From assembly GCF_002224285.1 (NCBI RefSeq), contig NZ_CP022436.1, positions 3,596,001-3,660,000 on the forward strand: a DNA stretch of 64,000 bases, in the 5' to 3' direction. The notes beneath the pieces were generated by a model that saw nothing but the letters and a program-made list of their open reading frames with translations, had not been told where the DNA came from and made no database searches. The position numbers and the translations under genes are program-made. Of this stretch, positions 1 to 64,000 are shown in pieces; positions within the stretch are counted from its first letter, which is position 1, and each line of letters opens with the position of its first letter. Source of the stretch: Arthrobacter sp. YN (lineage in GTDB: Bacteria > Actinomycetota > Actinomycetes > Actinomycetales > Micrococcaceae).

Positions 1-287
1 GCGACTCCCGGCGGGAGGCCCAGGACCACGTGGTCGAAGCCGCAGGCGGCGAGGCGTTCCGCCGTCGGGACTACGTCAAGCCGGACGGTGCAGCTGAGGC
101 AACCATGCTCCAGGACCGTGGTTTCGCGTTCGAACAGCTGACCGCCCCGATAGACGCGTCGGAGGACCAGGGAACCGTCCAGGAGATCATGGAGGACCAC
201 CACGGAGTTCTCATGGGTTCGGCCGAGCCTTGCGGTGGCTGCCTCGCGGCATTGGCTGTCCAGGGAACTGACTACTGTGAGGTGCAT
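1..287 (-). CDS. CobW/MRF-like GTPase-family protein, N-terminal part (runs off window)
   Basis: About 95 N-terminal residues are visible and the gene continues beyond base 1. It begins MHLTVVSSLD and carries EHGCLSCTVRLD at residues 60-71, the Gly-Cys-x-x-Cys metal-site signature of the CobW/COG0523 family. The Walker A loop (GxxGxGKT) expected near residues 7-15 is missing; this stretch reads SSLDSQCREAA. A degenerate P-loop with a retained Cys-x-x-Cys is what I recall for the mycobacterial Rv0106/MRF group, which recruits a ribosome hibernation factor under zinc starvation. A Zur-type palindrome sits directly on its promoter. The ATG at 285-287 lies 6 nt from a TAGACT -10 box, so the mRNA is probably leaderless. 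CobW-family membership is fairly sure; the MRF assignment is an inference. Confidence 0.7.
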   Translation of the reverse strand, partial: MHLTVVSSLDSQCREAATARLGRTHENSVVVLHDLLDGSLVLRRVYRGGQLFERETTVLEHGCLSCTVRLDVVPTAERLAACGFDHVVLGLPPGV

Positions 288-293
288 GGCTAG

Positions 294-322
294 AGTCTAA
301 TGCGAACAATTCTCATTAACAA
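294..322 (-). promoter_or_regulatory. Promoter with overlapping Zur-type operator for the CobW/MRF-like gene
   Basis: On the minus strand a -35 TTGTTA (317-322) and a -10 TAGACT (294-299) are separated by exactly 17 bp, and the ATG follows the -10 after 6 nt. The spacer lies within an imperfect 21-bp dyad at 298-318: TAATGnGAA, three bases, TTCnCATTA. This matches the general shape of Fur-family Zur boxes. Binding here would block RNA polymerase directly. The regulator itself is inferred from operator shape and target gene. Confidence 0.6.
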
Positions 323-462
323 ATGACCGCATGCTTCGACGGCAGTTCCTGTCGATATCACCGGCGTTCCGGCTGCATTAGACTTGATCCGACCGCTGGC
401 GGCCCCGCAGCGGGGGACCGCGCCCAGCTGACACAAAACAATGAGGGGACTGAGGGGACTAC

Positions 463-1614
463 GTGCAGATTGATTTTGCGCCATCCAGGCAATCGACACT
501 GGGTGTGGAATGGGAGTTGGCGCTCGTCAATGCACGTACCGGGGAACTGGTATCGGTAGCGAACGATGTCCTGAAAGGCGTCGCTGCCAACCACCCGGAC
601 CTCAATGAGGACGACGAACACCCCCATATCAAGCGCGAACTGCTCCTCAACACCGTTGAACTTGTCACCGGCATCTGCGAGACCGTCAAGGACGCGAAAG
701 AGGACCTTGGCCGTTCCCTCGCCGCGGTCCGCGAAGTCACCGATCCCATGGGCGTTGAAGTGTTCTGCGCAGGCAGCCACCCCTTCAGCCCTCCCCTGCT
801 CCAGCCCGTCACGGACAAAGAGCGCTACGCCAAGCTGATTGAGCGGACCCAATGGTGGGGACGCCAAATGGTCATCTACGGCGTCCACGTCCACGTGGGC
901 ATCGACCGCCGGGACAAAGTCCTCCCCATCCTCGACGGCCTGGTCAACTACTTCCCGCACTTCCAGGCACTGTCCGCCTCCAGCCCTTACTGGGCCGGGG
1001 AAGAAACCGGGTACGCCTCCCAGCGTGCCCTCATGTTCCAGCAACTCCCTACCGCCGGGTTGCCCTTCCAGTTCGAAACCTGGGAGGCATATGAGTCCTA
1101 CGTCCAGGACATGTTCACCACCGGAGTCATCGACTCGACATCCGAGATCCGCTGGGACATCCGCCCCGTCTCAAACCTGGGCACCATCGAAATGCGCATC
1201 TGCGATGGCCTGGCCACGCTTGAAGAAGTAGGCGCCATAGCTGCGCTGACCCAGTGCCTGGTGGACGAATTCTCCTCCACCCTGGACGCCGGCGGCAGCA
1301 TCCCCACTATGCCGCCATGGCATGTGCAGGAGAACAAGTGGCGTGCCGCGCGGTACGGCATGGAAGCCATCATCATCCTCGACGCCGAGGGCAACGAGCA
1401 GTTGGTCACCGAACACCTCGCGGAAACCGTTGCGCGGCTTGAACCTGTGGCGGAAAAGCTGGGTTGCTCCGAGGAACTGGCAGACGTCCTGAAAATCATC
1501 GACCGTGGAGCCAGCTACCAGCGCCAACGGCGTGTTGCTGCTGAGCACAACGGGGACCTGCAGGCAGTGGTCATGGACCTCGTGCAACAAATGCGCAAGG
1601 GTCCGGACGCCTGA
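463..1614 (+). CDS. Carboxylate-amine ligase, YbdK/GCS2 family (glutamate-cysteine ligase-like)
   Basis: A 383-residue protein of the GCS2 ATP-grasp-like family, which forms an amide between the gamma-carboxylate of glutamate and an amine such as cysteine. It starts MQIDFAPSRQSTLGVEWELA; the GVEWEL motif is the family's N-terminal metal/ATP strand, and HVHVGI with the flanking acidic residues lies near residue 145. The start is GTG at 463, with GAGGGG about 6 nt upstream. A TAGACT at 379-384 could be its -10. Actinobacteria of this group make mycothiol rather than glutathione, so the true product is uncertain (a role in ergothioneine or another gamma-glutamyl compound is possible). Divergent from the CobW/MRF-like gene. 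Confidence 0.85.
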   Translation: MQIDFAPSRQSTLGVEWELALVNARTGELVSVANDVLKGVAANHPDLNEDDEHPHIKRELLLNTVELVTGICETVKDAKEDLGRSLAAVREVTDPMGVEVFCAGSHPFSPPLLQPVTDKERYAKLIERTQWWGRQMVIYGVHVHVGIDRRDKVLPILDGLVNYFPHFQALSASSPYWAGEETGYASQRALMFQQLPTAGLPFQFETWEAYESYVQDMFTTGVIDSTSEIRWDIRPVSNLGTIEMRICDGLATLEEVGAIAALTQCLVDEFSSTLDAGGSIPTMPPWHVQENKWRAARYGMEAIIILDAEGNEQLVTEHLAETVARLEPVAEKLGCSEELADVLKIIDRGASYQRQRRVAAEHNGDLQAVVMDLVQQMRKGPDA

Positions 1615-1646
1615 TAGTTGGAGACTGTGCCTGCCTGGGCGCGAAC

Positions 1647-2807
1647 CTAGGCAGGCACTGACACCGTAGTCACCGGCATGGAGGAATCCGGTGCGAAAGC
1701 TATTCCGCTCGGGCCAATGCCGGCCATGATCAGCTGCGCACCGAGGGCCGCAACCATGGCACCGTTGTCCGTGCAAAGGTCCAGCGGCGGAACGTGAAGT
1801 GTGATCCCGGCCGAGGCACAGCGTTGCCCGGTCAGTTCCCGCAGGCGCGAGTTGGCTGCAACTCCCCCACCCAGCAACACATCGGTGATGCCGTGTTCCT
1901 TGCAGGCCAGGACCGCCTTGGAGCTGATCACGTCCACCACGGCTTCCTGGAACGCCGCGGCGATATCTGATACGGGCACTTCCTCGCCACGGGCCTCGAA
2001 CTGTTCAACGCACCGGGCCACCGCCGTTTTCAGGCCGCTGAAAGACCAGTCATAGCGGTGCGGGCCCTTTTCCTCCGCCGTACCCATGTATTTGGGCTGC
2101 GAGAGGCCGCGCGGGAAACGGATGGATTTGGGATTGCCGTGGCGTGCCAGTTTGTCGATGGCAGGTCCACCCGGGTAACCGAGGCCAAGGATGCGGGCCA
2201 CCTTGTCATAGGCTTCACCCGCGGCGTCGTCGATGGTTGAGCCCAGCAACTCAACGTCATCGGTGATGCTCCGGATCCGCAGGATTTCCGTGTGCCCACC
2301 CGATACCAGCAGCGCACCAAGGTTCTCGGGCAACTTTCCGGCGCCCAGGCCGGCGGCAGCCCCGGCGTCGTGCTTGCCGTCCGCAGCCTTTCCGTTGGAG
2401 GCGGGCTGCCGATCCAGGAGCCCCACGCCAACGTGCGCCACCAAGTGGTTAATGGCGTACAGCGGCTTGCCGGTGGCAACAGCCAACGCTTTCGCGGCAC
2501 AGACCCCCACCATCAGCGCGCCGGCGAGGCCGGGTCCGGATGTGACGGCAATGGCATCAAGGTCGTCCAGCGTGACACCAGCCTCATGCAGGGACTCCTG
2601 CAAGGTGGGAACAAACGCGTCCAGGTGTGCACGCGAAGCGATCTCCGGGATGACGCCCCCAAAACGTACATGCTCTTCCATGGACGAGGACACTGTGTTG
2701 GTGAGCAGGGTGGTGCCCCGCACGATCCCTACGCCGGTCTCGTCGCACGAGGACTCGATGCCGAGCACCAATGGTTGCTTGGGCTGTTCCGGATGAGCGC
2801 CGCTCAC
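1647..2807 (-). CDS. tsaD: tRNA N6-adenosine threonylcarbamoyltransferase TsaD
   Basis: 386 residues of the Kae1/TsaD family, which transfers the threonylcarbamoyl group to A37 of ANN-decoding tRNAs together with TsaB and TsaE. Visible are [11 protein letters not shown] at 15-25, the iron-binding pair H121/H125 in [10 protein letters not shown], and SGGHTEIL at 169-176. Residues 133-162 form an Ala/Gly/Lys-rich insertion not needed by the fold. The start is a GTG whose GTGA overlaps the rimI stop, so the two are translationally coupled. It is the last gene of the alr-tsaE-tsaB-rimI-tsaD operon. Confidence 0.96.
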
Positions 2808-3301
2808 GCTGTGTCTCCTTCGTGGGGTTTGTTCAGTTCAAGCCGCATGATCAGTGCATCCGTGCCGTCCCGGTAATAGCGGGGTCGGACGTGGATCTGC
2901 TCGAAGCCGAACCGCACATAGAGTTGCTGGGCCCGGGGGTTGTCTGCCCGGACCTCCAGAAGGACGTCCGCCGCCCGGCGCCGCCGCGCTTCGTCGATGA
3001 GTTCGGTCAAGACGGCGGAGCCGATGCCCTTGCCTTCAAACTCAGGCACGACGGCGATCGTCTGGACGTCCGCGATCGGCTCGATGCACATCAACCCTGC
3101 ATAAGCCACGATCTCCCCGGCCACCTCAGCCACCACATAACGGCGGGTTTCGGGCTGTGCCAACTCATCGAAGAACATCTGCAACGGCCAGGCGTCCACG
3201 GGGAACAACCGGCGCTCCAGGGTCTCCACTGCCGGGATATCGGCTTCCGTCATGTCGCGCAGGGAAACCCCTGCGAGCTCAAGCTTGGGTGACAATTTCA
3301 C
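2804..3301 (-). CDS. rimI: Ribosomal protein S18-alanine N-acetyltransferase RimI
   Basis: A GNAT-fold acetyltransferase of 165 residues that acetylates the N-terminus of S18. The sequence [14 protein letters not shown] begins the fold, [18 protein letters not shown] (near residues 80-97) holds the acetyl-CoA loop Q/RxxGxG/A, and [18 protein letters not shown] is the standard C-terminal block. The reading frame stays open upstream, but that part lies within tsaB in another frame. I place the start at the GTG at 3301, just after the tsaB stop; ATG 3253 is an alternative. It overlaps tsaD by 4 nt. Placement between tsaB and tsaD is classic. Confidence 0.93.
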
Positions 3302-3314
3302 AGTTCGCGTCCCA

Positions 3315-3986
3315 TCACAGCGCACGCTTCCGGGGCCCGGGCACCTGCGCGTCGGATTCCCGAAGATACAGCGGGGTAGAGTCCAGCAACGCCTGCCCGG
3401 CCGTGAGCTTGGCCAAGGCAAACTGGCCCAGCGATGCTGCGTCGGGCTGGGTCTGGGCAAAGTCCTCGTTGGCATTCAGGACCTCGGCGTACAAACCTGC
3501 GCCGGCGCCGAACACCGGCAAATCCGGAAGCCCGGAAGCGAAGCCCACATGCGGCCCGTCAACAAGCTCCGGCAGTTGGCCGTCTGCCAAGGTATAGCGC
3601 GCCCAGTAGACCTCCTTGCGCCTGGCGTCGGTGGCCACCAGGAACTCAGGAGCAGCGGACGTGGACTCGGCCACCTCAAGGGCGATCGCGTCCAGGCTCA
3701 TCAGGCCATACAGGGGTTTGTTCCAGACGAAAGCCAAGGTTCGGGCGGTCGCAATGCCGGAGCGCAGGCCCGTAAACGGCCCCGGTCCCACTCCGGTGAC
3801 GATTGCATCGATATCGGTGCCCGTGACGCCCGCTCCGGCCAGGAGCTTTTCGATCCCGGGAGCCAGGACTTCGGCATGGCTGCGGGTGTCCTCAGTTGCG
3901 AAGGAATCCACCACGCTTTCCATGGCGTCGTCGGAAATCAGTGCGGCACTGGCTACCGCGGAGGTGTCTATGGCCAGGATCAGCAT
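3315..3986 (-). CDS. tsaB: tRNA threonylcarbamoyladenosine biosynthesis protein TsaB
   Basis: 223 residues of the inactive Kae1-like family. TsaB scaffolds TsaD and TsaE in t6A synthesis. It begins MLILAIDTSAVASAAL, the ASKHA phosphate-1 strand, and has GVGPGPFTGLRSGIATARTLA near residues 66-86, the conserved TsaB segment. It lacks the paired His of TsaD, as expected. The ATG touches the tsaE stop in TGATG, and rimI follows 13 nt after its stop. Confidence 0.95.
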   Translation of the reverse strand: MLILAIDTSAVASAALISDDAMESVVDSFATEDTRSHAEVLAPGIEKLLAGAGVTGTDIDAIVTGVGPGPFTGLRSGIATARTLAFVWNKPLYGLMSLDAIALEVAESTSAAPEFLVATDARRKEVYWARYTLADGQLPELVDGPHVGFASGLPDLPVFGAGAGLYAEVLNANEDFAQTQPDAASLGQFALAKLTAGQALLDSTPLYLRESDAQVPGPRKRAL

Positions 3987-4570
3987 CAGTTGCCTTTCTC
4001 TGGTGACGGGGTTTCAAGAAGCCGCGGAACTTCGGCCCAGCGGGGACCGTATCCACGGAAAACCAGGGTGCGGGGTTCGTCGTCGTCATCGGTATCGAAG
4101 TCCATGACGTCGCCGGCTGCTGCGGCGTCGGTTGCCGGACTCTCCCCACCTACAGACCTGTGCAGGTCAACCTCCAGGCGGCTGTCCGAGAGGTGCTCCA
4201 CCCGGTCCCGGCCCCACTCCACCACGGTGACCGCGGTGTCCATGGTGTTCTCCAGATCGATGTCGTCGATCTCCGCGGCCGATTCCAGCCGGTAAGCATC
4301 CACATGGACCAGGTCCGGGCCGCCGGGCCTGGGGCCATCGGCGAGATTGGGATGGATCCGGACCAACACGAACGTGGGGGAAATGATGCCGGCGCGGACG
4401 CCAAGGCCTTCGCCCAGCCCCTGGGTGAACGTCGTCTTTCCGGCACCCAGTTCGCCCGTCAGGACCAGGAGATCCCCGGCCTCAAGCACCCCGCCCACAG
4501 CTGCTGCGAGCGCATGCGTCTGCTCCGCCGTCGTGACCGTCAGGGTGCGCTCCCATTGGGGTTCGCTCAC
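3986..4570 (-). CDS. tsaE: tRNA threonylcarbamoyladenosine biosynthesis ATPase TsaE
   Basis: 194 residues. This is the small P-loop ATPase of the t6A machinery. Walker A is GELGAGKTTFTQGL around residues 39-52; ISPTFVLVRIH and VHVDAYRLES follow as in TsaE proteins, and VEWGRDRV marks the Walker B-like C-terminal region. A C-terminal tail with an acidic DTDDDDE run is longer than the roughly 150-residue minimal enzyme. It starts with GTG overlapping the alr stop (GTGA). Confidence 0.95.
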   Translation of the reverse strand: MSEPQWERTLTVTTAEQTHALAAAVGGVLEAGDLLVLTGELGAGKTTFTQGLGEGLGVRAGIISPTFVLVRIHPNLADGPRPGGPDLVHVDAYRLESAAEIDDIDLENTMDTAVTVVEWGRDRVEHLSDSRLEVDLHRSVGGESPATDAAAAGDVMDFDTDDDDEPRTLVFRGYGPRWAEVPRLLETPSPEKGN

Positions 4571-5820
4571 AGTGCTGCCGTCTCTGTCGCGTGGCCGGCA
4601 GCCTTGTGGGCCTCTGCCTGCGCAGGCACCTCGTTGATGTAAGTGCGCGGCACCCGAGGGCTGATGCGGGTAACAATCTCATAGTTGTTGGTCCCCGCGG
4701 CCGCGGCCCAGTCGTCAGCCGTGGGACCGCCGTCGGCACCGTCGCCGAGCATGACGGCTTCGGCGCCCTTGAAAGCCGCTGCCTCGTCCGACGTCAGTGC
4801 TCCGAGGTCAATGACCATCTGGTCCATCGCGATCCTGCCCACTACGGGGTAGTTGGTGCCGTTGACGCGGACCGGGCCGCCGGTGCCAATGCGCGGGACA
4901 CCGTCGGCGTAGCCCAACGGCACCAGGCCCAGCGTGCTTTCCCCGCTGGTCCGGTAGTTGAGGCCGTAGGAGACACCCTGACCCTCGGGGACCTTCTTGC
5001 AGTTGGACAGGAGCGTGCGGACTGTCATGGCCGGGTGCAGGCCAAGTTCGGCAGAAGTTGCCCCTTCGAAGGGCGAGAGTCCGTAGATGCCGAGGCCCAC
5101 GCGCACAAGATCGAAGTGTGAGTCCGGGCGGGACAGCGTGGCAGGGGTATTGGCGATATGCCGGACTTCCATGTCCACTCCGGCGTCCTCGGCCATGGCG
5201 ATTGCTTCACGGAAGACGGCCAGTTGCTCATCGGTTTCCGGCCGGTGCGGCTCGTCAGCCACAGCGAGGTGCGAGAAGATACCCACCACGCGCAGCAGGC
5301 CTTGATCCTGGTACTCCATGGCCTGGCCAACCAATTGATCCCAATCGGCAATGGGGCAGCCGTTGCGTCCCAGGCCGGTATCCACCTTGAGGTGGACGCG
5401 TGCGGGCCGTTCCTGTTCGCGGGCTGCCGCGACCACGGCGTCCAACTCCCAGCCGGAAATTCCGACGTCGATGCCGGCGGCCACTGCCGCTTGGAAGTTG
5501 CTTTCACGGGTGTGCAGCCACGCGAGCAGCGGGGCATCCACTCCGGCAGCGCGCAAGGCGAGCGCCTCGGAGATGTGCGCGACACCGAGCCAGGCGGCCC
5601 CGGCGTCGAGCGCTGCGCGTGCCACCTGGACGGCTCCGTGACCGTAAGCGTCCGCCTTCACCACGGCCATGACCGTAGCAGGGGACGCGATGGCGACGAA
5701 CTGACGCACGTTGTGCCGCACGGCTTCGAGGTCAATCACGGCGGAGCGTTCCAGCACCGCCGACTTTGCTATGGAGGCTTTCGACCCGATACCGATTTCT
5801 GCAGCTGCTTCGTAAGTCAC
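4567..5820 (-). CDS. alr: Alanine racemase
   Basis: 417-residue PLP enzyme that converts L-alanine to D-alanine for peptidoglycan. The PLP lysine is K55 in VVKADAYGHGA; HLKVDTGLGRNG is the barrel substrate motif, and VSYGLNYRTSG carries the second catalytic tyrosine of the C-terminal domain. About 20 extra N-terminal residues precede the usual start, so the GTG at 5820 may be slightly early. It is the first gene of the operon, with downstream genes overlapping by 1-4 nt or closely spaced. The upstream 108 nt hold a short tandem repeat but no clear promoter. Confidence 0.95.
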   Translation of the reverse strand: MTYEAAAEIGIGSKASIAKSAVLERSAVIDLEAVRHNVRQFVAIASPATVMAVVKADAYGHGAVQVARAALDAGAAWLGVAHISEALALRAAGVDAPLLAWLHTRESNFQAAVAAGIDVGISGWELDAVVAAAREQERPARVHLKVDTGLGRNGCPIADWDQLVGQAMEYQDQGLLRVVGIFSHLAVADEPHRPETDEQLAVFREAIAMAEDAGVDMEVRHIANTPATLSRPDSHFDLVRVGLGIYGLSPFEGATSAELGLHPAMTVRTLLSNCKKVPEGQGVSYGLNYRTSGESTLGLVPLGYADGVPRIGTGGPVRVNGTNYPVVGRIAMDQMVIDLGALTSDEAAAFKGAEAVMLGDGADGGPTADDWAAAAGTNNYEIVTRISPRVPRTYINEVPAQAEAHKAAGHATETAAL

Positions 5821-5904
5821 CCTAGAGATTCTAGTGGTGCCGGTGAATTCGGGTTAACTGCCGGCCGGCCGATGCCCCGCAGCGCGTCGGGATGGCGCGC
5901 CGGG

Positions 5905-5943
5905 ACTGCGCGTCCGTACTGCGCGTCGCTACTGCGCGTCCGA
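5905..5943. repeat. 13-bp tandem repeat, three copies, across the pfkB stop codon
   Basis: Three adjacent 13-bp units (5905-5917, 5918-5930, 5931-5943) share ACTGCGCGTC with small changes in the last three bases. The stop codon of the kinase gene (5929-5931) lies at the junction of units two and three, so a unit gain or loss would alter the last residues (SDAQ) of the kinase. Confidence 0.85.
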
Positions 5944-7023
5944 CAAATGCGCGATGGTGGCCCGTGCGCGTCGCTGCGCTTCCGCCGGGATGTCTTTGAC
6001 GATGGGTTCCAAGAACGCGAACCGCCGAAGCCACTGGCTGGACTGGCGTTCCTTCCGCGCGTTGGCCCGCTGCCACCAGTCGGCGATGTCACCCCACCCG
6101 GGGGCCGCCAGCGAACCGCCCACCTCCTGGACGGCCAGCGAGGCGCAGAGGTTCGCGAACCGGAGCCTGTCCCCCAACCTCCACCCCGCCAGGCACCCCA
6201 CAATGAAGGCAGCCCCAAAACAGTCGCCCGCACCGGTGGGATCGTAGGCGGACACCGGCAGGGAAGGCACCCATTCCTCCTCGCCGGTCTCGGAGTCCAG
6301 CGCCACGGCACCCTGCGGGCCGAGCGTCACCACGGCCACGGGGACCCGGTCTGCCAAGGAGTACAGCGCCGCCCAAGGGTCTGCCTTGCCGGTAAAGGCC
6401 ATGGCTTCGGGCGCGTTGGGCAGGAAGGCATGGAAGTTTTCCAAAAGATCCAGGCGCCGTTCGGACCACTCCCCCGTGGGATCCCAGCCCACCACGCCAA
6501 AAAGCTTGGTGCCCCCTTCCTTGGCCGCGAGCATCCACGGTTCCAGTTCCTCACCCAGGTCAGCGACGGCGGCGAGCGCCTTGGGCGGTTGTCCGATCAG
6601 CTCGGAGGAACTGATCGGGGCAGGGTGCCCGTGGGTGACCATGGACCGGTCCTGGTTGACGCAGAGGGAAACGGTGACAGGTGAGTGCCAGCCCGGCACT
6701 TTTCGTGACAGCGAGAGGTCCACGTGTTCCTGGCTTTCAAGGATCTGCCAGTTGTAGTCGCCGTACCCGTCGTCCCCGAAGGTCGCGGCAAGGTTGGTGC
6801 GCAGGCCCAGGCGGGCAGCGGCGATGGCTTGGTTGGCTACCCCACCCGGGCAGCTTCCCATGCCCTCGCTCCAGATCTCCGTGCCGGGTTCAGGGGAGTG
6901 CGGAAGACCAGTGAAGATGATGTCCTGGAAGACCGTTCCGGTCAGGAGGAGGTCGCACTGCTGGTCGGCAGTGGACCGTAGGGAAGCAAGGGGATCAAAA
7001 CGTCGCTGGGGCATAGCGTCCAT
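5929..7023 (-). CDS. PfkB-family carbohydrate kinase
   Basis: About 364 residues of the ribokinase/PfkB family. GGVANQAIAAARLG and FGDDGYGDYN form the N-terminal substrate and lid region, and DPTGAGDCFGAAF near residue 260 gives the anion hole and catalytic Asp. The sugar is not evident from sequence. The frame is open to 7077, but ATG 7023 is preceded by TAGTCT and a 7-nt gap with no Shine-Dalgarno, which fits a leaderless start. It is divergent from the GH4 glycosidase gene, and a shared sugar pathway is plausible. The C-terminal 50 residues are longer and more basic than a minimal PfkB kinase. Confidence 0.85.
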   Translation of the reverse strand: MDAMPQRRFDPLASLRSTADQQCDLLLTGTVFQDIIFTGLPHSPEPGTEIWSEGMGSCPGGVANQAIAAARLGLRTNLAATFGDDGYGDYNWQILESQEHVDLSLSRKVPGWHSPVTVSLCVNQDRSMVTHGHPAPISSSELIGQPPKALAAVADLGEELEPWMLAAKEGGTKLFGVVGWDPTGEWSERRLDLLENFHAFLPNAPEAMAFTGKADPWAALYSLADRVPVAVVTLGPQGAVALDSETGEEEWVPSLPVSAYDPTGAGDCFGAAFIVGCLAGWRLGDRLRFANLCASLAVQEVGGSLAAPGWGDIADWWQRANARKERQSSQWLRRFAFLEPIVKDIPAEAQRRARATIAHLSDAQ

Positions 7024-7088
7024 GCACCGCAGACTACGCTGCACCGTACTGGGCTGCATAGATGTGGAGGCCTGCATAGACTCGGGTC
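7024..7088. promoter_or_regulatory. Divergent, apparently leaderless promoters of the kinase and GH4 genes
   Basis: On the minus strand TAGTCT (7031-7036) stands 7 nt before ATG 7023. On the plus strand TAGACT (7077-7082) stands 6 nt before ATG 7089. Neither gene has a Shine-Dalgarno. The -35 regions are weak. A direct repeat TGCATAGA occurs at 7055-7062 and 7073-7080, and CTGCA recurs four times, so a regulator may bind this 65-bp gap. Confidence 0.5.
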
Positions 7089-8483
7089 ATGCGGCTCATG
7101 ATTGCCGGTGGCGGCGGCTTCCGGGTACCCCTTGTTTACCGGGCTTTATGCGCGGGTCCGTTTGCCGGGCTGGTGGACGAGTTGGTGCTGTACGACGTCG
7201 ACGCCGCACGGCTGGCAGCCATCGAAGCCGTGATTGGAGACATGCCCCCGGCGGGCGGTTCCACGCCCGTCGTCGTAGTGTCCACGGACCTGCGGGAGGC
7301 CCTCACCGGGGCGGACATGGTCTTTGCTGCCATCCGGCCGGGTGGCACTGCCGGAAGGATCGCCGACGAACGCGTGGCCTTGGACCTGGGGTTGCTCGGG
7401 CAGGAGACTACAGGCGCCGGCGGCATCTCCTATGCCCTCCGTTCCATCCCCCGCATGCTGGAACTCGCCCGGGCGATGCGACGACATTGCCCCGAGGCGT
7501 GGCTCATCAATTTCACCAACCCCGCCGGCATGGTCACCGAAGCACTGGAGCCAGTGCTGGGGCGCAAAGTGATCGGAATCTGCGATTCCGCTGGTGGCCT
7601 GGTGCAGCGGGCGGCGCGGGCTGTTGGCGCGCCACTGACAGAAGGAACGCTCGACGGCGTGGGCTACTTCGGCCTGAACCACCTCGGCTGGCTTTATCGG
7701 CTGGCACCGGGCGGGCAGGATCTGTTGCCGGGCCTGCTTTCCGACCATGCCGCCCTTGAGTCCATGGAAGAGGGCAGGCTGTTTGGGCAGCACACCTTGC
7801 TGCAGCTTGGCTGCCTGCCCAACGAATACCTGTACTACTACTACCAAACGGCGCAGGCTACCGACGCCATCCGCCGGCAGCAGGAAACCCGTGGGGCGTC
7901 CATCCATCACCAGCAGAGTGCCCTGTATCCAGCCCTGGCCAAGGCACCGCACGCCTTTGAGCTGTGGGACAGCGCCCGCCGGTCCCGCGAGGAAGGTTAC
8001 CTGGCCGAGGCCCGCACGCATGGAGAGCAACGGGACGAGTCTGATCTCGCAGGCGGCGGCTATGAGCGGGTGGCATTGTCCGTGATGCGTGCTCTGTCAG
8101 GCGGTGGTTCTGCCCAGCTGATTCTGAACGTGCCCAACTCGCCGGTGTCAGCAGTCGGCCTGGCCACAGCGGACGTGGCCGTGCCCGGGCTGCCGGCGGA
8201 CGCCGTCGTCGAGGTACCCTGCGAGGTAACGCCCGACGGCGCGTTGCCGCTTACGCAAGCTCGGCCGGGCGGGCAGTTCCTCACGCTGATGCAGCACGTC
8301 AAGGAAGTGGAACGACTGACCATCCGCGCAGTGGTGCATGGAGAGCGCAGCGCTGCCGTTGGTGCCTTCGCCGCGCATCCCTTGATCGGCTCGGCGGAGC
8401 TGGGCGAACAACTCCTCACCGGATACGAGGCAGCCTTTCCCGATCTGGGGCAGTTGTGGGGCCCTACAGCTTCCGATACATGA
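7089..8483 (+). CDS. Glycoside hydrolase family 4, probable 6-phospho-beta-glucosidase
   Basis: 464 residues. GH4 enzymes use NAD and a divalent metal to cleave phosphorylated glycosides by an oxidation-elimination route. The N-terminal MRLMIAGGGGFRVPLVYRAL is the Rossmann NAD loop, INFTNPAGMVTEAL and IGICDSAGGL contain the metal-binding region (Cys of GICD), and GLNHLGWLY supplies the catalytic-site His. The phospho-beta-glucosidase call rests on overall resemblance; the CDSA instead of CNxP or CDSP leaves the substrate open. No PTS gene is nearby, but a PfkB kinase is divergently transcribed. Its last 20 nt overlap the convergent GNAT gene. Confidence 0.88.
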   Translation: MRLMIAGGGGFRVPLVYRALCAGPFAGLVDELVLYDVDAARLAAIEAVIGDMPPAGGSTPVVVVSTDLREALTGADMVFAAIRPGGTAGRIADERVALDLGLLGQETTGAGGISYALRSIPRMLELARAMRRHCPEAWLINFTNPAGMVTEALEPVLGRKVIGICDSAGGLVQRAARAVGAPLTEGTLDGVGYFGLNHLGWLYRLAPGGQDLLPGLLSDHAALESMEEGRLFGQHTLLQLGCLPNEYLYYYYQTAQATDAIRRQQETRGASIHHQQSALYPALAKAPHAFELWDSARRSREEGYLAEARTHGEQRDESDLAGGGYERVALSVMRALSGGGSAQLILNVPNSPVSAVGLATADVAVPGLPADAVVEVPCEVTPDGALPLTQARPGGQFLTLMQHVKEVERLTIRAVVHGERSAAVGAFAAHPLIGSAELGEQLLTGYEAAFPDLGQLWGPTASDT

Positions 8484-8973
8484 CGTGCAGGCCGACGTAC
8501 CCGATCTCCGGGTGGTCAAAGGCTTCAGGGACCGTAGCGAGGATCCGGAAGCCCATGGACTGCCACAGCCACACTGCCCGGACGTTGCTCTCCACCACGG
8601 CATTGTACTGCATGGCGTAGAAGCCGGCCGCCTTGGCCTCACTCAGCGAATAGGCGCACAGTGCGCGGGCGATGCCCTGGCCTGAATTGTTCGCCCCCAC
8701 CATGTACCCGGCGTTGGCAATGTGGCTGCCGCCGCCGGCTTGGTTGGCGTGGAACTCCCCTGTTCCAAGGATCTGGCCCGTGTCCTTGCCCACGGCCACG
8801 AACGTCTGGCCGGGAGCGTCCTTGGTCCACTTGTCCCTGGCCGTTTCCTCGGAGGTGTCGCGATCCCAGGTGAAGGTCTCGCCGTCGCGGATCACCGGCT
8901 CCAGGATGGCCCAGATACCGGGCCAGTCTTCAGGGGTGGCTTTGCGGATGTCGAAAGTCTGTTCTTGGCTCAC
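8464..8973 (-). CDS. GNAT-family N-acetyltransferase (phosphinothricin/methionine-sulfone type)
   Basis: 169 residues of the GNAT fold. FDIRKATPEDWPGIWAI starts the domain; AGYMVGANNSGQGIARALC carries the acetyl-CoA Q/RxxGxG/A loop, and YNAVVESNVRAVWLWQSMGF is the usual C-terminal block. It resembles the MnaT/Pat group that acetylates small amino-acid analogues, but the substrate cannot be read from sequence. The frame stays open far upstream through mshA antisense; the first sensible start is GTG 8973, with no strong ribosome binding site. It is convergent with GH4 and overlaps its end. Confidence 0.82.
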   Translation of the reverse strand: MSQEQTFDIRKATPEDWPGIWAILEPVIRDGETFTWDRDTSEETARDKWTKDAPGQTFVAVGKDTGQILGTGEFHANQAGGGSHIANAGYMVGANNSGQGIARALCAYSLSEAKAAGFYAMQYNAVVESNVRAVWLWQSMGFRILATVPEAFDHPEIGYVGLHVMYRKL

Positions 8974-9065
8974 AGCGGCCACGCTAGCAGCCTTGTCCAC
9001 ATAGCCGGGTTGCCGTGGGATGGCTTTGATCAGCAGGAGTAGTGTTTTCTGCAGGGCAAAGGCGT

Positions 9066-9093
9066 GTTTGCTGTTTGCCGTTTGCCGTTTGCC
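9066..9093 (+). repeat. 7-bp tandem repeat, four copies, in the mshA leader
   Basis: GTTTGCT followed by three exact GTTTGCC units spans 9066-9093, ending 8 nt before the mshA Shine-Dalgarno. Heptamer repeats are prone to slippage; here gain or loss would change promoter or leader length, not the coding frame from GTG 9115. Confidence 0.9.
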
Positions 9094-9114
9094 GTGAGTA
9101 TCAGGAGGAATGCG

Positions 9115-10359
9115 GTGCCGTTGATCCGTCGTGTGGCGTTCCTGTCCTTGCACACCTCCCCCATGGAGCAGCCGGGTGCCGGAGATGCCGGTGGGATGAA
9201 CGTCTACGTCCGGGCGTTGGCCATGGCACTCGCGGAGTCCGGGGTGGAGGTGGAGATCTTTACCCGTTCCACCAAAGCGGGCCAACCCGCCGTCGAACAT
9301 CCAGGGCCCGGCGTCTGCGTCCACAACGTCATGGCCGGGCCGCGCCGGAAACTGCCCAAGGAAGAGCTGCCCGCCCTCCTGCATCAGATGGTGGAAGAAA
9401 TTGACAGGATCCGGGGAAGCCAACTTCACGGCCGCTACGATGCCATCCATTCGCACTACTGGGTTTCCGGGGTGGCAGGGCTTGAGTTGTCCCAGCTTTG
9501 GGGTGTTCCGCTGGTCCACACCATGCACACCATGGCCAAGGTCAAAAACCTGGTCCTCGAATCCGGTGAACGCCCCGAGCCCCGACGCCGCGAAGAGGGT
9601 GAGCAGCGGATCGTCGATGGCGCAGCCCGCCTGGTGGCCAATACGCCTGCCGAGGCCGAAGAACTGGTTTCCCACTACGGGGCCGATCTTGACCGGATCG
9701 ACGTCGCCCCGCCAGGCGTGGACCTCAAAGTGTTCACACCGTCCTTCCGGCGGAAGTCACGTTCCTTGCGGGATGTCAGGCCGGACAGTTTCCATATCCT
9801 CTTCGCCGGCCGCATCCAGCGGCTCAAGGGCCCCCAGGTGTTCGTCAAAGCCGCAGGAATCCTGCGCAAGCGCCGGCCGGACATTGACCTTGAGATGACC
9901 ATCCTGGGATCTCTGAGCGGGGCCAAGGATTTCAACCTTCAGCACATCATCGAAGACGCCGGACTGGCCGACGTCGTCACTCACCGGCCGCCTGTAGTGG
10001 CGCCGGAGCTGGCCAGTTGGTTCCGTTCAGCAGACGTCGTGGTCATGCCGTCGTTCAGCGAATCCTTCGGTTTGGTGGCCTTGGAAGCACAAGCGTGCGG
10101 TACACCCGTGGTCGCTACCAACGTGGGCGGCCTGTCCCGCGCCATTTCCGACGGGCGAACGGGCATGCTGGTGGACGGGCACGACCCCTCCGACTGGGCA
10201 GACGCCCTGGAAGACCTCTACGATGACGTCCAGACCCGGGAAGACATGGGCCGGTTGGCCGCTACCCATGCCGAATCCTTCGGATGGCAGCGGACGGCAG
10301 CCATCACCCTGGAAAGCTACCGCGAAGCAGTAGGTGGCTTGCTGGTTCCCCGGCGCTGA
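9115..10359 (+). CDS. mshA: D-inositol-3-phosphate glycosyltransferase MshA
   Basis: 414 residues, GT4 family, GT-B fold. It joins GlcNAc from UDP-GlcNAc to 1L-inositol 1-phosphate, the first step of mycothiol synthesis. The N-terminal [20 protein letters not shown] is the MshA signature; [14 protein letters not shown] opens the second domain, and [20 protein letters not shown] is the E(x)7E nucleotide-sugar site. The GTG at 9115 was chosen over the in-frame ATG at 9064 because AGGAGG-like CAGGAGGA lies just upstream. Inositol phosphate would come from the ino1 product encoded 3 kb away. Confidence 0.96.
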
Positions 10360-10462
10360 GTCGTCGCCGGATCCCCCGCCGGGACTGATAGATTGTCGCG
10401 CACAGCGAACCAACGCCTGCAGCACCAACCCCGCTGCGGGGACACCCAGCCGAAGGACAACG

Positions 10463-12151
10463 ATGTCTGAGAACAAGGTCATGTCTGATCTTGAAATTGC
10501 CCGCAACGCCACCATCCTGCCCATTGTGGACATCGCCCAACGCGCGGGCATCACAGTGGATGCCCTTGAGTTGTATGGGCCCTATAAGGCCAAGATCAAT
10601 CCGGCCAAGTTGGTACTCCCGGCCCGCACGGCACCTGGCAAGGTGGTACTCGTGTCCGCCATGTCCCCCACCCCGGCCGGTGAAGGGAAGTCCACCACCA
10701 CCGTGGGGCTAGCAGACTCACTGGCACGCGCCGGACACAAAGTGATGATCGCCCTGCGCGAGCCCTCCTTGGGTCCCATTCTGGGCATGAAGGGCGGAGC
10801 CACCGGCGGTGGCTACTCGCAGGTGTTGCCCATGGACGACATCAACCTGCACTTCACCGGCGACTTCCACGCGATCACATCCGCCAACAACGCCCTCATG
10901 GCCCTGGTGGACAACCATATTTTCCAGGGCAACGAACTCGGTATCGATCCCCGCCGCATAGCGTTCAAACGCGTGCTGGACATGAACGACCGCTCGCTGC
11001 GGGAAGTGGTCATCGGCCTCGGCGGCCCCGTGCAGGGCGTGCCCCGGCAGGACGGCTTCGACATCACCGTCGCGTCCGAAATCATGGCGGTCTTTTGCCT
11101 GGCGACGGACTTGGACGATCTCCGCTCGCGGCTGGGCCGGATCACTTTTGGCTACACCTACGATCGCGCGCCGGTCACCGTTGCCGACCTCGGCGTCGAG
11201 GGTGCCCTGACCATGCTGTTGAAGGACGCCATCAAGCCCAACCTCGTCCAGACCATCGCCGGGACACCTGCTGTGGTTCACGGTGGCCCGTTCGCGAACA
11301 TCGCCCACGGCTGCAACTCGTTGATCGCCACCAGCACGGCCATGCAACTCGCCGACATCGTGGTCACCGAAGCCGGATTCGGAGCAGACCTCGGCGCCGA
11401 AAAGTACATGGACATCAAGGCGAGAATCGCCGCGGTGGCGCCATCCGCCGTCGTGGTGGTTGCGACCATCAGGGCCCTCAAGATGCAGGGTGGGGTTCCC
11501 AAGGACCAACTCAGCCAACCGAACGTCGAGGCCATGGCCGCCGGGGTGGAGAACCTCCGGAGGCACGTCCGCAACGTCGCTAAGTTTGGCATCTCCCCCA
11601 TCGTGTCGATCAACAAGTTCGCCACGGACACCTCCGCGGAACTGGAGTGGCTGCTCGCCTGGTGCGCCGCGGAAGGTGTGGAAGCCGCCGTCGCCGATGT
11701 CTGGGGCCGGGGCGGAGGAGGCGACGGCGGTGACGACCTCGCTGCCAAGGTGGCAGCTGCGCTGGACGCGCCCTCCGATTTCCACCACCTCTACCCGCTG
11801 GAAATCCCTGTGGAGGATAAGATCCGGACCATCGTGCAGGAGATCTACGGGGCCGACGGCGTCGAGTTCTCGGTTCCTGCCCTGAAGCGCCTCGCGGAGA
11901 TCGAAAAGAACGGCTGGTCCGACTTCCCCGTCTGCATGGCCAAGACACAGTATTCCTTCACGGACGACGCCTCCCGGCTGGGGGCACCGAAGGGATTCAC
12001 AGTGCACGTCCGGGAGCTGATCCCCAAGACCGGCGCCGGGTTCATTGTCGCGTTGACCGGCGCTGTCATGACCATGCCCGGACTGCCCAAGGAGCCGGCC
12101 GCCATGCGCATGGATGTGGACGCTGAAGGCCAACCCACGGGCCTCTTCTAG
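10463..12151 (+). CDS. fhs: Formate-tetrahydrofolate ligase
   Basis: 562 residues. It activates formate with ATP to 10-formyl-THF, feeding purine and one-carbon metabolism. Markers are [14 protein letters not shown] near residues 70-83 (P-loop), [22 protein letters not shown], and [20 protein letters not shown], all typical of the family. The C-terminal [17 protein letters not shown] closes the protein at full length. ATG 10463 follows GAAGGAC; earlier in-frame ATG 10334 lies inside mshA and is rejected. It stands alone between mshA and the repeat array. Confidence 0.97.
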
Positions 12152-12159
12152 CCGTCTCC

Positions 12160-12354
12160 CACATCCCGCGCCCTTCCAGACCCACGCTCTCTCACATCCC
12201 GCGCCCTTCAGACCCACGCTCTCTCACATCCCGCGCCCTTCCAGACCCACCGTCTCTCACATCCCGCGCCCTTCAGACCCACGCTCTCTCACATCCCGCG
12301 CCCTTCCAGACCCACCGTCTCTCACATCCCGCGCCCTTCAGACCCACGCTCTCT
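12160..12354. repeat. Tandem repeat, six 32/33-bp units forming three 65-bp dimers
   Basis: Units begin CACATCCCGCGCCCTTC. They lie at 12160-12192, 12193-12224, 12225-12257, 12258-12289, 12290-12322 and 12323-12354. Odd units have CC and 33 bp, even units have a single C and 32 bp, so the real period is 65 bp. Dimers two and three are identical; dimer one differs in the ACGCT/CCGTC segment. There are no spacers, so this is not CRISPR. It fills most of the fhs-ino1 convergent gap. Confidence 0.95.
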
Positions 12355-12420
12355 CACTCTTTTAGGAAAAGTGAGCGAGCGTCCACCCCAAACCCGAGGG
12401 ACGTGAGAGAAGGTTCGGGA
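12353..12420. other. Hairpin and diverged inverted copy of the tandem unit
   Basis: CTCACT (12353-12358) pairs with AGTGAG (12370-12375). Immediately after, GTGAGCGAGCGT and GGGACGTGAGAGA resemble the reverse complement of the repeat unit (GTGAGAGAGCGT and GGGATGTGAGAGA), so the array ends with a facing, diverged copy that could fold back on it. Confidence 0.6.
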
Positions 12421-12421
12421 A

Positions 12422-12462
12422 ACGACAAACGCCCCCGTATCGGATACGGGGGCGTTCGTCGT
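12422..12462 (-). terminator. Bidirectional terminator-like hairpin for fhs/ino1
   Basis: AACGCCCCCGTAT (12428-12440), loop CGG, and ATACGGGGGCGTT (12444-12456) form a perfect 13-bp stem. Outer ACGAC/GTCGT extends it. It lies 12 nt past the ino1 stop; the T-run is poor. Confidence 0.75.
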
Positions 12463-12473
12463 AGCAGGGGTGT

Positions 12474-13559
12474 TTAGCGCTCGATGTCGCCGCGGATGAA
12501 GGCTTCAACCTTGTCGCGGGCGAGGTCGTCGTTGAACTGCTCCGGCGGGGACTTCATGAAGTAGCTGGAAGCGGAAAGCAGCGGGCCGCCGATGCCGCGG
12601 TCCAGGCCGATCTTGGCGGCACGGATGGCGTCGATGATGACACCTGCGGAGTTCGGGGAATCCCACACCTCGAGCTTGTATTCGAGGGACACCGGGGCGT
12701 CACCGAAGTTGCGGCCTTCGAGGCGGACGAAGGCCCACTTGCGGTCATCGAGCCAGGCAACGTAGTCGGACGGCCCGATGTGGACGTCATCGGCGTGCAG
12801 CTTGGCCTCAACATTGGAGGTCACAGCCTGGGTCTTGGAGATCTTCTTGGACTCGAGACGGTCGCGCTCCAGCATGTTCTTGAAGTCCATGTTGCCACCG
12901 ACATTCAGCTGGTACGTGCGGTCCAGCGTGACGCCGCGGTCTTCGAAGAGCTTGGCCATGACGCGGTGCGTGATGGTGGCACCGATCTGGCTCTTGATGT
13001 CATCGCCCACGATCGGAACACCGGCCTCAGTGAACTTGTCAGCCCACTCCTTGGTTCCGGCGATGAAGACGGGCAGGGCGTTGACGAACGCTACACCGGC
13101 GTCGATGGCGCACTGGGCGTAGAACTTTGCAGCCTGGTCCGAACCGACGGGCAGGTAGCAAACCATGACGTCAGCCTTGGCCTCGCGCAACGCTGCGACG
13201 ATGTCCACGGTTTCGTCCGGTGCCTCAACAATGGTCTCGCGGTAATACTTGCCCAGGCCGTCCAGGGTGTGGCCGCGCTGGACGGTGACACCGGTGGTGG
13301 GGACGTCGGCGATCTTGATGGTGTTGTTTTCGCTGGCGCCGATGGCGTCGGCCAGGTCCAATCCAACCTTCTTGCTGTCGACGTCGAAAGCAGCAACGAA
13401 CTGGACGTCGTTGACGTGGTACTGGCCGAACTCGACGTGCATCAGACCCGGGATCGTGGCCTTGGGGTCAGCGTCGCGATAGTACTGAACACCTTGGACC
13501 AGCGATGCGGCGCAGTTACCTACGCCGACAATGGCAACACGAATCGGATGTGAAGACAC
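12474..13559 (-). CDS. ino1: Inositol-3-phosphate synthase
   Basis: 361 residues of the actinobacterial myo-inositol phosphate synthase type. It converts glucose 6-phosphate to inositol 1-phosphate using NAD, for mycothiol and inositol lipids. [16 protein letters not shown] is the Rossmann loop; [22 protein letters not shown] and [15 protein letters not shown] carry the active-site lysine region; LNVGGNMDF is conserved. The start is GTG 13559, with AAAGGAG 5-6 nt upstream. A good -10 (TACAAT) lies about 100 nt upstream, leaving a leader with small hairpins. Convergent with fhs across the repeat array. Confidence 0.97.
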
Positions 13560-13657
13560 GGAACTCCTTTTGAGAACTAAACCTCATGTGCCAGGCGCAG
13601 CCCTGACTGAGTCCAGGGCACGACTGATTGGCACGGCGCCATTCGGCGCACTCTTGC

Positions 13658-13663
13658 ATTGTA
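13658..13663 (-). promoter_or_regulatory. Candidate ino1 -10 box (TACAAT)
   Basis: TACAAT on the minus strand is close to consensus. The -35 position falls inside the GC stem of the upstream aldo/keto reductase terminator and is weak, so the promoter is either regulated or extended -10 type. The predicted leader to GTG 13559 is about 90 nt. Confidence 0.4.
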
Positions 13664-13669
13664 ACCAAC

Positions 13670-13709
13670 ACAGCAGGGGCCAGCTTTGTTCCCGGCCGGC
13701 CCCTGCTGT
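13670..13709 (-). terminator. Terminator after the aldo/keto reductase gene
   Basis: ACAGCAGGGGCC (13670-13681) and GGCCCCTGCTGT (13698-13709) form a 12-bp perfect stem 22 nt beyond the stop at 13731. The T-run is better on the plus strand, so part of its role may be insulation of ino1. Confidence 0.7.
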
Positions 13710-13730
13710 TTTATGGCGAAACTTCGGAGG

Positions 13731-14768
13731 CTACTTCTGGGCCCACCGGTTGATGTCCGACTCCACAGCGAACTCATCGATGGCCGTCAGCTCATCAGTG
13801 GTGAACTTCAGGTTGTTGATGGCACTGAGCGTGTCCTCCAACTGGGCCACGCTTGACGCGCCCACCAGGGCAGAGGTCACCGGCGAGCCCTTCGGCTGGT
13901 CGCGCAGGATCCAGGCGATGGCCATCTGGGCCAGGGTCTGCCCGCGGCCTTCGGCGATGGCGTTCAATCCCCGGACCCGGTCCAGCTTCTCCTCGGTCAG
14001 CTGTGATTCGGACAGGAACCGCTCCTTGGCGGCCCGTGAATCGGCCGGTACGCCGTTGAGGTAGCGGTTGGTGAGCATGCCTTGGGCGAGCGGCGAGAAA
14101 GCGATGGAGCCGGCGCCCACCTGGTCCAGTGCCTCGTAGAGGTTGGGGGACCCGTTTTCCGTCCAGCGGTTCAGCATGGAGTAGCTGGGCTGGTGGATGA
14201 GCAACGGGGTTCCGAGCTCCTTGAGGATCCGGGCAGCTTCAAGGGTCTGCTCCGGGGTATAGGAGGAGATGCCGGCGTAAAGCGCTTTGCCGGATCGGAC
14301 AGCGTAGTCCAAGGCGCCCATGGTTTCTTCCAGCGGAGTCTCGGGGTCGGGACGGTGGCTGTAGAAAATGTCCACATAGTCCAGGCCCATGCGCTCAAGC
14401 GACTGGTCCAGGCTGGAGATCAGGTATTTGCGGGATCCCCACTCGCCGTACGGACCGGGCCACATGTAGTAACCGGCTTTGGTGGAGATGACCAGTTCGT
14501 CACGGTACGGCTTGAAATCATCCTTCAGGTGGCGTCCGAAGTTGGTCTCGGCTGAGCCGTCCGGCGGTCCGTAGTTGTTGGCGAGGTCGAAGTGGTTGAC
14601 ACCGAGATCGAACGCCCGGCGCAGGATGGCACGCTGTTCGTCAAACCGTTTGTCGTCACCGAAGTTGTGCCAGAGGCCCAGCGAGATGGCGGGGAGCTTG
14701 AGTCCACTGCGTCCGACGCGGCGGTAGGGCATGGTTTCGTAGCGGTTTTCCGCGGCCGAATAAGTCAT
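13731..14768 (-). CDS. Aldo/keto reductase, YghZ/MgrA type
   Basis: 345 residues of the AKR TIM-barrel family using NADPH. MPYRRVGRSGLKLPAISLGLW begins the barrel. FDLANNYGPPDGSAE contains the catalytic Asp/Tyr, VISTKAGYYMWPGPYG the Lys, and YVDIFYSHRPDPETPLEE the His. The MWPGPYGEWGSRKYL loop is typical of the L-glyceraldehyde 3-phosphate reductase branch (E. coli YghZ). ATG 14768 is preferred because GGCAGGA lies 8-9 nt upstream; ATG 14777 is possible. Its stop is followed by a good terminator. Role: aldehyde detoxification is likely. Confidence 0.9.
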   Translation of the reverse strand: MTYSAAENRYETMPYRRVGRSGLKLPAISLGLWHNFGDDKRFDEQRAILRRAFDLGVNHFDLANNYGPPDGSAETNFGRHLKDDFKPYRDELVISTKAGYYMWPGPYGEWGSRKYLISSLDQSLERMGLDYVDIFYSHRPDPETPLEETMGALDYAVRSGKALYAGISSYTPEQTLEAARILKELGTPLLIHQPSYSMLNRWTENGSPNLYEALDQVGAGSIAFSPLAQGMLTNRYLNGVPADSRAAKERFLSESQLTEEKLDRVRGLNAIAEGRGQTLAQMAIAWILRDQPKGSPVTSALVGASSVAQLEDTLSAINNLKFTTDELTAIDEFAVESDINRWAQK

Positions 14769-14849
14769 ACGTACCATCCTGCCACTGCACATTCCGAGGT
14801 GACGGCGCTGTCCGCCATGTGGGCGCCGTCACCCCGGATTGTGGATGGC

Positions 14850-16622
14850 CTAATTGACGCGTGCGACGACGGCGCTCCCGCCGGGAAGCGTCAGTGTCCC
14901 CTCATCGAGGACTGCTTCATGGTCAGTGGCCAGCAAGATGGAGCCGCTGAGGGGTGTCCCGAGTGCCTCGTCCCCGAAGTTGCACACCACCCGGACGGTG
15001 CCGCGGGAGAACTGCAGCCAGTGTTCGTCGTCGTCGTATTCCACCACTGTGCTGCCGAAGCCACCGTCCACCAACTCGGGGGTGTTTCGGCGCAGCTGTG
15101 CTAAATCCTTGTAGAGCTGGAGCAAGCTTGCGTGCTTTCCCTCGCCGACTTCTTCCCACTTGAGTTTGGACCGGAGGAACGTTTCTGGATCCTGTGGGTC
15201 CGGCACCACCGCGGGATCCCACCCCATGCGTTCGAATTCCTTGATGCGGCCCTCGGCGGTAGCCTTCCCGAGCTCCGGCTCCGGATGGGAGGTGAAGAAC
15301 TGCCACGGCGTGGACGCACCGAATTCCTCGCCCATGAAGAGCATGGGCGTAAACGGAGACGTCATGGTCAGCACCGCACCGATGGCCAGCTGCCCGTAGG
15401 ACAGCGACGCGGTGAGGCGGTCGCCGATGGCGCGGTTGCCGATTTGGTCGTGGTTCTGGAGGCAGACAACCAAAGCTGACGGGTGCGCCAGATCCCTGCG
15501 GATGGGCCGGCCGTGGTGCCGCCCGCGGAAGCTGGAGTAGCTGCCATCGTGGAGGAAGCCATGCTCCAGGACCTTCGCCAGGACCGCCAGTGAATCGAAG
15601 TCCGAGTAGTAGCCGGTGGTTTCCCCGCTCAGGTTGACGTGAACGGCGTGGTGGAAGTCGTCGCTCCACTGGCCATCAAGTCCGTATCCATTGTCCTTGC
15701 GTGGATAAATAAGGCGCGGGTTGTTCAAGTCCGACTCCGCTATCAAAGTCCGGGGAATCCCTGTCTCGGCCTCGATCTGATCACCCAATGCCCCGAACTC
15801 CTCCAGGATTTGGACGGCCCGTTCGTCGCGCAGCGCGTGGACGGCATCAAGGCGAAGACCGTCCACATGATAGTCACGGAGCCACATCGCCGCGTTCTCC
15901 AGGATGTAGCGCCGGACGTCGTCAGAGCCTGGTCCATCCAGGTTGACGGAGTCACCCCACGTATTTCCCTCCCCTGATTTCAGGTAGGGGCCGAACTTGG
16001 GCAGGTAGTTTCCGCTGGGTCCAAGGTGGTTGTAGACGACATCCTGGATGACGCCCAAGCCGGCAGCATGCGCGGCGTCCACGAATCGCTGGTACGCCGC
16101 CGGGCCGCCGTAGGGCTCATGGACGGCGTACCAAAGCACTCCGTCGTAGCCCCAGTTGTGGACACCGTTGAATCCGTTGACCGGAAGCAACTCGATGAAG
16201 TCCACGCCAAGGTCCACCAAGTAGTCCAGCTTGGCGGCGGCGGCATCCAGCGTTCCTTCCGGGGTGAAGGTACCCAGGTGAAGCTCATAGATGACGGCTC
16301 CCTTGAGCTGCCGTCCCTTCCAAGCCGAGTCCTGCCACTCATGGATGGAGGGATCGAACGTGGCGGACAACGCGTGCACTCCGTCCGGCTGCCTCCGCGA
16401 GCGCGGATCAGGGAACGGACCCTCTCCGTCCACGATGTACCCGTACGGTACACCGTCACTTTCCTGGCCAACCACATCAGCCGGCGCCCGCCACCAGCCT
16501 GGGGCGGCGGCGTCGTGGTGTTCCATGGCGTACTCACGTCCATCGGCAACAAGCCGGACCGAGTCAGCGTTCGGCGCCCAGACGTCGTAGCGGTTTTTTC
16601 CAGCAGCGTGCTCCAGCATCAT
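14850..16622 (-). CDS. treZ: Malto-oligosyltrehalose trehalohydrolase TreZ
   Basis: 590-residue GH13 enzyme that releases trehalose from maltooligosyl trehalose made by TreY. An N-terminal beta-sandwich (about 1-100) precedes the barrel. [12 protein letters not shown] is region [12 protein letters not shown] holds the nucleophile Asp; LIAESDLN holds the acid Glu; [12 protein letters not shown] is region IV. Two adjacent ATGs follow AAGGGAG; the second (16619) has better spacing. It is the last gene of glgX-treY-treZ, 55 nt after treY. Confidence 0.96.
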
Positions 16623-16677
16623 GCTCCCTTATGCGTGTTCAAGCGTGCGTTGCGGTGATGGTTTGCGGTGGTGAGGA

Positions 16678-18990
16678 TCAGTCCGTAGGCACCAGCAGGG
16701 CCACGGGGTACTGCTCCAACAATGTGGCCAAATGGACAGTGCCGGCACTGTACGTGGCTCCAGTGAGTTCGTCCCGGGCGTTTCCGGACAACTCAATGGC
16801 TGTGTCCCGCCAGCCGCCTTCCCGCGCAAGTCGCTTGGGCAGTCGGGTGGCAACCGTGAGGGCACCGCGCCGATCAGCTCCGCGGTCGAAGGCCACCACG
16901 TGATCTGCGGCCGCACCTTGTGCGACCACCGGCAGGTATCCGCCGAAGAGCTCAGGCCGATCGCGCCGCAACCGGAGTGCACGTGACACCACCAGCAGCT
17001 TGGCTGCTTCATCCGTGAACGGTGGCGCAGCGCCGTTGTCCAGCTCTGCCAAGGCAGTCATACGGGCCTGGAAGTCAACGGGTCGCCTGTTGTCAGGATC
17101 AGTCAGGGAGCCGTCCCGGAATTCTGTGCCCTGGTAGACATCAGGAACCCCGGGCATGGTCAGCTGGACCAGCTTGGCCGACAACGAGTTGGACGTCCCG
17201 TACGGTTCGAGCTCAGCGACAAAGTTGGCCAGCGCCGCTGCAACCTCCGGCACATCAAAGACAGAGTCGACGGCGGCGGCCAGGTGGCGCTCGAAGTCCT
17301 GGTTGGGGTCGGTCCAGTTTGTTGAGTTACCGGCCTCGCGCGCCGCCTTCAGGGCATACGACTGAAGACGTCCCCGGTCTGCCGGCCACGCACCAACAAT
17401 TGACTGCCACACAAGGGCTGCCAACGGCCCGTCCGGAATCGGGGCCAACTCCTGGACTGTCCCCAAGAAGAGTTCCCACTCCGGGACGGCCTCGGAAATG
17501 ACCGATATGCGCGCCCGGGCGTCCTCGCTTCGCTTGGTGTCATGGGTGCTCAGCGTGGTCATGGACAACGGCAGGACCTGCTGGCGGCGGGCCGTGCGCT
17601 CATGGAAGACCCCGCTGGACACGGCGAATTCGGTGGGATCGGCCCCCACCTCGGTGAGGGTGCCCAGACGGGTGTAGCGGAAGAACGCTGTGTCTTCCAC
17701 GCCCTTGGCCATCACCATGCCGGAGGTCTGCTGGAAACGCCGGGCCAAGGCACCGGAGGAATCGAGGAGCAGCGGCCTCAGGTCTTCCAATACCGCTTTG
17801 AGGTCCGCACGGTTTTCCGCAGCACGGCGGATTGATTCCTCCAGGACGTCCTGGCCGTAAGGGAGGTAGGTGCGGTAGATCGGGAAGCAGCAAATAACTT
17901 CGGCGATGGCATCAGCCACCTTGTCCGCCGGAAGGTCCATGGACTGCGGCACCAGGCGTGCGAGCCTCAGAATCTCCGACCGCAGGATGCCATCGGCAAT
18001 ACGGCGCTTGGTTCCATGGATCATGTCCTCGTAGTCTGCCGGCGCGTCCGCATCCCGCAGCCTGGCATCGAGTGAGTCGAGGTATTCCTCCGCTGCGGGG
18101 TCCACGAAGAGCCGGTCCACGTCTGCGAGGGCGTCGTAACCGGTGGTGCCTTCGCAGCTGAAGGTGCCCGGCAACTGCTCCCCCGGCTCCAGGATTTTCT
18201 CGACAAGCAGGTACGCGCCGCCCGTTGCTTCCCGCAGCCTGGCCAGATAGCCCTCGGGATCCGCCAGGCCGTCCGGATGGTCGATCCTGAGCCCATCCAC
18301 CAGTTCCTCACGGAACCACCGGACGATCTCTTCATGGGACTCGTCGAAGACCCACGGAATCTCCACCCGGACACCAGCAAGGGTATTCACCGCGAAGAAC
18401 CGGCGGTAGTTCAGTTCGGCGTCGGCCCTGCGCCAGCCGATGAGCTGGTAGTGCTGCCGGGCATGGACGTCTTGGGGACTGTCGCCAGGAGCAAAGGTGC
18501 CCTCAGCCAAGGGAAAACGGTGATCGTAATAGTGCAGTTCACCGTCCACCACAGTGATTTGCTCCAGGTCCTCATCGCTGCCCAGGACCGGAATACGGAT
18601 TTTCCCGCCACCGAAATCCCAATCGACGTCGAAGGCCTCGGCGTACTTGGACCCGCGTCCTTCTTTCAGGAGCTGCCACCACCAGGCGTTCTGCCCGGCC
18701 GAGGCGACGCCCATGTGGTTGGGCACAATGTCCGCCAGGACGCCCAGACCCTGTTCGCGGGCAGCCTTGGAGAGTGCGGAGAGTCCCTCGGGACCACCGC
18801 GCGAGGGATCCACAGTGGAGGGATCGGTGACGTCATAGCCGTGGTCCGATCCCTCCTCCGCGGTCAGGATGGGCGAGACATAGACCCAGTCCACCCCGAG
18901 GGTCCGCAGGTAGCCCGTGAGCTCCGCCGCGTCCTGGAGTGTCAGTCCTGGCCGGATCTGGAGCCGGTACGTCGAGACGGGAGTCCTCAT
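16678..18990 (-). CDS. treY: Malto-oligosyltrehalose synthase TreY
   Basis: 770-residue GH13 enzyme that turns the reducing-end alpha-1,4 bond of maltodextrins into alpha,alpha-1,1. [21 protein letters not shown] is the standard N-terminus. [10 protein letters not shown] is region [12 protein letters not shown] carries the nucleophile Asp, and [11 protein letters not shown] the Glu. Long helical insertions follow, as in all TreY. The frame is open upstream into glgX; ATG 18990 is chosen because it overlaps the glgX stop in ATGA and follows GAAGGCGG. Coupled with GlgX, which debranches glycogen, and TreZ. Confidence 0.96.
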
Positions 18991-21266
18991 GAGTCCGCCT
19001 TCTTCGTTGCTCCGGACTCCTCGCCAGCCGGGGCGTCTCCCTTGTAGTCGAAGGGCAGCGACGTCACAGCAGGAGCCGTGATGGACGCCGTTTCCGGAGT
19101 GCTCGTCTGGGTCAGCGCAGCCAGTGATGCTGCCACAGAGTGGTCGGGTTCCACCTCGGGAGTGCTGTGCGCACGCAGCACTACCAGGGACTTGGCACCG
19201 ACCATGAGAATCTGGTCCGGCTTGACGACACCTGCCTCGGCACCTTCTCCGGCGGTGTCGATCATGACGTCCCATGCGGGTGCGTATTCATCCGAAGGAA
19301 TCCGGAAGCCAACCTCGTCCTGATCCGCGTTGAAGTAGAGCAGGAAGTTGACGTCGGTAATGCGCCGGCCTTGGTTATCACGGCCGTGAATGCCATCGCC
19401 GTTCAGGAACACACCAACGGAGCGTCCCAGCGCTTCATCCCAATCCGAGGGACTCATGGTGCTCGCGTCAGCGTCCAGCCATACGATGTCCGGCAGACGT
19501 TCGCCTTCGCCCCGGAGCACCGGGCGTCCGTCAAAGAACCGGCTGCGGCGCAGGCTGGGGTGCTTGGCGCGGAGGGCGCACACGGCAGCGGTGAACTCGA
19601 TGAGCGGCTGGTCCACGTTCTCCCAGTTGATCCACGTCAGTTCAGAGTCCTGGCAGTAGCCGTTGTTGTTGCCGCGCTGTGTCCTGCCGAGCTCGTCGCC
19701 GTGGAGCAGCATAGGTACGCCTTGCGAGAGGAAAAGCGTGGCGATGAAGTTGCGCTGTTGGCGCGCCCTCAGGCCCAGGACTGTGGGGTCCTCGGTGGGT
19801 CCCTCGGTGCCGCAGTTCCAGGAGCGGTTGTGGGATTCGCCGTCGTTGTTGTCTTCGCCGTTGGCCTCATTATGTTTCTCGTTGTAGGAAACGAGGTCGG
19901 CCAGGGTGAAGCCATCGTGGGCAGTGACGAAGTTGATCGATGCCACCGGGCGGCGGCCCGAGTGCTCATAAAGATCTGCGGAGCCGGTCAACCGGGAAGC
20001 GAATTCACCCAAGGTGGACGGTTCCCCGCGCCAGAAGTCGCGGACAGTATCGCGGTACTGGCCGTTCCATTCAGTCCACTGCGGCGGGAAGTTACCCACC
20101 TGGTAGCCGCCGGGACCAACGTCCCACGGCTCGGCTATGAGCTTCACCTGGGAAACCACAGGATCCTGCTGGATGAGTTCGAAGAAGGTTGACAGCTTGT
20201 CGACGTCGTAGAACTCGCGGGCCAGCGTGGACGCTAGGTCAAAGCGAAAACCGTCCACGTGCATCTCGGTCACCCAGTACCGCAGGGAGTCCATGAGCAA
20301 TTGGAGGGAGTGCGGGCTCCGGACATTCAGCGAGTTTCCCGTGCCGGTGTAGTCCATGTAGTACTTCTGGTCGTCTTCCACCAGGCGGTAGTACGCGGAG
20401 TTGTCAATCCCCTTGAAGGACAACGTGGGTCCCAGGTGGTTGCCCTCTGCCGTGTGGTTGTACACCACGTCCAGGATGACTTCGATGCCCGCGGTGTGCA
20501 GGGCACGCACCATGGCCTTGAAGTCCTGGACCTGCTGGCCGGTATCGCCCTTGGAGCTATAGCTGTTGTGGGGCGCAAAGAAACCAATGGTGTTGTAGCC
20601 CCAGTAGTTGTTCAAGCCCTTGTCCTGCAGAATGCCGTCGTTGACGAACTGGTGCACCGGCATCAGTTCAATGGCGGTGATTCCCAGTTTCTGCAGGTGC
20701 GAGATGACCGCAGGGTGGGCCACACCGGCATACGTACCACGCTGTTCTTCGGGTACCTCCGGGTGCATCTGCGTCAAGCCCTTGACGTGGGCCTCGTAAA
20801 TGACCGATTTGTGGTACGGAATCCGCAGGAGCTTGTCTCCGTCCCAGTCGAAGAACGGGTTGATGACGACGCCCAGCATCATGTGCGGTGCGGAGTCCTC
20901 ATCATTGCGGGAATCAGGGTCCCCCAGGTTGTACGAGAACAGCGCCGGGTCCCAGTCGATCTGCCGGTGGATGGCCTTGGCGTAGGGATCCAGCAGCAAC
21001 TTGTTGGGGTTGAACCGCTGACCGGCGTCGGGGTCGTAGGGGCCGTGCACACGGTAACCGTACTTTTGCCCGGGCTGAACCTGCGGAAGGTAGCAGTGCC
21101 ATACATAACCATCCACCTCGGTGACTTCCACGCGGACTTCCCCGCCGTCGTCGTCAAAGAGGCACAACTCTACTTTTTCGGCCTTCTCGCTGAACAGCGC
21201 GAAGTTGGTGCCGGTGCCGTCAAAGGTGGCACCCAGCGGATAAGCCGATCCAGGCCAGACTTCCAT
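18987..21266 (-). CDS. glgX: Glycogen debranching enzyme GlgX/TreX
   Basis: 759-residue GH13 isoamylase-type enzyme that removes alpha-1,6 branches and supplies linear dextrin to TreY/Tre[21 protein letters not shown] begins a CBM48 domain. [21 protein letters not shown] (nucleophile Asp), LIAEPWDVG (Glu) and [17 protein letters not shown] are the four GH13 regions, and the [17 protein letters not shown] loop is typical. The C-terminal tail of about 50 residues is rich in Ala, Thr and Glu. ATG 21266 has AAGAGGAGA 5 nt upstream, so the earlier ATG 21302 is rejected. It is first in its operon. Confidence 0.96.
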
Positions 21267-21335
21267 GCGTTCTCCTCTTGATGATGCGAACAACTGCTGC
21301 AAGCCTACTCATGACCCATGACACGGACAGTAACC

Positions 21336-22913
21336 TTACGGTCTTGAAGGGTCGCATTCCGCGTTCAGCGAACCCAGCACGCGCGGAACCGCAGCCATGA
21401 TCGCCGACGCTGTAATGGGGCCGCCGGCCAATTCCGCGGACGCTGCCGATCCTGCCCGTCCGTGGACGCTCGCCGCAACAGCCGCCAACGCAGCCCAGCG
21501 GTCGGCAACGTCCAGTCCCAAGCCGGCATAGGCGCCGTCGTCGTCCTTGATCGTTTCCGCGCACTGCGCCAGCAACGCGCCCAGCACTCCGCCCAGGACA
21601 TCGCCGCTCCCCGCGGTCGCCATCCACGCGGTGCCCTCGGATTGGCTGAAAACAACGCCCGACGGCGACGCCACCAGTGTGGTGGCTCCCTTCAGGAGCA
21701 CGGTGGCGCCCGTTTGTTCGGCGGCCTGTCGTACAAAATGCAGGGGACGGGACTCCACGTCATCACGGGTCACAGCAACCTCCCCCGTGGAGGGAAGGGA
21801 ATCCAGCAGGGTAGCCAACTCCCCAGCGTGTGGCGTCAGTATCCAATGGGGCGGGCAGCGGTCCGGAAGGAGGCTCAGCGCACCCGCGTCCACCACCACC
21901 GGCACATCGGCGGCCAAGGCAGCCGCAGCTGCGTCCTTCGCACGCTGCAACTGCTCTTCCCCATCAACGCCCGAGCCCAGCAACCACGCCTGGACGCGGC
22001 CGGGTTCATCGGGTTCCCAGAGGGCTTCGGGGGTTTGGGCGAGCACCAACTGTCCCACCGTTTGGGGGCCGGCATACCGCACCATCCCCGCTCCGGCGAG
22101 CGCTGCGGCATGTACGCCCAGAACAGCAGCGCCGGCAAACCGCACCGAACCGGCCACAACGCCCAGGACACCCCGGGAGTATTTATGTGCCCGGCGGCCA
22201 GGATGGGGCAGTACTGCTCCTACATCCTGGGAGGTGAGGCGGCGGAGCTCCGGTTGCTGGGACTCAAGCGATCCTTCGATGCCGATCTCCACCACGTGCA
22301 CCCGACCGGCACAGCCCTCGCCGGGATCGGTCATCAGCCCCGCCTTCACGCCGCCAAAGGTAACCGTGACGTCTGCTTCCAGCACCGGCCAGTGAACTTC
22401 ACCGGTGTTGGCGTCCAGGCCGCTGGGGAGATCGCAGGCCACTACCAACCGTGGACGCAGTTCCTGGAGGGACGCAACCAGTTCAGCTGAAGGGCCACGC
22501 AGGCCCCCACGGGCTCCCGTGCCGAGCAGGGCATCGATGATCACGTCGTCGCCGGCACACAGGACCGCGAGTTCTTCAGCGTTCCCGGGTTCGAGGTAAA
22601 AGGTCCTCCCGCCGGCTGCGGCAAAAGCAGCCAGCGCCTCCGGGTGGACTTCAGCCGCGGCGAGTACCGCCGTCGTGCGCATCCCCCGGCGGGCCAGTAG
22701 GGCCGCAGCGAAGAGACCGTCGCCGCCATTGTTGCCCTTGCCTGCCAGGACAGTCACACTGGCGCCCGCCAGCTTGCGCCGGGTTTTGACCTCGAGCACC
22801 ACGGCTTGGGCCAGCCCGTAGGCTGCCCGTTGCATAAGAACAGCGCCCTCACCGGCGTCAAGGAGCGGTTGTTCCGCATCCCTGATCTGTTGTCCGGTGA
22901 AGGCGCTGATCAT
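21336..22913 (-). CDS. nnr: Bifunctional NAD(P)HX epimerase/dehydratase
   Basis: 525 residues, a fusion of two repair activities for hydrated NAD(P)H. Residues 1 to about 215 are the YjeF_N epimerase, with VLAGKGNNGGDGLFAAALLARRG as its signature and CDLPSGLDANTG following. Residues about 230-525 are the ribokinase-like, ADP/ATP-dependent dehydratase, with LTPHAGELATLL and AGSGDVLGGVLGALLAQ (catalytic Asp in GSGD). ATG 22913 follows acpS by 17 nt. The order glmS-acpS-nnr is common in actinobacteria. Confidence 0.95.
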   Translation of the reverse strand: MISAFTGQQIRDAEQPLLDAGEGAVLMQRAAYGLAQAVVLEVKTRRKLAGASVTVLAGKGNNGGDGLFAAALLARRGMRTTAVLAAAEVHPEALAAFAAAGGRTFYLEPGNAEELAVLCAGDDVIIDALLGTGARGGLRGPSAELVASLQELRPRLVVACDLPSGLDANTGEVHWPVLEADVTVTFGGVKAGLMTDPGEGCAGRVHVVEIGIEGSLESQQPELRRLTSQDVGAVLPHPGRRAHKYSRGVLGVVAGSVRFAGAAVLGVHAAALAGAGMVRYAGPQTVGQLVLAQTPEALWEPDEPGRVQAWLLGSGVDGEEQLQRAKDAAAAALAADVPVVVDAGALSLLPDRCPPHWILTPHAGELATLLDSLPSTGEVAVTRDDVESRPLHFVRQAAEQTGATVLLKGATTLVASPSGVVFSQSEGTAWMATAGSGDVLGGVLGALLAQCAETIKDDDGAYAGLGLDVADRWAALAAVAASVHGRAGSAASAELAGGPITASAIMAAVPRVLGSLNAECDPSRP

Positions 22914-22930
22914 TGCTGTTGAGAGTCCGT

Positions 22931-23278
22931 CTAGCCCTCGGCGAGGACAGTCGCCGTAGCGATGCCGCCGTCGTGGCTCATGGACAGGTGCCAGCGCTTG
23001 ACGCCCTTGGCCTCGGCCACTGCCAGCACGGTTCCCTTGACCTGGACTGTGGGGCCGTTCTCGTCGAGACCGATCCAGCAGTCCTGCCAGTTCATGCCCG
23101 CGGGAGCACCCAAGACCTTGGCCACGGCTTCCTTGGCCGCAAAACGTGCAGCCAAGGAGCGGGTGTTGAGTTCCCGTTCGGCAGGAACAAACAGGCGGTC
23201 CCGGAGTCCGGGCGTCCGTTCCAGTTGCCGGCCGAACCGTTCGATGTCTACGACGTCTACGCCAATGCCAACAATCAT
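22931..23278 (-). CDS. acpS: Holo-[acyl-carrier-protein] synthase
   Basis: 115-residue AcpS-type phosphopantetheinyl transferase. It moves 4'-phosphopantetheine from CoA to the ACP serine. [15 protein letters not shown] holds the Mg-binding Asp (D8), and [17 protein letters not shown] holds the Glu-x-x-x-Lys motif. The C-terminal half ends [19 protein letters not shown] as usual. It starts 4 nt after the glmS stop and precedes nnr. The CoA it uses depends on CoaA, encoded just beyond glmS. Confidence 0.96.
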
Positions 23279-23282
23279 GGCG

Positions 23283-25166
23283 TTATTCTACGGTCACGCT
23301 CTTGGCGAGGTTACGCGGCTGATCCACGTCATAGCCCTTGGCTCCGGCCAGTTCAGCAGCAAAGATCTGCAGCGGAACGGTGGTGAGCAGGGGCATCAGC
23401 AGCGTGGGCGTTTCAGGTACGTAGAACACGTGCTCTGCGTAGTCCTTGACCGACTCGTCGCCTTCTTCAGCGATCACCAGGGTACGGGCACCACGTGCAC
23501 GGACTTCCTGGATGTTGCTGACCACCTTGGAGTGCAGGGAGTCGCGGCCGCGCGGGGACGGCACCACAACGAAGACCGGCTGGCCGTCGTCGATCAGGGC
23601 GATCGGACCGTGCTTGAGCTCACCGGCGGCGAAGCCTTCAGCGTGGATGTACGCGATTTCCTTGAGCTTCAAGGCGCCTTCGAGGGCAACCGGGTAGCCA
23701 ACGTGGCGGCCCAGGAACAGCACGGACTTTTCGTCCTTCATGCTGCGGGCGAGCTCGCGCAGGGGGCCTGCGTTGTCCAGGATTTTCTGGATCTTGGCCG
23801 GGATCTTGTTGAGGTCCGCGAGGACGTCCTTGATCTGGCCGGAGAAGATGTTGCCGCGCAACTGTGCCAGGTAAAGGCCCAGCAGGTAGGCGGCAGTAAT
23901 CTGCGCCAGGAATGCCTTGGTGGAGGCCACCGCGATTTCCGGGCCGGCGTGCGTGTAGAGCACGGCGTCGGATTCGCGCGGGATGGTTGAACCGTTGGTG
24001 TTGCAGATGGAGATCGTCTTGGCGCCCTGTTCACGGGCGTAGCGGACGGCCATCAGCGTGTCCATGGTCTCACCGGACTGGCTGATGGAAACCACCAGCG
24101 TGTTGGAGTCGACGATCGGATCGCGGTAGCGGAACTCGTGGGCGAGCTCAACCTCCGTGGGGATGCGGCACCAGTTCTCGATTGCGTACTTGGCAACCAG
24201 GCCGGCGTAGGCCGCGGTACCGCAAGCGAGCACGATGATCTTGTCAACCTGCTTGAGGAGCTCGGGATCGATGCGGACCTCGTCCAGGGTCAGCTTGCCA
24301 TCGAGGTCCGAGCGGCCCAGGAGGGTCTGCGCAACGGCGTCAGGCTGGTCGTGGATTTCCTTCTCCATGAAGGAGTTGAAGCCACCCTTTTCGGCAGATG
24401 CCGGGTCCCAGTCAACGTGGTATTCCTTGCCTTCGGCGGGAGCGCCGAAGAAGTCGGTGATTTCCACGGAGTCCGCGGTGATGGTGACGATCTGGTCCTG
24501 GCCCAGTTCCACGGCACGACGGGTGTAGTCGATGAAGCCGGAGACGTCGGAGCCGAGGAAGTTCTCGCCTTCGCCCAGGCCAACCACCAGCGGGGAGTTG
24601 CGGCGGGCAGCTACGACGACGTCGGGCTGGTCTGCGTGGACTGCAAGAAGGGTGAAAGCGCCTTCGAGTCGCTGGCAGGCCAGGCGCATCGCTTCGGTGA
24701 GGTTTCCGCCGTCGCCATTGAGCTGGGTGCGGAAGATGTCGCCAACCAGTGCGGCGGCAACTTCGGTGTCGGTTTCGGACTCGAAGGTAACGCCCTTGGC
24801 CAGCAGTTCCTGCTTGAGCTCAGCGAAGTTCTCGATGATGCCGTTGTGAATAAGTGCAAGGCGGCCGCCGTCAGAGAGGTGCGGGTGCGCGTTGCGGTCG
24901 GTCGGTCCGCCGTGGGTGGCCCAACGGGTATGGCCGATGCCGGTCAGGGATTCAGGTACTGGATTTGCTTCCAGTTCGCTGATCAGGTTGCTCAGTTTGC
25001 CGGACTTTTTACGGGACGAGATCGTCCCGTCAGCCACCACTGCGACGCCTGCGGAGTCATAGCCGCGGTACTCAAGACGACGCAGCCCTTCCACGACGAC
25101 GTCAAGGGCGCTGTGACCAGCTGCCTTGCGAGACGAATTGCCAACATAGCCTACGATTCCACACAT
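23283..25166 (-). CDS. glmS: Glutamine-fructose-6-phosphate aminotransferase (isomerizing)
   Basis: 627 residues. GlmS makes glucosamine 6-phosphate for cell wall sugars and, through UDP-GlcNAc, for MshA. The Ntn nucleophile is the Cys of [10 protein letters not shown] at the very N-terminus, so ATG 25166 must be the start even though the frame is open to 25250. [11 protein letters not shown] and [11 protein letters not shown] belong to the glutaminase half; [16 protein letters not shown] and [13 protein letters not shown] mark the first SIS domain, and [11 protein letters not shown] is the conserved C-terminus. No GlmS ribozyme was recognised upstream. Confidence 0.97.
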
Positions 25167-25305
25167 GGGTACAAGCCTAACGGCTAGCGCAAACAACTGA
25201 CGTGGGACATCCCAGCTCTTCCCGTTGCCGCTATGTTGTCCGGCCCCCACAATTCACCCTCCCGTCGTCGTGCATTTCCTGATCCGCCGCGTGGAGGGCA
25301 GAATC

Positions 25306-26276
25306 ATGAGCGTGACTTTGCAACGCACCGAAGCTAATGGCGACGGCGCTTCCCCGTTTGTAGAGCTGGACCGTCAAACGTGGTCCAGGCTTGCAGCGCA
25401 GATGGAGCAGCCCCTCAACGAAGAGGACATCTTCCGTCTCCGCGGCCTCGGCGACCCCCTGGACATGAAGGAAGTCAGAGAGGTTTACCTCCCACTTTCG
25501 CGGCTTCTGCACCTGTATGTAGAGGCTTCCCACCAGCTTCATGCGGCAACAACCACGTTCTTGGGCGAACAGACCCAGCGCACTCCGTTCGTGATTGGCG
25601 TCGCCGGTTCTGTGGCGGTTGGCAAGTCCACCATCGCCCGCGTGCTCCGGGAAATGCTCCGGCGATGGCCCGGTACCCCCAACGTGGAACTCATCACCAC
25701 GGACGGCTTCCTCTATCCGTTGGCCGAACTGAAGCGCCGGCACCTTCTTGAACGCAAGGGTTTTCCCGAGTCCTATGACCGGCGGGGGCTCCTCCGCTTT
25801 GTGTCGGAAGTCAAAGGCGGCGCCGAAGAAGTCCGCGCACCGTGGTATTCCCACGTAACGTACGACATCGTGCCGGGCAAGGAAGTGGTGGTCCGGCGTC
25901 CCGACGTCTTGATCGTGGAGGGGCTCAACGTTCTCGCCCCGCGCGCCCCCGCATGGACGGAAAACAAGGACTGGCCGTCAGCGACTTCTTCGATTTCTCC
26001 ATCTACGTGGACGCCAAAACCTCCTACATCGAGGAATGGTACGTGGACCGTTTCCGCAAACTGCGCACCACCGCCTTCGCGCAGCCGGAATCTTACTTCC
26101 ACCGCTACGCCACGCTGTCCGATGACGACGCCGAATCCACCGCGCGCGGCATTTGGAAGCGCATCAACGAACCCAACCTTGAAGAAAACGTGCTGCCCAC
26201 CCGCGGCCGCGCCCAACTGGTTCTCACCAAGGATGCCGACCACTCCATTCGCCGCATGCTGCTGAGGAAGGTCTAA
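25306..26276 (+). pseudogene. coaA: Pantothenate kinase CoaA, interrupted by a single-base frameshift
   Basis: Two frames together give a complete type I pantothenate kinase of about 323 residues. The first runs from ATG 25306 (GGAGG upstream) with P-loop [19 protein letters not shown] and TTDGFLYP, as far as VEGLNVLAP. The second continues [39 protein letters not shown] and ends at TAA 26276. Adding one C to the CCCC run at 25937-25940 restores [11 protein letters not shown]. CoaA performs the first step of CoA synthesis and is normally essential unless CoaX is present. I suspect a sequencing error, but a real mutation is possible. Divergent from glmS. Confidence 0.9.
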
Positions 26277-26277
26277 G

Positions 26278-27147
26278 GTGGCCGATCCCCAACCGCTGCC
26301 CAGCCGGCGCGCTTTTGCGGGCTTGATCGCCGCTGGGGCCGGAATGGCGGCCCTGTCCTCGTGCACGCCGGAAACTGCCGTCCCCTCCCCCGCGGCCGCC
26401 AACGCCGCGAGTGGGGCTGCTGCGCCTTCTGCGGCCCCTTCCAGCGCCGCCACCACGGATCCGGCAACGTTCGCGCCTGAGACTGCCGCACCGTCGCCCA
26501 GTGCCATGCCGTCCAGCGCCGCGCCCTCCAGTGCGGTTGTTCCGCAGCATTCGCTGACGGACCCCACCAGCCCTTGGGTGATCGTCAACAAGCACCGCCC
26601 CCTCAACCCCCAGGACTTCGTCCCGACCGATCTGGTTCAGCCGAACATCCGCCTCGCCGTCAGCGGCGAAGCCTCCCTGATGAACAGCACGACGGCGGCT
26701 GCCGCAGAAAAGCTGTTCGCGGCCGCTGCAACCGAGGGCGTCGTCATGACGTTGGCTTCGGGCTACCGCTCCTACTCAACCCAAGTGGCCACGTACGGCG
26801 GCTATGTCGCCAGCACGGGCCAAGCTGCGGCGGACCGCGCCTCGGCACGGCCGGGACACTCCGAACACCAAACAGGTTGGTCCTTCGATATTGCCGACGG
26901 CGGCGGGGCCTGCAGTTTCCAGCCGTGTTTTGCTGAGCAACCGGCAGCGGTGTGGGCGAAGGCCAACGCCCATAAATTCGGTTTCGTGGTCCGCTATCCA
27001 TGGATGTTCCATGACATCACCGGGTACTTCTACGAGTCATGGCACCTGCGTTACATCGGGGTGGAAGCAGCAACTGACATGGTTGCGCGCGGCATTGTGA
27101 CCCTCGAAGAGTATTTCGGCCTCGAAGCGGCCCCGGATTACCTTTAG
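26278..27147 (+). CDS. D-alanyl-D-alanine carboxypeptidase lipoprotein, peptidase family M15B
   Basis: 289 residues. The N-terminus has twin Arg (R10-R11), a hydrophobic stretch and lipobox LSSC with Cys29, so it is an anchored lipoprotein, perhaps Tat-exported. Residues 31-95 are an Ala/Ser/Pro linker. The VanY-type zinc peptidase domain follows: SGYRSYSTQ at 161-169, SEHQTGWSFD with H197 and D204, and ESWHLRY with E253 and H256. It trims peptidoglycan stems. It starts with GTG 1 nt after the coaA stop, so the two are probably cotranscribed. A strong terminator follows. Confidence 0.9.
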   Translation: MADPQPLPSRRAFAGLIAAGAGMAALSSCTPETAVPSPAAANAASGAAAPSAAPSSAATTDPATFAPETAAPSPSAMPSSAAPSSAVVPQHSLTDPTSPWVIVNKHRPLNPQDFVPTDLVQPNIRLAVSGEASLMNSTTAAAAEKLFAAAATEGVVMTLASGYRSYSTQVATYGGYVASTGQAAADRASARPGHSEHQTGWSFDIADGGGACSFQPCFAEQPAAVWAKANAHKFGFVVRYPWMFHDITGYFYESWHLRYIGVEAATDMVARGIVTLEEYFGLEAAPDYL

Positions 27148-27157
27148 CCCTTAAATG

Positions 27158-27200
27158 GCTTCGGCCCGCTCCCCTGCCAGGCAGGGGTGCGGGCCGAAGC
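27158..27200. terminator. Bidirectional terminator between the M15 peptidase gene and glmM
   Basis: GCTTCGGCCCGC (27158-27169) pairs with GCGGGCCGAAGC (27189-27200). Inside, CCCCTGCC pairs with GGCAGGGG, giving about 20 base pairs with a tiny loop. It serves the convergent genes ending at 27147 and 27215. Confidence 0.85.
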
Positions 27201-27214
27201 TCGTTCTGGCTTCT

Positions 27215-28579
27215 TTAGACAGCCATCTCGCTGGAAGCGCCGAGGCGTTCCTTAACTACTGCAGCAAGGCTGTTGCAGATTCGCTCAGCCGTTTCCATGT
27301 CAGCGGCTTCCACCATGACACGGACCAGAGCTTCAGTGCCCGACGGGCGGAGCAGCACGCGGCCGGTTTCGCCCAGTTCGAGTTCGGCTGCAGCAACAGC
27401 AGCCGCCACGCCTTCGTCGGTACCGGCGCGGGCCTTGTCCACACCCTTGACGTTGATCATCAGCTGCGGGAGCTTGGTCATCGCGGTGGAGAGTTCCTTG
27501 AGGCTGCGGCCTGTCAGTGCAACCTGCGCGGCCAGCTGCAGGCCGGTCAGGACACCGTCACCTGTGGTGGCGTAATCGGAGAAGATCACGTGGCCGGACT
27601 GTTCGCCGCCCAGGTTATAGCCGCCGTTGCGCATTTCTTCGAGGACGTAGCGGTCGCCGACTCCGGTTTCGCGGATGGTGATACCGGCACTCTTGAGGGC
27701 GATCTTGAGGCCGAGGTTGCTCATGACGGTGGCCACGAGGACGCTGTCCTTGAGCTTTCCGGCCTCGTTGAGGGCCAATGCCAGGATAGCCATGATCTGG
27801 TCGCCATCCACTTCATTGCCCTCGTGGTCCACGGCGAGGCAACGGTCGGCGTCGCCGTCGTGGGCTACGCCGAGGTCGGCGCCGTGCTTGAGAACTGCTT
27901 CCTTCAACGGGCCCAGGTGGGTGGAGCCTACGCCCTCGTTGATGTTCAGCCCGTCCGGCTCAGCGCCGATCACTACGACGTCCGCGCCGGCATCCTTGAA
28001 CACCTGGGGTGAACAACCGCTCGCTGCACCGTGGGCGCAGTCCAGGACTACCTTCAGGCCGTCAAGGCGCTTGGGAAGCGTGCCCAGCAGGTGCACGATG
28101 TAACGGTCCTCAGCGTCGGAGAAGCGCTGGATGCGTCCGACGTCGGCTCCCACCGGGCGCTGCGGCTCTTTGCCGAGCTGTGCCTCGATGGCGTCTTCGA
28201 CGTGGTCCGGGAGCTTCTGGCCGCCGCGGGCAAAGAACTTGATGCCGTTGTCCGGCGCGGGGTTGTGGGAGGCCGACAGCATGACGCCGAAATCGGCGTC
28301 GAGATCTGCCACCAGGTAAGCGGCCGCAGGGGTGGGAAGAACACCGGCGTCATAGACGTCGATTCCGGAGCTGGAAAGCCCGGCTTCCACGGCGGCGGCG
28401 AGGAACTCGCCACTCGCTCTGGGGTCCCTGGCGACGACGGCGCGTGGCCGCTTGCCATTGGTTGTGCGGTCATGGCCGAGTACGACGGCGGCGGCCTGGG
28501 CGAGCTGCATAGCCAGCTCGGCGGTGAGCAATCCGTTCGCGAGACCGCGCACGCCATCTGTTCCAAATAATCTAGACAT
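27215..28579 (-). CDS. glmM: Phosphoglucosamine mutase
   Basis: 454 residues of the alpha-D-phosphohexomutase family. GlmM converts glucosamine 6-phosphate from GlmS to the 1-phosphate. [16 protein letters not shown] is the typical N-terminus. The phosphoserine is in [19 protein letters not shown] near residue 104; [11 protein letters not shown] is the metal loop, and [15 protein letters not shown] the phosphate-binding C-terminus. TAAACT (28587-28592) lies 7 nt before the ATG and there is no clear ribosome site, so it may be leaderless. Downstream of rpsI, but separated by a terminator. Confidence 0.97.
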
Positions 28580-28667
28580 CGGCTCAAGTTTAGACGACGC
28601 CGGGACGCCATCAGTTCAGGAGCGTGTCGGAGCGTCACATGCGGGCCGTGCAACGGCCTGTTAACGG

Positions 28668-28706
28668 CGAAAGCCCGCCCCGCCGAAGTGGCGGAACGGG
28701 CTTTCG
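28668..28706 (-). terminator. Terminator of rplM-rpsI
   Basis: CGAAAGCCCG (28668-28677) pairs with CGGGCTTTCG (28697-28706), with inner CCGCC/GGCGG pairing. It lies 27 nt past the rpsI stop and separates the ribosomal pair from glmM. Confidence 0.8.
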
Positions 28707-28732
28707 ATGCCCCAACGAAGGGGCGAAGCGAA

Positions 28733-29239
28733 TTAACGCTTGGAGTACTGCTGAGCCTTGCGTGCCTTCTTGAGACCAGCCTTCTTACGCTCGATGACGC
28801 GGGCGTCACGGCGCAGGTAACCGGCCTTCTTGAGGGTGGCGCGGTTGTTGTCGACGTCGATCTCGTTCAGCGAGCGAGCAACACCGAGACGCAGTGCACC
28901 GGCCTGGCCGGAGATGCCACCGCCGTGGATACGGGCGATGACGTCGTAGGCGCCTTCGAGATCAAGGATCTTGAAGGGCTCGTTGACATCCTGCTGGTGC
29001 AGCTTGTTCGGGAAGTAGTTGTCCAGCGTGCGGCCATTGATGGTCCACTTGCCGGAACCCGGTACAACGCGAACGCGTGCAACGGCTTCCTTGCGACGGC
29101 CAACAGCTGCGCCGGCAACGGTCAGTGCCGGGCGCTCCTTCTTGGGCGCATCTTCACCAGATGTGCTTTCAGAGGTGTAGCTGGTGAGGGTTTCCTCAGC
29201 CTCGACGGCTTCGGCGGTCAGTTCTTCGTTCTGAGCCAC
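28733..29239 (-). CDS. rpsI: 30S ribosomal protein S9
   Basis: 168 residues. The core S9 domain begins about residue 42 ([21 protein letters not shown]) and ends in the conserved basic tail RKAQQYSKR that reaches the P-site. The first 40 residues are an acidic Glu/Thr/Ser extension, which actinobacteria often carry. The start is GTG 29239, preceded by AAGGAGA. It follows rplM by 39 nt, the usual rplM-rpsI pair. Confidence 0.97.
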
Positions 29240-29278
29240 GGTTCTCCTTGTAATAAAAAGTTTAGTTGGTGGCCAGGA

Positions 29279-29722
29279 CTACTGGGCGACCTGGGTGATT
29301 TCGAAAGTCTTCGGCTGCTGAGCTGCGTGGGGGTGCTCGGGGCCTGCGTAGACCTTGAGCTTGCCCAGCTGCTGAGCGGCGAGGGAGTTCTTGGGGAGCA
29401 TGCCCTTGATGGCCTTCTCAACAGCGCGAACCGGGTTGGATTCCAACAGCTCGGCGTAGTTGACGGAGGTCAGGCCGCCCGGGTAACCGGAGTGGCGGTA
29501 TGCGCGCTTCTGCTCCAGCTTGGCGCCGGTGAGGGCAACCTTTTCAGCGTTGATGATGATGACGAAGTCGCCCATGTCCATGTGGGACGCAAAGGTCGGC
29601 TTGTGCTTTCCGCGCAGCAGTGTTGCGGTCTGGCTGGCAAGACGACCAAGGACAACGTCGGTGGCGTCAATGACGTGCCACTGGCGGTTGATATCGCCGG
29701 GCTTCGGGGTGTACGTACGCAC
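29279..29722 (-). CDS. rplM: 50S ribosomal protein L13
   Basis: 147 residues, standard length. [19 protein letters not shown] starts the protein; [19 protein letters not shown] and VKGMLP-like [21 protein letters not shown] are characteristic. It starts with GTG 29722. Its promoter should lie in the 287-nt divergent gap shared with the prepilin peptidase gene, where I see no near-consensus sites for it. Confidence 0.97.
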
Positions 29723-29841
29723 GGTTTTGCCTCGTTCTTGTTCTGGCGTTCATGTTTTAGGCGACACGCAATAAGGCGTGTACCTACTATGTATGCGCTA
29801 CCGGAGCAGAGGTGAGGGCTCTATGTACCAGTCATCCCAGA

Positions 29842-29909
29842 ATCTCGATATGCCTCAGGAGTTAGCGATCCTGCAACTGGATCCCCCGTAAGGCATGTGT
29901 CATCGAGAT
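29842..29909. promoter_or_regulatory. Structured inverted repeat in the rplM / prepilin peptidase intergenic region
   Basis: ATCTCGATATGCCT (29842-29855) pairs with AGGCAT (29891-29896) and ATCGAGAT (29902-29909), leaving a small bulge. Inside the loop CAGGA and TCCTG form a second stem. This roughly 68-nt fold lies in the 287-nt gap 29723-30009, which otherwise holds no gene. Its strand and role are unknown. Confidence 0.55.
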
Positions 29910-30009
29910 AGGACACGCACAACGACTCTAAACAATACCTTCAACGGGGTGCCCGGGTCAAAATGGGGTAATCGCCCCTGGGGGTTGCGCACTGATTGAG
30001 GGAGAGCAC

Positions 30010-30654
30010 ATGACCGACGGGCCCGCCTTTCCACTCATTATCGCCCTCGCAGGCCTCCTCCTCAGCCCTGCTGCCGAGTGGCTCATCTCACTGCGGCTGC
30101 CGCGGCTCGGCGGACCCCCTCCCCTGAGGGTCCGGATCACGACGGCGGCTGTCACCTCGCTGCTGTTTGGCTTGCTCGCGTGGCGGTTTGGCGCGGCATG
30201 GGAATTGCCGGCATTTCTTTTCCTGGCATTACTTGGAGTGCAACTGTCACGGATCGACTTCGCCCTCCATTTATTGCCCAACACCCTCGTCGCGTTCCTC
30301 CTCGGAGGTGGGCTGCTGCTCCTGACGGCATCCGCAGCCCTTGCCCCGGGATGGGCGGAGCTGTTCCGAGCCCTCGCCGGCGGGGCGATCTTGTTCGGTG
30401 GCTACTTAATTCTTGGACTTCTTTCGCCGGGAAGCATCGGAATGGGCGATGTGAAGCTCGCAGCACCCCTGGGGCTGTACTTGGGGTACTTGGGTTGGCA
30501 GCAAGTACTCTTCGGGGGACTACTGGGATTCGTGGTGGGCGGGGTGCTCACGATACTGATGTTGCGCCTGCGACGCGGGGAAAAACCCACAGAAACGGCC
30601 CATGGTCCGGCAATGGTGATCGCCGCTCTTGGCGTTGCCCTGTTCATGAACTGA
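30010..30654 (+). CDS. tadV: Prepilin peptidase, A24 family (TadV/CpaA)
   Basis: 214 residues with about six hydrophobic segments. It is the aspartic protease that cuts Flp prepilin and TadE/TadG-type leaders on the cytoplasmic side. The two catalytic Asp are D83 in RIDFALHLLPN and D147 in GMGDVKLAAPLGL. The N-terminal methylase domain of type IV pilus enzymes is absent, as in TadV. ATG 30010 follows GGGAGAG. It opens the Tad locus but is separated from flp by 319 nt. Confidence 0.9.
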   Translation: MTDGPAFPLIIALAGLLLSPAAEWLISLRLPRLGGPPPLRVRITTAAVTSLLFGLLAWRFGAAWELPAFLFLALLGVQLSRIDFALHLLPNTLVAFLLGGGLLLLTASAALAPGWAELFRALAGGAILFGGYLILGLLSPGSIGMGDVKLAAPLGLYLGYLGWQQVLFGGLLGFVVGGVLTILMLRLRRGEKPTETAHGPAMVIAALGVALFMN

Positions 30655-30904
30655 CGCGGCTTAGTACGCACTTACCTCCCCGGAACGCCCCCCCAATTAA
30701 TAAGGCAGCTTTCGAAACCAAGTAGTTTTGATGCCTATTTCTTCCAAAACTGAGTACTTCCTGCCCTCAGTGCGTGCCGGCGAGTAGCGCCCACTCCCCA
30801 AGTCGAGTACGGCTACGCATTGTCGCAGCTGCTTCCCAGGGTGAATTCTTATCTCATCGAATTCCGGACCGCTAAAGGAAACATGGGGGTAGTTCGGGAG
30901 TCGA

Positions 30905-30950
30905 AGCAAATTCCGATAATTTGCTGGACCTATAACCCACTTCGTAAATA
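30905..30950 (+). promoter_or_regulatory. Candidate flp promoter with a perfect dyad operator
   Basis: AGCAAATT (30905-30912), spacer CCGAT, AATTTGCT (30918-30925) is a perfect 8-bp dyad. Its right half overlaps a candidate -35, TTGCTG (30921-30926), with -10 TAAATA (30945-30950) 18 bp later and the flp ATG 23 nt further on. A repressor bound here would shut off the pilus operon. The rest of the gap 30655-30904 shows nothing clear. Confidence 0.5.
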
Positions 30951-30973
30951 TTTTATCTGGGAAGGATATTCCA

Positions 30974-31171
30974 ATGTCTGCTTTTATGTTGACCATTACC
31001 TCGTACATTGCCGGCGTCAAGGACCGCTTCACCAAGGATGAGAAGGGAGCGACGATGGTTGAATACGGCATCATGGTCGCCGGCATTGCCGTCATCGTCA
31101 TCGCCGCCGTCTTTGCACTTGGCGCTGAAATCCTCGGTCTGTTCAACAACGTCATCGCACAGATTCCGTAG
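30974..31171 (+). CDS. flp: Flp/Fap-type type IVb pilin
   Basis: 65-residue pilin subunit. KDEKGATMVEYGIMVAG contains the processing site: cleavage after G25 leaves Glu at mature +5 (E30) followed by Tyr, the Flp signature. Residues 28-55 are the hydrophobic helix that builds the fibre. GGGAAGGA lies upstream of ATG 30974. It is first in the flp-tadE-tadG-cpaB-cpaE-cpaF-tadB-tadC run and is followed by a strong hairpin that may favour its mRNA. Confidence 0.93.
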   Translation: MSAFMLTITSYIAGVKDRFTKDEKGATMVEYGIMVAGIAVIVIAAVFALGAEILGLFNNVIAQIP

Positions 31172-31180
31172 CGAAGCGTT

Positions 31181-31227
31181 CTTTGGTTGGTCGTGGCGGC
31201 TCAAGAGTCTTTCACGACCAACCAAAG
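31181..31227 (+). promoter_or_regulatory. Intercistronic hairpin between flp and tadE
   Basis: CTTTGGTTGGTCGTG (31181-31195) and CACGACCAACCAAAG (31213-31227) form a perfect 15-bp stem with a 17-nt loop, 9 nt after the flp stop. There is no T-run, so partial termination or 3'-end protection of the pilin mRNA is more likely than full termination. Confidence 0.8.
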
Positions 31228-31270
31228 TGCTTTAACCCAATACTTTTGGATCTGGGATGGGGAGAAGGCC

Positions 31271-31678
31271 TTGAAATCAAGGACAAAAGAGCGAGGCGCC
31301 GTTGCCGTTGAGATGGCAATCCTGCTTCCACTCTTGCTGCTAATTCTAATAGGAATCATGGAGTTCGGCCGAGCCTACAACGTGCAGGTATCCCTCACGC
31401 AGGCTGCTAGGGAAGGAGCCCGCTATGCAGCAGTCCACTACCAAGACGGTGGCCTGGACGTAGCCGGCACGGCCCTCTCCGCGGCTCCTGCCCTGGACGG
31501 TCTGGGCGTCAGTGTCAGCGACAACGCCTCAAGTTGCGCACCTGGTTCCAACGTCGAGGTAACCACGAGCGTTTCGCTGACCTCTATGTCGGGATTCCTG
31601 GATGCGGGCTTCTTTGGCGCCCCAGGGATCTTTCCAATCAACATGTCAGGAGTTGGGGTGATGAGATGCGGTGGCTAG
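31271..31678 (+). CDS. tadE: TadE-family pseudopilin
   Basis: 135 residues from TTG 31271, chosen because GGGGAGAAGG lies 7 nt upstream; the first ATG-like start further up (31187) falls in the hairpin. KERGAVAVEMAILLPLLLLILIG is a short prepilin-like leader: cutting after G9 leaves Glu at +5 (E14), followed by a membrane helix. EFGRAYNVQVSLTQAAREGARYAA is the usual TadE segment. The rest is extracellular, with a Cys near its middle and one near the end. Minor pilin of the Tad system. Its end overlaps tadG by 13 nt. Confidence 0.88.
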   Translation: MKSRTKERGAVAVEMAILLPLLLLILIGIMEFGRAYNVQVSLTQAAREGARYAAVHYQDGGLDVAGTALSAAPALDGLGVSVSDNASSCAPGSNVEVTTSVSLTSMSGFLDAGFFGAPGIFPINMSGVGVMRCGG

Positions 31679-32706
31679 CTTTGCTCCACAAGCGGATTCA
31701 AGCAAGCGACAGCTCCACGGAGTCGGAGCGCGGAGCCGCAACAATCGTCGTTGCAGGAATGATGGTGGTGTTACTGGGCTTCGCGGCGCTGGCCGTGGAT
31801 GTCGGAGCACTCTATGCCGAGAAGGCGCAGCTGCAAAACGGAGCTGATGCAGCAGCCTTGGCCATTGCCACGGACTGTGCAGGGGGAAGTTGCGGCAACA
31901 GCGCGTCTACTGGCAACCAATTCGCCAACAACAATGCGAATGACAGTGCCAGCGGCGCTGCGGTGACCTTTCCTGCCTCGACTACCGTTCGCGTAGCCAC
32001 CAACGCCCGCGACACCAATGGCCAGAACAGTTTCTCCCTGTTCTTCGCCCAAGTGTTGGGAGTCCAAACGGCTCAGGTTGGCGCAGTCGCCGAAGCTTCG
32101 TGGGGCGCGCCGTCCAGTGCCACGACTCTTCCTTGGACCGTTAGTGAATGTGTCTTCAAGAAGTATCTTTCGCCGGCCCAACTCGCATCGCTGAACTCCA
32201 CCGGAAGCTTCATCGGAGACCCCATCCCGACTCATATTCTTCTTCGCTACGACGAGAACGCTCCGACAGCCCCTGGGTGCGCAGCCCAAAACGGCTACCA
32301 ACCTGGCGGCTTTGGTTGGCTTAAGACCAATTCTGGTTGTTCGACGAATATCGATCTCGATATGACGGTCAACGGCCAGACCGGCAACCATTTCCCTAAT
32401 GCAGCTGGATGCAACGCAGCCCTGGCGACCATCATGGATGAGCCCGCGCTCATTCCGCTATTCAAGACGGCAGCCGGCAACGGCAGCAACGCAAAGTACA
32501 CACTGGTCGGCTTCGCTGCCTTTCAAGTCACCGGTTACAAATTCAGCGGCTCTGGGGCCGTTGTGGATCCCCTTGCTCCGAGCTGCAACGGAAACTGCCG
32601 CGGACTCCAGGGGTTTTTCTCCCGCTTCGTATCGCTCGAAGAGGGCATGCAGGCAACAGAAGGCACTCCCAATTATGGGGCCTCCGTTGTCACGCTCACT
32701 GAGTAG
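31666..32706 (+). CDS. tadG: TadG-like pilus assembly protein with Tad domain
   Basis: 346 residues from ATG 31666, which overlaps the tadE stop. ERGAATIVVAGMMVVLLGFAALAVDVG is the N-terminal Tad (TadG-like) membrane helix; ALYAEKAQLQNGADAAALA follows, as in the family. The rest is a secreted region of low similarity with several Cys (for example CAGGSC and CNGNC), perhaps disulphide-bonded. Likely a minor pilin or surface partner of the Flp fibre. The first half resembles many actinobacterial TadE/G proteins; the C-terminal half I do not recognise. Confidence 0.82.
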   Translation: MRWLALLHKRIQASDSSTESERGAATIVVAGMMVVLLGFAALAVDVGALYAEKAQLQNGADAAALAIATDCAGGSCGNSASTGNQFANNNANDSASGAAVTFPASTTVRVATNARDTNGQNSFSLFFAQVLGVQTAQVGAVAEASWGAPSSATTLPWTVSECVFKKYLSPAQLASLNSTGSFIGDPIPTHILLRYDENAPTAPGCAAQNGYQPGGFGWLKTNSGCSTNIDLDMTVNGQTGNHFPNAAGCNAALATIMDEPALIPLFKTAAGNGSNAKYTLVGFAAFQVTGYKFSGSGAVVDPLAPSCNGNCRGLQGFFSRFVSLEEGMQATEGTPNYGASVVTLTE

Positions 32707-32757
32707 CGGGCAGATACGCCCCTGTTCTGGAATCCGAAAGAATCAAAGGAGTAGAAA

Positions 32758-33525
32758 GTGAAAACACGCCTACTGGGAGGCATTGCAGCACTGCTATTGG
32801 CAGTCATTGGCACCGTCCTGCTGGTCACCTATGTTCAAGGGGCCGACAAGCGGGCGCAGCAAGGGCTTGATCCCGTAACCGTACTTGTTGTGAAGGAACG
32901 CATTCCGGCCGGCACCAAGGCCGAGGAGCTTCAGTCCAAGGTCAAGGCCGAAACCCTGCCGCAGTCAGCAGTCGCGCCAGGCACCATCAACGCCCTCAGT
33001 GATCAAAAGGGCAAAGTTACCTCTTCAGACCTTCAACCTGGAGAGCAACTTTTGGGAGTCAAGTTGGTCAGCCCCAAAGAATTGGTCCCTGGCACTGTTC
33101 CCGTTCCCGAGGGCTTGCAGGAAGCGACGTTTGTTCTTGCTCCGGAGCGCATGCTCGGAGGTCGGGTCGAGGCCGGCGATACAGTCACTGTCTTCGCCTC
33201 CTTCAAGCTGGACGAGGCTGTGCCTGCGGGAGCCAATCTGCCCACTGGATTGACTGGGTGGAAGGACTTTACTGAACTCCTGTACCACGACGTTCTGGTG
33301 ACTGCCGTTCAGCAGGCCGCCCCCGACGCTGAGAAATCTGCCGGCACTGAAAAGGCCGTCGCACTCCCCAATGGCTCGGCATATGTCACCGTTGCCCTTA
33401 GTGACGTCAACGCAGCCAAGATGGTCTTCGGGGCAGAGTTCGGCACCCTGTGGCTCTCCAAGCAGACAGATAAGACCGTCAAGGGCGATCCGCCAACAAC
33501 CACGTTCGGAGGGCTGGTCCAATGA
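32758..33525 (+). CDS. cpaB: Flp pilus assembly protein CpaB/RcpC
   Basis: 255 residues. An N-terminal anchor (LLGGIAALLLAVIGTVLLVTY) precedes a SAF-type domain (PVTVLVVKERIPAGTKAEEL) and an RcpC-like C-terminal domain. In Gram-negatives CpaB sits in the periplasm with the secretin; this locus has no secretin gene, so here it is probably a wall-side channel or scaffold. Start GTG 32758 follows AAAGGAG. The stop overlaps cpaE in ATGA. Confidence 0.88.
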   Translation: MKTRLLGGIAALLLAVIGTVLLVTYVQGADKRAQQGLDPVTVLVVKERIPAGTKAEELQSKVKAETLPQSAVAPGTINALSDQKGKVTSSDLQPGEQLLGVKLVSPKELVPGTVPVPEGLQEATFVLAPERMLGGRVEAGDTVTVFASFKLDEAVPAGANLPTGLTGWKDFTELLYHDVLVTAVQQAAPDAEKSAGTEKAVALPNGSAYVTVALSDVNAAKMVFGAEFGTLWLSKQTDKTVKGDPPTTTFGGLVQ

Positions 33526-34717
33526 GCCGATTCGTAGCCATCACCGCGGTCCGGGACTTTGAAGGCAGGGTACGACAAGCCATTACTGGGGCACTGCACG
33601 GTGACCTTCAAACCTTGTCACCCTCAGTCCTCCAATCCGGTACCGACGAAATCTTCAAACAGCTGACAGGAGCACCTCCCGAGGTCATGATCCTCGGCCC
33701 GGGGGTCAATCCCGACGACGCCTTCAAACTGGCCACGGTGATTGATCTTCAGTATCCGGAAATCAGCCTTCTGATGGTGGCCGAGCCAACCGCAGACGTT
33801 GTGCTGAAAGCCATGCACGCAGGAGTCAGGGATGTGGTGGCGCCGGAAGCTGAGGTCAACGAGCTCCGGGTGCTCCTGGAGCGCGCGTGCTTGGCCGCCG
33901 CCAGCCGGCGACGCGGAATGCAGCCAGCTGCCGAATCCGGACAAGAGCGGGGACGGGTCATTGCCGTCATGTCACCGAAAGGCGGCGTGGGGAAGACCAC
34001 AGTGGCCACCAATCTTGCCATCGGCCTAGGGACGCTTGCACCCATGAGCGTAGTGATCGTCGACCTGGATCTACAGTTCGGGGACGTCGCTTCCGGTCTA
34101 CTGCTGGAGCCCGAGCACTCCATCACCGAGGCCGTACACGGAGCTGCCGCCCAGGACTCCATGGTCCTCAAAGCGTTCTTGACAGTTCACCCTGCCGGAA
34201 TCTATGCACTCTGCGCCCCGCAAAAGCCGTCCGACTCGGACTACATCACGGCCGACCACGTCACCCGCCTCCTCAATCAGCTGGCGACGGAGTTCAAGTA
34301 TGTCGTGGTGGACACGGCACCAGGTCTTGGCGAACACTGCCTGGCGACCTTGGAGTTGGCCACCGACGGCGTGTGGGTCTGTGGGATGGATGTGCCAAGC
34401 ATTAGGGGTCTCCGGAAGTGCTTCAGCGTCCTGAAGGAACTTCAGCTGTTGCCACAGGGCCGGCATACCGTCTTGAACTTCGCGGACAGGAAGAGTGGTC
34501 TTTCTGTCCAAGATGTTGAAGCCACTATCGGGGTTCCCATTGACACGGTAATTCCCCGGTCCAGAACACTCCCCTACTCAACGAACCGGGGAATTCCGGT
34601 CCTTCAGGGGACAGCCAGGGATTCAGCGACCAAAGGATTGAGGAAGCTCGTCCAACGGTTCGACCCCCGATTGGAAACGACGCCTCAGAACAAGCTGCAC
34701 CGAAGGGTGGTGGTGTC

Positions 34718-34721
<4 letters not shown>
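33522..34721 (+). CDS. cpaE: Pilus assembly ATPase CpaE/TadZ
   Basis: 399 residues. Residues 1 to about 130 form an atypical receiver-like domain (EVMILGPGVNPDDAF, VRDVVAPEAEVNEL). A MinD/ParA-type ATPase follows with deviant Walker A SPKGGVGKTTVATNLAIGLG, VIVDLDLQFGDV, and VVVDTAPGLGEH. TadZ-type proteins place the Tad machine in the cell. It overlaps cpaB and cpaF by 4 nt at each end, so translation is coupled. Confidence 0.93.
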
Positions 34722-36160
<1,439 letters not shown>

Positions 36161-36162
36161 CT

Positions 36163-37104
36163 ATGGATTCTCCAGCGCTTTTCGTCCTGGCAATCGTGCT
36201 CTGTGCAGCCGCCCTTATCGTCTTGGTGGCTGTGGTCTTAAAACCTCAAAACGGAAGCATCCCCATCGAGCGTCGCCGAGTCGACCTGCCACAGGACAGT
36301 TCAGCTGTTGGGCGTGTCTCAGAGTCTGCGGTCCGCTTCGTTGACACGGCAATAGGCAAGTCAGGTGGCCCGTTCAACCGTGAGGTGCTCTACAACGCCG
36401 GCGTAAAACAGGCGCCCGCCGACGTGACCGTTGTGGTGACCATCGCAGCATTGCTCCTTGGTGCCTTCGGCTGGCTTCTGATAAACCCTTTCATTGGCGT
36501 TCTCTTGGCTGTCGGAGTTCCCTTTGGTGCCAAGCTGATGCTGGTCGTCAAGACAGAAAAGCGCAGGGGCAAGTTCGAGATGCAGCTAACGGATACCATC
36601 CAGATGCTGATCGGCGGCCTTCGTGTGGGACACAGTGTCATGCGTACGCTCGAGGCCGCCGCCCAGGAATCCCAAGCGCCGACGTCGGAGGAACTGGCCC
36701 GCATCGTCAATGAGGTCCGGATTGGCAAGGATCCCCGGCAAGCCTTGGAAGACTGCGCGATCCGCATGGACAGCGAAGACTTCCGTTGGATAGGGCAGGC
36801 GATCCAAATAAACAGGGAGGTCGGCGGAGACCTGGCGGAGGTACTGGAGCAAGTAGGAGCAACGATTCGGGAACGCAGCGAAATCAAAGGCCACGTTCGC
36901 TCTCTCAGCGCAGAAGGCAAAATGTCAGCCGTGATCCTGATGGCGCTGCCAGTCGTCGTAGCTCTGGCGATTGCAGTCATTAACCCGGGCTATGTACGGC
37001 TTTTCGTTGAACATCCGCTCGGCATCGCCATGATGGTGCTGAGTTTTCTCATGTTTGTGGTCGGCGGATTCTGGATGAGCCGCACCGTGAAGATCAAGTT
37101 CTAG
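36163..37104 (+). CDS. tadB: Tad inner-membrane platform protein TadB
   Basis: 313 residues of the GspF/TadB family. Hydrophobic segments lie at about 4-24, 88-125 and two near the C-terminus. The central cytoplasmic domain has MQLTDTIQMLIGGLRVGHSVMRTLE and EVGGDLAEVLEQVGATIRER, standard for type II secretion F domains. The ribosome site GAGGAGA lies within the end of cpaF. It pairs with TadC as the platform for CpaF. Confidence 0.93.
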   Translation: MDSPALFVLAIVLCAAALIVLVAVVLKPQNGSIPIERRRVDLPQDSSAVGRVSESAVRFVDTAIGKSGGPFNREVLYNAGVKQAPADVTVVVTIAALLLGAFGWLLINPFIGVLLAVGVPFGAKLMLVVKTEKRRGKFEMQLTDTIQMLIGGLRVGHSVMRTLEAAAQESQAPTSEELARIVNEVRIGKDPRQALEDCAIRMDSEDFRWIGQAIQINREVGGDLAEVLEQVGATIRERSEIKGHVRSLSAEGKMSAVILMALPVVVALAIAVINPGYVRLFVEHPLGIAMMVLSFLMFVVGGFWMSRTVKIKF

Positions 37105-37115
37105 GAGGTATTGCC

Positions 37116-37994
37116 ATGACGCCCTTGGTGTGGCTCTTCATTGCCATCATCGTGTTGCCGCTCGCCTACTTTGCATGGTCTTTGGCTACTGTTGACCGAA
37201 AGGGTCTCTTCGCCATCCAGACCAACCTTGGCTCCGGTTTCGCACAGGGAGCCGGTGTCAACGTCCAACGCCCACCACTTCTGCTGGGTGTTGCCCGGAA
37301 GCTCACACCTGGCAGTTACGAAGCCAAGCTCGACCACTGGCTGGCCGTGGCGGGTCGTCCGAAGTCGATGCCCCTAACCAAGCTCATTGCAATGAAACCG
37401 GTATTGGCTTTGGGCGGGGCCCTTGCTGGAACATTGTTGTTCGTCATCAACCCGGTGCCCGGGGTTGTGGGGCTGGGGCTCTTCCTGACGGTGTTCCTCT
37501 ACTTCATCCCCGACCTCTTGATCTACAACACGGGGATCAAACGGCAGGACGCCATCAAACTCGAATTTCCTAACACTCTCGATCAAATGCTCATATCGGT
37601 CGAGGCCGGCCTCGGGTTCGAATCCGCTATGGAGCGGGCATCCTCACAAGGCACCGGACCCCTCGCTCACGAACTGATGCGAACCCTGCAAGACATTCAG
37701 GTCGGTCGTCCCCGGCAGGAGTCCTACGAAGCCCTGGCTGAGCGGTGCACGGTGCACGATATACGGAGCTTTGTTCTGGCGGTCATCCAAGCAGACAAGT
37801 ATGGCATCGGTATCGCCAATGTGCTTCGTGCCCAAGCCAAGCAGGCACGTGTCAAACGCCGCCAGAACGCTGAGGAGAAGGCGCAAAAACTGCCGGTCAA
37901 AGTGCTCTTTCCTCTGCTGTTCTGCATTTTCCCCGTGCTGTTCATAGTCCTTCTGGGTCCGGCGGTCATCAGGATCATCCAAGCCTTCTCCTGA
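37116..37994 (+). CDS. tadC: Tad inner-membrane platform protein TadC
   Basis: 292 residues, second GspF-type platform protein. LPNTLDQM-like FPNTLDQMLISVEAGLGFESAMERA is the F-domain core; DIRSFVLAVIQADKYGIGIANVLR is the usual second half, and two C-terminal helices end the protein. AGGAGG stands 8 nt before ATG 37116. It is the last gene of the Tad operon and is followed by a hairpin and convergent truA. Confidence 0.93.
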   Translation: MTPLVWLFIAIIVLPLAYFAWSLATVDRKGLFAIQTNLGSGFAQGAGVNVQRPPLLLGVARKLTPGSYEAKLDHWLAVAGRPKSMPLTKLIAMKPVLALGGALAGTLLFVINPVPGVVGLGLFLTVFLYFIPDLLIYNTGIKRQDAIKLEFPNTLDQMLISVEAGLGFESAMERASSQGTGPLAHELMRTLQDIQVGRPRQESYEALAERCTVHDIRSFVLAVIQADKYGIGIANVLRAQAKQARVKRRQNAEEKAQKLPVKVLFPLLFCIFPVLFIVLLGPAVIRIIQAFS

Positions 37995-38056
37995 TCTTGC
38001 CCCGCAGGAAATAGACCGGCACTTCGCGGATCCCAGACCACGGAGTGCCACAACGG

Positions 38057-38087
38057 CCCCCTTCCGGTACCCAGAGCCGGGAGGGGG
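38057..38087. terminator. Putative bidirectional terminator between tadC and truA
   Basis: CCCCCTTCCGG (38057-38067) pairs with CCGGGAGGGGG (38077-38087), 11 pairs including one G-T, with a 9-nt loop. No T-run. It lies midway between the two convergent genes. Confidence 0.5.
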
Positions 38088-38126
38088 TCCTCCAACGTCC
38101 TGGGAAAGCGTCAAGGCAAGAAGCCC

Positions 38127-38969
38127 CTAAGCCCGCCGCGCCCGCGTCAGCTCAGCCCGGGCCAGCATCTCGGCATCCGACGGATAAGCAACTTCCTCCA
38201 GTACCAGGGGATGCGGTGCAGCGAGCACGGATTTGGCATCGCGCTTCCTCTCCAGAAGGCGCGAGTGCAGCCAGCCCGGGGACTCCAACTCCTCCCCCAC
38301 CCGCAGGGCAGACCCCACCAAGGACCGCACCATGTTGTGGCAGAAAGCATCAGCCTGAACGGTGGCAACAATGACCCCGTCGCTTCCCCGGGAAAAGGAG
38401 AACTTCTGCAGCTCACGAATGGTGGTGGCACCTTCCCGCGGCTTGCAGTACGAGCGGAAATCCTGGAGCCCCAGCAACGCCAGGACACCGGAGTTCATGA
38501 GCGAAACATCCAAGGGCGCTTTGTGCCACAGCGTAATGCTCCGCAGAAGGGGATCCCACCGTTCGGGACCGTCCGCAATGCGGTAACTGTACCTACGCCA
38601 TAACGCTGAAAAGCGGGCGTCGAATCCTTCCGGCGCCAGACCGGCGTCGTGCACTTCCACGGCTCCCGTGAGGTCGCCGAGTATCCGGCTCAACGCGCCG
38701 CGGAGACGTCTCAACAGCGCGACGGCGGGATCGAGTTCATGCCCACGCGGCAGTGACAGCCACTCGGCTTCGGTCAGGTCCAGATGGACCACCTGGCCGC
38801 GGGCGTGGACACCGGCGTCCGTCCTGCCAGCCACCGTGACACGGACCGGCCGTTGGAGCAGGAGCGCCAGCGCTTCCTCCAGAGAACCCTGAACAGTACG
38901 AAGCCCGGGCTGCAGGGCCCATCCATTGAAGGGTCCGCCGTCGTAAGAGAGATCAAGCCGTACACGCAA
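38127..38969 (-). CDS. truA: tRNA pseudouridine(38-40) synthase TruA
   Basis: 280 residues. RLDLSYDGGPFNGWALQPGLRTVQG opens the first domain, VTVAGRTDAGVHARGQVVH carries the catalytic Asp, and FRSYCKPREGATTIRELQ and DAFCHNMVRSLVGSALRVGEG-like segments follow. It isomerises U38-U40 of tRNA anticodon arms. The only plausible start is TTG 38969, which lies in the T-tract of the rplQ terminator; the GGCGGG in front is part of that stem. The rpoA-rplQ-truA order is usual. Confidence 0.93.
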   Translation of the reverse strand: MRVRLDLSYDGGPFNGWALQPGLRTVQGSLEEALALLLQRPVRVTVAGRTDAGVHARGQVVHLDLTEAEWLSLPRGHELDPAVALLRRLRGALSRILGDLTGAVEVHDAGLAPEGFDARFSALWRRYSYRIADGPERWDPLLRSITLWHKAPLDVSLMNSGVLALLGLQDFRSYCKPREGATTIRELQKFSFSRGSDGVIVATVQADAFCHNMVRSLVGSALRVGEELESPGWLHSRLLERKRDAKSVLAAPHPLVLEEVAYPSDAEMLARAELTRARRA

Positions 38970-39005
38970 AAACCCGCCGCCCCCAAAACGGGGGCAGCGG
39001 GTTTT
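38968..39005 (-). terminator. rplQ terminator overlapping the truA start
   Basis: CCCGC-CG-CCCCC (38973-38984) pairs with GGGGG-CA-GCGGG (38990-39001), flanked by A and T runs. On the minus strand the stem is followed by TTTTT, and the last two T of that run are the first two bases of the truA TTG codon. Confidence 0.8.
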
Positions 39006-39048
39006 CGTTCGTTCATAGACTTAAGTCTACTGCGAAGAATTCAGTGAA

Positions 39049-39609
39049 TTACTTCTTGTCCTCAGCGGCCGGAGCCTCTTCGGTTTCAGCAGCTTCAGCT
39101 TCAGCAGCGTCGGCTTCAGCGGCCGGAGCCTCTTCCGTCTCAGCAGCTTCTGCTTCTACAGCTTCGGTCTCAACGACCTCTTCCTCGGCAGCCGGAGCAG
39201 CCTTGGCAGCGGCAGCGGTTGCTTCAGCAACAACAGCCTGCTTCGGGGAAACCGGCTCGAGAACGAGCTCGATGACAGCCATGGGAGCGTTGTCGCCCTT
39301 GCGGTTGCCGATCTTGGTGATGCGGGTGTAGCCACCATCGCGGTTGGCAACGGCGCCGGCGATGTCGGTGAACAGCTCGTGGACAACGCCCTTGTCGCTG
39401 ATCAGGCCGAGAACGCGGCGGCGGGAAGCGAGGTCGCCACGCTTGGCGAAGGTGACCAGACGCTCTGCGTACGGCTTAAGGCGCTTGGCCTTGGTGACCG
39501 TGGTGGTGATGCGCTTGTGCTCAAACAGAGCAGCTGCCAGGTTCGCGAGCATCAGGCGCTCGTGAGCCGGGCCGCCTCCGAGGCGCGGACCCTTAGTGGG
39601 GGTAGGCAT
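39049..39609 (-). CDS. rplQ: 50S ribosomal protein L17 with acidic C-terminal extension
   Basis: 186 residues. The first 118 or so are normal L17 ([55 protein letters not shown]). From about residue 130 an Ala/Glu-rich tail follows, in which [14 protein letters not shown] occurs twice; the DNA there is correspondingly repetitive (39070-39180). Such tails on L17 are seen in other actinobacteria. ATG 39609 follows AGGAGA. Cotranscribed with rpoA. Confidence 0.97.
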
Positions 39610-39675
39610 AGTTATTTCTCCTGTTATGTAAGCCGTTCAGGTCCACTGCTGGACCCGGCGGCCAAGATCTGCTGT

Positions 39676-40686
39676 TTAGAGCTCGTCGTCGCTGAACGCG
39701 GCGTCGTCCTCTTCGATGGCTGCGGCGCGGGCTGCGAGATCGAAACCGGGAGGGGAGTCCTTGAGGGACAGACCCAGTTCGACGAGCTTTGCCTTGACCT
39801 CGTCAATGGACTTCGCACCGAAGTTACGAATGTCCATCAGGTCAGCCTCGGAGCGGGCAACGAGTTCACCCACGGTGTGGATGCCCTCACGCTTGAGGCA
39901 GTTGTAGGAACGGACGGTGAGGTCCAGATCCTCGATCGGCAGAGCCATGTCAGCTGCCAGGGCAGCGTCCGTCGGCGACGGGCCAATCTCGATACCTTCA
40001 GCTGCGGTGTTCAGCTCACGAGCCAGACCGAACAGTTCCACCAAGGTGGTGCCTGCGGAAGCGACAGCATCGCGCGGAGCGATTGCCTGCTTGGTCTCGA
40101 CGTCGACAATGAGCTTGTCGAAGTCGGTGCGCTGCTCAACACGGGTAGCTTCCACGCGGAAAGTTACCTTCATGACCGGCGAGTAGATCGAGTCAACCGG
40201 AATACGGCCAATCTCGGAGTCGCCGGACTTGTTCTGAGCTGCCGAAACGTAGCCACGGCCGCGCTCGATGGTCAGTTCGAGTTCGAACTTGCCCTTCGAG
40301 TTCAGCGTGGCAATGTGCAGATCCGGGTTGTGGAATTCGACGCCGGCCGGCGGAGCGATGTCCGCGGCGGTGACGACTCCGGGGCCCTGCTTGCGCAGGT
40401 ACGCAACAACCGGCTCATCGTGCTCGGAGGAAACCGAAAGGTTCTTGATGTTCAGGATGATCTCGGTGACATCTTCCTTGACACCCGGAACCGTGGTGAA
40501 CTCGTGCAGCACGCCATCGATCCGGATGCTGGTTACAGCGGCACCGGGGATGGAGGAGAGCAGGGTACGGCGGAGGGAGTTTCCGAGGGTGTAGCCGAAG
40601 CCCGGCTCCAGCGGTTCAATGATGAAACGGGAGCGGTTCTCGGATACAACTTCTTCAGACAGGGTGGGGCGCTGTGCAATGAGCAC
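39676..40686 (-). CDS. rpoA: DNA-directed RNA polymerase subunit alpha
   Basis: 336 residues. The N-terminal assembly domain has [22 protein letters not shown]; the C-terminal domain has [31 protein letters not shown] (near 258-288), which contacts UP elements and activators. A short acidic tail ([14 protein letters not shown]) ends it. It starts with GTG 40686 after AAAGGAAA. The gene before it is rpsK instead of the usual rpsD, with a structured gap between. Confidence 0.97.
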
Positions 40687-40757
40687 TTAGGTTTCCTTTC
40701 GGCGAGCATCCGCTATATGACGCAACACAGGTGGTGGAAATCGGCTTCGGTTTCCAG

Positions 40758-40821
40758 CCTGACCAGCCGGGCCATGCTTGTGGAGGGTCGAAACTCTCCA
40801 CAGCAGGCCCGGCCAGTCAGG
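40758..40821 (-). promoter_or_regulatory. Long two-level hairpin between rpsK and rpoA
   Basis: CCTGAC (40758-40763) with GCCGGGCC (40766-40773) pairs with GGCCCGGC (40806-40813) and GTCAGG (40816-40821) across a CA/CA internal loop. Inside, TGTGGAG (40779-40785) pairs with CTCCACA (40796-40802). The rest of the 149-nt gap shows no gene. It sits where rpsD normally lies and may be an attenuator or protein-binding leader for rpoA. Confidence 0.75.
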
Positions 40822-40835
40822 CAGGGAAGACCTAA

Positions 40836-41237
40836 TTAGACGCGGCGGCGCTTCGGCGGGCGGCAACCGTTGTGGGCGCTGGGGGTGACGTCCTGGATGG
40901 AGCCAACCTCGAGGCCAGCGGCCTGAAGCGAACGGATTGCGGTTTCGCGTCCGGATCCCGGGCCCTTGACGAATACGTCAACCTTGCGCAGACCATGCTC
41001 CTGAGCGCGCTTTGCAGCGGCTTCAGCAGCCATCTGGGCGGCGAAGGGAGTGGACTTACGGGAGCCCTTGAAGCCAACCTCACCGGCGGAAGCCCATGAG
41101 ATGACAGCACCGTTCGGGTCCGTGATGGACACGATGGTGTTGTTAAAGGTGCTCTTGATGTGCGCCTGGCCAAGCGCAATATTCTTCTTATCCTTGCGAC
41201 GCGGCTTACGAACCGCTCCACGAGTCTTCGGGGGCAT
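40836..41237 (-). CDS. rpsK: 30S ribosomal protein S11
   Basis: 133 residues, standard length. Basic N-terminus ([18 protein letters not shown]), [24 protein letters not shown] in the middle and [18 protein letters not shown] at the end are diagnostic. It lies 51 nt after rpsM. S11 lines the platform of the 30S subunit next to S18 and S21. In most actinobacteria rpsD follows; here it does not. Confidence 0.98.
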
Positions 41238-41288
41238 TGTTTCTCCTACAGAAAGTTATCGGGGGAAAACCGGATCAATCCCGAGGGA

Positions 41289-41666
41289 TTAACGTCCGGC
41301 CTTCTTCTTGCCGGCGACGGTGCGCTTCGGGCCCTTACGGGTACGAGCGTTGGTCTTCGTACGCTGTCCGCGTACGGGCAGGCCCTTGCGGTGGCGCAGG
41401 CCTTCGTAGCTGCCGATCTCTACCTTGCGGCGGATGTCAGCGGCTACCTCGCGGCGAAGGTCACCCTCAACCTTGTAGTTGCCTTCAATGTAGTCACGCA
41501 GCTGAACCAGTTCGGCGTCAGTCAGGTCCTTGACGCGAACGTCGGCGCTGATGCCAGTGGCAGCCAGGGTTTCGTGTGCACGGGTCTTGCCCACGCCGTA
41601 GATGTAAGTAAGCGCAATTTCCAACCGCTTTTCGCGGGGAATGTCTACGCCAGCGAGACGAGCCAT
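41289..41666 (-). CDS. rpsM: 30S ribosomal protein S13
   Basis: 125 residues. [20 protein letters not shown] is the standard N-terminus, which fixes ATG 41666 over the earlier in-frame ATG 41783. [19 protein letters not shown] and [22 protein letters not shown] (near 91-112) are conserved. It contacts the 50S subunit and the P-site tRNA. The 196-nt stretch before it (41667-41862) holds no gene that I can see. Confidence 0.98.
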
Positions 41667-41862
41667 AGTGGCGGTACTCCTTGAATAAACCGGAGGTCGT
41701 AGGCAGTACACCCACACGTTCGGTGTGGCCCCAGCCTCCGACCGGGGGTTCGCTGACCAGGCTCTGTAATGCAGTCCTGGCACAGCTTGTGCTGCCTTTA
41801 TTTACTTGCGTGGGCTAGCAACCCAGGTTTGCCCTTGCGGGCGCTGATTCCCGAAAGGGGAA

Positions 41863-41976
41863 TTAGCCCTGGCGCTGCTTGTGGCGCGGGTTCTCGCAGA
41901 TCACCATGACCCGGCCGTTACGGCGGATCACTTTGCACTTGTCGCAGATCTGCTTGACGCTCGGCTTGACCTTCAT
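41863..41976 (-). CDS. rpmJ: 50S ribosomal protein L36 (zinc-binding form)
   Basis: 37 residues: [19 protein letters not shown] begins it, followed by [18 protein letters not shown]. Cys11, Cys14, Cys27 and His32 make the zinc site, so this is the C+ form. It lies between infA and rpsM on the minus strand. The zinc form matters here because a Zur-type operator controls an MRF-like gene at the other end of the window. Confidence 0.96.
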
Positions 41977-42048
41977 GGCGTTCCTTTGCGTGATTTGCAG
42001 TTGATCTGCTGGAGCGGCTTGGGCACTATTGCCTGGCCGCCCAGCAAT

Positions 42049-42270
42049 TTACTTGTAGCGGTAGACGATACGACCACGTGTGAGGTCGTATGGGCTCAGC
42101 TCAACCACTACCCGGTCCTCGGGGAGGATTCGAATGTAGTGCTGTCGCATCTTCCCAGAGATGTGTGCGAGAACGACGTGCTTGTTGGTGAGCTCAACGC
42201 GAAACATCGCATTGGGCAGCGCCTCAGTCACAACGCCCTCGATCTCAATGACCCCGTCCTTCTTGGCCAT
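42049..42270 (-). CDS. infA: Translation initiation factor IF-1
   Basis: 73 residues, single OB fold. [23 protein letters not shown] and [39 protein letters not shown] ending (split here for length) are invariant. IF-1 binds the 30S A site. GGAGG precedes ATG 42270. It opens the infA-rpmJ-rpsM-rpsK block with a candidate promoter about 130 nt upstream. Confidence 0.98.
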
Positions 42271-42402
42271 ATCCTCCGCTAACTGTTGTTTGCCGCCGTC
42301 CTTCAGTTAGGCACCGAAGATCCAGCGGACGTTTTTTGTTTGCTTGGCTCTCTTGAACCACGACACTAAAAAGGGCGTGGCTGCACAGACAACCAACAAA
42401 TA

Positions 42403-42431
42403 ACTCTACGCCAATCAGGCCGGAAAGTTAA
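42403..42431 (-). promoter_or_regulatory. Candidate infA promoter
   Basis: On the minus strand -35 TTAACT (42426-42431) and -10 TAGAGT (42403-42408) are 17 bp apart. The leader to the infA ATG would be about 125 nt and contains an A/C-rich stretch. The rest of the gap 42271-42464 shows no gene. Confidence 0.45.
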
Positions 42432-42464
42432 ATCCGCCCATGGTAGCGCAAGGGTCCCCCGCCG

Positions 42465-43414
42465 TCACTCCCCTGCGGGCCTGAAAGCCGGGAATTCACC
42501 TGCCGTCGTCGAGACACTTTCCGCAGCCCGGACGCCGTCGAGTATCGCGAGCCGAACGGCTTCCGCCGCGGCACTTTGGAGCGTTATCAGGGACACTTGC
42601 CGCGCCTGTTCAGTACTGCGATCAAGCACGACGGCGCCAGTCGCCAAAGCGAACACGGTATCGCCGTCCGCAAGGGTGTGGGACGGATCCAAAGCCCGGG
42701 CCAACCCGGCATGCCCGGCGCTGGCGGTCCGCTTGCATTCGGCCACATCAAGGGCGGCGTTCGTAGCGACCACCACCAGCGTCGTGTTGAGCCCCTGGGG
42801 CGGAACGACCGAGCCTGCAGAGGGTTGCGGCCCTGTCGCGGTGAACACCGGCGAACCCAGCGCATTCACCACGGCAATCGCCCCCACAACCACCCCGCCG
42901 TCGAGAGTGATGGACGACGTCCCGATGCCACCTTTGTATTGCCCCGCGCTATGAGCGCACCAGTCCCCGCACCCACGTTTCCACGTTCGACGGCGGCATG
43001 GTCACCTGAGGCGAACGCTGCAGCGGCTGCCTGGTAGCCCATGCCGGCGTCGGGTCGCGCTTTCACGTCACCGCCCCGCCCGAGGTCGAAGATTGCGGCC
43101 GCGGGCACAATCGGCACCACGGTCCCGGGAACAGCGAAGCCCCTCCCCTGTTCCTCGCACCACTGTTGGGCACCACCTGCCGATGCCAAACCAAAGGCGC
43201 TGCCCCCGGTCAGCACCACGGCATCCACAGTGGATACCAGCGTGGTGGGGTCCAGCGCGTCGGTCTCATGAGTCCCGGGACCCCCACCGCGCACGTCCAC
43301 AGACCCCACGGTCCCCACGGGAGGAAGAACGACAGTCACCCCGGACAGCCACCCCTCCCCCACCCTCTGCACATGCCCAACCCGTATGCCCGGAACATCG
43401 GTGATCGAATTCAT
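42465..43414 (-). pseudogene. P1-family (DmpA-type) peptidase, interrupted by a single-base frameshift
   Basis: Two frames together give about 316 residues of the S58/DmpA-like family, Ntn-type self-cleaving aminopeptidases. The first part (ATG 43414) has SITDVPGIRVGHVQRV, VRGGGPGTHETDALDP and LTGGSAFGLASAGG, up to GAGTGALIARG. The second has GGIGTSSITLDGGVVVGAIAVVN, containing the expected nucleophile Ser/Thr, and ends at 42465. One added C in the CCCC run at 42942-42945 restores ALIARGQYKGGIGTSS. As with coaA, a homopolymer error is the first suspicion. It is divergent from the ABC importer genes. Confidence 0.87.
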
Positions 43415-43447
43415 GGCTCCATTCTCCACCTTGGCACCCAACCAAAT

Positions 43448-43525
43448 TGCGGTCGGGCTGGACCCCGGCAGCGCGCGTCTAAGGGAGGCACGACCGAGCG
43501 CGCAGAGGGGTTCAGCCCGACCGCA
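43448..43525. other. Long imperfect palindrome between the P1 peptidase and ABC importer genes
   Basis: A 19-nt arm at 43448-43466 (TGCGGTCGGGCTG then GACCCC) pairs with 43507-43525 at 18 of 19 positions. The 40-nt loop contains GCGCGC near each end, so it can close further. It lies in the 322-nt gap 43415-43736, which otherwise has no gene. Function unknown: REP-like element, terminator or operator. Confidence 0.8.
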
Positions 43526-43736
43526 GGGCGGGGCGCAGGGTCGAAGTGGGAGCCCGGCCTCGAATACGAACAAGCGAGTAACGCCGAGTAAACGGGTTGG
43601 GAAGTGTCAGACAACTATCGCTACGGACCGCGAATTCGGCCCATTCAGCCGCTGTGCATGTGGTGAGCTAGGCCTGTCTTCGCCGCCCCGTTCCGGGAGC
43701 TGGCGCCCCACGTTCGCCCGAAAACGTTAGTGACCC

Positions 43737-44723
43737 ATGACTACCCGACAGATTCACAGCAGCACCGCGCCTGCAGGCAGGCCGGACTCCCCGCCGCCGG
43801 TTCCGCCAGTCGATGCCGCCCAGCACCCTCCGGTGAGAAGGCGCTGGTCTGGCCGCAGCCGTAAGGACTTCCTGGTTTTCCTTGCCATGGCTTTGCCGAA
43901 CCTGGTGTTGATCGGCACGTTCACGTATTGGCCCCTGATCAACAACATCTATTACTCCACGTTGGATTGGACGTTGGGTTCGGCGTCGGCCACGGTGGTG
44001 GGGCTGCAGAACTATGTCACCTTCTTCACCAGCGAGGATGCGTCCAAGGTCCTGGGGACCACGGCAATCTTCACGCTGGTGACGGTGGGTGGCTCGATGG
44101 TTCTCGGGTTGCTGGTTGCCCTGGCCTTGAACTCGAAGGTCCGTGGAACCACGTTTGCGAGGTCCGCGGTGTTTGCCCCTTACGTGCTGTCCGGGGTGGG
44201 CGTTGGCTTGGTGTGGCTGTTCATCTTCGATCCCGGCTACGGCGTGCTGGCGTGGATTCTTCGGGGAATGGGGCAGCAGAGCCCCCAGTGGATCAACGAT
44301 CCCCAGTTGTCGTTGGTGATGGTCATCATCGTGTACGTGTGGAAGAACCTGGGCTATTGCGCCGTGGTGTACCTCGCCGGATTGCAGTCCCTTCCCCGCG
44401 ACGTGATGGAAGCTGCCGCGCTGGATGGGGCCAACAGCGTGCGGAGGTTCTTCAACATCTCCATGCCGCTTCTTTCTCCCACCACGTTCTTCCTGCTGAT
44501 CACCACCATGCTCAGTTCCTTGCAGGCCTTCGACCTCATCCGCATCATGACTCCGCTGGGCAATGGCACCAGCACGTTGATCTATGAGGCGTATCTGCAG
44601 GCGTTCGGCGCCTACAACCGGGCCGGCTATTCCGCCGCGATCTCGGTGATCCTCTTCGTCATCCTGCTGATCATCACGGTCCTCCAACTGCGGTTCGTTG
44701 AGCGAAAGGTCCACTACTCATGA
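43737..44723 (+). CDS. Sugar ABC transporter permease, MalF/UgpA type
   Basis: 328 residues with a disordered Pro-rich N-terminus (1-45) and six membrane segments. The EAA loop EAAALDGANSVRRFFNISMPLLSP-type motif (near 225-245) contacts the ATPase. The C-terminal LGNGTSTLIYEAYLQAF resembles UgpA, the glycerol-3-phosphate permease, but substrate is not fixed by sequence. No strong ribosome site precedes ATG 43737. It overlaps the second permease gene by 4 nt. Confidence 0.88.
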   Translation: MTTRQIHSSTAPAGRPDSPPPVPPVDAAQHPPVRRRWSGRSRKDFLVFLAMALPNLVLIGTFTYWPLINNIYYSTLDWTLGSASATVVGLQNYVTFFTSEDASKVLGTTAIFTLVTVGGSMVLGLLVALALNSKVRGTTFARSAVFAPYVLSGVGVGLVWLFIFDPGYGVLAWILRGMGQQSPQWINDPQLSLVMVIIVYVWKNLGYCAVVYLAGLQSLPRDVMEAAALDGANSVRRFFNISMPLLSPTTFFLLITTMLSSLQAFDLIRIMTPLGNGTSTLIYEAYLQAFGAYNRAGYSAAISVILFVILLIITVLQLRFVERKVHYS

Positions 44724-45652
44724 GCGCACCGTTACCAGCCGCCGTCGTGCCTTCCCCGCAGGACGCACGGCAGGACGACCGACGGGAGTCGCAGCAATCT
44801 GTGCGGCCGCGTCCCTTCTCCAGCGCCAACCTGCTCCAGACTGTGGCAACCGGGTACGTCCCGTTGATCATTGCCACACTGGTGGTGTTCCTGCCCCTGC
44901 TGTGGATGCTGTTGAGCTCCTTCAAGCAGCCGGGCGAGATAGTCACCATGGATTTGAAGATTCTGCCGGAGTCCCTGAACCTGGAAAATTACGCCACGGC
45001 GATGACCACCGTCCCGTTTGCGCAGTTCTTCGCCAACAGCCTGATCGTGACCGTGATCGGTTCATCCATCAAGGTCATCCTGGCCATCCTGACCGCCTAC
45101 GCCTTGGTATTCGTGCGATTCCCGTTCAAGAACGTGATCTTCGTGCTGATCCTGGTGGCCCTCATGGTCCCGGCCCAAGTGTCCATCCTGCCCAACTACA
45201 TCCTCATTGCAGGCATGGGCGGAAAGAACACGTTGTGGGGCATCATCCTCCCCGGCCTTGGCACGGCATTCGGCACGTTCCTGCTGCGCCAGCACTTCCT
45301 GACGCTGCCGCCGTCCATCCTGGAGGCCGCGGAAATCGATGGGGCCGGCCACTGGCGGCGGCTCTGGCAGATCATCGTGCCGGTCTCGGTACCGTCCATC
45401 GCCACTGTGGCGTTGGTGACCGTGGTCAGTGAATGGAACGACTACATCTGGCCGCTCATCATCACCGACCGCCCCGAAACCATGACGCTGCCTGTGGGCC
45501 TGACGTTGCTGCAGAACTCAGAAGGCAATGGGGCAGGCTGGGGAATCCTCATGGCCGGCGCCGTGCTGGTGATCGTCCCCATCCTGCTGGTGTTCGCGGC
45601 ACTCCAGCGCTACATCGTGGCCGGCCTGACCCAAGGAAGCGTCACCGGCTGA
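44720..45652 (+). CDS. Sugar ABC transporter permease, MalG/UgpE type
   Basis: 310 residues, six membrane segments after a hydrophilic N-terminus of about 40 residues. EAAEIDGAGHWRRLWQIIVPVSVP is the EAA loop near residues 200-223. LPNYILIAGMGGKNTLWGIILPGLG is the usual second-half segment. ATG 44720 overlaps the preceding stop (ATGA). It works as a heterodimer with the first permease. The binding-protein gene follows after 62 nt. Confidence 0.9.
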   Translation: MSAPLPAAVVPSPQDARQDDRRESQQSVRPRPFSSANLLQTVATGYVPLIIATLVVFLPLLWMLLSSFKQPGEIVTMDLKILPESLNLENYATAMTTVPFAQFFANSLIVTVIGSSIKVILAILTAYALVFVRFPFKNVIFVLILVALMVPAQVSILPNYILIAGMGGKNTLWGIILPGLGTAFGTFLLRQHFLTLPPSILEAAEIDGAGHWRRLWQIIVPVSVPSIATVALVTVVSEWNDYIWPLIITDRPETMTLPVGLTLLQNSEGNGAGWGILMAGAVLVIVPILLVFAALQRYIVAGLTQGSVTG

Positions 45653-45714
45653 TTTTCTCCCTCCGCACCATTCGCATCGAAATACCCCTAGTGAAGTTAT
45701 TGAGAGGAAGCACC

Positions 45715-47061
45715 ATGCGTACCAACCTTGACCGCCGACATTTCCTGGGCCTGGCCGGACTAGGCGCCGGAGCAGCGGCACTGGCCGCCTGTGGCGGACC
45801 TTCGACGGCGGGCACGGCAGACGCCGTCGAGACCGCAGCGATCGATTTCAGCGGCGTGAAGCCGGCTGCCTCCATCGACTTCTGGACCAACCACCCAGGC
45901 AAGTCGCAGGACGTGGAGAAGGCGATCATTGAGAAGTTCCACGCCAAGTTCCCTGACATCAAAGTCAACCTCGTCACGGCCGGGGCCAACTATGAAGAGA
46001 TCGCCCAGAAGTTCCAGACCTCGCAGGCAGCCAAGACGGGCCTCCCGGCGCTGGTTGTCCTCTCCGATGTGTGGTGGTTCCGCTACTACTCCAATGGCAG
46101 CATCATCCCCATTGATGGACTGGTGAAGCAGCTGGACATCAAGATCGACGACTTCCAGAAGTCGCTGGTGGACGACTACAAGTACGACGACAAACAATGG
46201 GCGCTCCCCTACGGCCGGTCCACGCCGCTGTTCTACTACAACAAGGACCATTTCAAGGCTGCGGGCCTCCCTGATCGCGCACCGGCCACGTGGCAGGAAT
46301 TCGCGGAGTGGGCTCCGAAGCTCAAGGCCACGTCCGGCGCGCAGTACGCCTACATCTACCCGGCCCTTGCCGGCTACGCGGGCTGGACCTTGCAGAACAA
46401 CCTGTGGGGTTGGGGCGGCAGCTGGTCCAAAGACTGGGACATCACGTGCGATTCCACCGAGTCAGTCGCTGCGTTGCAGTGGGCGCAGGATTCCATATAC
46501 AAGGACGGCTGGGCGGGGGTCTCGTCCAAGGAAGCCGCAGATGACTTCGCCGCGGGCATCACCTCGTCCACCATTTCCTCCACCGGTTCCTTGCTGGGCG
46601 TCCTGAAGGCAGCCAAGTTCAACGTTGGCGTCGGTTTCCTACCGGGCGGTCCAGAAGTGCCCAGCGGAGTCTGCCCCACCGGCGGTGCGGGTCTCGGCAT
46701 CCCAAGCGGCATCACCAAGGAAGAACAGCTTGCTGCGGCCACGTTCCTGAAGTTCATGACCGAACCGGAGAACACCGCCGCTTTCTCCGCTGCCACCGGG
46801 TACATGCCCACGCGTCTCTCGGCCGACATGTCCGCTGTTCTCGCCGCCACACCGCAGATCAAGACCGCCATGGACCAGCTCGCCGTGACCAAGGTCCAGG
46901 ACAACGCACGCGTGTTCCTGCCGGGCGCGGACCAGGAGATGGCCAAGGCCGCTGCAAAGATCCTCACGCAGCAGGGTGACGTCCAGGCAACCATGACCGA
47001 GCTGAAGAAGACGCTCGAGGGCATCTACACCAAGGATGTGAAGCCGAAGCTGAAGGCCTGA
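45715..47061 (+). CDS. Sugar ABC transporter substrate-binding lipoprotein (UgpB-like)
   Basis: 448 residues. The leader has twin Arg (RRHFLG) and lipobox LAAC with Cys26, so it is a membrane-anchored extracellular binding protein. IDFWTNHPGKSQDVEKAIIEKF starts the type 2 periplasmic-binding fold, and WWFRYYSNGSIIPIDGLVKQ and LPYGRSTPLFYYNKDHF are typical of family 1 sugar-binding proteins. Resemblance to UgpB suggests a glycerophosphodiester or oligosaccharide, without proof. ATG 45715 follows GAGAGGAAG; upstream in-frame ATG 45433 lies inside the permease gene. No ATPase gene adjoins. Confidence 0.9.
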   Translation: MRTNLDRRHFLGLAGLGAGAAALAACGGPSTAGTADAVETAAIDFSGVKPAASIDFWTNHPGKSQDVEKAIIEKFHAKFPDIKVNLVTAGANYEEIAQKFQTSQAAKTGLPALVVLSDVWWFRYYSNGSIIPIDGLVKQLDIKIDDFQKSLVDDYKYDDKQWALPYGRSTPLFYYNKDHFKAAGLPDRAPATWQEFAEWAPKLKATSGAQYAYIYPALAGYAGWTLQNNLWGWGGSWSKDWDITCDSTESVAALQWAQDSIYKDGWAGVSSKEAADDFAAGITSSTISSTGSLLGVLKAAKFNVGVGFLPGGPEVPSGVCPTGGAGLGIPSGITKEEQLAAATFLKFMTEPENTAAFSAATGYMPTRLSADMSAVLAATPQIKTAMDQLAVTKVQDNARVFLPGADQEMAKAAAKILTQQGDVQATMTELKKTLEGIYTKDVKPKLKA

Positions 47062-47081
47062 CTCTTCCTTCAGGCGTGAAG

Positions 47082-47111
47082 AGAGCCGGGCTGCTTCAGC
47101 AGCCCGGCTCT
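47082..47111. terminator. Terminator of the ABC importer operon
   Basis: AGAGCCGGGCTGC (47082-47094), loop TTCA, GCAGCCCGGCTCT (47099-47111): a perfect 13-bp stem 20 nt past the stop. The T-run is short. It may also serve the convergent map gene. Confidence 0.8.
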
Positions 47112-47132
47112 TGTGCTTCGGGGTGTACGGCC

Positions 47133-47172
47133 CGGGTCTTACGGGATCGGTACGGGTCTTACGGGATTGGTA
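47133..47172. repeat. 20-bp tandem duplication across the map stop codon
   Basis: Unit CGGGTCTTACGGGATCGGTA (47133-47152) is followed at once by a copy with one change (47153-47172). The map stop (47159-47161) lies in the second copy. Twenty is not a multiple of three, so the copies are read in different frames. Confidence 0.9.
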
Positions 47173-47986
47173 CAGGCACGACGCCGAGCGGCGCCAACTG
47201 CTCGGCGCCTCCATCCGGGGCGGACAGGACCCAGATGCCCTTTTCGTGGACGGCGACAGAATGCTCCCACTGGCAGGAACGCTTGCCGTCGGTGGTGACA
47301 ACGGTCCAGTCGTCGTCGAGGGTGGCGGTTTCGATACCACCGCGCACCAGCATGGGTTCGATGGCCAGGCACAGGCCGGGGCGGATCTTCGGTCCGCGGT
47401 GGCCGGTCCGGTAGTTCAGCACATCCGGAGCCATGTGCATTTCGGAACCAATGCCGTGCCCTACGTAATCTTCCAGGATGCCCAATGGCTTGCCATGGAC
47501 GGAGGACACATAGTCATCAATCGCGTTGCCGATGTCACCGACGAACTTTCCGTTGGCAAGGGCGGCGATGCCGCGCCACATGGCAGCCTCAGTGACGTCG
47601 GAGAGCCGCTGGTCTTCGGGATCGGCGGCACCCACGATGACCGTCCTCGCAGAGTCTGAATGCCAGCCGTCCACGATGCAGCCGCCGTCGATGGAAATGA
47701 TGTCACCATCGTTGAGGACTTTGGTCCCGGGGATGCCATGGACCACCTCCTCGTTGACGGAGGTGCAAATTGTGGCCGGGAAGCCGTGATAGCCAAGGAA
47801 GTTGGACTTGGCTCCTGCATCGTTGAGGACTGCGGCAAAAACATCGTCCAGGTCTTTGGTGGTGACGCCCGGCTTGGCCGCCGCAACTGCAGCGTCAAGT
47901 GCACGGCTCAGGACAAGCCCGGCCTCCTGCATCTTGCGCATCTGCTCGTTGGTCTTGTATTCAATGCGGGGCTGACCGAACGCCAT
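47159..47986 (-). CDS. map: Methionine aminopeptidase, type I
   Basis: 275 residues. It removes the initiator Met from new proteins with a dinuclear metal centre. Ligands are visible as ISIDGGCIVDGWHSDSARTV (two Asp), GHGIGSEMHMAPDV (His), CLAIEPMLVRGG (Glu) and WEHSVAVHEKG (Glu). The last ten residues (LAPLGVVPVPIP) are encoded by a tandemly duplicated stretch. AGAGGAGA precedes ATG 47986. It usually follows adk; here five accessory genes lie between, and map lies 33 nt after the last of them. Confidence 0.96.
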   Translation of the reverse strand: MAFGQPRIEYKTNEQMRKMQEAGLVLSRALDAAVAAAKPGVTTKDLDDVFAAVLNDAGAKSNFLGYHGFPATICTSVNEEVVHGIPGTKVLNDGDIISIDGGCIVDGWHSDSARTVIVGAADPEDQRLSDVTEAAMWRGIAALANGKFVGDIGNAIDDYVSSVHGKPLGILEDYVGHGIGSEMHMAPDVLNYRTGHRGPKIRPGLCLAIEPMLVRGGIETATLDDDWTVVTTDGKRSCQWEHSVAVHEKGIWVLSAPDGGAEQLAPLGVVPVPIP

Positions 47987-48019
47987 GTTCTCCTCTGGAA
48001 AGTTTGCTGATGGAGCCGA

Positions 48020-48931
48020 TCAGGCTCCGTGCTTGAACCATTTTCCCGCATCCGAGACTGTGGTCGAAATTGGCTCGATTCCCAGCTCTCGTCGGAGGCG
48101 TTCCAAACGGTAGGTTCGCTCCCGCCCGAGTTGGTTGACCGCGTAGCGTGTGAGCCGTGGCTTCCGGCCGCTCGCCCGGGAAGCCGCCTCTGAAATGCCC
48201 GCCAAAGCCATGGCCGCCGGCTCGGGAAGGTACCTGATGTCCACGCCGCGGAGTCCAGAGGCGTCCAGAACCTGGCGCAGCACTCCACCCAATTCAACAG
48301 GCTCCGCGTCCCCCACGTTGACGGCGCCCCGGATTTCCGAGCGGCAGGAGGCCAAGACGGCTTGTGCCAGATTGTCCACGTGCGTCAATTGATGTTTCAC
48401 CTGGGCATGTCCGACACTCAGCAAATGGCCTCGGCGGATGTTGCTGATCAGACGTGGCAGCAGCGTCCGGTCCCCCGGCCCGTAGACACCGTGCGGGCGC
48501 AGTGCCACGGCATTGCCATGGCGACGCGCTTCGACGTCGGCGAGCGCCTTGCTGTGTCCGTAGGCATTCAGGTGGCGCGTGGCTACCTCGTCCTCAGCCC
48601 GGTTGACGCATGCTTCCCACCACGGGTAGACGCTGGAACTGGAGATGTGGACCAGGCGGGTTCCGGCGAAGGCCTCGGCTACGGCACGGGTGCCCAGGAC
48701 GTTGGCCCGGTGGAAGAGGGCAGGAGCACCCCAATCGGCAACGTGTGCTGCGGCGTGCACCACCGCGTCAACGGCGGGAAGCCGCGCTGGGGGCAGCCCG
48801 GTCAGATCCCAGTAATTCAGGCCGGCTCCGTGCTGCCTCGCGAAGCGGACCACCTCCCATCCCTGGGCCTCCGCGGCGCTGGCTACGGCTCCCCCGATGA
48901 ATCCAGTGGCGCCGGTGACTGCGATCCTCAC
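48020..48931 (-). CDS. OleD-like NAD(P)-dependent epimerase/reductase (extended SDR)
   Basis: 303 residues of the extended short-chain dehydrogenase family. GATGFIGG (7-14) is the cofactor loop; Ser98-100, Tyr124 and Lys128 (AYGHSKALAD) form the catalytic set. VVHAAAHVADWGAPALFHRANVLGT resembles OleD, which reduces the beta-keto acid made by OleA to a beta-hydroxy acid using NADPH. The start is GTG 48931, overlapping the ligase stop (GTGA). Last gene of a five-gene coupled set. Assignment to OleD rests on fold plus the neighbours; a sugar-modifying SDR serving the glycosyltransferase is the alternative. Confidence 0.75.
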   Translation of the reverse strand: MRIAVTGATGFIGGAVASAAEAQGWEVVRFARQHGAGLNYWDLTGLPPARLPAVDAVVHAAAHVADWGAPALFHRANVLGTRAVAEAFAGTRLVHISSSSVYPWWEACVNRAEDEVATRHLNAYGHSKALADVEARRHGNAVALRPHGVYGPGDRTLLPRLISNIRRGHLLSVGHAQVKHQLTHVDNLAQAVLASCRSEIRGAVNVGDAEPVELGGVLRQVLDASGLRGVDIRYLPEPAAMALAGISEAASRASGRKPRLTRYAVNQLGRERTYRLERLRRELGIEPISTTVSDAGKWFKHGA

Positions 48932-50679
48932 CGCGCTGCCGCTGCGTCGGCCTGTGCCTGTGCCGCCGCCTGGGTGCGTGAAGCGAACCCCTGGCGCAAT
49001 GCTGCGCGGTCGGGTTTCCGGTGCCGGCCACTGGACGGGATGGACTCCAGGACTTCAATGTGGTCCGGGAGCGCGGATTCGTCGATGAGCCTGGGGAGCT
49101 CACGGGCAAGCCGCGACTTCATCAGGGCTGCACTTTCGCCGGCCGCAGTGACGACGGCCAGCCACACTGCCTCGTCTCCAACGGCATCCGGAACGCCTAC
49201 CATCACTGCTTGCCGGACCCCGGGGATCCCGGCTATGACGGGCTCGTAAAGTGCCGGGTAGATGTTGGTCTTGCCTCGGATGATCATGTCCTTCTTACGC
49301 CCGATCATCACCAGCCTCGGCGCCCCGTCGCTGCCGTGGTCCAGCCGGACCAGGTCCCCCGTGGCGTGCTCCACCATAGGGTCTTCGCCTAAGTAGCCGT
49401 TGCACACGTTGGGACCCCGGACCAACAGTTCGTGGTCTTCAGCCACCCGGATTCCGACGGCGGGCAGCGGCTCCCCCAGGAAGTCACCTTCGCCTGTACC
49501 GTCGGGAGCCGTTACTTCAGCCTCCGCACCTGACGCGAACGCCAATTTCTCGTGTCCGTCGGCAATGGCGATCGGAAGCGCTTCCGTCATGCCGTAGATC
49601 AGTTTGAACTCGACGCCCGGAAGCAGACGCATGGCCCGTTTCAGAAATGGAGCCAGAATCGGCGCCGCCCCAAGCATGACTGTCCTCAGCGAAGCCGGCA
49701 GCCTGACCGTTCCTTCTTCGATTGAGTCCAGGATGGGCGCCAACTGTGACGGCACCAGGAAAAGGTGGGTGGCGCCGTCGTACGCTGTCTTTTTGCCGGC
49801 CACGGGCCCCAGTTCGCCCGCAAGCCGGAGAGGATCGATGTGCGCGGAGAATCCGTACGCCGGCATGGTCCAGTGCGCACCGGCAATGAGGGCGGGCAGG
49901 CCCATCATGAGTTGCTCCGAGTGGACCCTGTCGCCTTCCCTGAAGGTGCAGCGCGTGGTGAGTTGTTCAAAGCCGGCGGCGAGTGATCCCCTGGTGTGCA
50001 CCACGCCTTTGGGAGCACCGGTAGTCCCCGACGTGAAGATGATGACGGCTTCTTGCGAGGATGCATTAGCCGGGTCGCCGGCATTGTGGCCATCCCACGT
50101 TGCCATCCGCGTGGTCGCCAGGGCCTTCACCGGCGACGCGCCCCGTGGCACACCAGGCAGCCAGGGTCCTGCGTAGTAGTGGCGGACCTGCATGGCGCCA
50201 TAGTCCGGGAGAAGCAGCCCCCGCCTCCGTGCGAGAGGACGGAGCGGGCTCTTGGTGCTCAATGCATACAGGAGCGACTCCGAGGCTGCCCATTGCGGCG
50301 ACGCGAGCCCTGCACGATCCCGAAAAAGGGAAGGACCGATTCCCGGGTCCATAAACACCACCGAGCCACCCGCCCGAACAGCACCCAAGGCCAGGACAAA
50401 CGCCGCCGGGCTGGGCCGCACGGAGAACAACATCCGCTCTCCGAGGCCGAATCCATCCCTCTGGAGGCCGAACGCCGTCGCCTCAATCCCGTCCACGAGC
50501 TCACGGTAGGTGATGGTCTGACCGGGATTCACTGGCTCCGCACCACGCCCGCCCCTGATGCGGCGTGCTTTGCCTGGGGCGGTGATGGCCGGGTGTTCCG
50601 GGAACCGTTCCGCTGCCGCATACACGGCGGCGATCAGGTCGGCAGTGCCCACGGACTGCTCAACTGTCTCCTCAGACAT
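48928..50679 (-). CDS. OleC-like AMP-dependent ligase (acyl-adenylating / beta-lactone synthetase family)
   Basis: 583 residues of the ANL superfamily. TSGTTGAPKG (216-225) is the AMP-binding loop; YGMTEALPI (362-370), GDL (441-443) and GRKKDMIIRG (460-469) follow, and the late Lys of GRHRKPDR (about K555) can serve adenylation. YG(A/M)TEALP(I/V) is what I recall from OleC, which closes a beta-hydroxy acid to a beta-lactone. The DMIIRGKTNIYP segment is closer to acyl-CoA/ACP ligases, so activation without ring closure cannot be excluded. ATG 50679 overlaps the P450 end by 8 nt. There is no OleB fusion. Confidence 0.75.
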   Translation of the reverse strand: MSEETVEQSVGTADLIAAVYAAAERFPEHPAITAPGKARRIRGGRGAEPVNPGQTITYRELVDGIEATAFGLQRDGFGLGERMLFSVRPSPAAFVLALGAVRAGGSVVFMDPGIGPSLFRDRAGLASPQWAASESLLYALSTKSPLRPLARRRGLLLPDYGAMQVRHYYAGPWLPGVPRGASPVKALATTRMATWDGHNAGDPANASSQEAVIIFTSGTTGAPKGVVHTRGSLAAGFEQLTTRCTFREGDRVHSEQLMMGLPALIAGAHWTMPAYGFSAHIDPLRLAGELGPVAGKKTAYDGATHLFLVPSQLAPILDSIEEGTVRLPASLRTVMLGAAPILAPFLKRAMRLLPGVEFKLIYGMTEALPIAIADGHEKLAFASGAEAEVTAPDGTGEGDFLGEPLPAVGIRVAEDHELLVRGPNVCNGYLGEDPMVEHATGDLVRLDHGSDGAPRLVMIGRKKDMIIRGKTNIYPALYEPVIAGIPGVRQAVMVGVPDAVGDEAVWLAVVTAAGESAALMKSRLARELPRLIDESALPDHIEVLESIPSSGRHRKPDRAALRQGFASRTQAAAQAQADAAAAR

Positions 50680-51856
50680 TCGCCAGCTCCAAACTCTTGT
50701 ATCCCGGAATGAGAACACCTCTGCTGACACGGCGGCTCGAGATGGTCCAGGGTTGATGAAGATACCGGTCCAGCAGTACGTCCAAGGCTGCATTGATCTC
50801 GGCCATGGCCAACGGCATGCCGATACAGAAGTGTGCTCCCGCACCAAACCACAGCTGGCGCGCTTGCGGGGGCATGGCCTCTGCCGGGTCAAAGCCGCGG
50901 AGGCTCTTAGCTGCATGGACGGTGGATAGCAGTATCCTGTCGCCCGCCCGGACCTCCGTCCCGCCAATGACCCCGGGTGCCACTGCATCCCGGATCATCA
51001 TGGGCGATGGCACCGTGAAGCGAAGGGCCTCATTGACCGTGGCAGGAACGGCTGAGCGATCGCTGGCCAGGTCCTCAATCCGTCCACTGTCCGAAAGGAG
51101 CGCCACCAACCGCGGAAGGAAAGAGACCAAGGTTTCGGTGCCCACCATGACGAAAGCACTGATGATGCCCATCGCTTCTTCCTCGGTCATTCCGAGTTCC
51201 CGGAGCCTCCCGGGGAATGTCCCTGGGTCACTCTCCCGGTAGGCCACCCGGGCCGGTCCTGCCAGGATTCCGACGGCGGAACGCCCCTTCGCGATTTGCC
51301 GCGCCGTCAAGGAGGGACGCCCCAAGCGGACAAGCGAGGAGATGGAAGATCCCAGGTTGAAGAGTTCCTTGTTGGGAAGTCTGCCCGGCGCATCGTCGGG
51401 CACTCCCAGCAACCGGGAGATCACTCCCCCGGCCAGGTCCTTGACGCATTCCACCACGTCCACCGAACGACCCGCGTCCAGTTCCTTGGTGATTCGTGAC
51501 TCGAAGGCGGATGCGGCTGGCTCCACTATCACGGCTACCGATCGCGGCGTGAACAGATCACCCAGGCGCTGCCGTAATTTCTTGTGGTCTTCGCCATCCA
51601 TGTTCACCAAGGCTTTGGGACCCACTACGGGAGTCCAGAGCGCGCCCGAACCCGAGGGACCATTCTTGACAAATCTCTGCTGGTCCATGAGCACCTCACG
51701 AACCAGTCCGGCTTCGCTGACCAGCACCCCCAGCCCTGGCAGCTTGACCACCGGACGGAGGCTCCCCACGCCGCGAATCATGGGATAGAGCAGCGGGTGG
51801 GCACCCAGGTGGATGCGTCGTTCCCATCGCTCAGCTGTCGCCGCGTCCGTCATCAC
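50672..51856 (-). CDS. Cytochrome P450
   Basis: 394 residues, soluble bacterial class. The heme-ligand loop is FGAGAHFCIG with Cys344; the K-helix ExxR is E276-R279 (NEALRF); the I-helix has VGTET at 238-242, an acid-alcohol pair with Val instead of the usual first Ala/Gly. MDGEDHKKLRQRL is the C helix with heme-propionate His and Arg. No ferredoxin gene is adjacent. It begins with overlapping GTG 51856 or ATG 51853 at the glycosyltransferase stop. Within an Ole-like set it is a candidate hydroxylase or epoxidase of the lipid chain. Confidence 0.9.
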   Translation of the reverse strand: MMTDAATAERWERRIHLGAHPLLYPMIRGVGSLRPVVKLPGLGVLVSEAGLVREVLMDQQRFVKNGPSGSGALWTPVVGPKALVNMDGEDHKKLRQRLGDLFTPRSVAVIVEPAASAFESRITKELDAGRSVDVVECVKDLAGGVISRLLGVPDDAPGRLPNKELFNLGSSISSLVRLGRPSLTARQIAKGRSAVGILAGPARVAYRESDPGTFPGRLRELGMTEEEAMGIISAFVMVGTETLVSFLPRLVALLSDSGRIEDLASDRSAVPATVNEALRFTVPSPMMIRDAVAPGVIGGTEVRAGDRILLSTVHAAKSLRGFDPAEAMPPQARQLWFGAGAHFCIGMPLAMAEINAALDVLLDRYLHQPWTISSRRVSRGVLIPGYKSLELANV

Positions 51857-52665
51857 CGAATATCCACGTGCTCAGGACGGTATCGGTGGTCTGCGTACCA
51901 CGCCAGAGTGTTCTTCAAGCCCCAGGCTTTGACGCGCCGTGAGGAACCGAACACCACAACATCGCGCCGCAGGGCGTAGTTACGCGTCAGCTTTCTGACT
52001 TGGTTGGACAGGGCCCTGTCCTCATGGAGGTCTTCGATGCTGGAACGGGGGAATCCGCCGGAGCGGTGATACATATCTGCGGTGATGGCCATGTTGCAGC
52101 CCGGGAGCATTTGGTACGGGCCCAGGTATCCCTCGCCCTTATTGCCGGGACGAATACGGCCGAAGAATGAGGCCACCTCCACCGCGAGCAGCATCATCCG
52201 CCGTTCGCCGGCGCTGATTCCCTCATCAAGCCTTGGATTAAGCTGGCCAGCGATCAGTTCCAGCCCGTCCTCGAATGCAGCCATGATCCTGGCAGTCCAG
52301 TCCGGGGCTGCGAGGCAATCGGAATCGGTGCGGGCCAACCATACTGCGCCGTGCTCCACACCGAAGCGCATGCCCGTGTCCGCCGCCGCCCCGGTACCCT
52401 TCTGCCCTTCGATCAGCAGCCGGATGTCCATTCCGGGATGTTCCGCGGCGAACTCAGCCACGATGCCACAGCTGTTGTCAGTGGAGCCGTTGTCCACCAC
52501 AACGACCGTGAAGTCCTTGTGCTCTTGGGCCGCCAAGGACACCAGTGTCTGACGTACCAGTTTCTCCTCGTTCAGCATCGGAACGGCGATACTCAACGGC
52601 CTGGTGGGAGCGCTGCTCGCCAGCCCTGGGCTTGCAGGCTCCGGCCGTGGGTTCATGGCCGTCAC
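51853..52665 (-). CDS. Glycosyltransferase family 2
   Basis: 270 residues, GT-A fold. LSIAVPMLNEEKLVRQTLVSLAAQ opens the domain, VVVDNGSTDNS binds the nucleotide, LARTDSDCLAAPDW holds the DxD metal motif, and GCNMAITADMYHRSGGF and the EDLHEDRAL acidic pair give the acceptor/base region. There is no membrane segment. Sugar and acceptor are unknown. It starts with GTG 52665, overlapping the thiolase stop (GTGA), and overlaps the P450 gene at its end. Being inside the set, it probably decorates its product. Confidence 0.88.
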   Translation of the reverse strand: MTAMNPRPEPASPGLASSAPTRPLSIAVPMLNEEKLVRQTLVSLAAQEHKDFTVVVVDNGSTDNSCGIVAEFAAEHPGMDIRLLIEGQKGTGAAADTGMRFGVEHGAVWLARTDSDCLAAPDWTARIMAAFEDGLELIAGQLNPRLDEGISAGERRMMLLAVEVASFFGRIRPGNKGEGYLGPYQMLPGCNMAITADMYHRSGGFPRSSIEDLHEDRALSNQVRKLTRNYALRRDVVVFGSSRRVKAWGLKNTLAWYADHRYRPEHVDIR

Positions 52666-53705
52666 AGCCGCACCACGGCCATGCCCAGGCTGACGCCGCC
52701 GGCCAATCCCACCAACGCGACGAGGTCACCAGGTCCACACCGTCCGCTGTCCATGGCGAGTTTCAGTTGCAGCGGCAGGCTGACAGACGCCAGGTTGCCG
52801 AAATCCTCCACGGAAGGGACAAGCAGTTCTATCGGGACGCCCGCGCGCTCCGCGAAGATCGCCCGGTACGGAGCACTGACTTGATGAACACACACCACGG
52901 CGAAGTCCGTCCATGACAGGTCAAGCCGCTCCAGCGTCTGGTCAAGAACCTCACACCCAAGATCCAGGAAAGCGTCCTTCAGCTTTTCACCGTCCATGGA
53001 GAAATAGCTGGCTTCCGGATCGCGGGGAAACGCGGAACCTCCCGCTGAGAGCGTACCCACAGACCAGTGGCTGCTCCGCGCGGTGAAAGCCATGGACAGG
53101 ATCCCGGCCGTCCCCTCGGGACCTGACGGCTCCCGGTCTGCCGCCTCAAGCAAAACTGCGGCACCGCCGTCGCTCATGGTGTATCCGGGAAAACTGGACG
53201 CAAAAGTCTCAAAGTCCGGAACCTTCCACCGAACCGCCCTGGACGGCGATTCACCAGTGGCCACCAGCACGCGGGCATAGCGTCCCGTAGAGATCAGGGA
53301 GTCCGCCACTTCGACGCCGTTGAGGAAACTGTTGCAGGCGTTCTTGACGTCCATGACCGGACATGCGAGTCCCAGCTTCGCCGCAACCATATGTCCTGTG
53401 GCCGGCTCCACCATGTCCTGGCTGGCCGAAGCAAAGATCAAGAGGTCTACTTCGGGAGCCTGCAGTCCACATTCAGCCATAACCTTGGCTGCAGCGTTGG
53501 CCGCCAGGTCCGACGCCTGTTCGGCATCAGCCATGACACTGCGGGAACGGATTCCCGTGACGCGACCGATCAGCCCCTTCGGGACCCGGAACCCCGGACT
53601 ACTCTCAGCAATACGGCGCTCGACGGCGGCCGTGTCCAGCCGGGCGGGCGGCAGGTAGACCTCGAGCCCCGAAATCCGGCTGTGCCCAGATAAAGCAGTT
53701 TGCAT
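52662..53705 (-). CDS. OleA-like thiolase-fold condensing enzyme (KAS III family)
   Basis: 347 residues. Catalytic residues are C124 (VKNACNSFLNG), H274 (CVHQVSAPY) and N304 (GNLASVSLP). E100 in MVEPATGHM matches the EPAT glutamate that marks OleA, which condenses two fatty acyl-CoAs head to head into a beta-keto acid; ordinary FabH lacks it. Glu-to-Cys spacing is 24 residues, close to OleA. ATG 53705 follows GGGGGAA; the longer frame to 53771 runs through the adk terminator and is rejected. First gene of a five-gene coupled operon; I see no convincing promoter other than the 35-nt space after the adk terminator. Confidence 0.82.
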   Translation of the reverse strand: MQTALSGHSRISGLEVYLPPARLDTAAVERRIAESSPGFRVPKGLIGRVTGIRSRSVMADAEQASDLAANAAAKVMAECGLQAPEVDLLIFASASQDMVEPATGHMVAAKLGLACPVMDVKNACNSFLNGVEVADSLISTGRYARVLVATGESPSRAVRWKVPDFETFASSFPGYTMSDGGAAVLLEAADREPSGPEGTAGILSMAFTARSSHWSVGTLSAGGSAFPRDPEASYFSMDGEKLKDAFLDLGCEVLDQTLERLDLSWTDFAVVCVHQVSAPYRAIFAERAGVPIELLVPSVEDFGNLASVSLPLQLKLAMDSGRCGPGDLVALVGLAGGVSLGMAVVRL

Positions 53706-53740
53706 GCGGTTCCCCCAACAGTCTGCCGCTAAACGAAAAT

Positions 53741-53775
53741 GGGTGTGTCCCGCACCAATGGTACGGGACACACCC
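53741..53775 (-). terminator. adk terminator
   Basis: GGGTGTGTCCCG (53741-53752) pairs with CGGGACACACCC (53764-53775), a perfect 12-bp stem with an 11-nt loop. On the minus strand it is followed by ATTTTCGTTT. It separates secY-adk from the Ole-like operon. Confidence 0.85.
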
Positions 53776-53816
53776 TTCGCTCCAGAGCCGGGCGAACCGG
53801 CTATGTGGAAAACACG

Positions 53817-54395
53817 CTAGACGGCCTTGGCCGACTCAATCGCTGTGAGGACACGATCGGTAACTTCATCGATACCGCCAATGCCATCAACCTGCGTGAG
53901 GATGCCACGCTCGGCGTACTTGGCCACAACGGCTTCGGTTTGCTCGTGGTACAGATCAAGACGATGACGGATCACGGTCTCGTTGTCATCGGAACGTCCG
54001 GTTTCCTTGGCACGGCCAAGGAGACGGGTCACCAGTTCTTCGTCATCGGCAGTCAGCTGGAGCACGACGTCGAGCTCCTGCTGGCCTTCGGCGAGGATCT
54101 GGTCCAGGTAATCAACCTGGGCCGTGGTACGCGGGTAGCCGTCCAGGAGGAAGCCGTTCTCCACGTCGCTCTGGCTCAGGCGGTCCCGAACCATGTCGTT
54201 CGTGACGCTGTCCGGAACGAAGTCGCCTGCGTCCATGTACTTCTTGGCTTCAATGCCCAAGGGTGTCTCACCCTTGACGTTGGCACGGAAGATATCGCCA
54301 GTGGAAATGGCGACTACGCCGAGGCGCTCGGAAATCCGCTCAGCCTGCGTACCCTTGCCCGAACCGGGAGGTCCAATGATCAGCATTCTCGTCAT
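53817..54395 (-). CDS. adk: Adenylate kinase
   Basis: 192 residues, the short form without the zinc-binding LID insertion. The P-loop GPPGSGKGTQAERIS (8-22) follows MTRMLII, STGDIFRANVKGETPLG is the AMP site, and LLDGYPRTTAQVDYLD is the second signature. It interconverts ATP, ADP and AMP. ATG 54395 overlaps the secY stop (ATGA), so it is coupled to secY. map normally follows; here a terminator and the Ole-like genes come next. Confidence 0.97.
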   Translation of the reverse strand: MTRMLIIGPPGSGKGTQAERISERLGVVAISTGDIFRANVKGETPLGIEAKKYMDAGDFVPDSVTNDMVRDRLSQSDVENGFLLDGYPRTTAQVDYLDQILAEGQQELDVVLQLTADDEELVTRLLGRAKETGRSDDNETVIRHRLDLYHEQTEAVVAKYAERGILTQVDGIGGIDEVTDRVLTAIESAKAV

Positions 54396-55702
54396 CGCAA
54401 AAGCCCTTCGTAGTGACGTTGTTGTAGCTGCGCATCAATCTGCTTGACGGTTTCCAGGCCGACACCCACCATGATCAGGATTGACGTGCCACCGAACGGG
54501 AAGTTCTGGTTGGCATTGATCAGGACAAGTGCAACCAGCGGAATCAGCGCCACGAAGCCCAGGTAGAGGGCTCCGGGAAGGGTGATCCTGGAAAGCACGT
54601 ACTGCAGGTAGTCCGCGGTCGGTTTACCCGCCCGGATGCCCGGAATGAACCCGCCGTACTTCTTCATGTTGTCCGACACTTCTTCAGGGTTGAAGGTGAT
54701 GGCTACGTAGAAGTACGTAAAGAACACGATCATGGCGAAGTAGAGCGCCATGTAGATGGGGTGGTCGCCACGGGTGAGGTTGTTGTTGATCCACTCAACC
54801 CACGGGGCCATCTGCTCCCCTGGCGCCGGCTGGTTGAACTGTGAAATCAGCCCGGGCAGGTAGAGCATGGAGGACGCGAAGATGACAGGCACGACGCCGG
54901 CCATGTTCACCTTGATGGGAATATAGGTGCTGGTACCGCCCACTGTGCGCCGGCCAATCATGCGCTTCGCATACTGGACCGGAACACGGCGCTGGGACTG
55001 CTCCACGAACACAACCAACGCCACAGTCAGCAGGCCTACAGCCAGAACGGTGAGGAAGGTGCCGGGACCCTTGCTCTCCCAGATGGAACCCAGCGAACCC
55101 GGGAAGCTTGCAGCAATGGAGGTGAAGATGAGCAGCGACATACCGTTGCCCACACCCTTCTCCGTCACCAGCTCGCCCATCCACATGATGAGGCCGGTGC
55201 CGGCCGTCAACGTGATGATGATGAGGATGGTGGTCATGATGCTCTCATCAGGGATGATGGGCAGGTTGCAGCCCGGGAGCAATTGACCGGACCGGGCCAG
55301 GGACACCAGGGTGGTGGCGTTCAGCAGGCCGAGGGCGATGGTGAGGTACCGGGTGTACTGGGTCAACTTTGACTGTCCCGAGGAACCCTCTTCGTAGAGC
55401 TGCTGGAACCGGGGAATGACCACCCGGAGCAGCTGCACGATGATGCTCGCCGTGATGTAGGGCATGATGCCCAAGGCAAAGACTGAGACCTGCAGCAACG
55501 CGCCGCCGCTGAACAAGTTCACCAGCTGGTAGATGCCCTGCGAGGTGTCACCGGTGTTCAAGCATTGCTGGACATTCTGGTAGTTCACACCAGGCGAGGG
55601 GATAAAAGCTCCCAAGCGGAAGATTGTGATGATTCCCAGCGTGAACAACAACTTGCGTCGCAAATCAGGCGTCCGAAACGCCCGGCCGAATGCGCTTAGC
55701 AA
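54392..55702 (-). CDS. secY: Protein translocase subunit SecY
   Basis: 436 residues, ten membrane segments. RRKLLFTLGIITIFRLGAFIPSPGVN is the first helix region, GGALLQVSVFALGIMPYITASIIVQLL and the late RIT...PGALYLG segment are standard. It forms the membrane channel with SecE and SecG. TTG 55702 is the start, with AGGAGG 5 nt upstream; no ATG fits. A terminator 110 nt upstream separates it from rplO, so it has its own promoter. Confidence 0.97.
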   Translation of the reverse strand: MLSAFGRAFRTPDLRRKLLFTLGIITIFRLGAFIPSPGVNYQNVQQCLNTGDTSQGIYQLVNLFSGGALLQVSVFALGIMPYITASIIVQLLRVVIPRFQQLYEEGSSGQSKLTQYTRYLTIALGLLNATTLVSLARSGQLLPGCNLPIIPDESIMTTILIIITLTAGTGLIMWMGELVTEKGVGNGMSLLIFTSIAASFPGSLGSIWESKGPGTFLTVLAVGLLTVALVVFVEQSQRRVPVQYAKRMIGRRTVGGTSTYIPIKVNMAGVVPVIFASSMLYLPGLISQFNQPAPGEQMAPWVEWINNNLTRGDHPIYMALYFAMIVFFTYFYVAITFNPEEVSDNMKKYGGFIPGIRAGKPTADYLQYVLSRITLPGALYLGFVALIPLVALVLINANQNFPFGGTSILIMVGVGLETVKQIDAQLQQRHYEGLLR

Positions 55703-55761
55703 GCGTCCTCCTGAGTAGAAAGTACAAGGATGTGATCGGGCTCAATGAAACCCAACAACCG

Positions 55762-55789
55762 AGTCTAACTGCTTGTGACGCCGTCGTAA
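55762..55789 (-). promoter_or_regulatory. Candidate secY-adk promoter
   Basis: On the minus strand TTACGA (55784-55789) and TAGACT (55762-55767) are 16 bp apart. It lies between the rplO terminator and the secY ribosome site, the only space where secY could be initiated. Confidence 0.4.
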
Positions 55790-55811
55790 TAATCGAGAGT
55801 CCACAACCGCG

Positions 55812-55854
55812 AAAAAATCCCGGTACACAGGGCCGAAGCCCCGCGTACCGGGAT
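55812..55854 (-). terminator. Terminator of the spc operon after rplO
   Basis: ATCCCGGTAC (55817-55826) pairs with GTACCGGGAT (55845-55854), with inner GGGC/GCCC and a CGAA loop; on the minus strand six T follow. A strong intrinsic terminator. Confidence 0.9.
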
Positions 55855-55887
55855 CCTTTTTACAACGGGCATCTGCCCCACTGGCTC

Positions 55888-56370
55888 TTAGAGAGCAGTG
55901 GTGCTTCCGCCTGCTGCAGCAATCTTTTCCGTAGCGCTGGCGGAGAATGCGTGGACCGTAACATCAACCTTGACGGTGATGTCGCCGGTGCCAAGCACCT
56001 TCACGGGCTGGTTCTTGCGAACGGCACCCTTCTCGACCAGGGACTCAACGGTGACAGCGCCACCTTCCGGGAACAGCTCGTTGAGCTTCTCCAGGTTGAC
56101 AACCTGGAACTCAACCCGGAACGGGTTCTTGAAGCCGCGCAGCTTCGGCAGGCGCATGTGCAGCGGCAGCTGGCCGCCGGCAAAGCCAGCCTTTACCTGG
56201 TAGCGGGCCTTCGTACCCTTGGTACCGCGACCAGCGGTCTTACCCTTGGAGCCTTCACCACGACCAACACGGGTCTTGGCGGTCTTGGCACCCGGGGCGG
56301 GACGCAGGTGGTGGACCTTCAGAGCGTTCTGCTTCTCAGCAGTCTCTGCGGCGGTCTTGTTCTCTGCCAT
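55888..56370 (-). CDS. rplO: 50S ribosomal protein L15
   Basis: 160 residues. [35 protein letters not shown] (split across 20-residue blocks in the family: basic, Gly-rich) forms the N-terminal extension that penetrates 23S r[23 protein letters not shown] and the C-terminal [14 protein letters not shown] segment are typical. ATG 56370 overlaps the rpmD stop as TAATG. Last gene before the spc terminator. Confidence 0.97.
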
Positions 56371-56576
56371 TACTTCGCCTCCTCTACATTCACGAGGTGC
56401 GGAACCGTGTTCAGCATTCCAACGGTCACGGCATCAGCGGAGCGGACAACAGTGTGTCCGATGCGCTTGAGTCCGAGGGACCGAAGGGTGGCGATCTGGT
56501 TCTGCTTGGCGCCAATGACGCCCTTGATCTGGGTGATTTCCAACTTGGCGTCGGAAGGAGTCAGGTTCTTAGCCAT
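56370..56576 (-). CDS. rpmD: 50S ribosomal protein L30
   Basis: 68 residues. [20 protein letters not shown] and [20 protein letters not shown] are the L30 core; the first ten residues ([10 protein letters not shown]) are a short extension. ATG 56576 follows rpsE by 2 nt. The longer in-frame ORF to 56774 lies within rpsE and is a shadow. Confidence 0.96.
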
Positions 56577-56578
56577 GA

Positions 56579-57283
56579 CTAAACACCTGCCTTCTGGTTC
56601 TGGAGCGCGCGCACCAGAGCAGCAGGAGCAACCTCGTCCAGCGGCAGGCCACGGCGGGCAGCCACGGAAGCGGGCTCTTCGAGCTGCTTCAGAGCGGCAA
56701 CGGTCGCGTGAACGATGTTGATCGCGTTGGAAGAACCGAGCGACTTGGAGAGGATGTCGTGGATGCCCACGCACTCCAATACCGCGCGGACCGGACCACC
56801 GGCGATAACACCGGTACCGGCGGAAGCCGGACGCAGCAGGACTACGCCTGCAGCAGCCTCACCCTGCACACGGTGCGGGATGGTGCTGCCAACGCGGGGA
56901 ACGCGGAAGAAGGACTTCTTGGCCTCTTCAACGCCCTTGGCGATAGCAGCGGGAACTTCCTTGGCCTTGCCGTAGCCGACGCCGACCATACCGTTGCCGT
57001 CACCGACGACGACGAGTGCGGTGAAGCTGAAGCGACGACCACCCTTGACGACCTTGGCAACGCGGTTGATGGTGACAACGCGCTCTACGAACTGGCTCTT
57101 CTCAGCCTCACGACCGCCGTCGCGGCCACCACGGCCACCACGGTCGCCGCGGCCCTGGCCACGGTCGCCGCGCTCGCCACGACGTCCGCCGCGGCGGTCA
57201 TCGGCAGCGGGTGCGGTCTCAGTTGCTTCAGCAGCTACAGCTTCAGTCACCTGAATGTCCTTTTCGTTATTTTCAACGGTCAC
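56579..57283 (-). CDS. rpsE: 30S ribosomal protein S5 with Arg/Gly-rich N-terminal extension
   Basis: 234 residues. The S5 core starts near residue 62 ([21 protein letters not shown]) and includes [21 protein letters not shown]. The first 60 residues are an acidic patch then [21 protein letters not shown] RGG repeats, longer than in most bacteria. GTG 57283 overlaps the rplR stop (GTGA). S5 guards decoding accuracy near the mRNA entry. Confidence 0.97.
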
Positions 57284-57663
57284 AGTGCCAGCCCACCTTC
57301 GCGAGCACCGTCAGCGACGGCGGCGATGCGGCCGTGGTACTTGTTACCGCCACGGTCGAAGACAACAGCCTCGACGCCTGCAGCCTTGGCGCGCTCTGCA
57401 ACGAGCTCGCCGACGCGCTTGGCCTTGGCAGTCTTGTCTCCGTCGAATGCGCGAAGGTCAGCTTCCAGGGTGGAAGCGTAAGCCACGGTTACACCCTTGC
57501 TGTCATCGACAACCTGGACGAATACGTGACGTGCCGAACGGTTGACGACCAGACGAGGACGTACAGCCGTACCGGTGATGCGCTTGCGGATACGAAGCTG
57601 GCGACGGCTGCGTGCAGCAGACTTGCTCTTGTTCGTACGCTTCTTGTTAATTGCGATGGCCAT
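57280..57663 (-). CDS. rplR: 50S ribosomal protein L18
   Basis: 127 residues. A basic N-terminus ([21 protein letters not shown], split) leads to [20 protein letters not shown] and ends [21 protein letters not shown], the standard L18 end that binds 5S rRNA. ATG 57663 follows rplF by 3 nt. Confidence 0.98.
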
Positions 57664-57666
57664 GGT

Positions 57667-58203
57667 TTACTTACCAGCCTTTCCGACCTTGCGGCGGATG
57701 ACTTCGCCGGCGTAACGGACACCCTTGCCCTTGTAGGGGTCAGGCTTGCGCAGCTTGCGAATGTTGGCAGCAACCTCGCCGACCTGCTGCTTGTTGATAC
57801 CCGAAACAGAGAGCTTGGTCGGACCCTCTACTACGAAGGTGATGCCTTCGGGTGCAGAGACGTTAACCGGGTGGCTGTAGCCCAGAGCGAACTCCAGGTC
57901 AGAACCCTTGGCCTGAACGCGGTAACCAGTACCAACGATTTCAAGCTTCTTCTCGTAGCCCTCGGTAACGCCCTGAATCATGTTGGCGATCAGGGTGCGG
58001 GTCAGGCCGTGCAGCGAACGCGAGTTGCGCTCGTCGTTCGGGCGGGTGACCGTCAGGGTGTTCTCTTCCTGGGTAACCTCGATCGGGCTGGCCACAGTGT
58101 GGCTCAGCTCGCCTTTGGCACCTTTGACGTTGATGACGGAGCCATCAAGCTTGACCTCAACTCCGGCAGGAACGGTGATGGGGAGACGTCCAATACGTGA
58201 CAT
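57667..58203 (-). CDS. rplF: 50S ribosomal protein L6
   Basis: 178 residues with two repeated L6 folds. [17 protein letters not shown] is the standard N-terminus, and [19 protein letters not shown] the C-terminal signature. Lies between rpsH (18 nt upstream) and rplR. It sits near the GTPase-associated region of the 50S subunit. Confidence 0.98.
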
Positions 58204-58221
58204 TATTCTCTTCCTTTCCCG

Positions 58222-58620
58222 TTACCAGACGTACGCGAGGACTTCGCCGCCCACGCCCTTCTTGCCGGCCTGCTTGTCAGTCAGGAGGCCGGAAGAGGTG
58301 GACAGGATTGCGACACCCAGGCCACCCAGCACGTGCGGCAGGTTGGTGGACTTCGCGTAAACGCGGAGACCCGGCTTGGAGATGCGGCGGACGCCAGCGA
58401 TGGAACGCTCGCGGTTCGGACCGAACTTCAGGTCGATGGTCAGCTTCTTGCCAACCTCGGCGTCTTCTTCCTTCCAGCCGGCAATGTAGCCTTCTGCCTT
58501 CAGGATGTCAGCAACGCGTGCCTTCAGTTTGCTGTACGGCATGGACACGGTGTCGTGGTATGCCGAGTTTGCATTGCGCAGACGCGTGAGCATGTCTGCG
58601 ACAGGATCTGTCATAGTCAT
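58222..58620 (-). CDS. rpsH: 30S ribosomal protein S8
   Basis: 132 residues. [19 protein letters not shown] starts it and [22 protein letters not shown] is the conserved C-terminal part. Two ATGs (58620, 58614) are possible. A perfect 12-bp palindrome GGGCTATAGCCC (58624-58635) covers the ribosome site, so initiation may be tuned. rplE lies upstream with only 79 nt between, leaving no room for rpsN. Confidence 0.97.
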
Positions 58621-58699
58621 TGTGGGCTATAGCCCTTCCTCGTACCGGTTTCCGCTGCGCCGGCTCTCAAGAGCCTGCGAAGACGGACCTGTCACGTAG

Positions 58700-59287
58700 T
58701 TAGTTTTCGGTCTTGAACGGGAAACCAAGCGCCTTGAGCAGCGCGCGGCCTTCGTCATCGGTCTTGGCGGTGGTGACGACCGTGATGTCCATACCGCGAA
58801 CGCGGTCGATGGAGTCCTGGTCGATTTCGTGGAACATAACCTGCTCGGTCAGACCGAAGGTGTAGTTGCCGTTGCCATCGAACTGCTTGCCGTTGAGGCC
58901 GCGGAAGTCACGGATACGCGGCAGAGCCAGCGAAACCAGACGATCCACGAATTCCCACATGCGGTCTCCACGCAGAGTTGCGTGTGCACCGATCGGCATG
59001 CCTTCGCGCAGCTTGAACTGTGCGATTGACTTGCGGGCCTTGGTTACCTGCGGCTTCTGGCCGGTGATCAGGGTGAGGTCGCGGACAGCGCCGTCGATCA
59101 GCTTGGAGTCCTTGGCGGCATCTCCAACACCCATGTTCACTACAACCTTGACCAGGCGGGGAACCTGGTTGACGTTCGAGTAGCTGAATTCCTCCTGCAG
59201 GGACTTCTTGATGGTCTCTGCATACTTGGTCTTCAGACGCGGAACGATCTTGTTTGCGACGGTAGTCTCAGACAGTGTTTCACTCAT
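58700..59287 (-). CDS. rplE: 50S ribosomal protein L5
   Basis: 195 residues. The motifs [40 protein letters not shown] and [20 protein letters not shown] are diagnostic. It binds 5S rRNA and the P-site tRNA. ATG 59287 overlaps the rplX stop as TGATG. About 12 extra N-terminal residues occur before the usual start region. Confidence 0.98.
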
Positions 59288-59646
59288 CAGATGTCCTTCC
59301 CGGTGGCCTTGGACACGCGGATACGGACGGTCTTGGTAGCGCCATCCTTCTCAACGGTGTCGAGACGGAAACCAACACGGGTCGGCTTCTTGGTCGACGG
59401 GTCAACCAGAGCAACGTTGGAAACGTGGATCGGGGCCTCAACGACCTCAATGCCACCGGTCTTGGTGCCGCGCTGCGACTGACCGACCTTGGTGTGCTTG
59501 GTGACGCGGTTGATTCCCTCTACCAGCACGCGGTTGGTGTCCGGGAATACGCGCAGAACCTTGCCCTGCTTGCCGCGGTCTCCGCCGCGTTCCTGCTTGG
59601 CGCCGGTGATGACCTGAACGAGGTCACCCTTTTTGATCTTAGCCAT
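59287..59646 (-). CDS. rplX: 50S ribosomal protein L24
   Basis: 119 residues with the KOW fold. [20 protein letters not shown] and [22 protein letters not shown] start it; [21 protein letters not shown] is the second block. It helps start 50S assembly. It lies 3 nt after rplN and overlaps rplE by 1 nt. Confidence 0.97.
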
Positions 59647-59649
59647 GGA

Positions 59650-60018
59650 CTAAAGCACCTCCGGGGCCAGCGAAACGATCTTCATGAACTTCTTGTCGCG
59701 AAGTTCACGACCAACCGGGCCGAAGATACGGGTACCGCGGGGGTCACCGTCGTTCTTCAGGATCACAGCTGCGTTTTCGTCAAACTTGATGTAGGAACCA
59801 TCCGCACGGCGGCGTTCCTTCTTGGTACGAACGATGACAGCCTTGACGACGTCACCCTTCTTTACGTTGCCGCCAGGGATAGCGTCCTTGACGGTAGCGA
59901 CGATCACGTCGCCAATGCCTGCGTAGCGACGACCAGATCCACCGAGAACGCGAATGGTAAGGATTTCCTTAGCACCCGTGTTGTCGGCGACCTTGAGTCG
60001 CGACTCCTGCTGAATCAA
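59650..60018 (-). CDS. rplN: 50S ribosomal protein L14
   Basis: 122 residues, exact family length. [20 protein letters not shown] and [21 protein letters not shown] are diagnostic. Start TTG 60018 follows AAGGAGTAG; no ATG is available. It is the first gene of the spc operon here, 353 nt after rpsQ and beyond a strong terminator, so it must have its own promoter. Confidence 0.97.
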
Positions 60019-60206
60019 TTTCTACTCCTTGCGTCGCGCCGGTTCTCAGACCGAGATCATGCATACGGAATGAGCCTTGCGGAACGGTTGATCGGGGTGT
60101 CTCTTGACCTGCCTGGATTTTGCCAGTACAGGCCTAAACGCCCGTGCCACAAGCATCAGCTTCCCTTGCAGAAAACTCTGCGCGGGGCAGTATGCAGCGG
60201 CACGAT

Positions 60207-60249
60207 TGTTTACGAGGTAGTTGACGGCGCACAAGTGGCGCCATACAAA
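60207..60249. promoter_or_regulatory. Two overlapping divergent promoter candidates in the rpsQ-rplN gap
   Basis: Minus strand, toward rplN: TTGTGC (60229-60234) and TAAACA (60207-60212), 16 bp apart. Plus strand: TTGACG (60221-60226) and TACAAA (60244-60249), 17 bp apart, which is the better match. A plus transcript would end at the hairpin 60300-60337. No gene lies in 60019-60371. Confidence 0.35.
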
Positions 60250-60299
60250 CTCAATATCCTAGCACGTTTACGGCCTGGAGCCGAAACGACCGGAGATGC

Positions 60300-60337
60300 G
60301 GAAAGGCCCGCGTTCCCTGGGGAACACGGGCCTTTCC
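60300..60337. terminator. Terminator between the S10-type operon and the spc operon
   Basis: GGAAAGGCCCGCGTTCCC (60300-60317) pairs with GGGAACACGGGCCTTTCC (60320-60337) at 17 of 18 positions with a 2-nt gap. It lies 35 nt past the rpsQ stop. A 16-bp perfect palindrome GCCAGGCATGCCTGGC follows at 60349-60364. Confidence 0.85.
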
Positions 60338-60371
60338 AGTGAATCACTGCCAGGCATGCCTGGCGTTGGAT

Positions 60372-60668
60372 TTACTTGGCCTTTTCGAGGATCTCCACGA
60401 GACGCCACCGCTTGGTAGCGGACAGCGGGCGGGTCTCAGAGATGAGAACGAGGTCGCCGATGCCGGCGGTGTTCTCTTCGTCGTGAGCCTTGATCTTCGA
60501 GGTGCGGCGAATAACCTTGCCGTACAGAGCGTGCTTCACGCGGTCTTCAACCTGAACAACGATGGTCTTTTCCATCTTGTCAGAGACAACGTAGCCGCGA
60601 CGCGTCTTACGGTAACCGCGCTGTTCAGCGCTGGCTGCTGCTTCCGTCACAGTTTCCTTCTCGCTCAC
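60372..60668 (-). CDS. rpsQ: 30S ribosomal protein S17
   Basis: 98 residues. [20 protein letters not shown] and [35 protein letters not shown] are the S17 OB-fold motifs. The first 15 residues ([14 protein letters not shown]) are an extension. GTG 60668 overlaps the rpmC stop. Last gene of its operon. Confidence 0.97.
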
Positions 60669-60985
60669 TTGGCGTCCTCTCCAGCTTCAACCTCGGCCTT
60701 TTCAGCCTTGGCAGCCTTTTTGGACTTCTTTTCTTCCTTGGCTTCCACAACCGGTGCGGCAACCTCGGCACGAATGCCCAGCTCGCGCTCACGGAGAACG
60801 GTGTAGATGCGTGCGATGTCCTTCTTTACCGCGCGCAGGCGACCGTGGTTCTCCAGCTGTCCGGTGGCGGACTGGAAACGCAGGTTGAACAGCTCTTCCT
60901 TGGACTTGCGGAGTTCTTCAACGAGACGCTCGTTGTCGAAACCGTCCAGCTGTGCGGGTGCGAGATCCTTCGACCCTACTGCCAT
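60665..60985 (-). CDS. rpmC: 50S ribosomal protein L29 with charged C-terminal tail
   Basis: 106 residues; the usual core is 60-75. [20 protein letters not shown] and [20 protein letters not shown] are diagnostic. After residue 75 a Glu/Lys/Ala-rich tail ([20 protein letters not shown]) follows. L29 sits at the peptide exit and binds SRP and trigger factor. Starts 2 nt after rplP. Confidence 0.97.
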
Positions 60986-60987
60986 TT

Positions 60988-61404
60988 CTATTCACCACCT
61001 TCGCGACGCACAATGCGTGCCTTCAACGGGAGCTTGTGGATTGCCAGGCGCAGGGCCTCGCGAGCTACCTCTTCATTGACACCGGAGAGTTCGAAGAGAA
61101 CCCGGCCCGGCTTGACGTTTGCGACCCACCATTCCGGAGAACCCTTACCGGAACCCATACGGGTTTCAGCAGGCTTCTTCGTCAGCGGACGGTCCGGGTA
61201 GATGTTGATCCAGACCTTGCCGCCACGCTTGATGTGGCGGGTCATCGCGATACGAGCGGACTCGATCTGACGGTTGGTGACGTATGCCGGGCTCAGAGCC
61301 TGGATACCGTACTCACCGAAGCTGACCTTGGTGCCGCCCGTAGCAGCGCCGGAACGACCCGGGTGGTGCTGCTTACGGTGCTTGACTCGACGTGGGATAA
61401 GCAT
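60988..61404 (-). CDS. rplP: 50S ribosomal protein L16
   Basis: 138 residues. [19 protein letters not shown] starts it; [22 protein letters not shown] and [20 protein letters not shown] are diagnostic. It contacts tRNA in the A site. ATG 61404 follows the rpsC stop with no gap. Confidence 0.98.
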
Positions 61405-62226
61405 TTAAGCCTGTCCTCCTTCTGCTGCCGGAGCAGCAGCTTCAGCGGCCGGTGCTTCAACGGCAGCGGGTGCTGCCTCAGCTGCCGGACGGTCGTTACG
61501 ACGACGGCGGTCGCCACCCGGGCGGCCCGGACGGTCTCCTGCACGGCCACGGGACGGAGCAGCAGCTGCCTGCTGAGCCAGTTCCTTGGCAGTTACGTCA
61601 CCCTTGTAGATCCAAACCTTCACACCGATACGGCCGAAGGTGGTCTTGGCTTCGTAGAAGCCGTAGTCGATGTTCGCGCGGAGGGTGTGCAGGGGCACAC
61701 GGCCTTCGCGGTAGAACTCCGAGCGGGACATTTCTGCGCCACCCAGACGGCCCGAGCAAGCAACACGGATGCCCTTGGCACCCGCACGCTGTGCGGACTG
61801 CATTGCCTTCTTCATCGCACGGCGGAAAGCCACGCGGGAAGTCAGCTGCTCAGCGATGCCCTGGGCAACAAGCTGTGCTTCCATCTCGGGGTTCTTGACC
61901 TCGAGGATGTTCAGCTGAACCTGCTTGCCGGTGAGCTTTTCGAGCTCGCCGCGGATGCGGTCTGCTTCAGCGCCGCGGCGGCCGATAACGATACCCGGGC
62001 GTGCCGTGTGGATGTCCACGCGGACACGGTCACGGGTGCGCTCGATCTCGACCTTGGCGATGCCTGCGCGCTCCATGCCGGTGGACATGAGCTGACGGAT
62101 CTTGATGTCCTCGCGGACGAAGTCCTTGTAGCGCTGTCCGGGCTTGGTGCTGTCAGCGAACCAGTGCGAAACGTGGTCGGTGGTGATGCCGAGTCGGAAC
62201 CCGTGCGGGTTTACTTTCTGTCCCAC
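61405..62226 (-). CDS. rpsC: 30S ribosomal protein S3 with long Ala-rich tail
   Basis: 273 residues. [20 protein letters not shown] is the standard start, [20 protein letters not shown] the KH-domain GxxG, and [20 protein letters not shown] the C-terminal domain. After about residue 210 comes an Arg/Gly then Ala/Pro/Glu-rich tail ([27 protein letters not shown]). GTG 62226 abuts the rplV stop. Confidence 0.97.
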
Positions 62227-62592
62227 TTAGCGAGCCTCCTCTTTCTCCGGGGTTGCGACAACCAGCGTGATGTGGCTGGTCCGCTTCCTAATGCGGTAGG
62301 CGCGGCCCTGGGCACGCGGCTGGAACCGCTTCATGGTCGGGCCTTCATCAACAAATGCTTCGGTGATGAAGAGGTCGCTGTCGTCGAATGCAACGCCGTC
62401 ACGGTCCGCGAGGACACGTGCGTTGGCCATTGCCGACTGAAGTACCTTGAATACCGGCTCCGAAGCTGCCTGGGGGGCAAACTTCAGAATTGCCAGAGCC
62501 TCATTCGCTTGCTTACCACGAACAAGGTTGACGACGCGCCGGGCCTTCATAGGCGTTACGCGGATGTGACGCGCAATAGCCTTGGCTTCCAT
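62227..62592 (-). CDS. rplV: 50S ribosomal protein L22
   Basis: 121 residues. [20 protein letters not shown] begins it, [20 protein letters not shown] follows, and [20 protein letters not shown] is the tip of the tunnel loop, where macrolide-resistance changes occur. It lies 38 nt after rpsS. Confidence 0.98.
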
Positions 62593-62630
62593 TGCTTTCC
62601 TTCTCTCGTCTAAGACGTAAAGTCAGGCGC

Positions 62631-62912
62631 CTAGCGGCGCTTGCCCTTACGGTCGTCCTTAACATGGCCGCGGAATGTCCGCGTGGGAGCGAATTCGCCG
62701 AGCTTGTGCCCGACCATCGACTCTGTGACAAACACCGGGATGTGCTTGCGTCCGTCGTGTACGGCGATCGTGTGCCCGAGCATGTCGGGGATGATCATCG
62801 AACGGCGGGACCAGGTCTTGATGACGTTCTTGGTGCCCTTATCGTTTTCCCGTGCGACCTTCACAAAGAGGTGCTGGTCAACGAAAGGACCTTTTTTCAG
62901 GCTGCGTGGCAT
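62631..62912 (-). CDS. rpsS: 30S ribosomal protein S19
   Basis: 93 residues, exact family length. [19 protein letters not shown] starts it; [27 protein letters not shown] (split in two blocks) and [19 protein letters not shown] are diagnostic. It sits on the 30S head with S13. It lies 12 nt after rplB. Confidence 0.98.
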
Positions 62913-62924
62913 GTGTCCAGGCTC

Positions 62925-63764
62925 CTATCGCTTGTTCTTGCCAGTACGGCGGCGACGAACAATAAGCTTGTCGCTCTCTTTGTTCGGACGGCGGGTACGG
63001 CCCTCGGGCTTGCCGTTCGGGTTAACCGGGTGACGTCCACCGGAAGTCTTACCTTCACCACCACCGTGCGGGTGGTCAACCGGGTTCATGGCTACACCAC
63101 GGACGGTCGGGCGAACGCCCTTCCAGCGCATGCGGCCGGCCTTGCCCCAGTTGATGTTCGACTGCTCGGCGTTGCCGACCTCGCCGACGGTTGCGCGGCA
63201 GCGCACGTCAACGTTGCGGATTTCGCCGGAGGGCAGACGCAACTGTGCGAAGCGGCCTTCCTTGGCAACGAGCTGTACCGAAGCACCTGCGGAACGTGCC
63301 ATCTTGGCGCCGCCACCCGGACGCAGTTCAACTGCGTGGATTACGGTACCAACCGGGATGTTGCGCAGCGGCAGGTTGTTGCCCGGCTTGATGTCAGCGT
63401 CAGGACCAGCCTCGACGAAGTCACCCTGGGACAGCTTGTTAGGAGCGATGATGTAACGCTTGGTGCCATCAACGTAGTGCAGGAGTGCGATGCGAGCCGT
63501 ACGGTTCGGGTCGTACTCGATTTCGGCAACGCGGGCGTTGATGCCGTCCTTGTCGTGACGACGGAAGTCGATCAGACGGTACTGGCGCTTGTGCCCACCA
63601 CCCTTGTGACGGGTGGTGATCTTACCGGAGTTGTTACGGCCGCCTGTTTTGTGCAGGGGACGCAGCAACGACTTTTCCGGAGTCGATCGCGTGATTTCAG
63701 CAAAGTCGGCTACGCTCGAGCCACGACGGCCCGGGGTAGTCGGCTTGTATTTACGGATTCCCAT
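62925..63764 (-). CDS. rplB: 50S ribosomal protein L2
   Basis: 279 residues. [20 protein letters not shown] begins it, [25 protein letters not shown] (split) follows, and [20 protein letters not shown] near residues 222-241 contains the peptidyl-transferase-proximal His. It is required for subunit joining. It lies 29 nt after rplW. Confidence 0.98.
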
Positions 63765-63793
63765 AATTTATTTCCTCGTTAAAGTGGTCTCCG

Positions 63794-64000
63794 CTACGCG
63801 AGCGGACCGCCGAAGATGTCGATTGTGCCTTCTTTGAGGGTGACAATTGCACGCTTGGTGCTCTTGCGCTGGCCCCAGCCGAATTTGGTGCGCTTGCGCT
63901 TACCGGCACGGTTGATGGTGTTGATCGAGTCAACCTTGACCGAGAAGATCTTCTCAACGGCCAATTTGATCTCGGTCTTGTTCGAGCGAGGGTCCACCAG
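63794..64000 (-). CDS. rplW: 50S ribosomal protein L23, C-terminal part (runs off window)
   Basis: 68 C-terminal residues are visible. [21 protein letters not shown] and [22 protein letters not shown] are the L23 signatures; the protein normally has about 100 residues, so roughly 33 lie beyond base 64000. The GTG at 63997 is an internal Val, not a start. L23 forms part of the exit-site docking platform. rplD, rplC and rpsJ are expected just outside. Confidence 0.97.

Follow-up and report, generated by a model that had tools for sequence, protein, structure and literature searches.

An operon of five overlapping minus-strand genes in the soil bacterium Arthrobacter sp. YN, spanning positions 48,020 to 53,705 of the 64,000-nucleotide stretch of DNA analyzed here (the window), probably encodes a condensation and reduction core of the Ole type together with tailoring enzymes. 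The complete reading, a tailored Ole-type lipid pathway that also forms a lactone ring, is one we put forward tentatively; the ring taken by itself is at best equally tentative, and its closure is the step of which we are least sure. The first-pass annotation had predicted an oxidized and possibly glycosylated beta-lactone or beta-hydroxy lipid as the product; the Ole-related core with a P450, a glycosyltransferase and no OleB is retained here, while the case for a beta-lactone as the end product has weakened.

In order of transcription, the operon comprises genes for an OleA-like type III ketosynthase (KS; 52,662–53,705, 347 aa, with an ATG start), a GT2 glycosyltransferase (51,853–52,665, 270 aa), a cytochrome P450 (50,672–51,856, 394 aa), an adenylate-forming ANL enzyme (ANL; 48,928–50,679, 583 aa) and an OleD-like reductase (SDR; 48,020–48,931, 303 aa), assigned by NCBIfam and Pfam models or, for the ANL, by NCBIfam, motifs and tree. 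Neighboring genes overlap by 4 nt (KS/GT2, GT2/P450 and ANL/SDR) or by 8 nt (P450/ANL); these gene bounds agree with the first-pass annotation, and every residue and motif that it had listed for the KS, P450, SDR and ANL was found, as described below. The operon is flanked upstream by adk (adenylate kinase; 53,817–54,395), which adjoins secY (54,392–55,702), and downstream by map (type I methionyl aminopeptidase; 47,159–47,986), separated from the SDR stop by 33 nt; both flanking genes lie on the minus strand and were identified by NCBIfam and Pfam models. A terminator-like hairpin between adk and the operon (53,741–53,775, minus strand; 16 pairs, a loop of 3 and a T-rich tail) has the longest stem among five such sites in the region, against 4.9 expected from shuffles. 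Its core pattern has a single match in the genome, and an inverted repeat is also seen by eye at the adk-side position in all eight cassette-free relatives examined; we therefore rejected a dispersed repeat and take the hairpin to mark where adk transcription normally stops. A promoter scan of positions 47,000 to 54,500 returned no sites, with 1.2 expected from shuffles.

Of the 80 named loci from actinobacteria, themselves the best of 147 loci encoding a relative, 70 show the order KS-GT2-P450-ANL-SDR on one strand, and the cassette is spread over many actinobacterial families with its gene order strongly conserved. In six of the ten exceptions the locus reaches a contig end or comes close to one (L081, L090, L093, L097, L123 and L131); in L084 the ANL match lies on the opposite strand, L124 has no detected SDR and a GT2 match divided between two frames, and L127 and L135 have an SDR, KS and P450 only. 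All 17 named Arthrobacter and Paenarthrobacter loci carry the operon between adk and map. An alternative order, OleA-GT-OleC-P450-OleD, occurs in L181, L182 and L184, the last with a second GT2. Horizontal transfer from Pseudonocardiaceae was considered and rejected: the KS tree links the Arthrobacter rows to that family (99/94), whereas in the ANL tree they adjoin Microbacteriaceae (94/92). Three Actinomycetes genomes contain clusters of KS, ANL and SDR genes (KAS clusters; L183, L185 and L186), in which the KS comes from the same clade as the cassette KS, the SDR comes from the same family, and the ligase is of the OleC type by tree and C-terminal motifs; no GT2 or P450 of the cassette family was detected at E ≤ 1e-6 within the 18 kb read. 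Locus L187 is also labeled KAS in the tree, with only its KS seen before the contig end.

The description of the KS as OleA-like is borne out in part. The protein has E100-P101 and the catalytic set C124, H274 and N304, and alignment using OleA 3fk5 puts E100 at the position of Xanthomonas campestris OleA Glu117, a residue whose role is described in the mBio 2020 paper PMC7064751. Glu-Pro at this position and the catalytic set are both present in 35 of 35 rows of the KS clade, as opposed to T or F at the Glu117 position in three FabH rows. The protein departs from OleA in the nucleophile context, NACNS here versus NACL in OleA, and in the model score: the best NCBIfam match, NF006720, reaches 168 bits, below the 285-bit cut-off, compared with 455 bits for the OleA of a canonical oleA-oleBC-oleD operon (L055). 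The OleA pattern EPxx[AS]x(14,18)DxxNACL (PMC7158056) accordingly fits none of the 35 KS-clade rows versus all 24 canonical OleA rows, and a relaxed form ending in NACN fits all 35. Two trees, built from 34 of the 80 named loci plus the window (with L127 and L135, which lack the full cassette, included), place the KS next to OleA and not FabH at 94/63 and, with 6 of the 24 canonical OleA rows and 3fk5, at 93/75, both below our support mark of 95/80 and accompanied by a long-branch warning. Pairwise identities are 29% to FabH and 25–30% to OleA; a single-sequence search scores OleA 3row (109.5 bits) and FabH 4ryb (108.3 bits) about equally, and when six KS proteins of the cassette are combined in a profile, FabH 4dfe (140 bits) ranks above OleA (120 bits). 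Two other candidates for OleA were rejected, L053 being a type III PKS adjoining a methyltransferase and an FAD monooxygenase, and L001 grouping with two FabH rows in the KS tree; L004, a KASIII-like gene of the same genome, was left out of the trees.

The ANL had likewise been called OleC-like, a view that its tree position supports and its C-terminal motifs do not. It carries YGMTEALPI, has an OleC-like A5 motif, and finds its best NCBIfam match in NF006754 (145 bits). In a tree of 29 named loci plus the window, rooted on 9 of the genome's 12 other ANLs (L153, L155 and L158 were left out), the ANL clade is sister to the OleC and KAS ligases at 97/91, or 86/82 without the KAS rows, on long branches of which the program warned; an N-domain tree also has the ANL adjoining OleC (91/91), and a C-domain tree gives it no placement. 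Path lengths from the ANL are 6.3–6.5 to OleC and 6.1 and 6.3 to the genome's own ligases L147 and L159. On the OleC model NF045786 the ANL scores 87.3 bits (hmmscan) versus a 900-bit cut-off, and is exceeded by the genome's own ligase L013 (90.7 bits); the L055 OleBC (302 bits) is likewise under the cut-off, and a genome search with this model gave five matches, none above the cut-off and the window ANL not among them. All 10 cassette rows compared (seven of this gene order and three of the other) carry the hinge GRx[KR]DMxxRxxxN[IV]YPxL[YH]EP and, as last motif, GR-xxKxDR; among four of the genome's own ANLs compared, two (L147 and L149) likewise have KDM and N.YP in their hinge. All four OleC rows (L055, L137 and L138 among them) and all three KAS rows end in RHN[AS]KI; both this ending and the OleC-like hinge are absent from the ANL, whose hinge and last motif resemble, at the level of sequence, those of acyl-CoA ligases and not those of OleC.

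The SDR has the motifs Y124xxxK128 and GxxGxxG (GATGFIG at residue 7) and is 32% identical to the L055 OleD. Its best NCBIfam model is the OleD model NF042422, at 118.5 bits and below the 580-bit cut-off, under which the L055 OleD also falls (284 bits); the window SDR is the best match of this model in the genome. The GT2 enzyme has DSD at residue 114, and the P450 has C344 as heme ligand and ExxR at residue 276; among solved structures, generic GT2 relatives and generic bacterial P450s, respectively, are their only relatives.

A separate OleB had been proposed as a check on the reading of the operon, and a genome-wide search revealed none. An OleBC query gave no matches in Arthrobacter sp. 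YN at E ≤ 1e-30 (15 of 33 first-look candidates were scored), and a haloalkane-dehalogenase model gave seven, none above the cut-off; an OleB domain aligned with these seven loci across no more than 43 aa, against 80–84% identity across 304–327 aa in two control loci. Among the 59 genomes searched, our own counted in the 59, 28 have a match to the OleBC query, and two of these (G008 and G043) carry the cassette as well. We also rejected the idea that the Arthrobacter sp. YN genome contains another complete ole set, as the OleBC query has no matches, the OleD model finds no better match than the window SDR, and the OleC model has none above its cut-off.

The first-pass annotation knew of no described cluster with this five-gene order, but the cluster type is already in print and the present operon is a further example: PMC7064751 reports that Actinoplanes atraurantiacus carries OleA, GT, OleC, P450 and OleD genes in one region, with a near-identical prediction, a glycosylated beta-lactone. 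The two clusters share the five gene types, with reservations for the OleC homolog, and the predicted chemistry of condensation, reduction, hydroxylation, glycosylation and lactone closure; no oleB was found in this genome, and that paper reports no candidate for one in the Actinoplanes genome. They differ in that its text lists OleC before the P450, whereas here the P450 precedes the ANL, and the kinship we draw rests on gene content and on the order seen in L181, L182 and L184. According to the same paper, the Actinoplanes OleA is active on p-nitrophenyl hexanoate, but the acyl-CoAs tried with the limited protein recovered gave no condensation, a result that counts against a lactone. PMC7064751 also names OleB-less oleACD beta-lactone clusters in Nocardia brasiliensis and Streptomyces toxytricini. 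As in those clusters, OleA, OleC and OleD homologs occur here without OleB. They are set apart by two ketosynthases working as a pair and are not known to have a comparable GT2/P450 pair. The canonical L055 operon is similar in its adjoining condensing, ligase and reductase homologs, which have the same three top NCBIfam models as the KS, ANL and SDR, but there OleB is fused to OleC, the ketosynthase has NACL in place of NACNS, and the locus is a different one; the canonical operon has no P450 or GT, the L055 neighborhood having been scanned for the three ole genes only. The KAS clusters have the KS clade and SDR family in common with the operon but differ in their OleC-type ligase and in the tailoring genes. 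No cassette product is reported among the open-access PMC literature matches listed.

Beyond the genes, their motifs and conserved arrangement, the trees and the negative OleB search, everything in the proposed pathway is inferred, from the individual reactions and their substrates to the sequence in which they occur. The KS would carry out a head-to-head Claisen condensation of two activated fatty acids, with E100 as base, to give a 2-alkyl-3-keto acid, which the SDR would reduce to the 2-alkyl-3-hydroxy acid; the ANL would adenylate the carboxylate and may then close a beta-lactone, the P450 would hydroxylate an alkyl chain, and the GT2 enzyme would place a sugar on the hydroxylated chain. 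Without OleB, the product would not be decarboxylated to an olefin. For all three core enzymes the top NCBIfam match is a model of the Ole family, which is consistent with this pathway; that none of them reaches the cut-off of its Ole model counts against it, although the L055 OleBC and OleD fall short too.

The C-terminal motifs of the ANL bear most directly on an alternative that we consider unlikely but weigh seriously, in which this enzyme would activate the 2-alkyl-3-hydroxy acid as an acyl-AMP or CoA thioester, to be attached elsewhere, without forming a lactone, and a mycolate-like branched hydroxy acid would be decorated by the P450 and GT2 to yield an open-chain glycolipid. The hinge and GR-xxKxDR shared by all 10 cassette rows where OleC and KAS rows end in RHN[AS]KI, the hinge residues common to L147 and L149, the equally high score of an own ligase on the OleC model, and the retention of an OleC-type ligase in the three bare KAS clusters all favor it, but the whole-protein and N-domain trees have the ANL adjoining OleC and not the genome's own ligases, and that lactone formation needs RHN[AS]KI is something we only infer.

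A FabH-like or pyrone-type KS, with the operon making an unrelated product such as a small polyketide or a derivative of a fatty acid, would fit an identity to FabH as high as that to OleA, the cassette profile that ranks FabH first, and the occurrence of a base glutamate in some ketosynthases that form pyrones. We regard this as improbable given the invariant E100-P and NAC of the KS clade, the separation of that clade from FabH in both trees (below the support mark), the linkage of SDR and ANL to the KS in 70 of 80 loci, and the pairing of the KS clade with an OleC-type ligase in KAS clusters. An olefin pathway completed by an OleB elsewhere in the genome would fit the olefins produced by Paenarthrobacter and Arthrobacter strains (PMC7158056) and the co-occurrence in G008 and G043, but with no weighty OleBC or OleB match in Arthrobacter sp. 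YN it is scarcely credible here.

The wide actinobacterial spread of the cassette and its strongly kept order suggest that its product, by our preferred reading a tailored Ole-type lipid, is likely useful to its hosts. If beta-lactones are made, they would form a glycosylated group within a class having antibiotic and anti-obesity members; if not, the change in the ligase would illustrate the reuse of Ole enzymes for glycolipids. The KAS clusters, with the same KS clade, an OleC-type ligase and tailoring genes undetected, offer the natural comparison. Ole chemistry may even have a third outcome, a conceivable though unlikely reading: in clusters with a GT and a P450 the lactone synthetase would have turned into an activating ligase, and Actinobacteria would employ condensation of the OleA type to make mycolate-like, oxidized and glycosylated 2-alkyl-3-hydroxy lipids in place of olefins or beta-lactones.

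The cassette comprises five minus-strand genes: an OleA-like ketosynthase (KS, 52662-53705), a GT2 glycosyltransferase (51853-52665), a P450 (50672-51856), an OleC-related adenylate-forming enzyme (ANL, 48928-50679) and, last, an OleD-like SDR (48020-48931), with successive overlaps from KS to SDR of 4, 4, 8 and 4 nt. Pfam and NCBIfam agreed at family level with the labels of the first-pass annotation for all five, and the catalytic residues it named were found where it had placed them. The cassette is of an already described kind, contrary to the earlier view that no such cluster was known: passages of PMC7064751 set out an Actinoplanes atraurantiacus region with OleA, GT, OleC, P450 and OleD, the same five gene types, in a genome without a candidate oleB, and propose condensation, reduction, hydroxylation, glycosylation and lactone closure. 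Relative to the order listed in that text, the P450 and ligase genes have swapped places in the window. As described there, the A. atraurantiacus OleA was active in a p-nitrophenyl hexanoate screen, though the protein precipitated and what was recoverable gave no reaction with the acyl-CoAs tested. Parts of PMC11719660 and PMC12025171 list antiSMASH betalactone regions for Paenarthrobacter and Pseudarthrobacter in wording that fits either the cassette or a canonical ole operon, and the literature searched (mainly open-access, few subscription journals) showed no product for this cassette. The genes, their order and motifs, the trees and the negative OleB search are observations; as the best reading, we infer a pathway with Ole-type condensation and then reduction at its core, to which the P450 and GT2 would add oxidation and glycosylation as tailoring steps, on substrates and in an order likewise predicted; the end product would be a glycosylated, oxidised beta-lactone.

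Consistent with the earlier description of the operon as OleB-less, a genome search revealed no separate OleB. The OleBC fusion of a canonical oleA-oleBC-oleD operon (L055) had no match at E<=1e-30 in the strain's genome, a single 5.06 Mb contig; it matched 28 of 59 genomes searched, including 23 of the 36 others of the genus. The seven haloalkane-dehalogenase-like matches in the strain all fell below the cut-off, and none could be aligned with an OleB domain for more than 43 residues. Because OleBC matches and cassette genes occur together in G008 and G043, the two represent separate pathways. At about 2.82 Mb in the strain's own genome, a type III PKS (chalcone-synthase-like), a methyltransferase and an FAD monooxygenase (L053:8653-11640) form a small cluster unrelated to the cassette.

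Cassettes are widely distributed. Within the genus, 4 of the 36 genomes besides our own (G005, G008, G016, G020) have a close KS homologue, and each of the four has all five genes plus adk, secY and map; a close homologue is also present in G043, from another family, which carries KS, GT2, P450 and ANL. From 147 loci encoding relatives in named genomes we kept the best 80, of which 70 carry the five genes in the same order on one strand; the closest named KS relative among these 80 is that of Paenarthrobacter sp. CM16 (96%). Families represented include Micrococcaceae, Pseudonocardiaceae, Promicromonosporaceae, Cellulomonadaceae, Microbacteriaceae, Streptosporangiaceae and Streptomycetaceae. 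When the class was sampled evenly, a KS of this kind turned up in 9 of 148 genomes, our strain included, and gene order was read in the other eight (L180-L187): one matches the window (L180), two read KS-GT2-ANL-P450-SDR (L181, L182), one has a GT2 on either side of the ligase gene (L184, KS-GT2-ANL-GT2-P450-SDR), one is cut by a contig end (L187), and three read KS-ANL-SDR (L183, L185, L186). The last three, combining a cassette-clade KS with an OleC-type ligase, are candidate beta-lactone pathways of a simple type, with no tailoring genes. Near the cassette, 32 of the 80 loci encode a second, divergent P450 on the other strand (e.g. L071:14274-15428, L100:7475-8641); by the same criteria, the 17 Arthrobacter/Paenarthrobacter loci all lack it. 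In the Herbiconiux loci L127 and L135, only SDR, KS and P450 were detected, with the SDR preceding the KS; L124 (Isoptericola halotolerans) and L052 (G043) show a GT2 match divided between two frames and no detected SDR, reflecting either a decayed cassette or sequence errors.

In the window the cassette sits between adk, itself adjoining secY, and map. Both genes flank it in all 17 named Arthrobacter/Paenarthrobacter loci, and no further locus among the 80 has both. The window map begins 33 nt past the SDR stop, and since this gap is only 7-46 nt across the 17 loci and the window, map may be cotranscribed with the cassette in these strains. A terminator-like hairpin (53741-53775) separates adk from the KS; its core, TCCCGTACCAT, recurs in 17 of the 18 adk gaps (17 loci plus window; exception L066), and the core pattern has one match in the strain's genome. 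By eye, an inverted repeat also lies between adk and map in all eight cassette-free relatives examined. On the plus strand, two ABC-transporter permeases and a solute-binding protein (43737-47061) converge on map.

In the tree the KS, OleA-like in the first-pass annotation, leans to the OleA side. The cassette KSs form one clade (96/96) adjoining OleA (100/100) and separate from FabH, but support for the joining branch is 94/63 or 93/75, below the 95/80 mark and with a long-branch warning. All 35 aligned rows of the clade have Glu-Pro at the OleA Glu117 position and the catalytic C, H and N plus NACNS. The OleA pattern given in a passage of PMC7158056 is matched by all 24 canonical OleA rows and by none of the 35 cassette rows. 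Raw similarity does not decide between OleA and FabH: pairwise identity is 29% to FabH versus 25-30% to OleA, a single-sequence search scored OleA 3row at 109.5 bits and FabH 4ryb at 108.3, and the family profile scored FabH 4dfe highest. The Arthrobacter KSs nest with Pseudonocardiaceae (99/94), while in the ANL tree the Arthrobacter rows lie beside Microbacteriaceae (94/92), so the two trees point to different possible sources of the Arthrobacter copy.

Whether the product is a beta-lactone or, as the main rival holds, an open-chain 2-alkyl-3-hydroxy equivalent turns on the ANL. In a tree with 9 of the strain's 12 other ANLs as outgroup, cassette ANLs and those from loci of Actinoplanes-like order fall into a single clade (100/99), whose sister group (97/91, with a long-branch warning) is OleC plus the KS-ANL-SDR ligases (100/99); without these ligases, support for the sister relation is 86/82. 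The predicted kinship with OleC stood in the full tree and in the N-domain tree (91/91), but the C-domain tree does not resolve and OleC-like C-terminal motifs are absent. OleC and the KS-ANL-SDR ligases end in RHN[AS]KI, versus GR-xxKxDR in the ten cassette ANLs compared, with a hinge of GRx[KR]DMxxRxxxN[IV]YPxL[YH]EP, motifs that look nearer to those of ordinary acyl-CoA ligases than to OleC. By path length OleC is no nearer than two of the strain's own ligases, and the OleC model NF045786 gave own ligase L013 90.7 bits against 87.3 for the cassette ANL. On this evidence, we put closure of the beta-lactone by the ANL at somewhat under even odds, and the glycosylated, oxidised beta-lactone is kept as the best reading on those terms.

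With gene set and product prediction already published, the contribution of this analysis lies in how widely the cassette occurs, its position between adk and map, the NACNS signature, the divergence of the ligase and the comparison with KS-ANL-SDR clusters.
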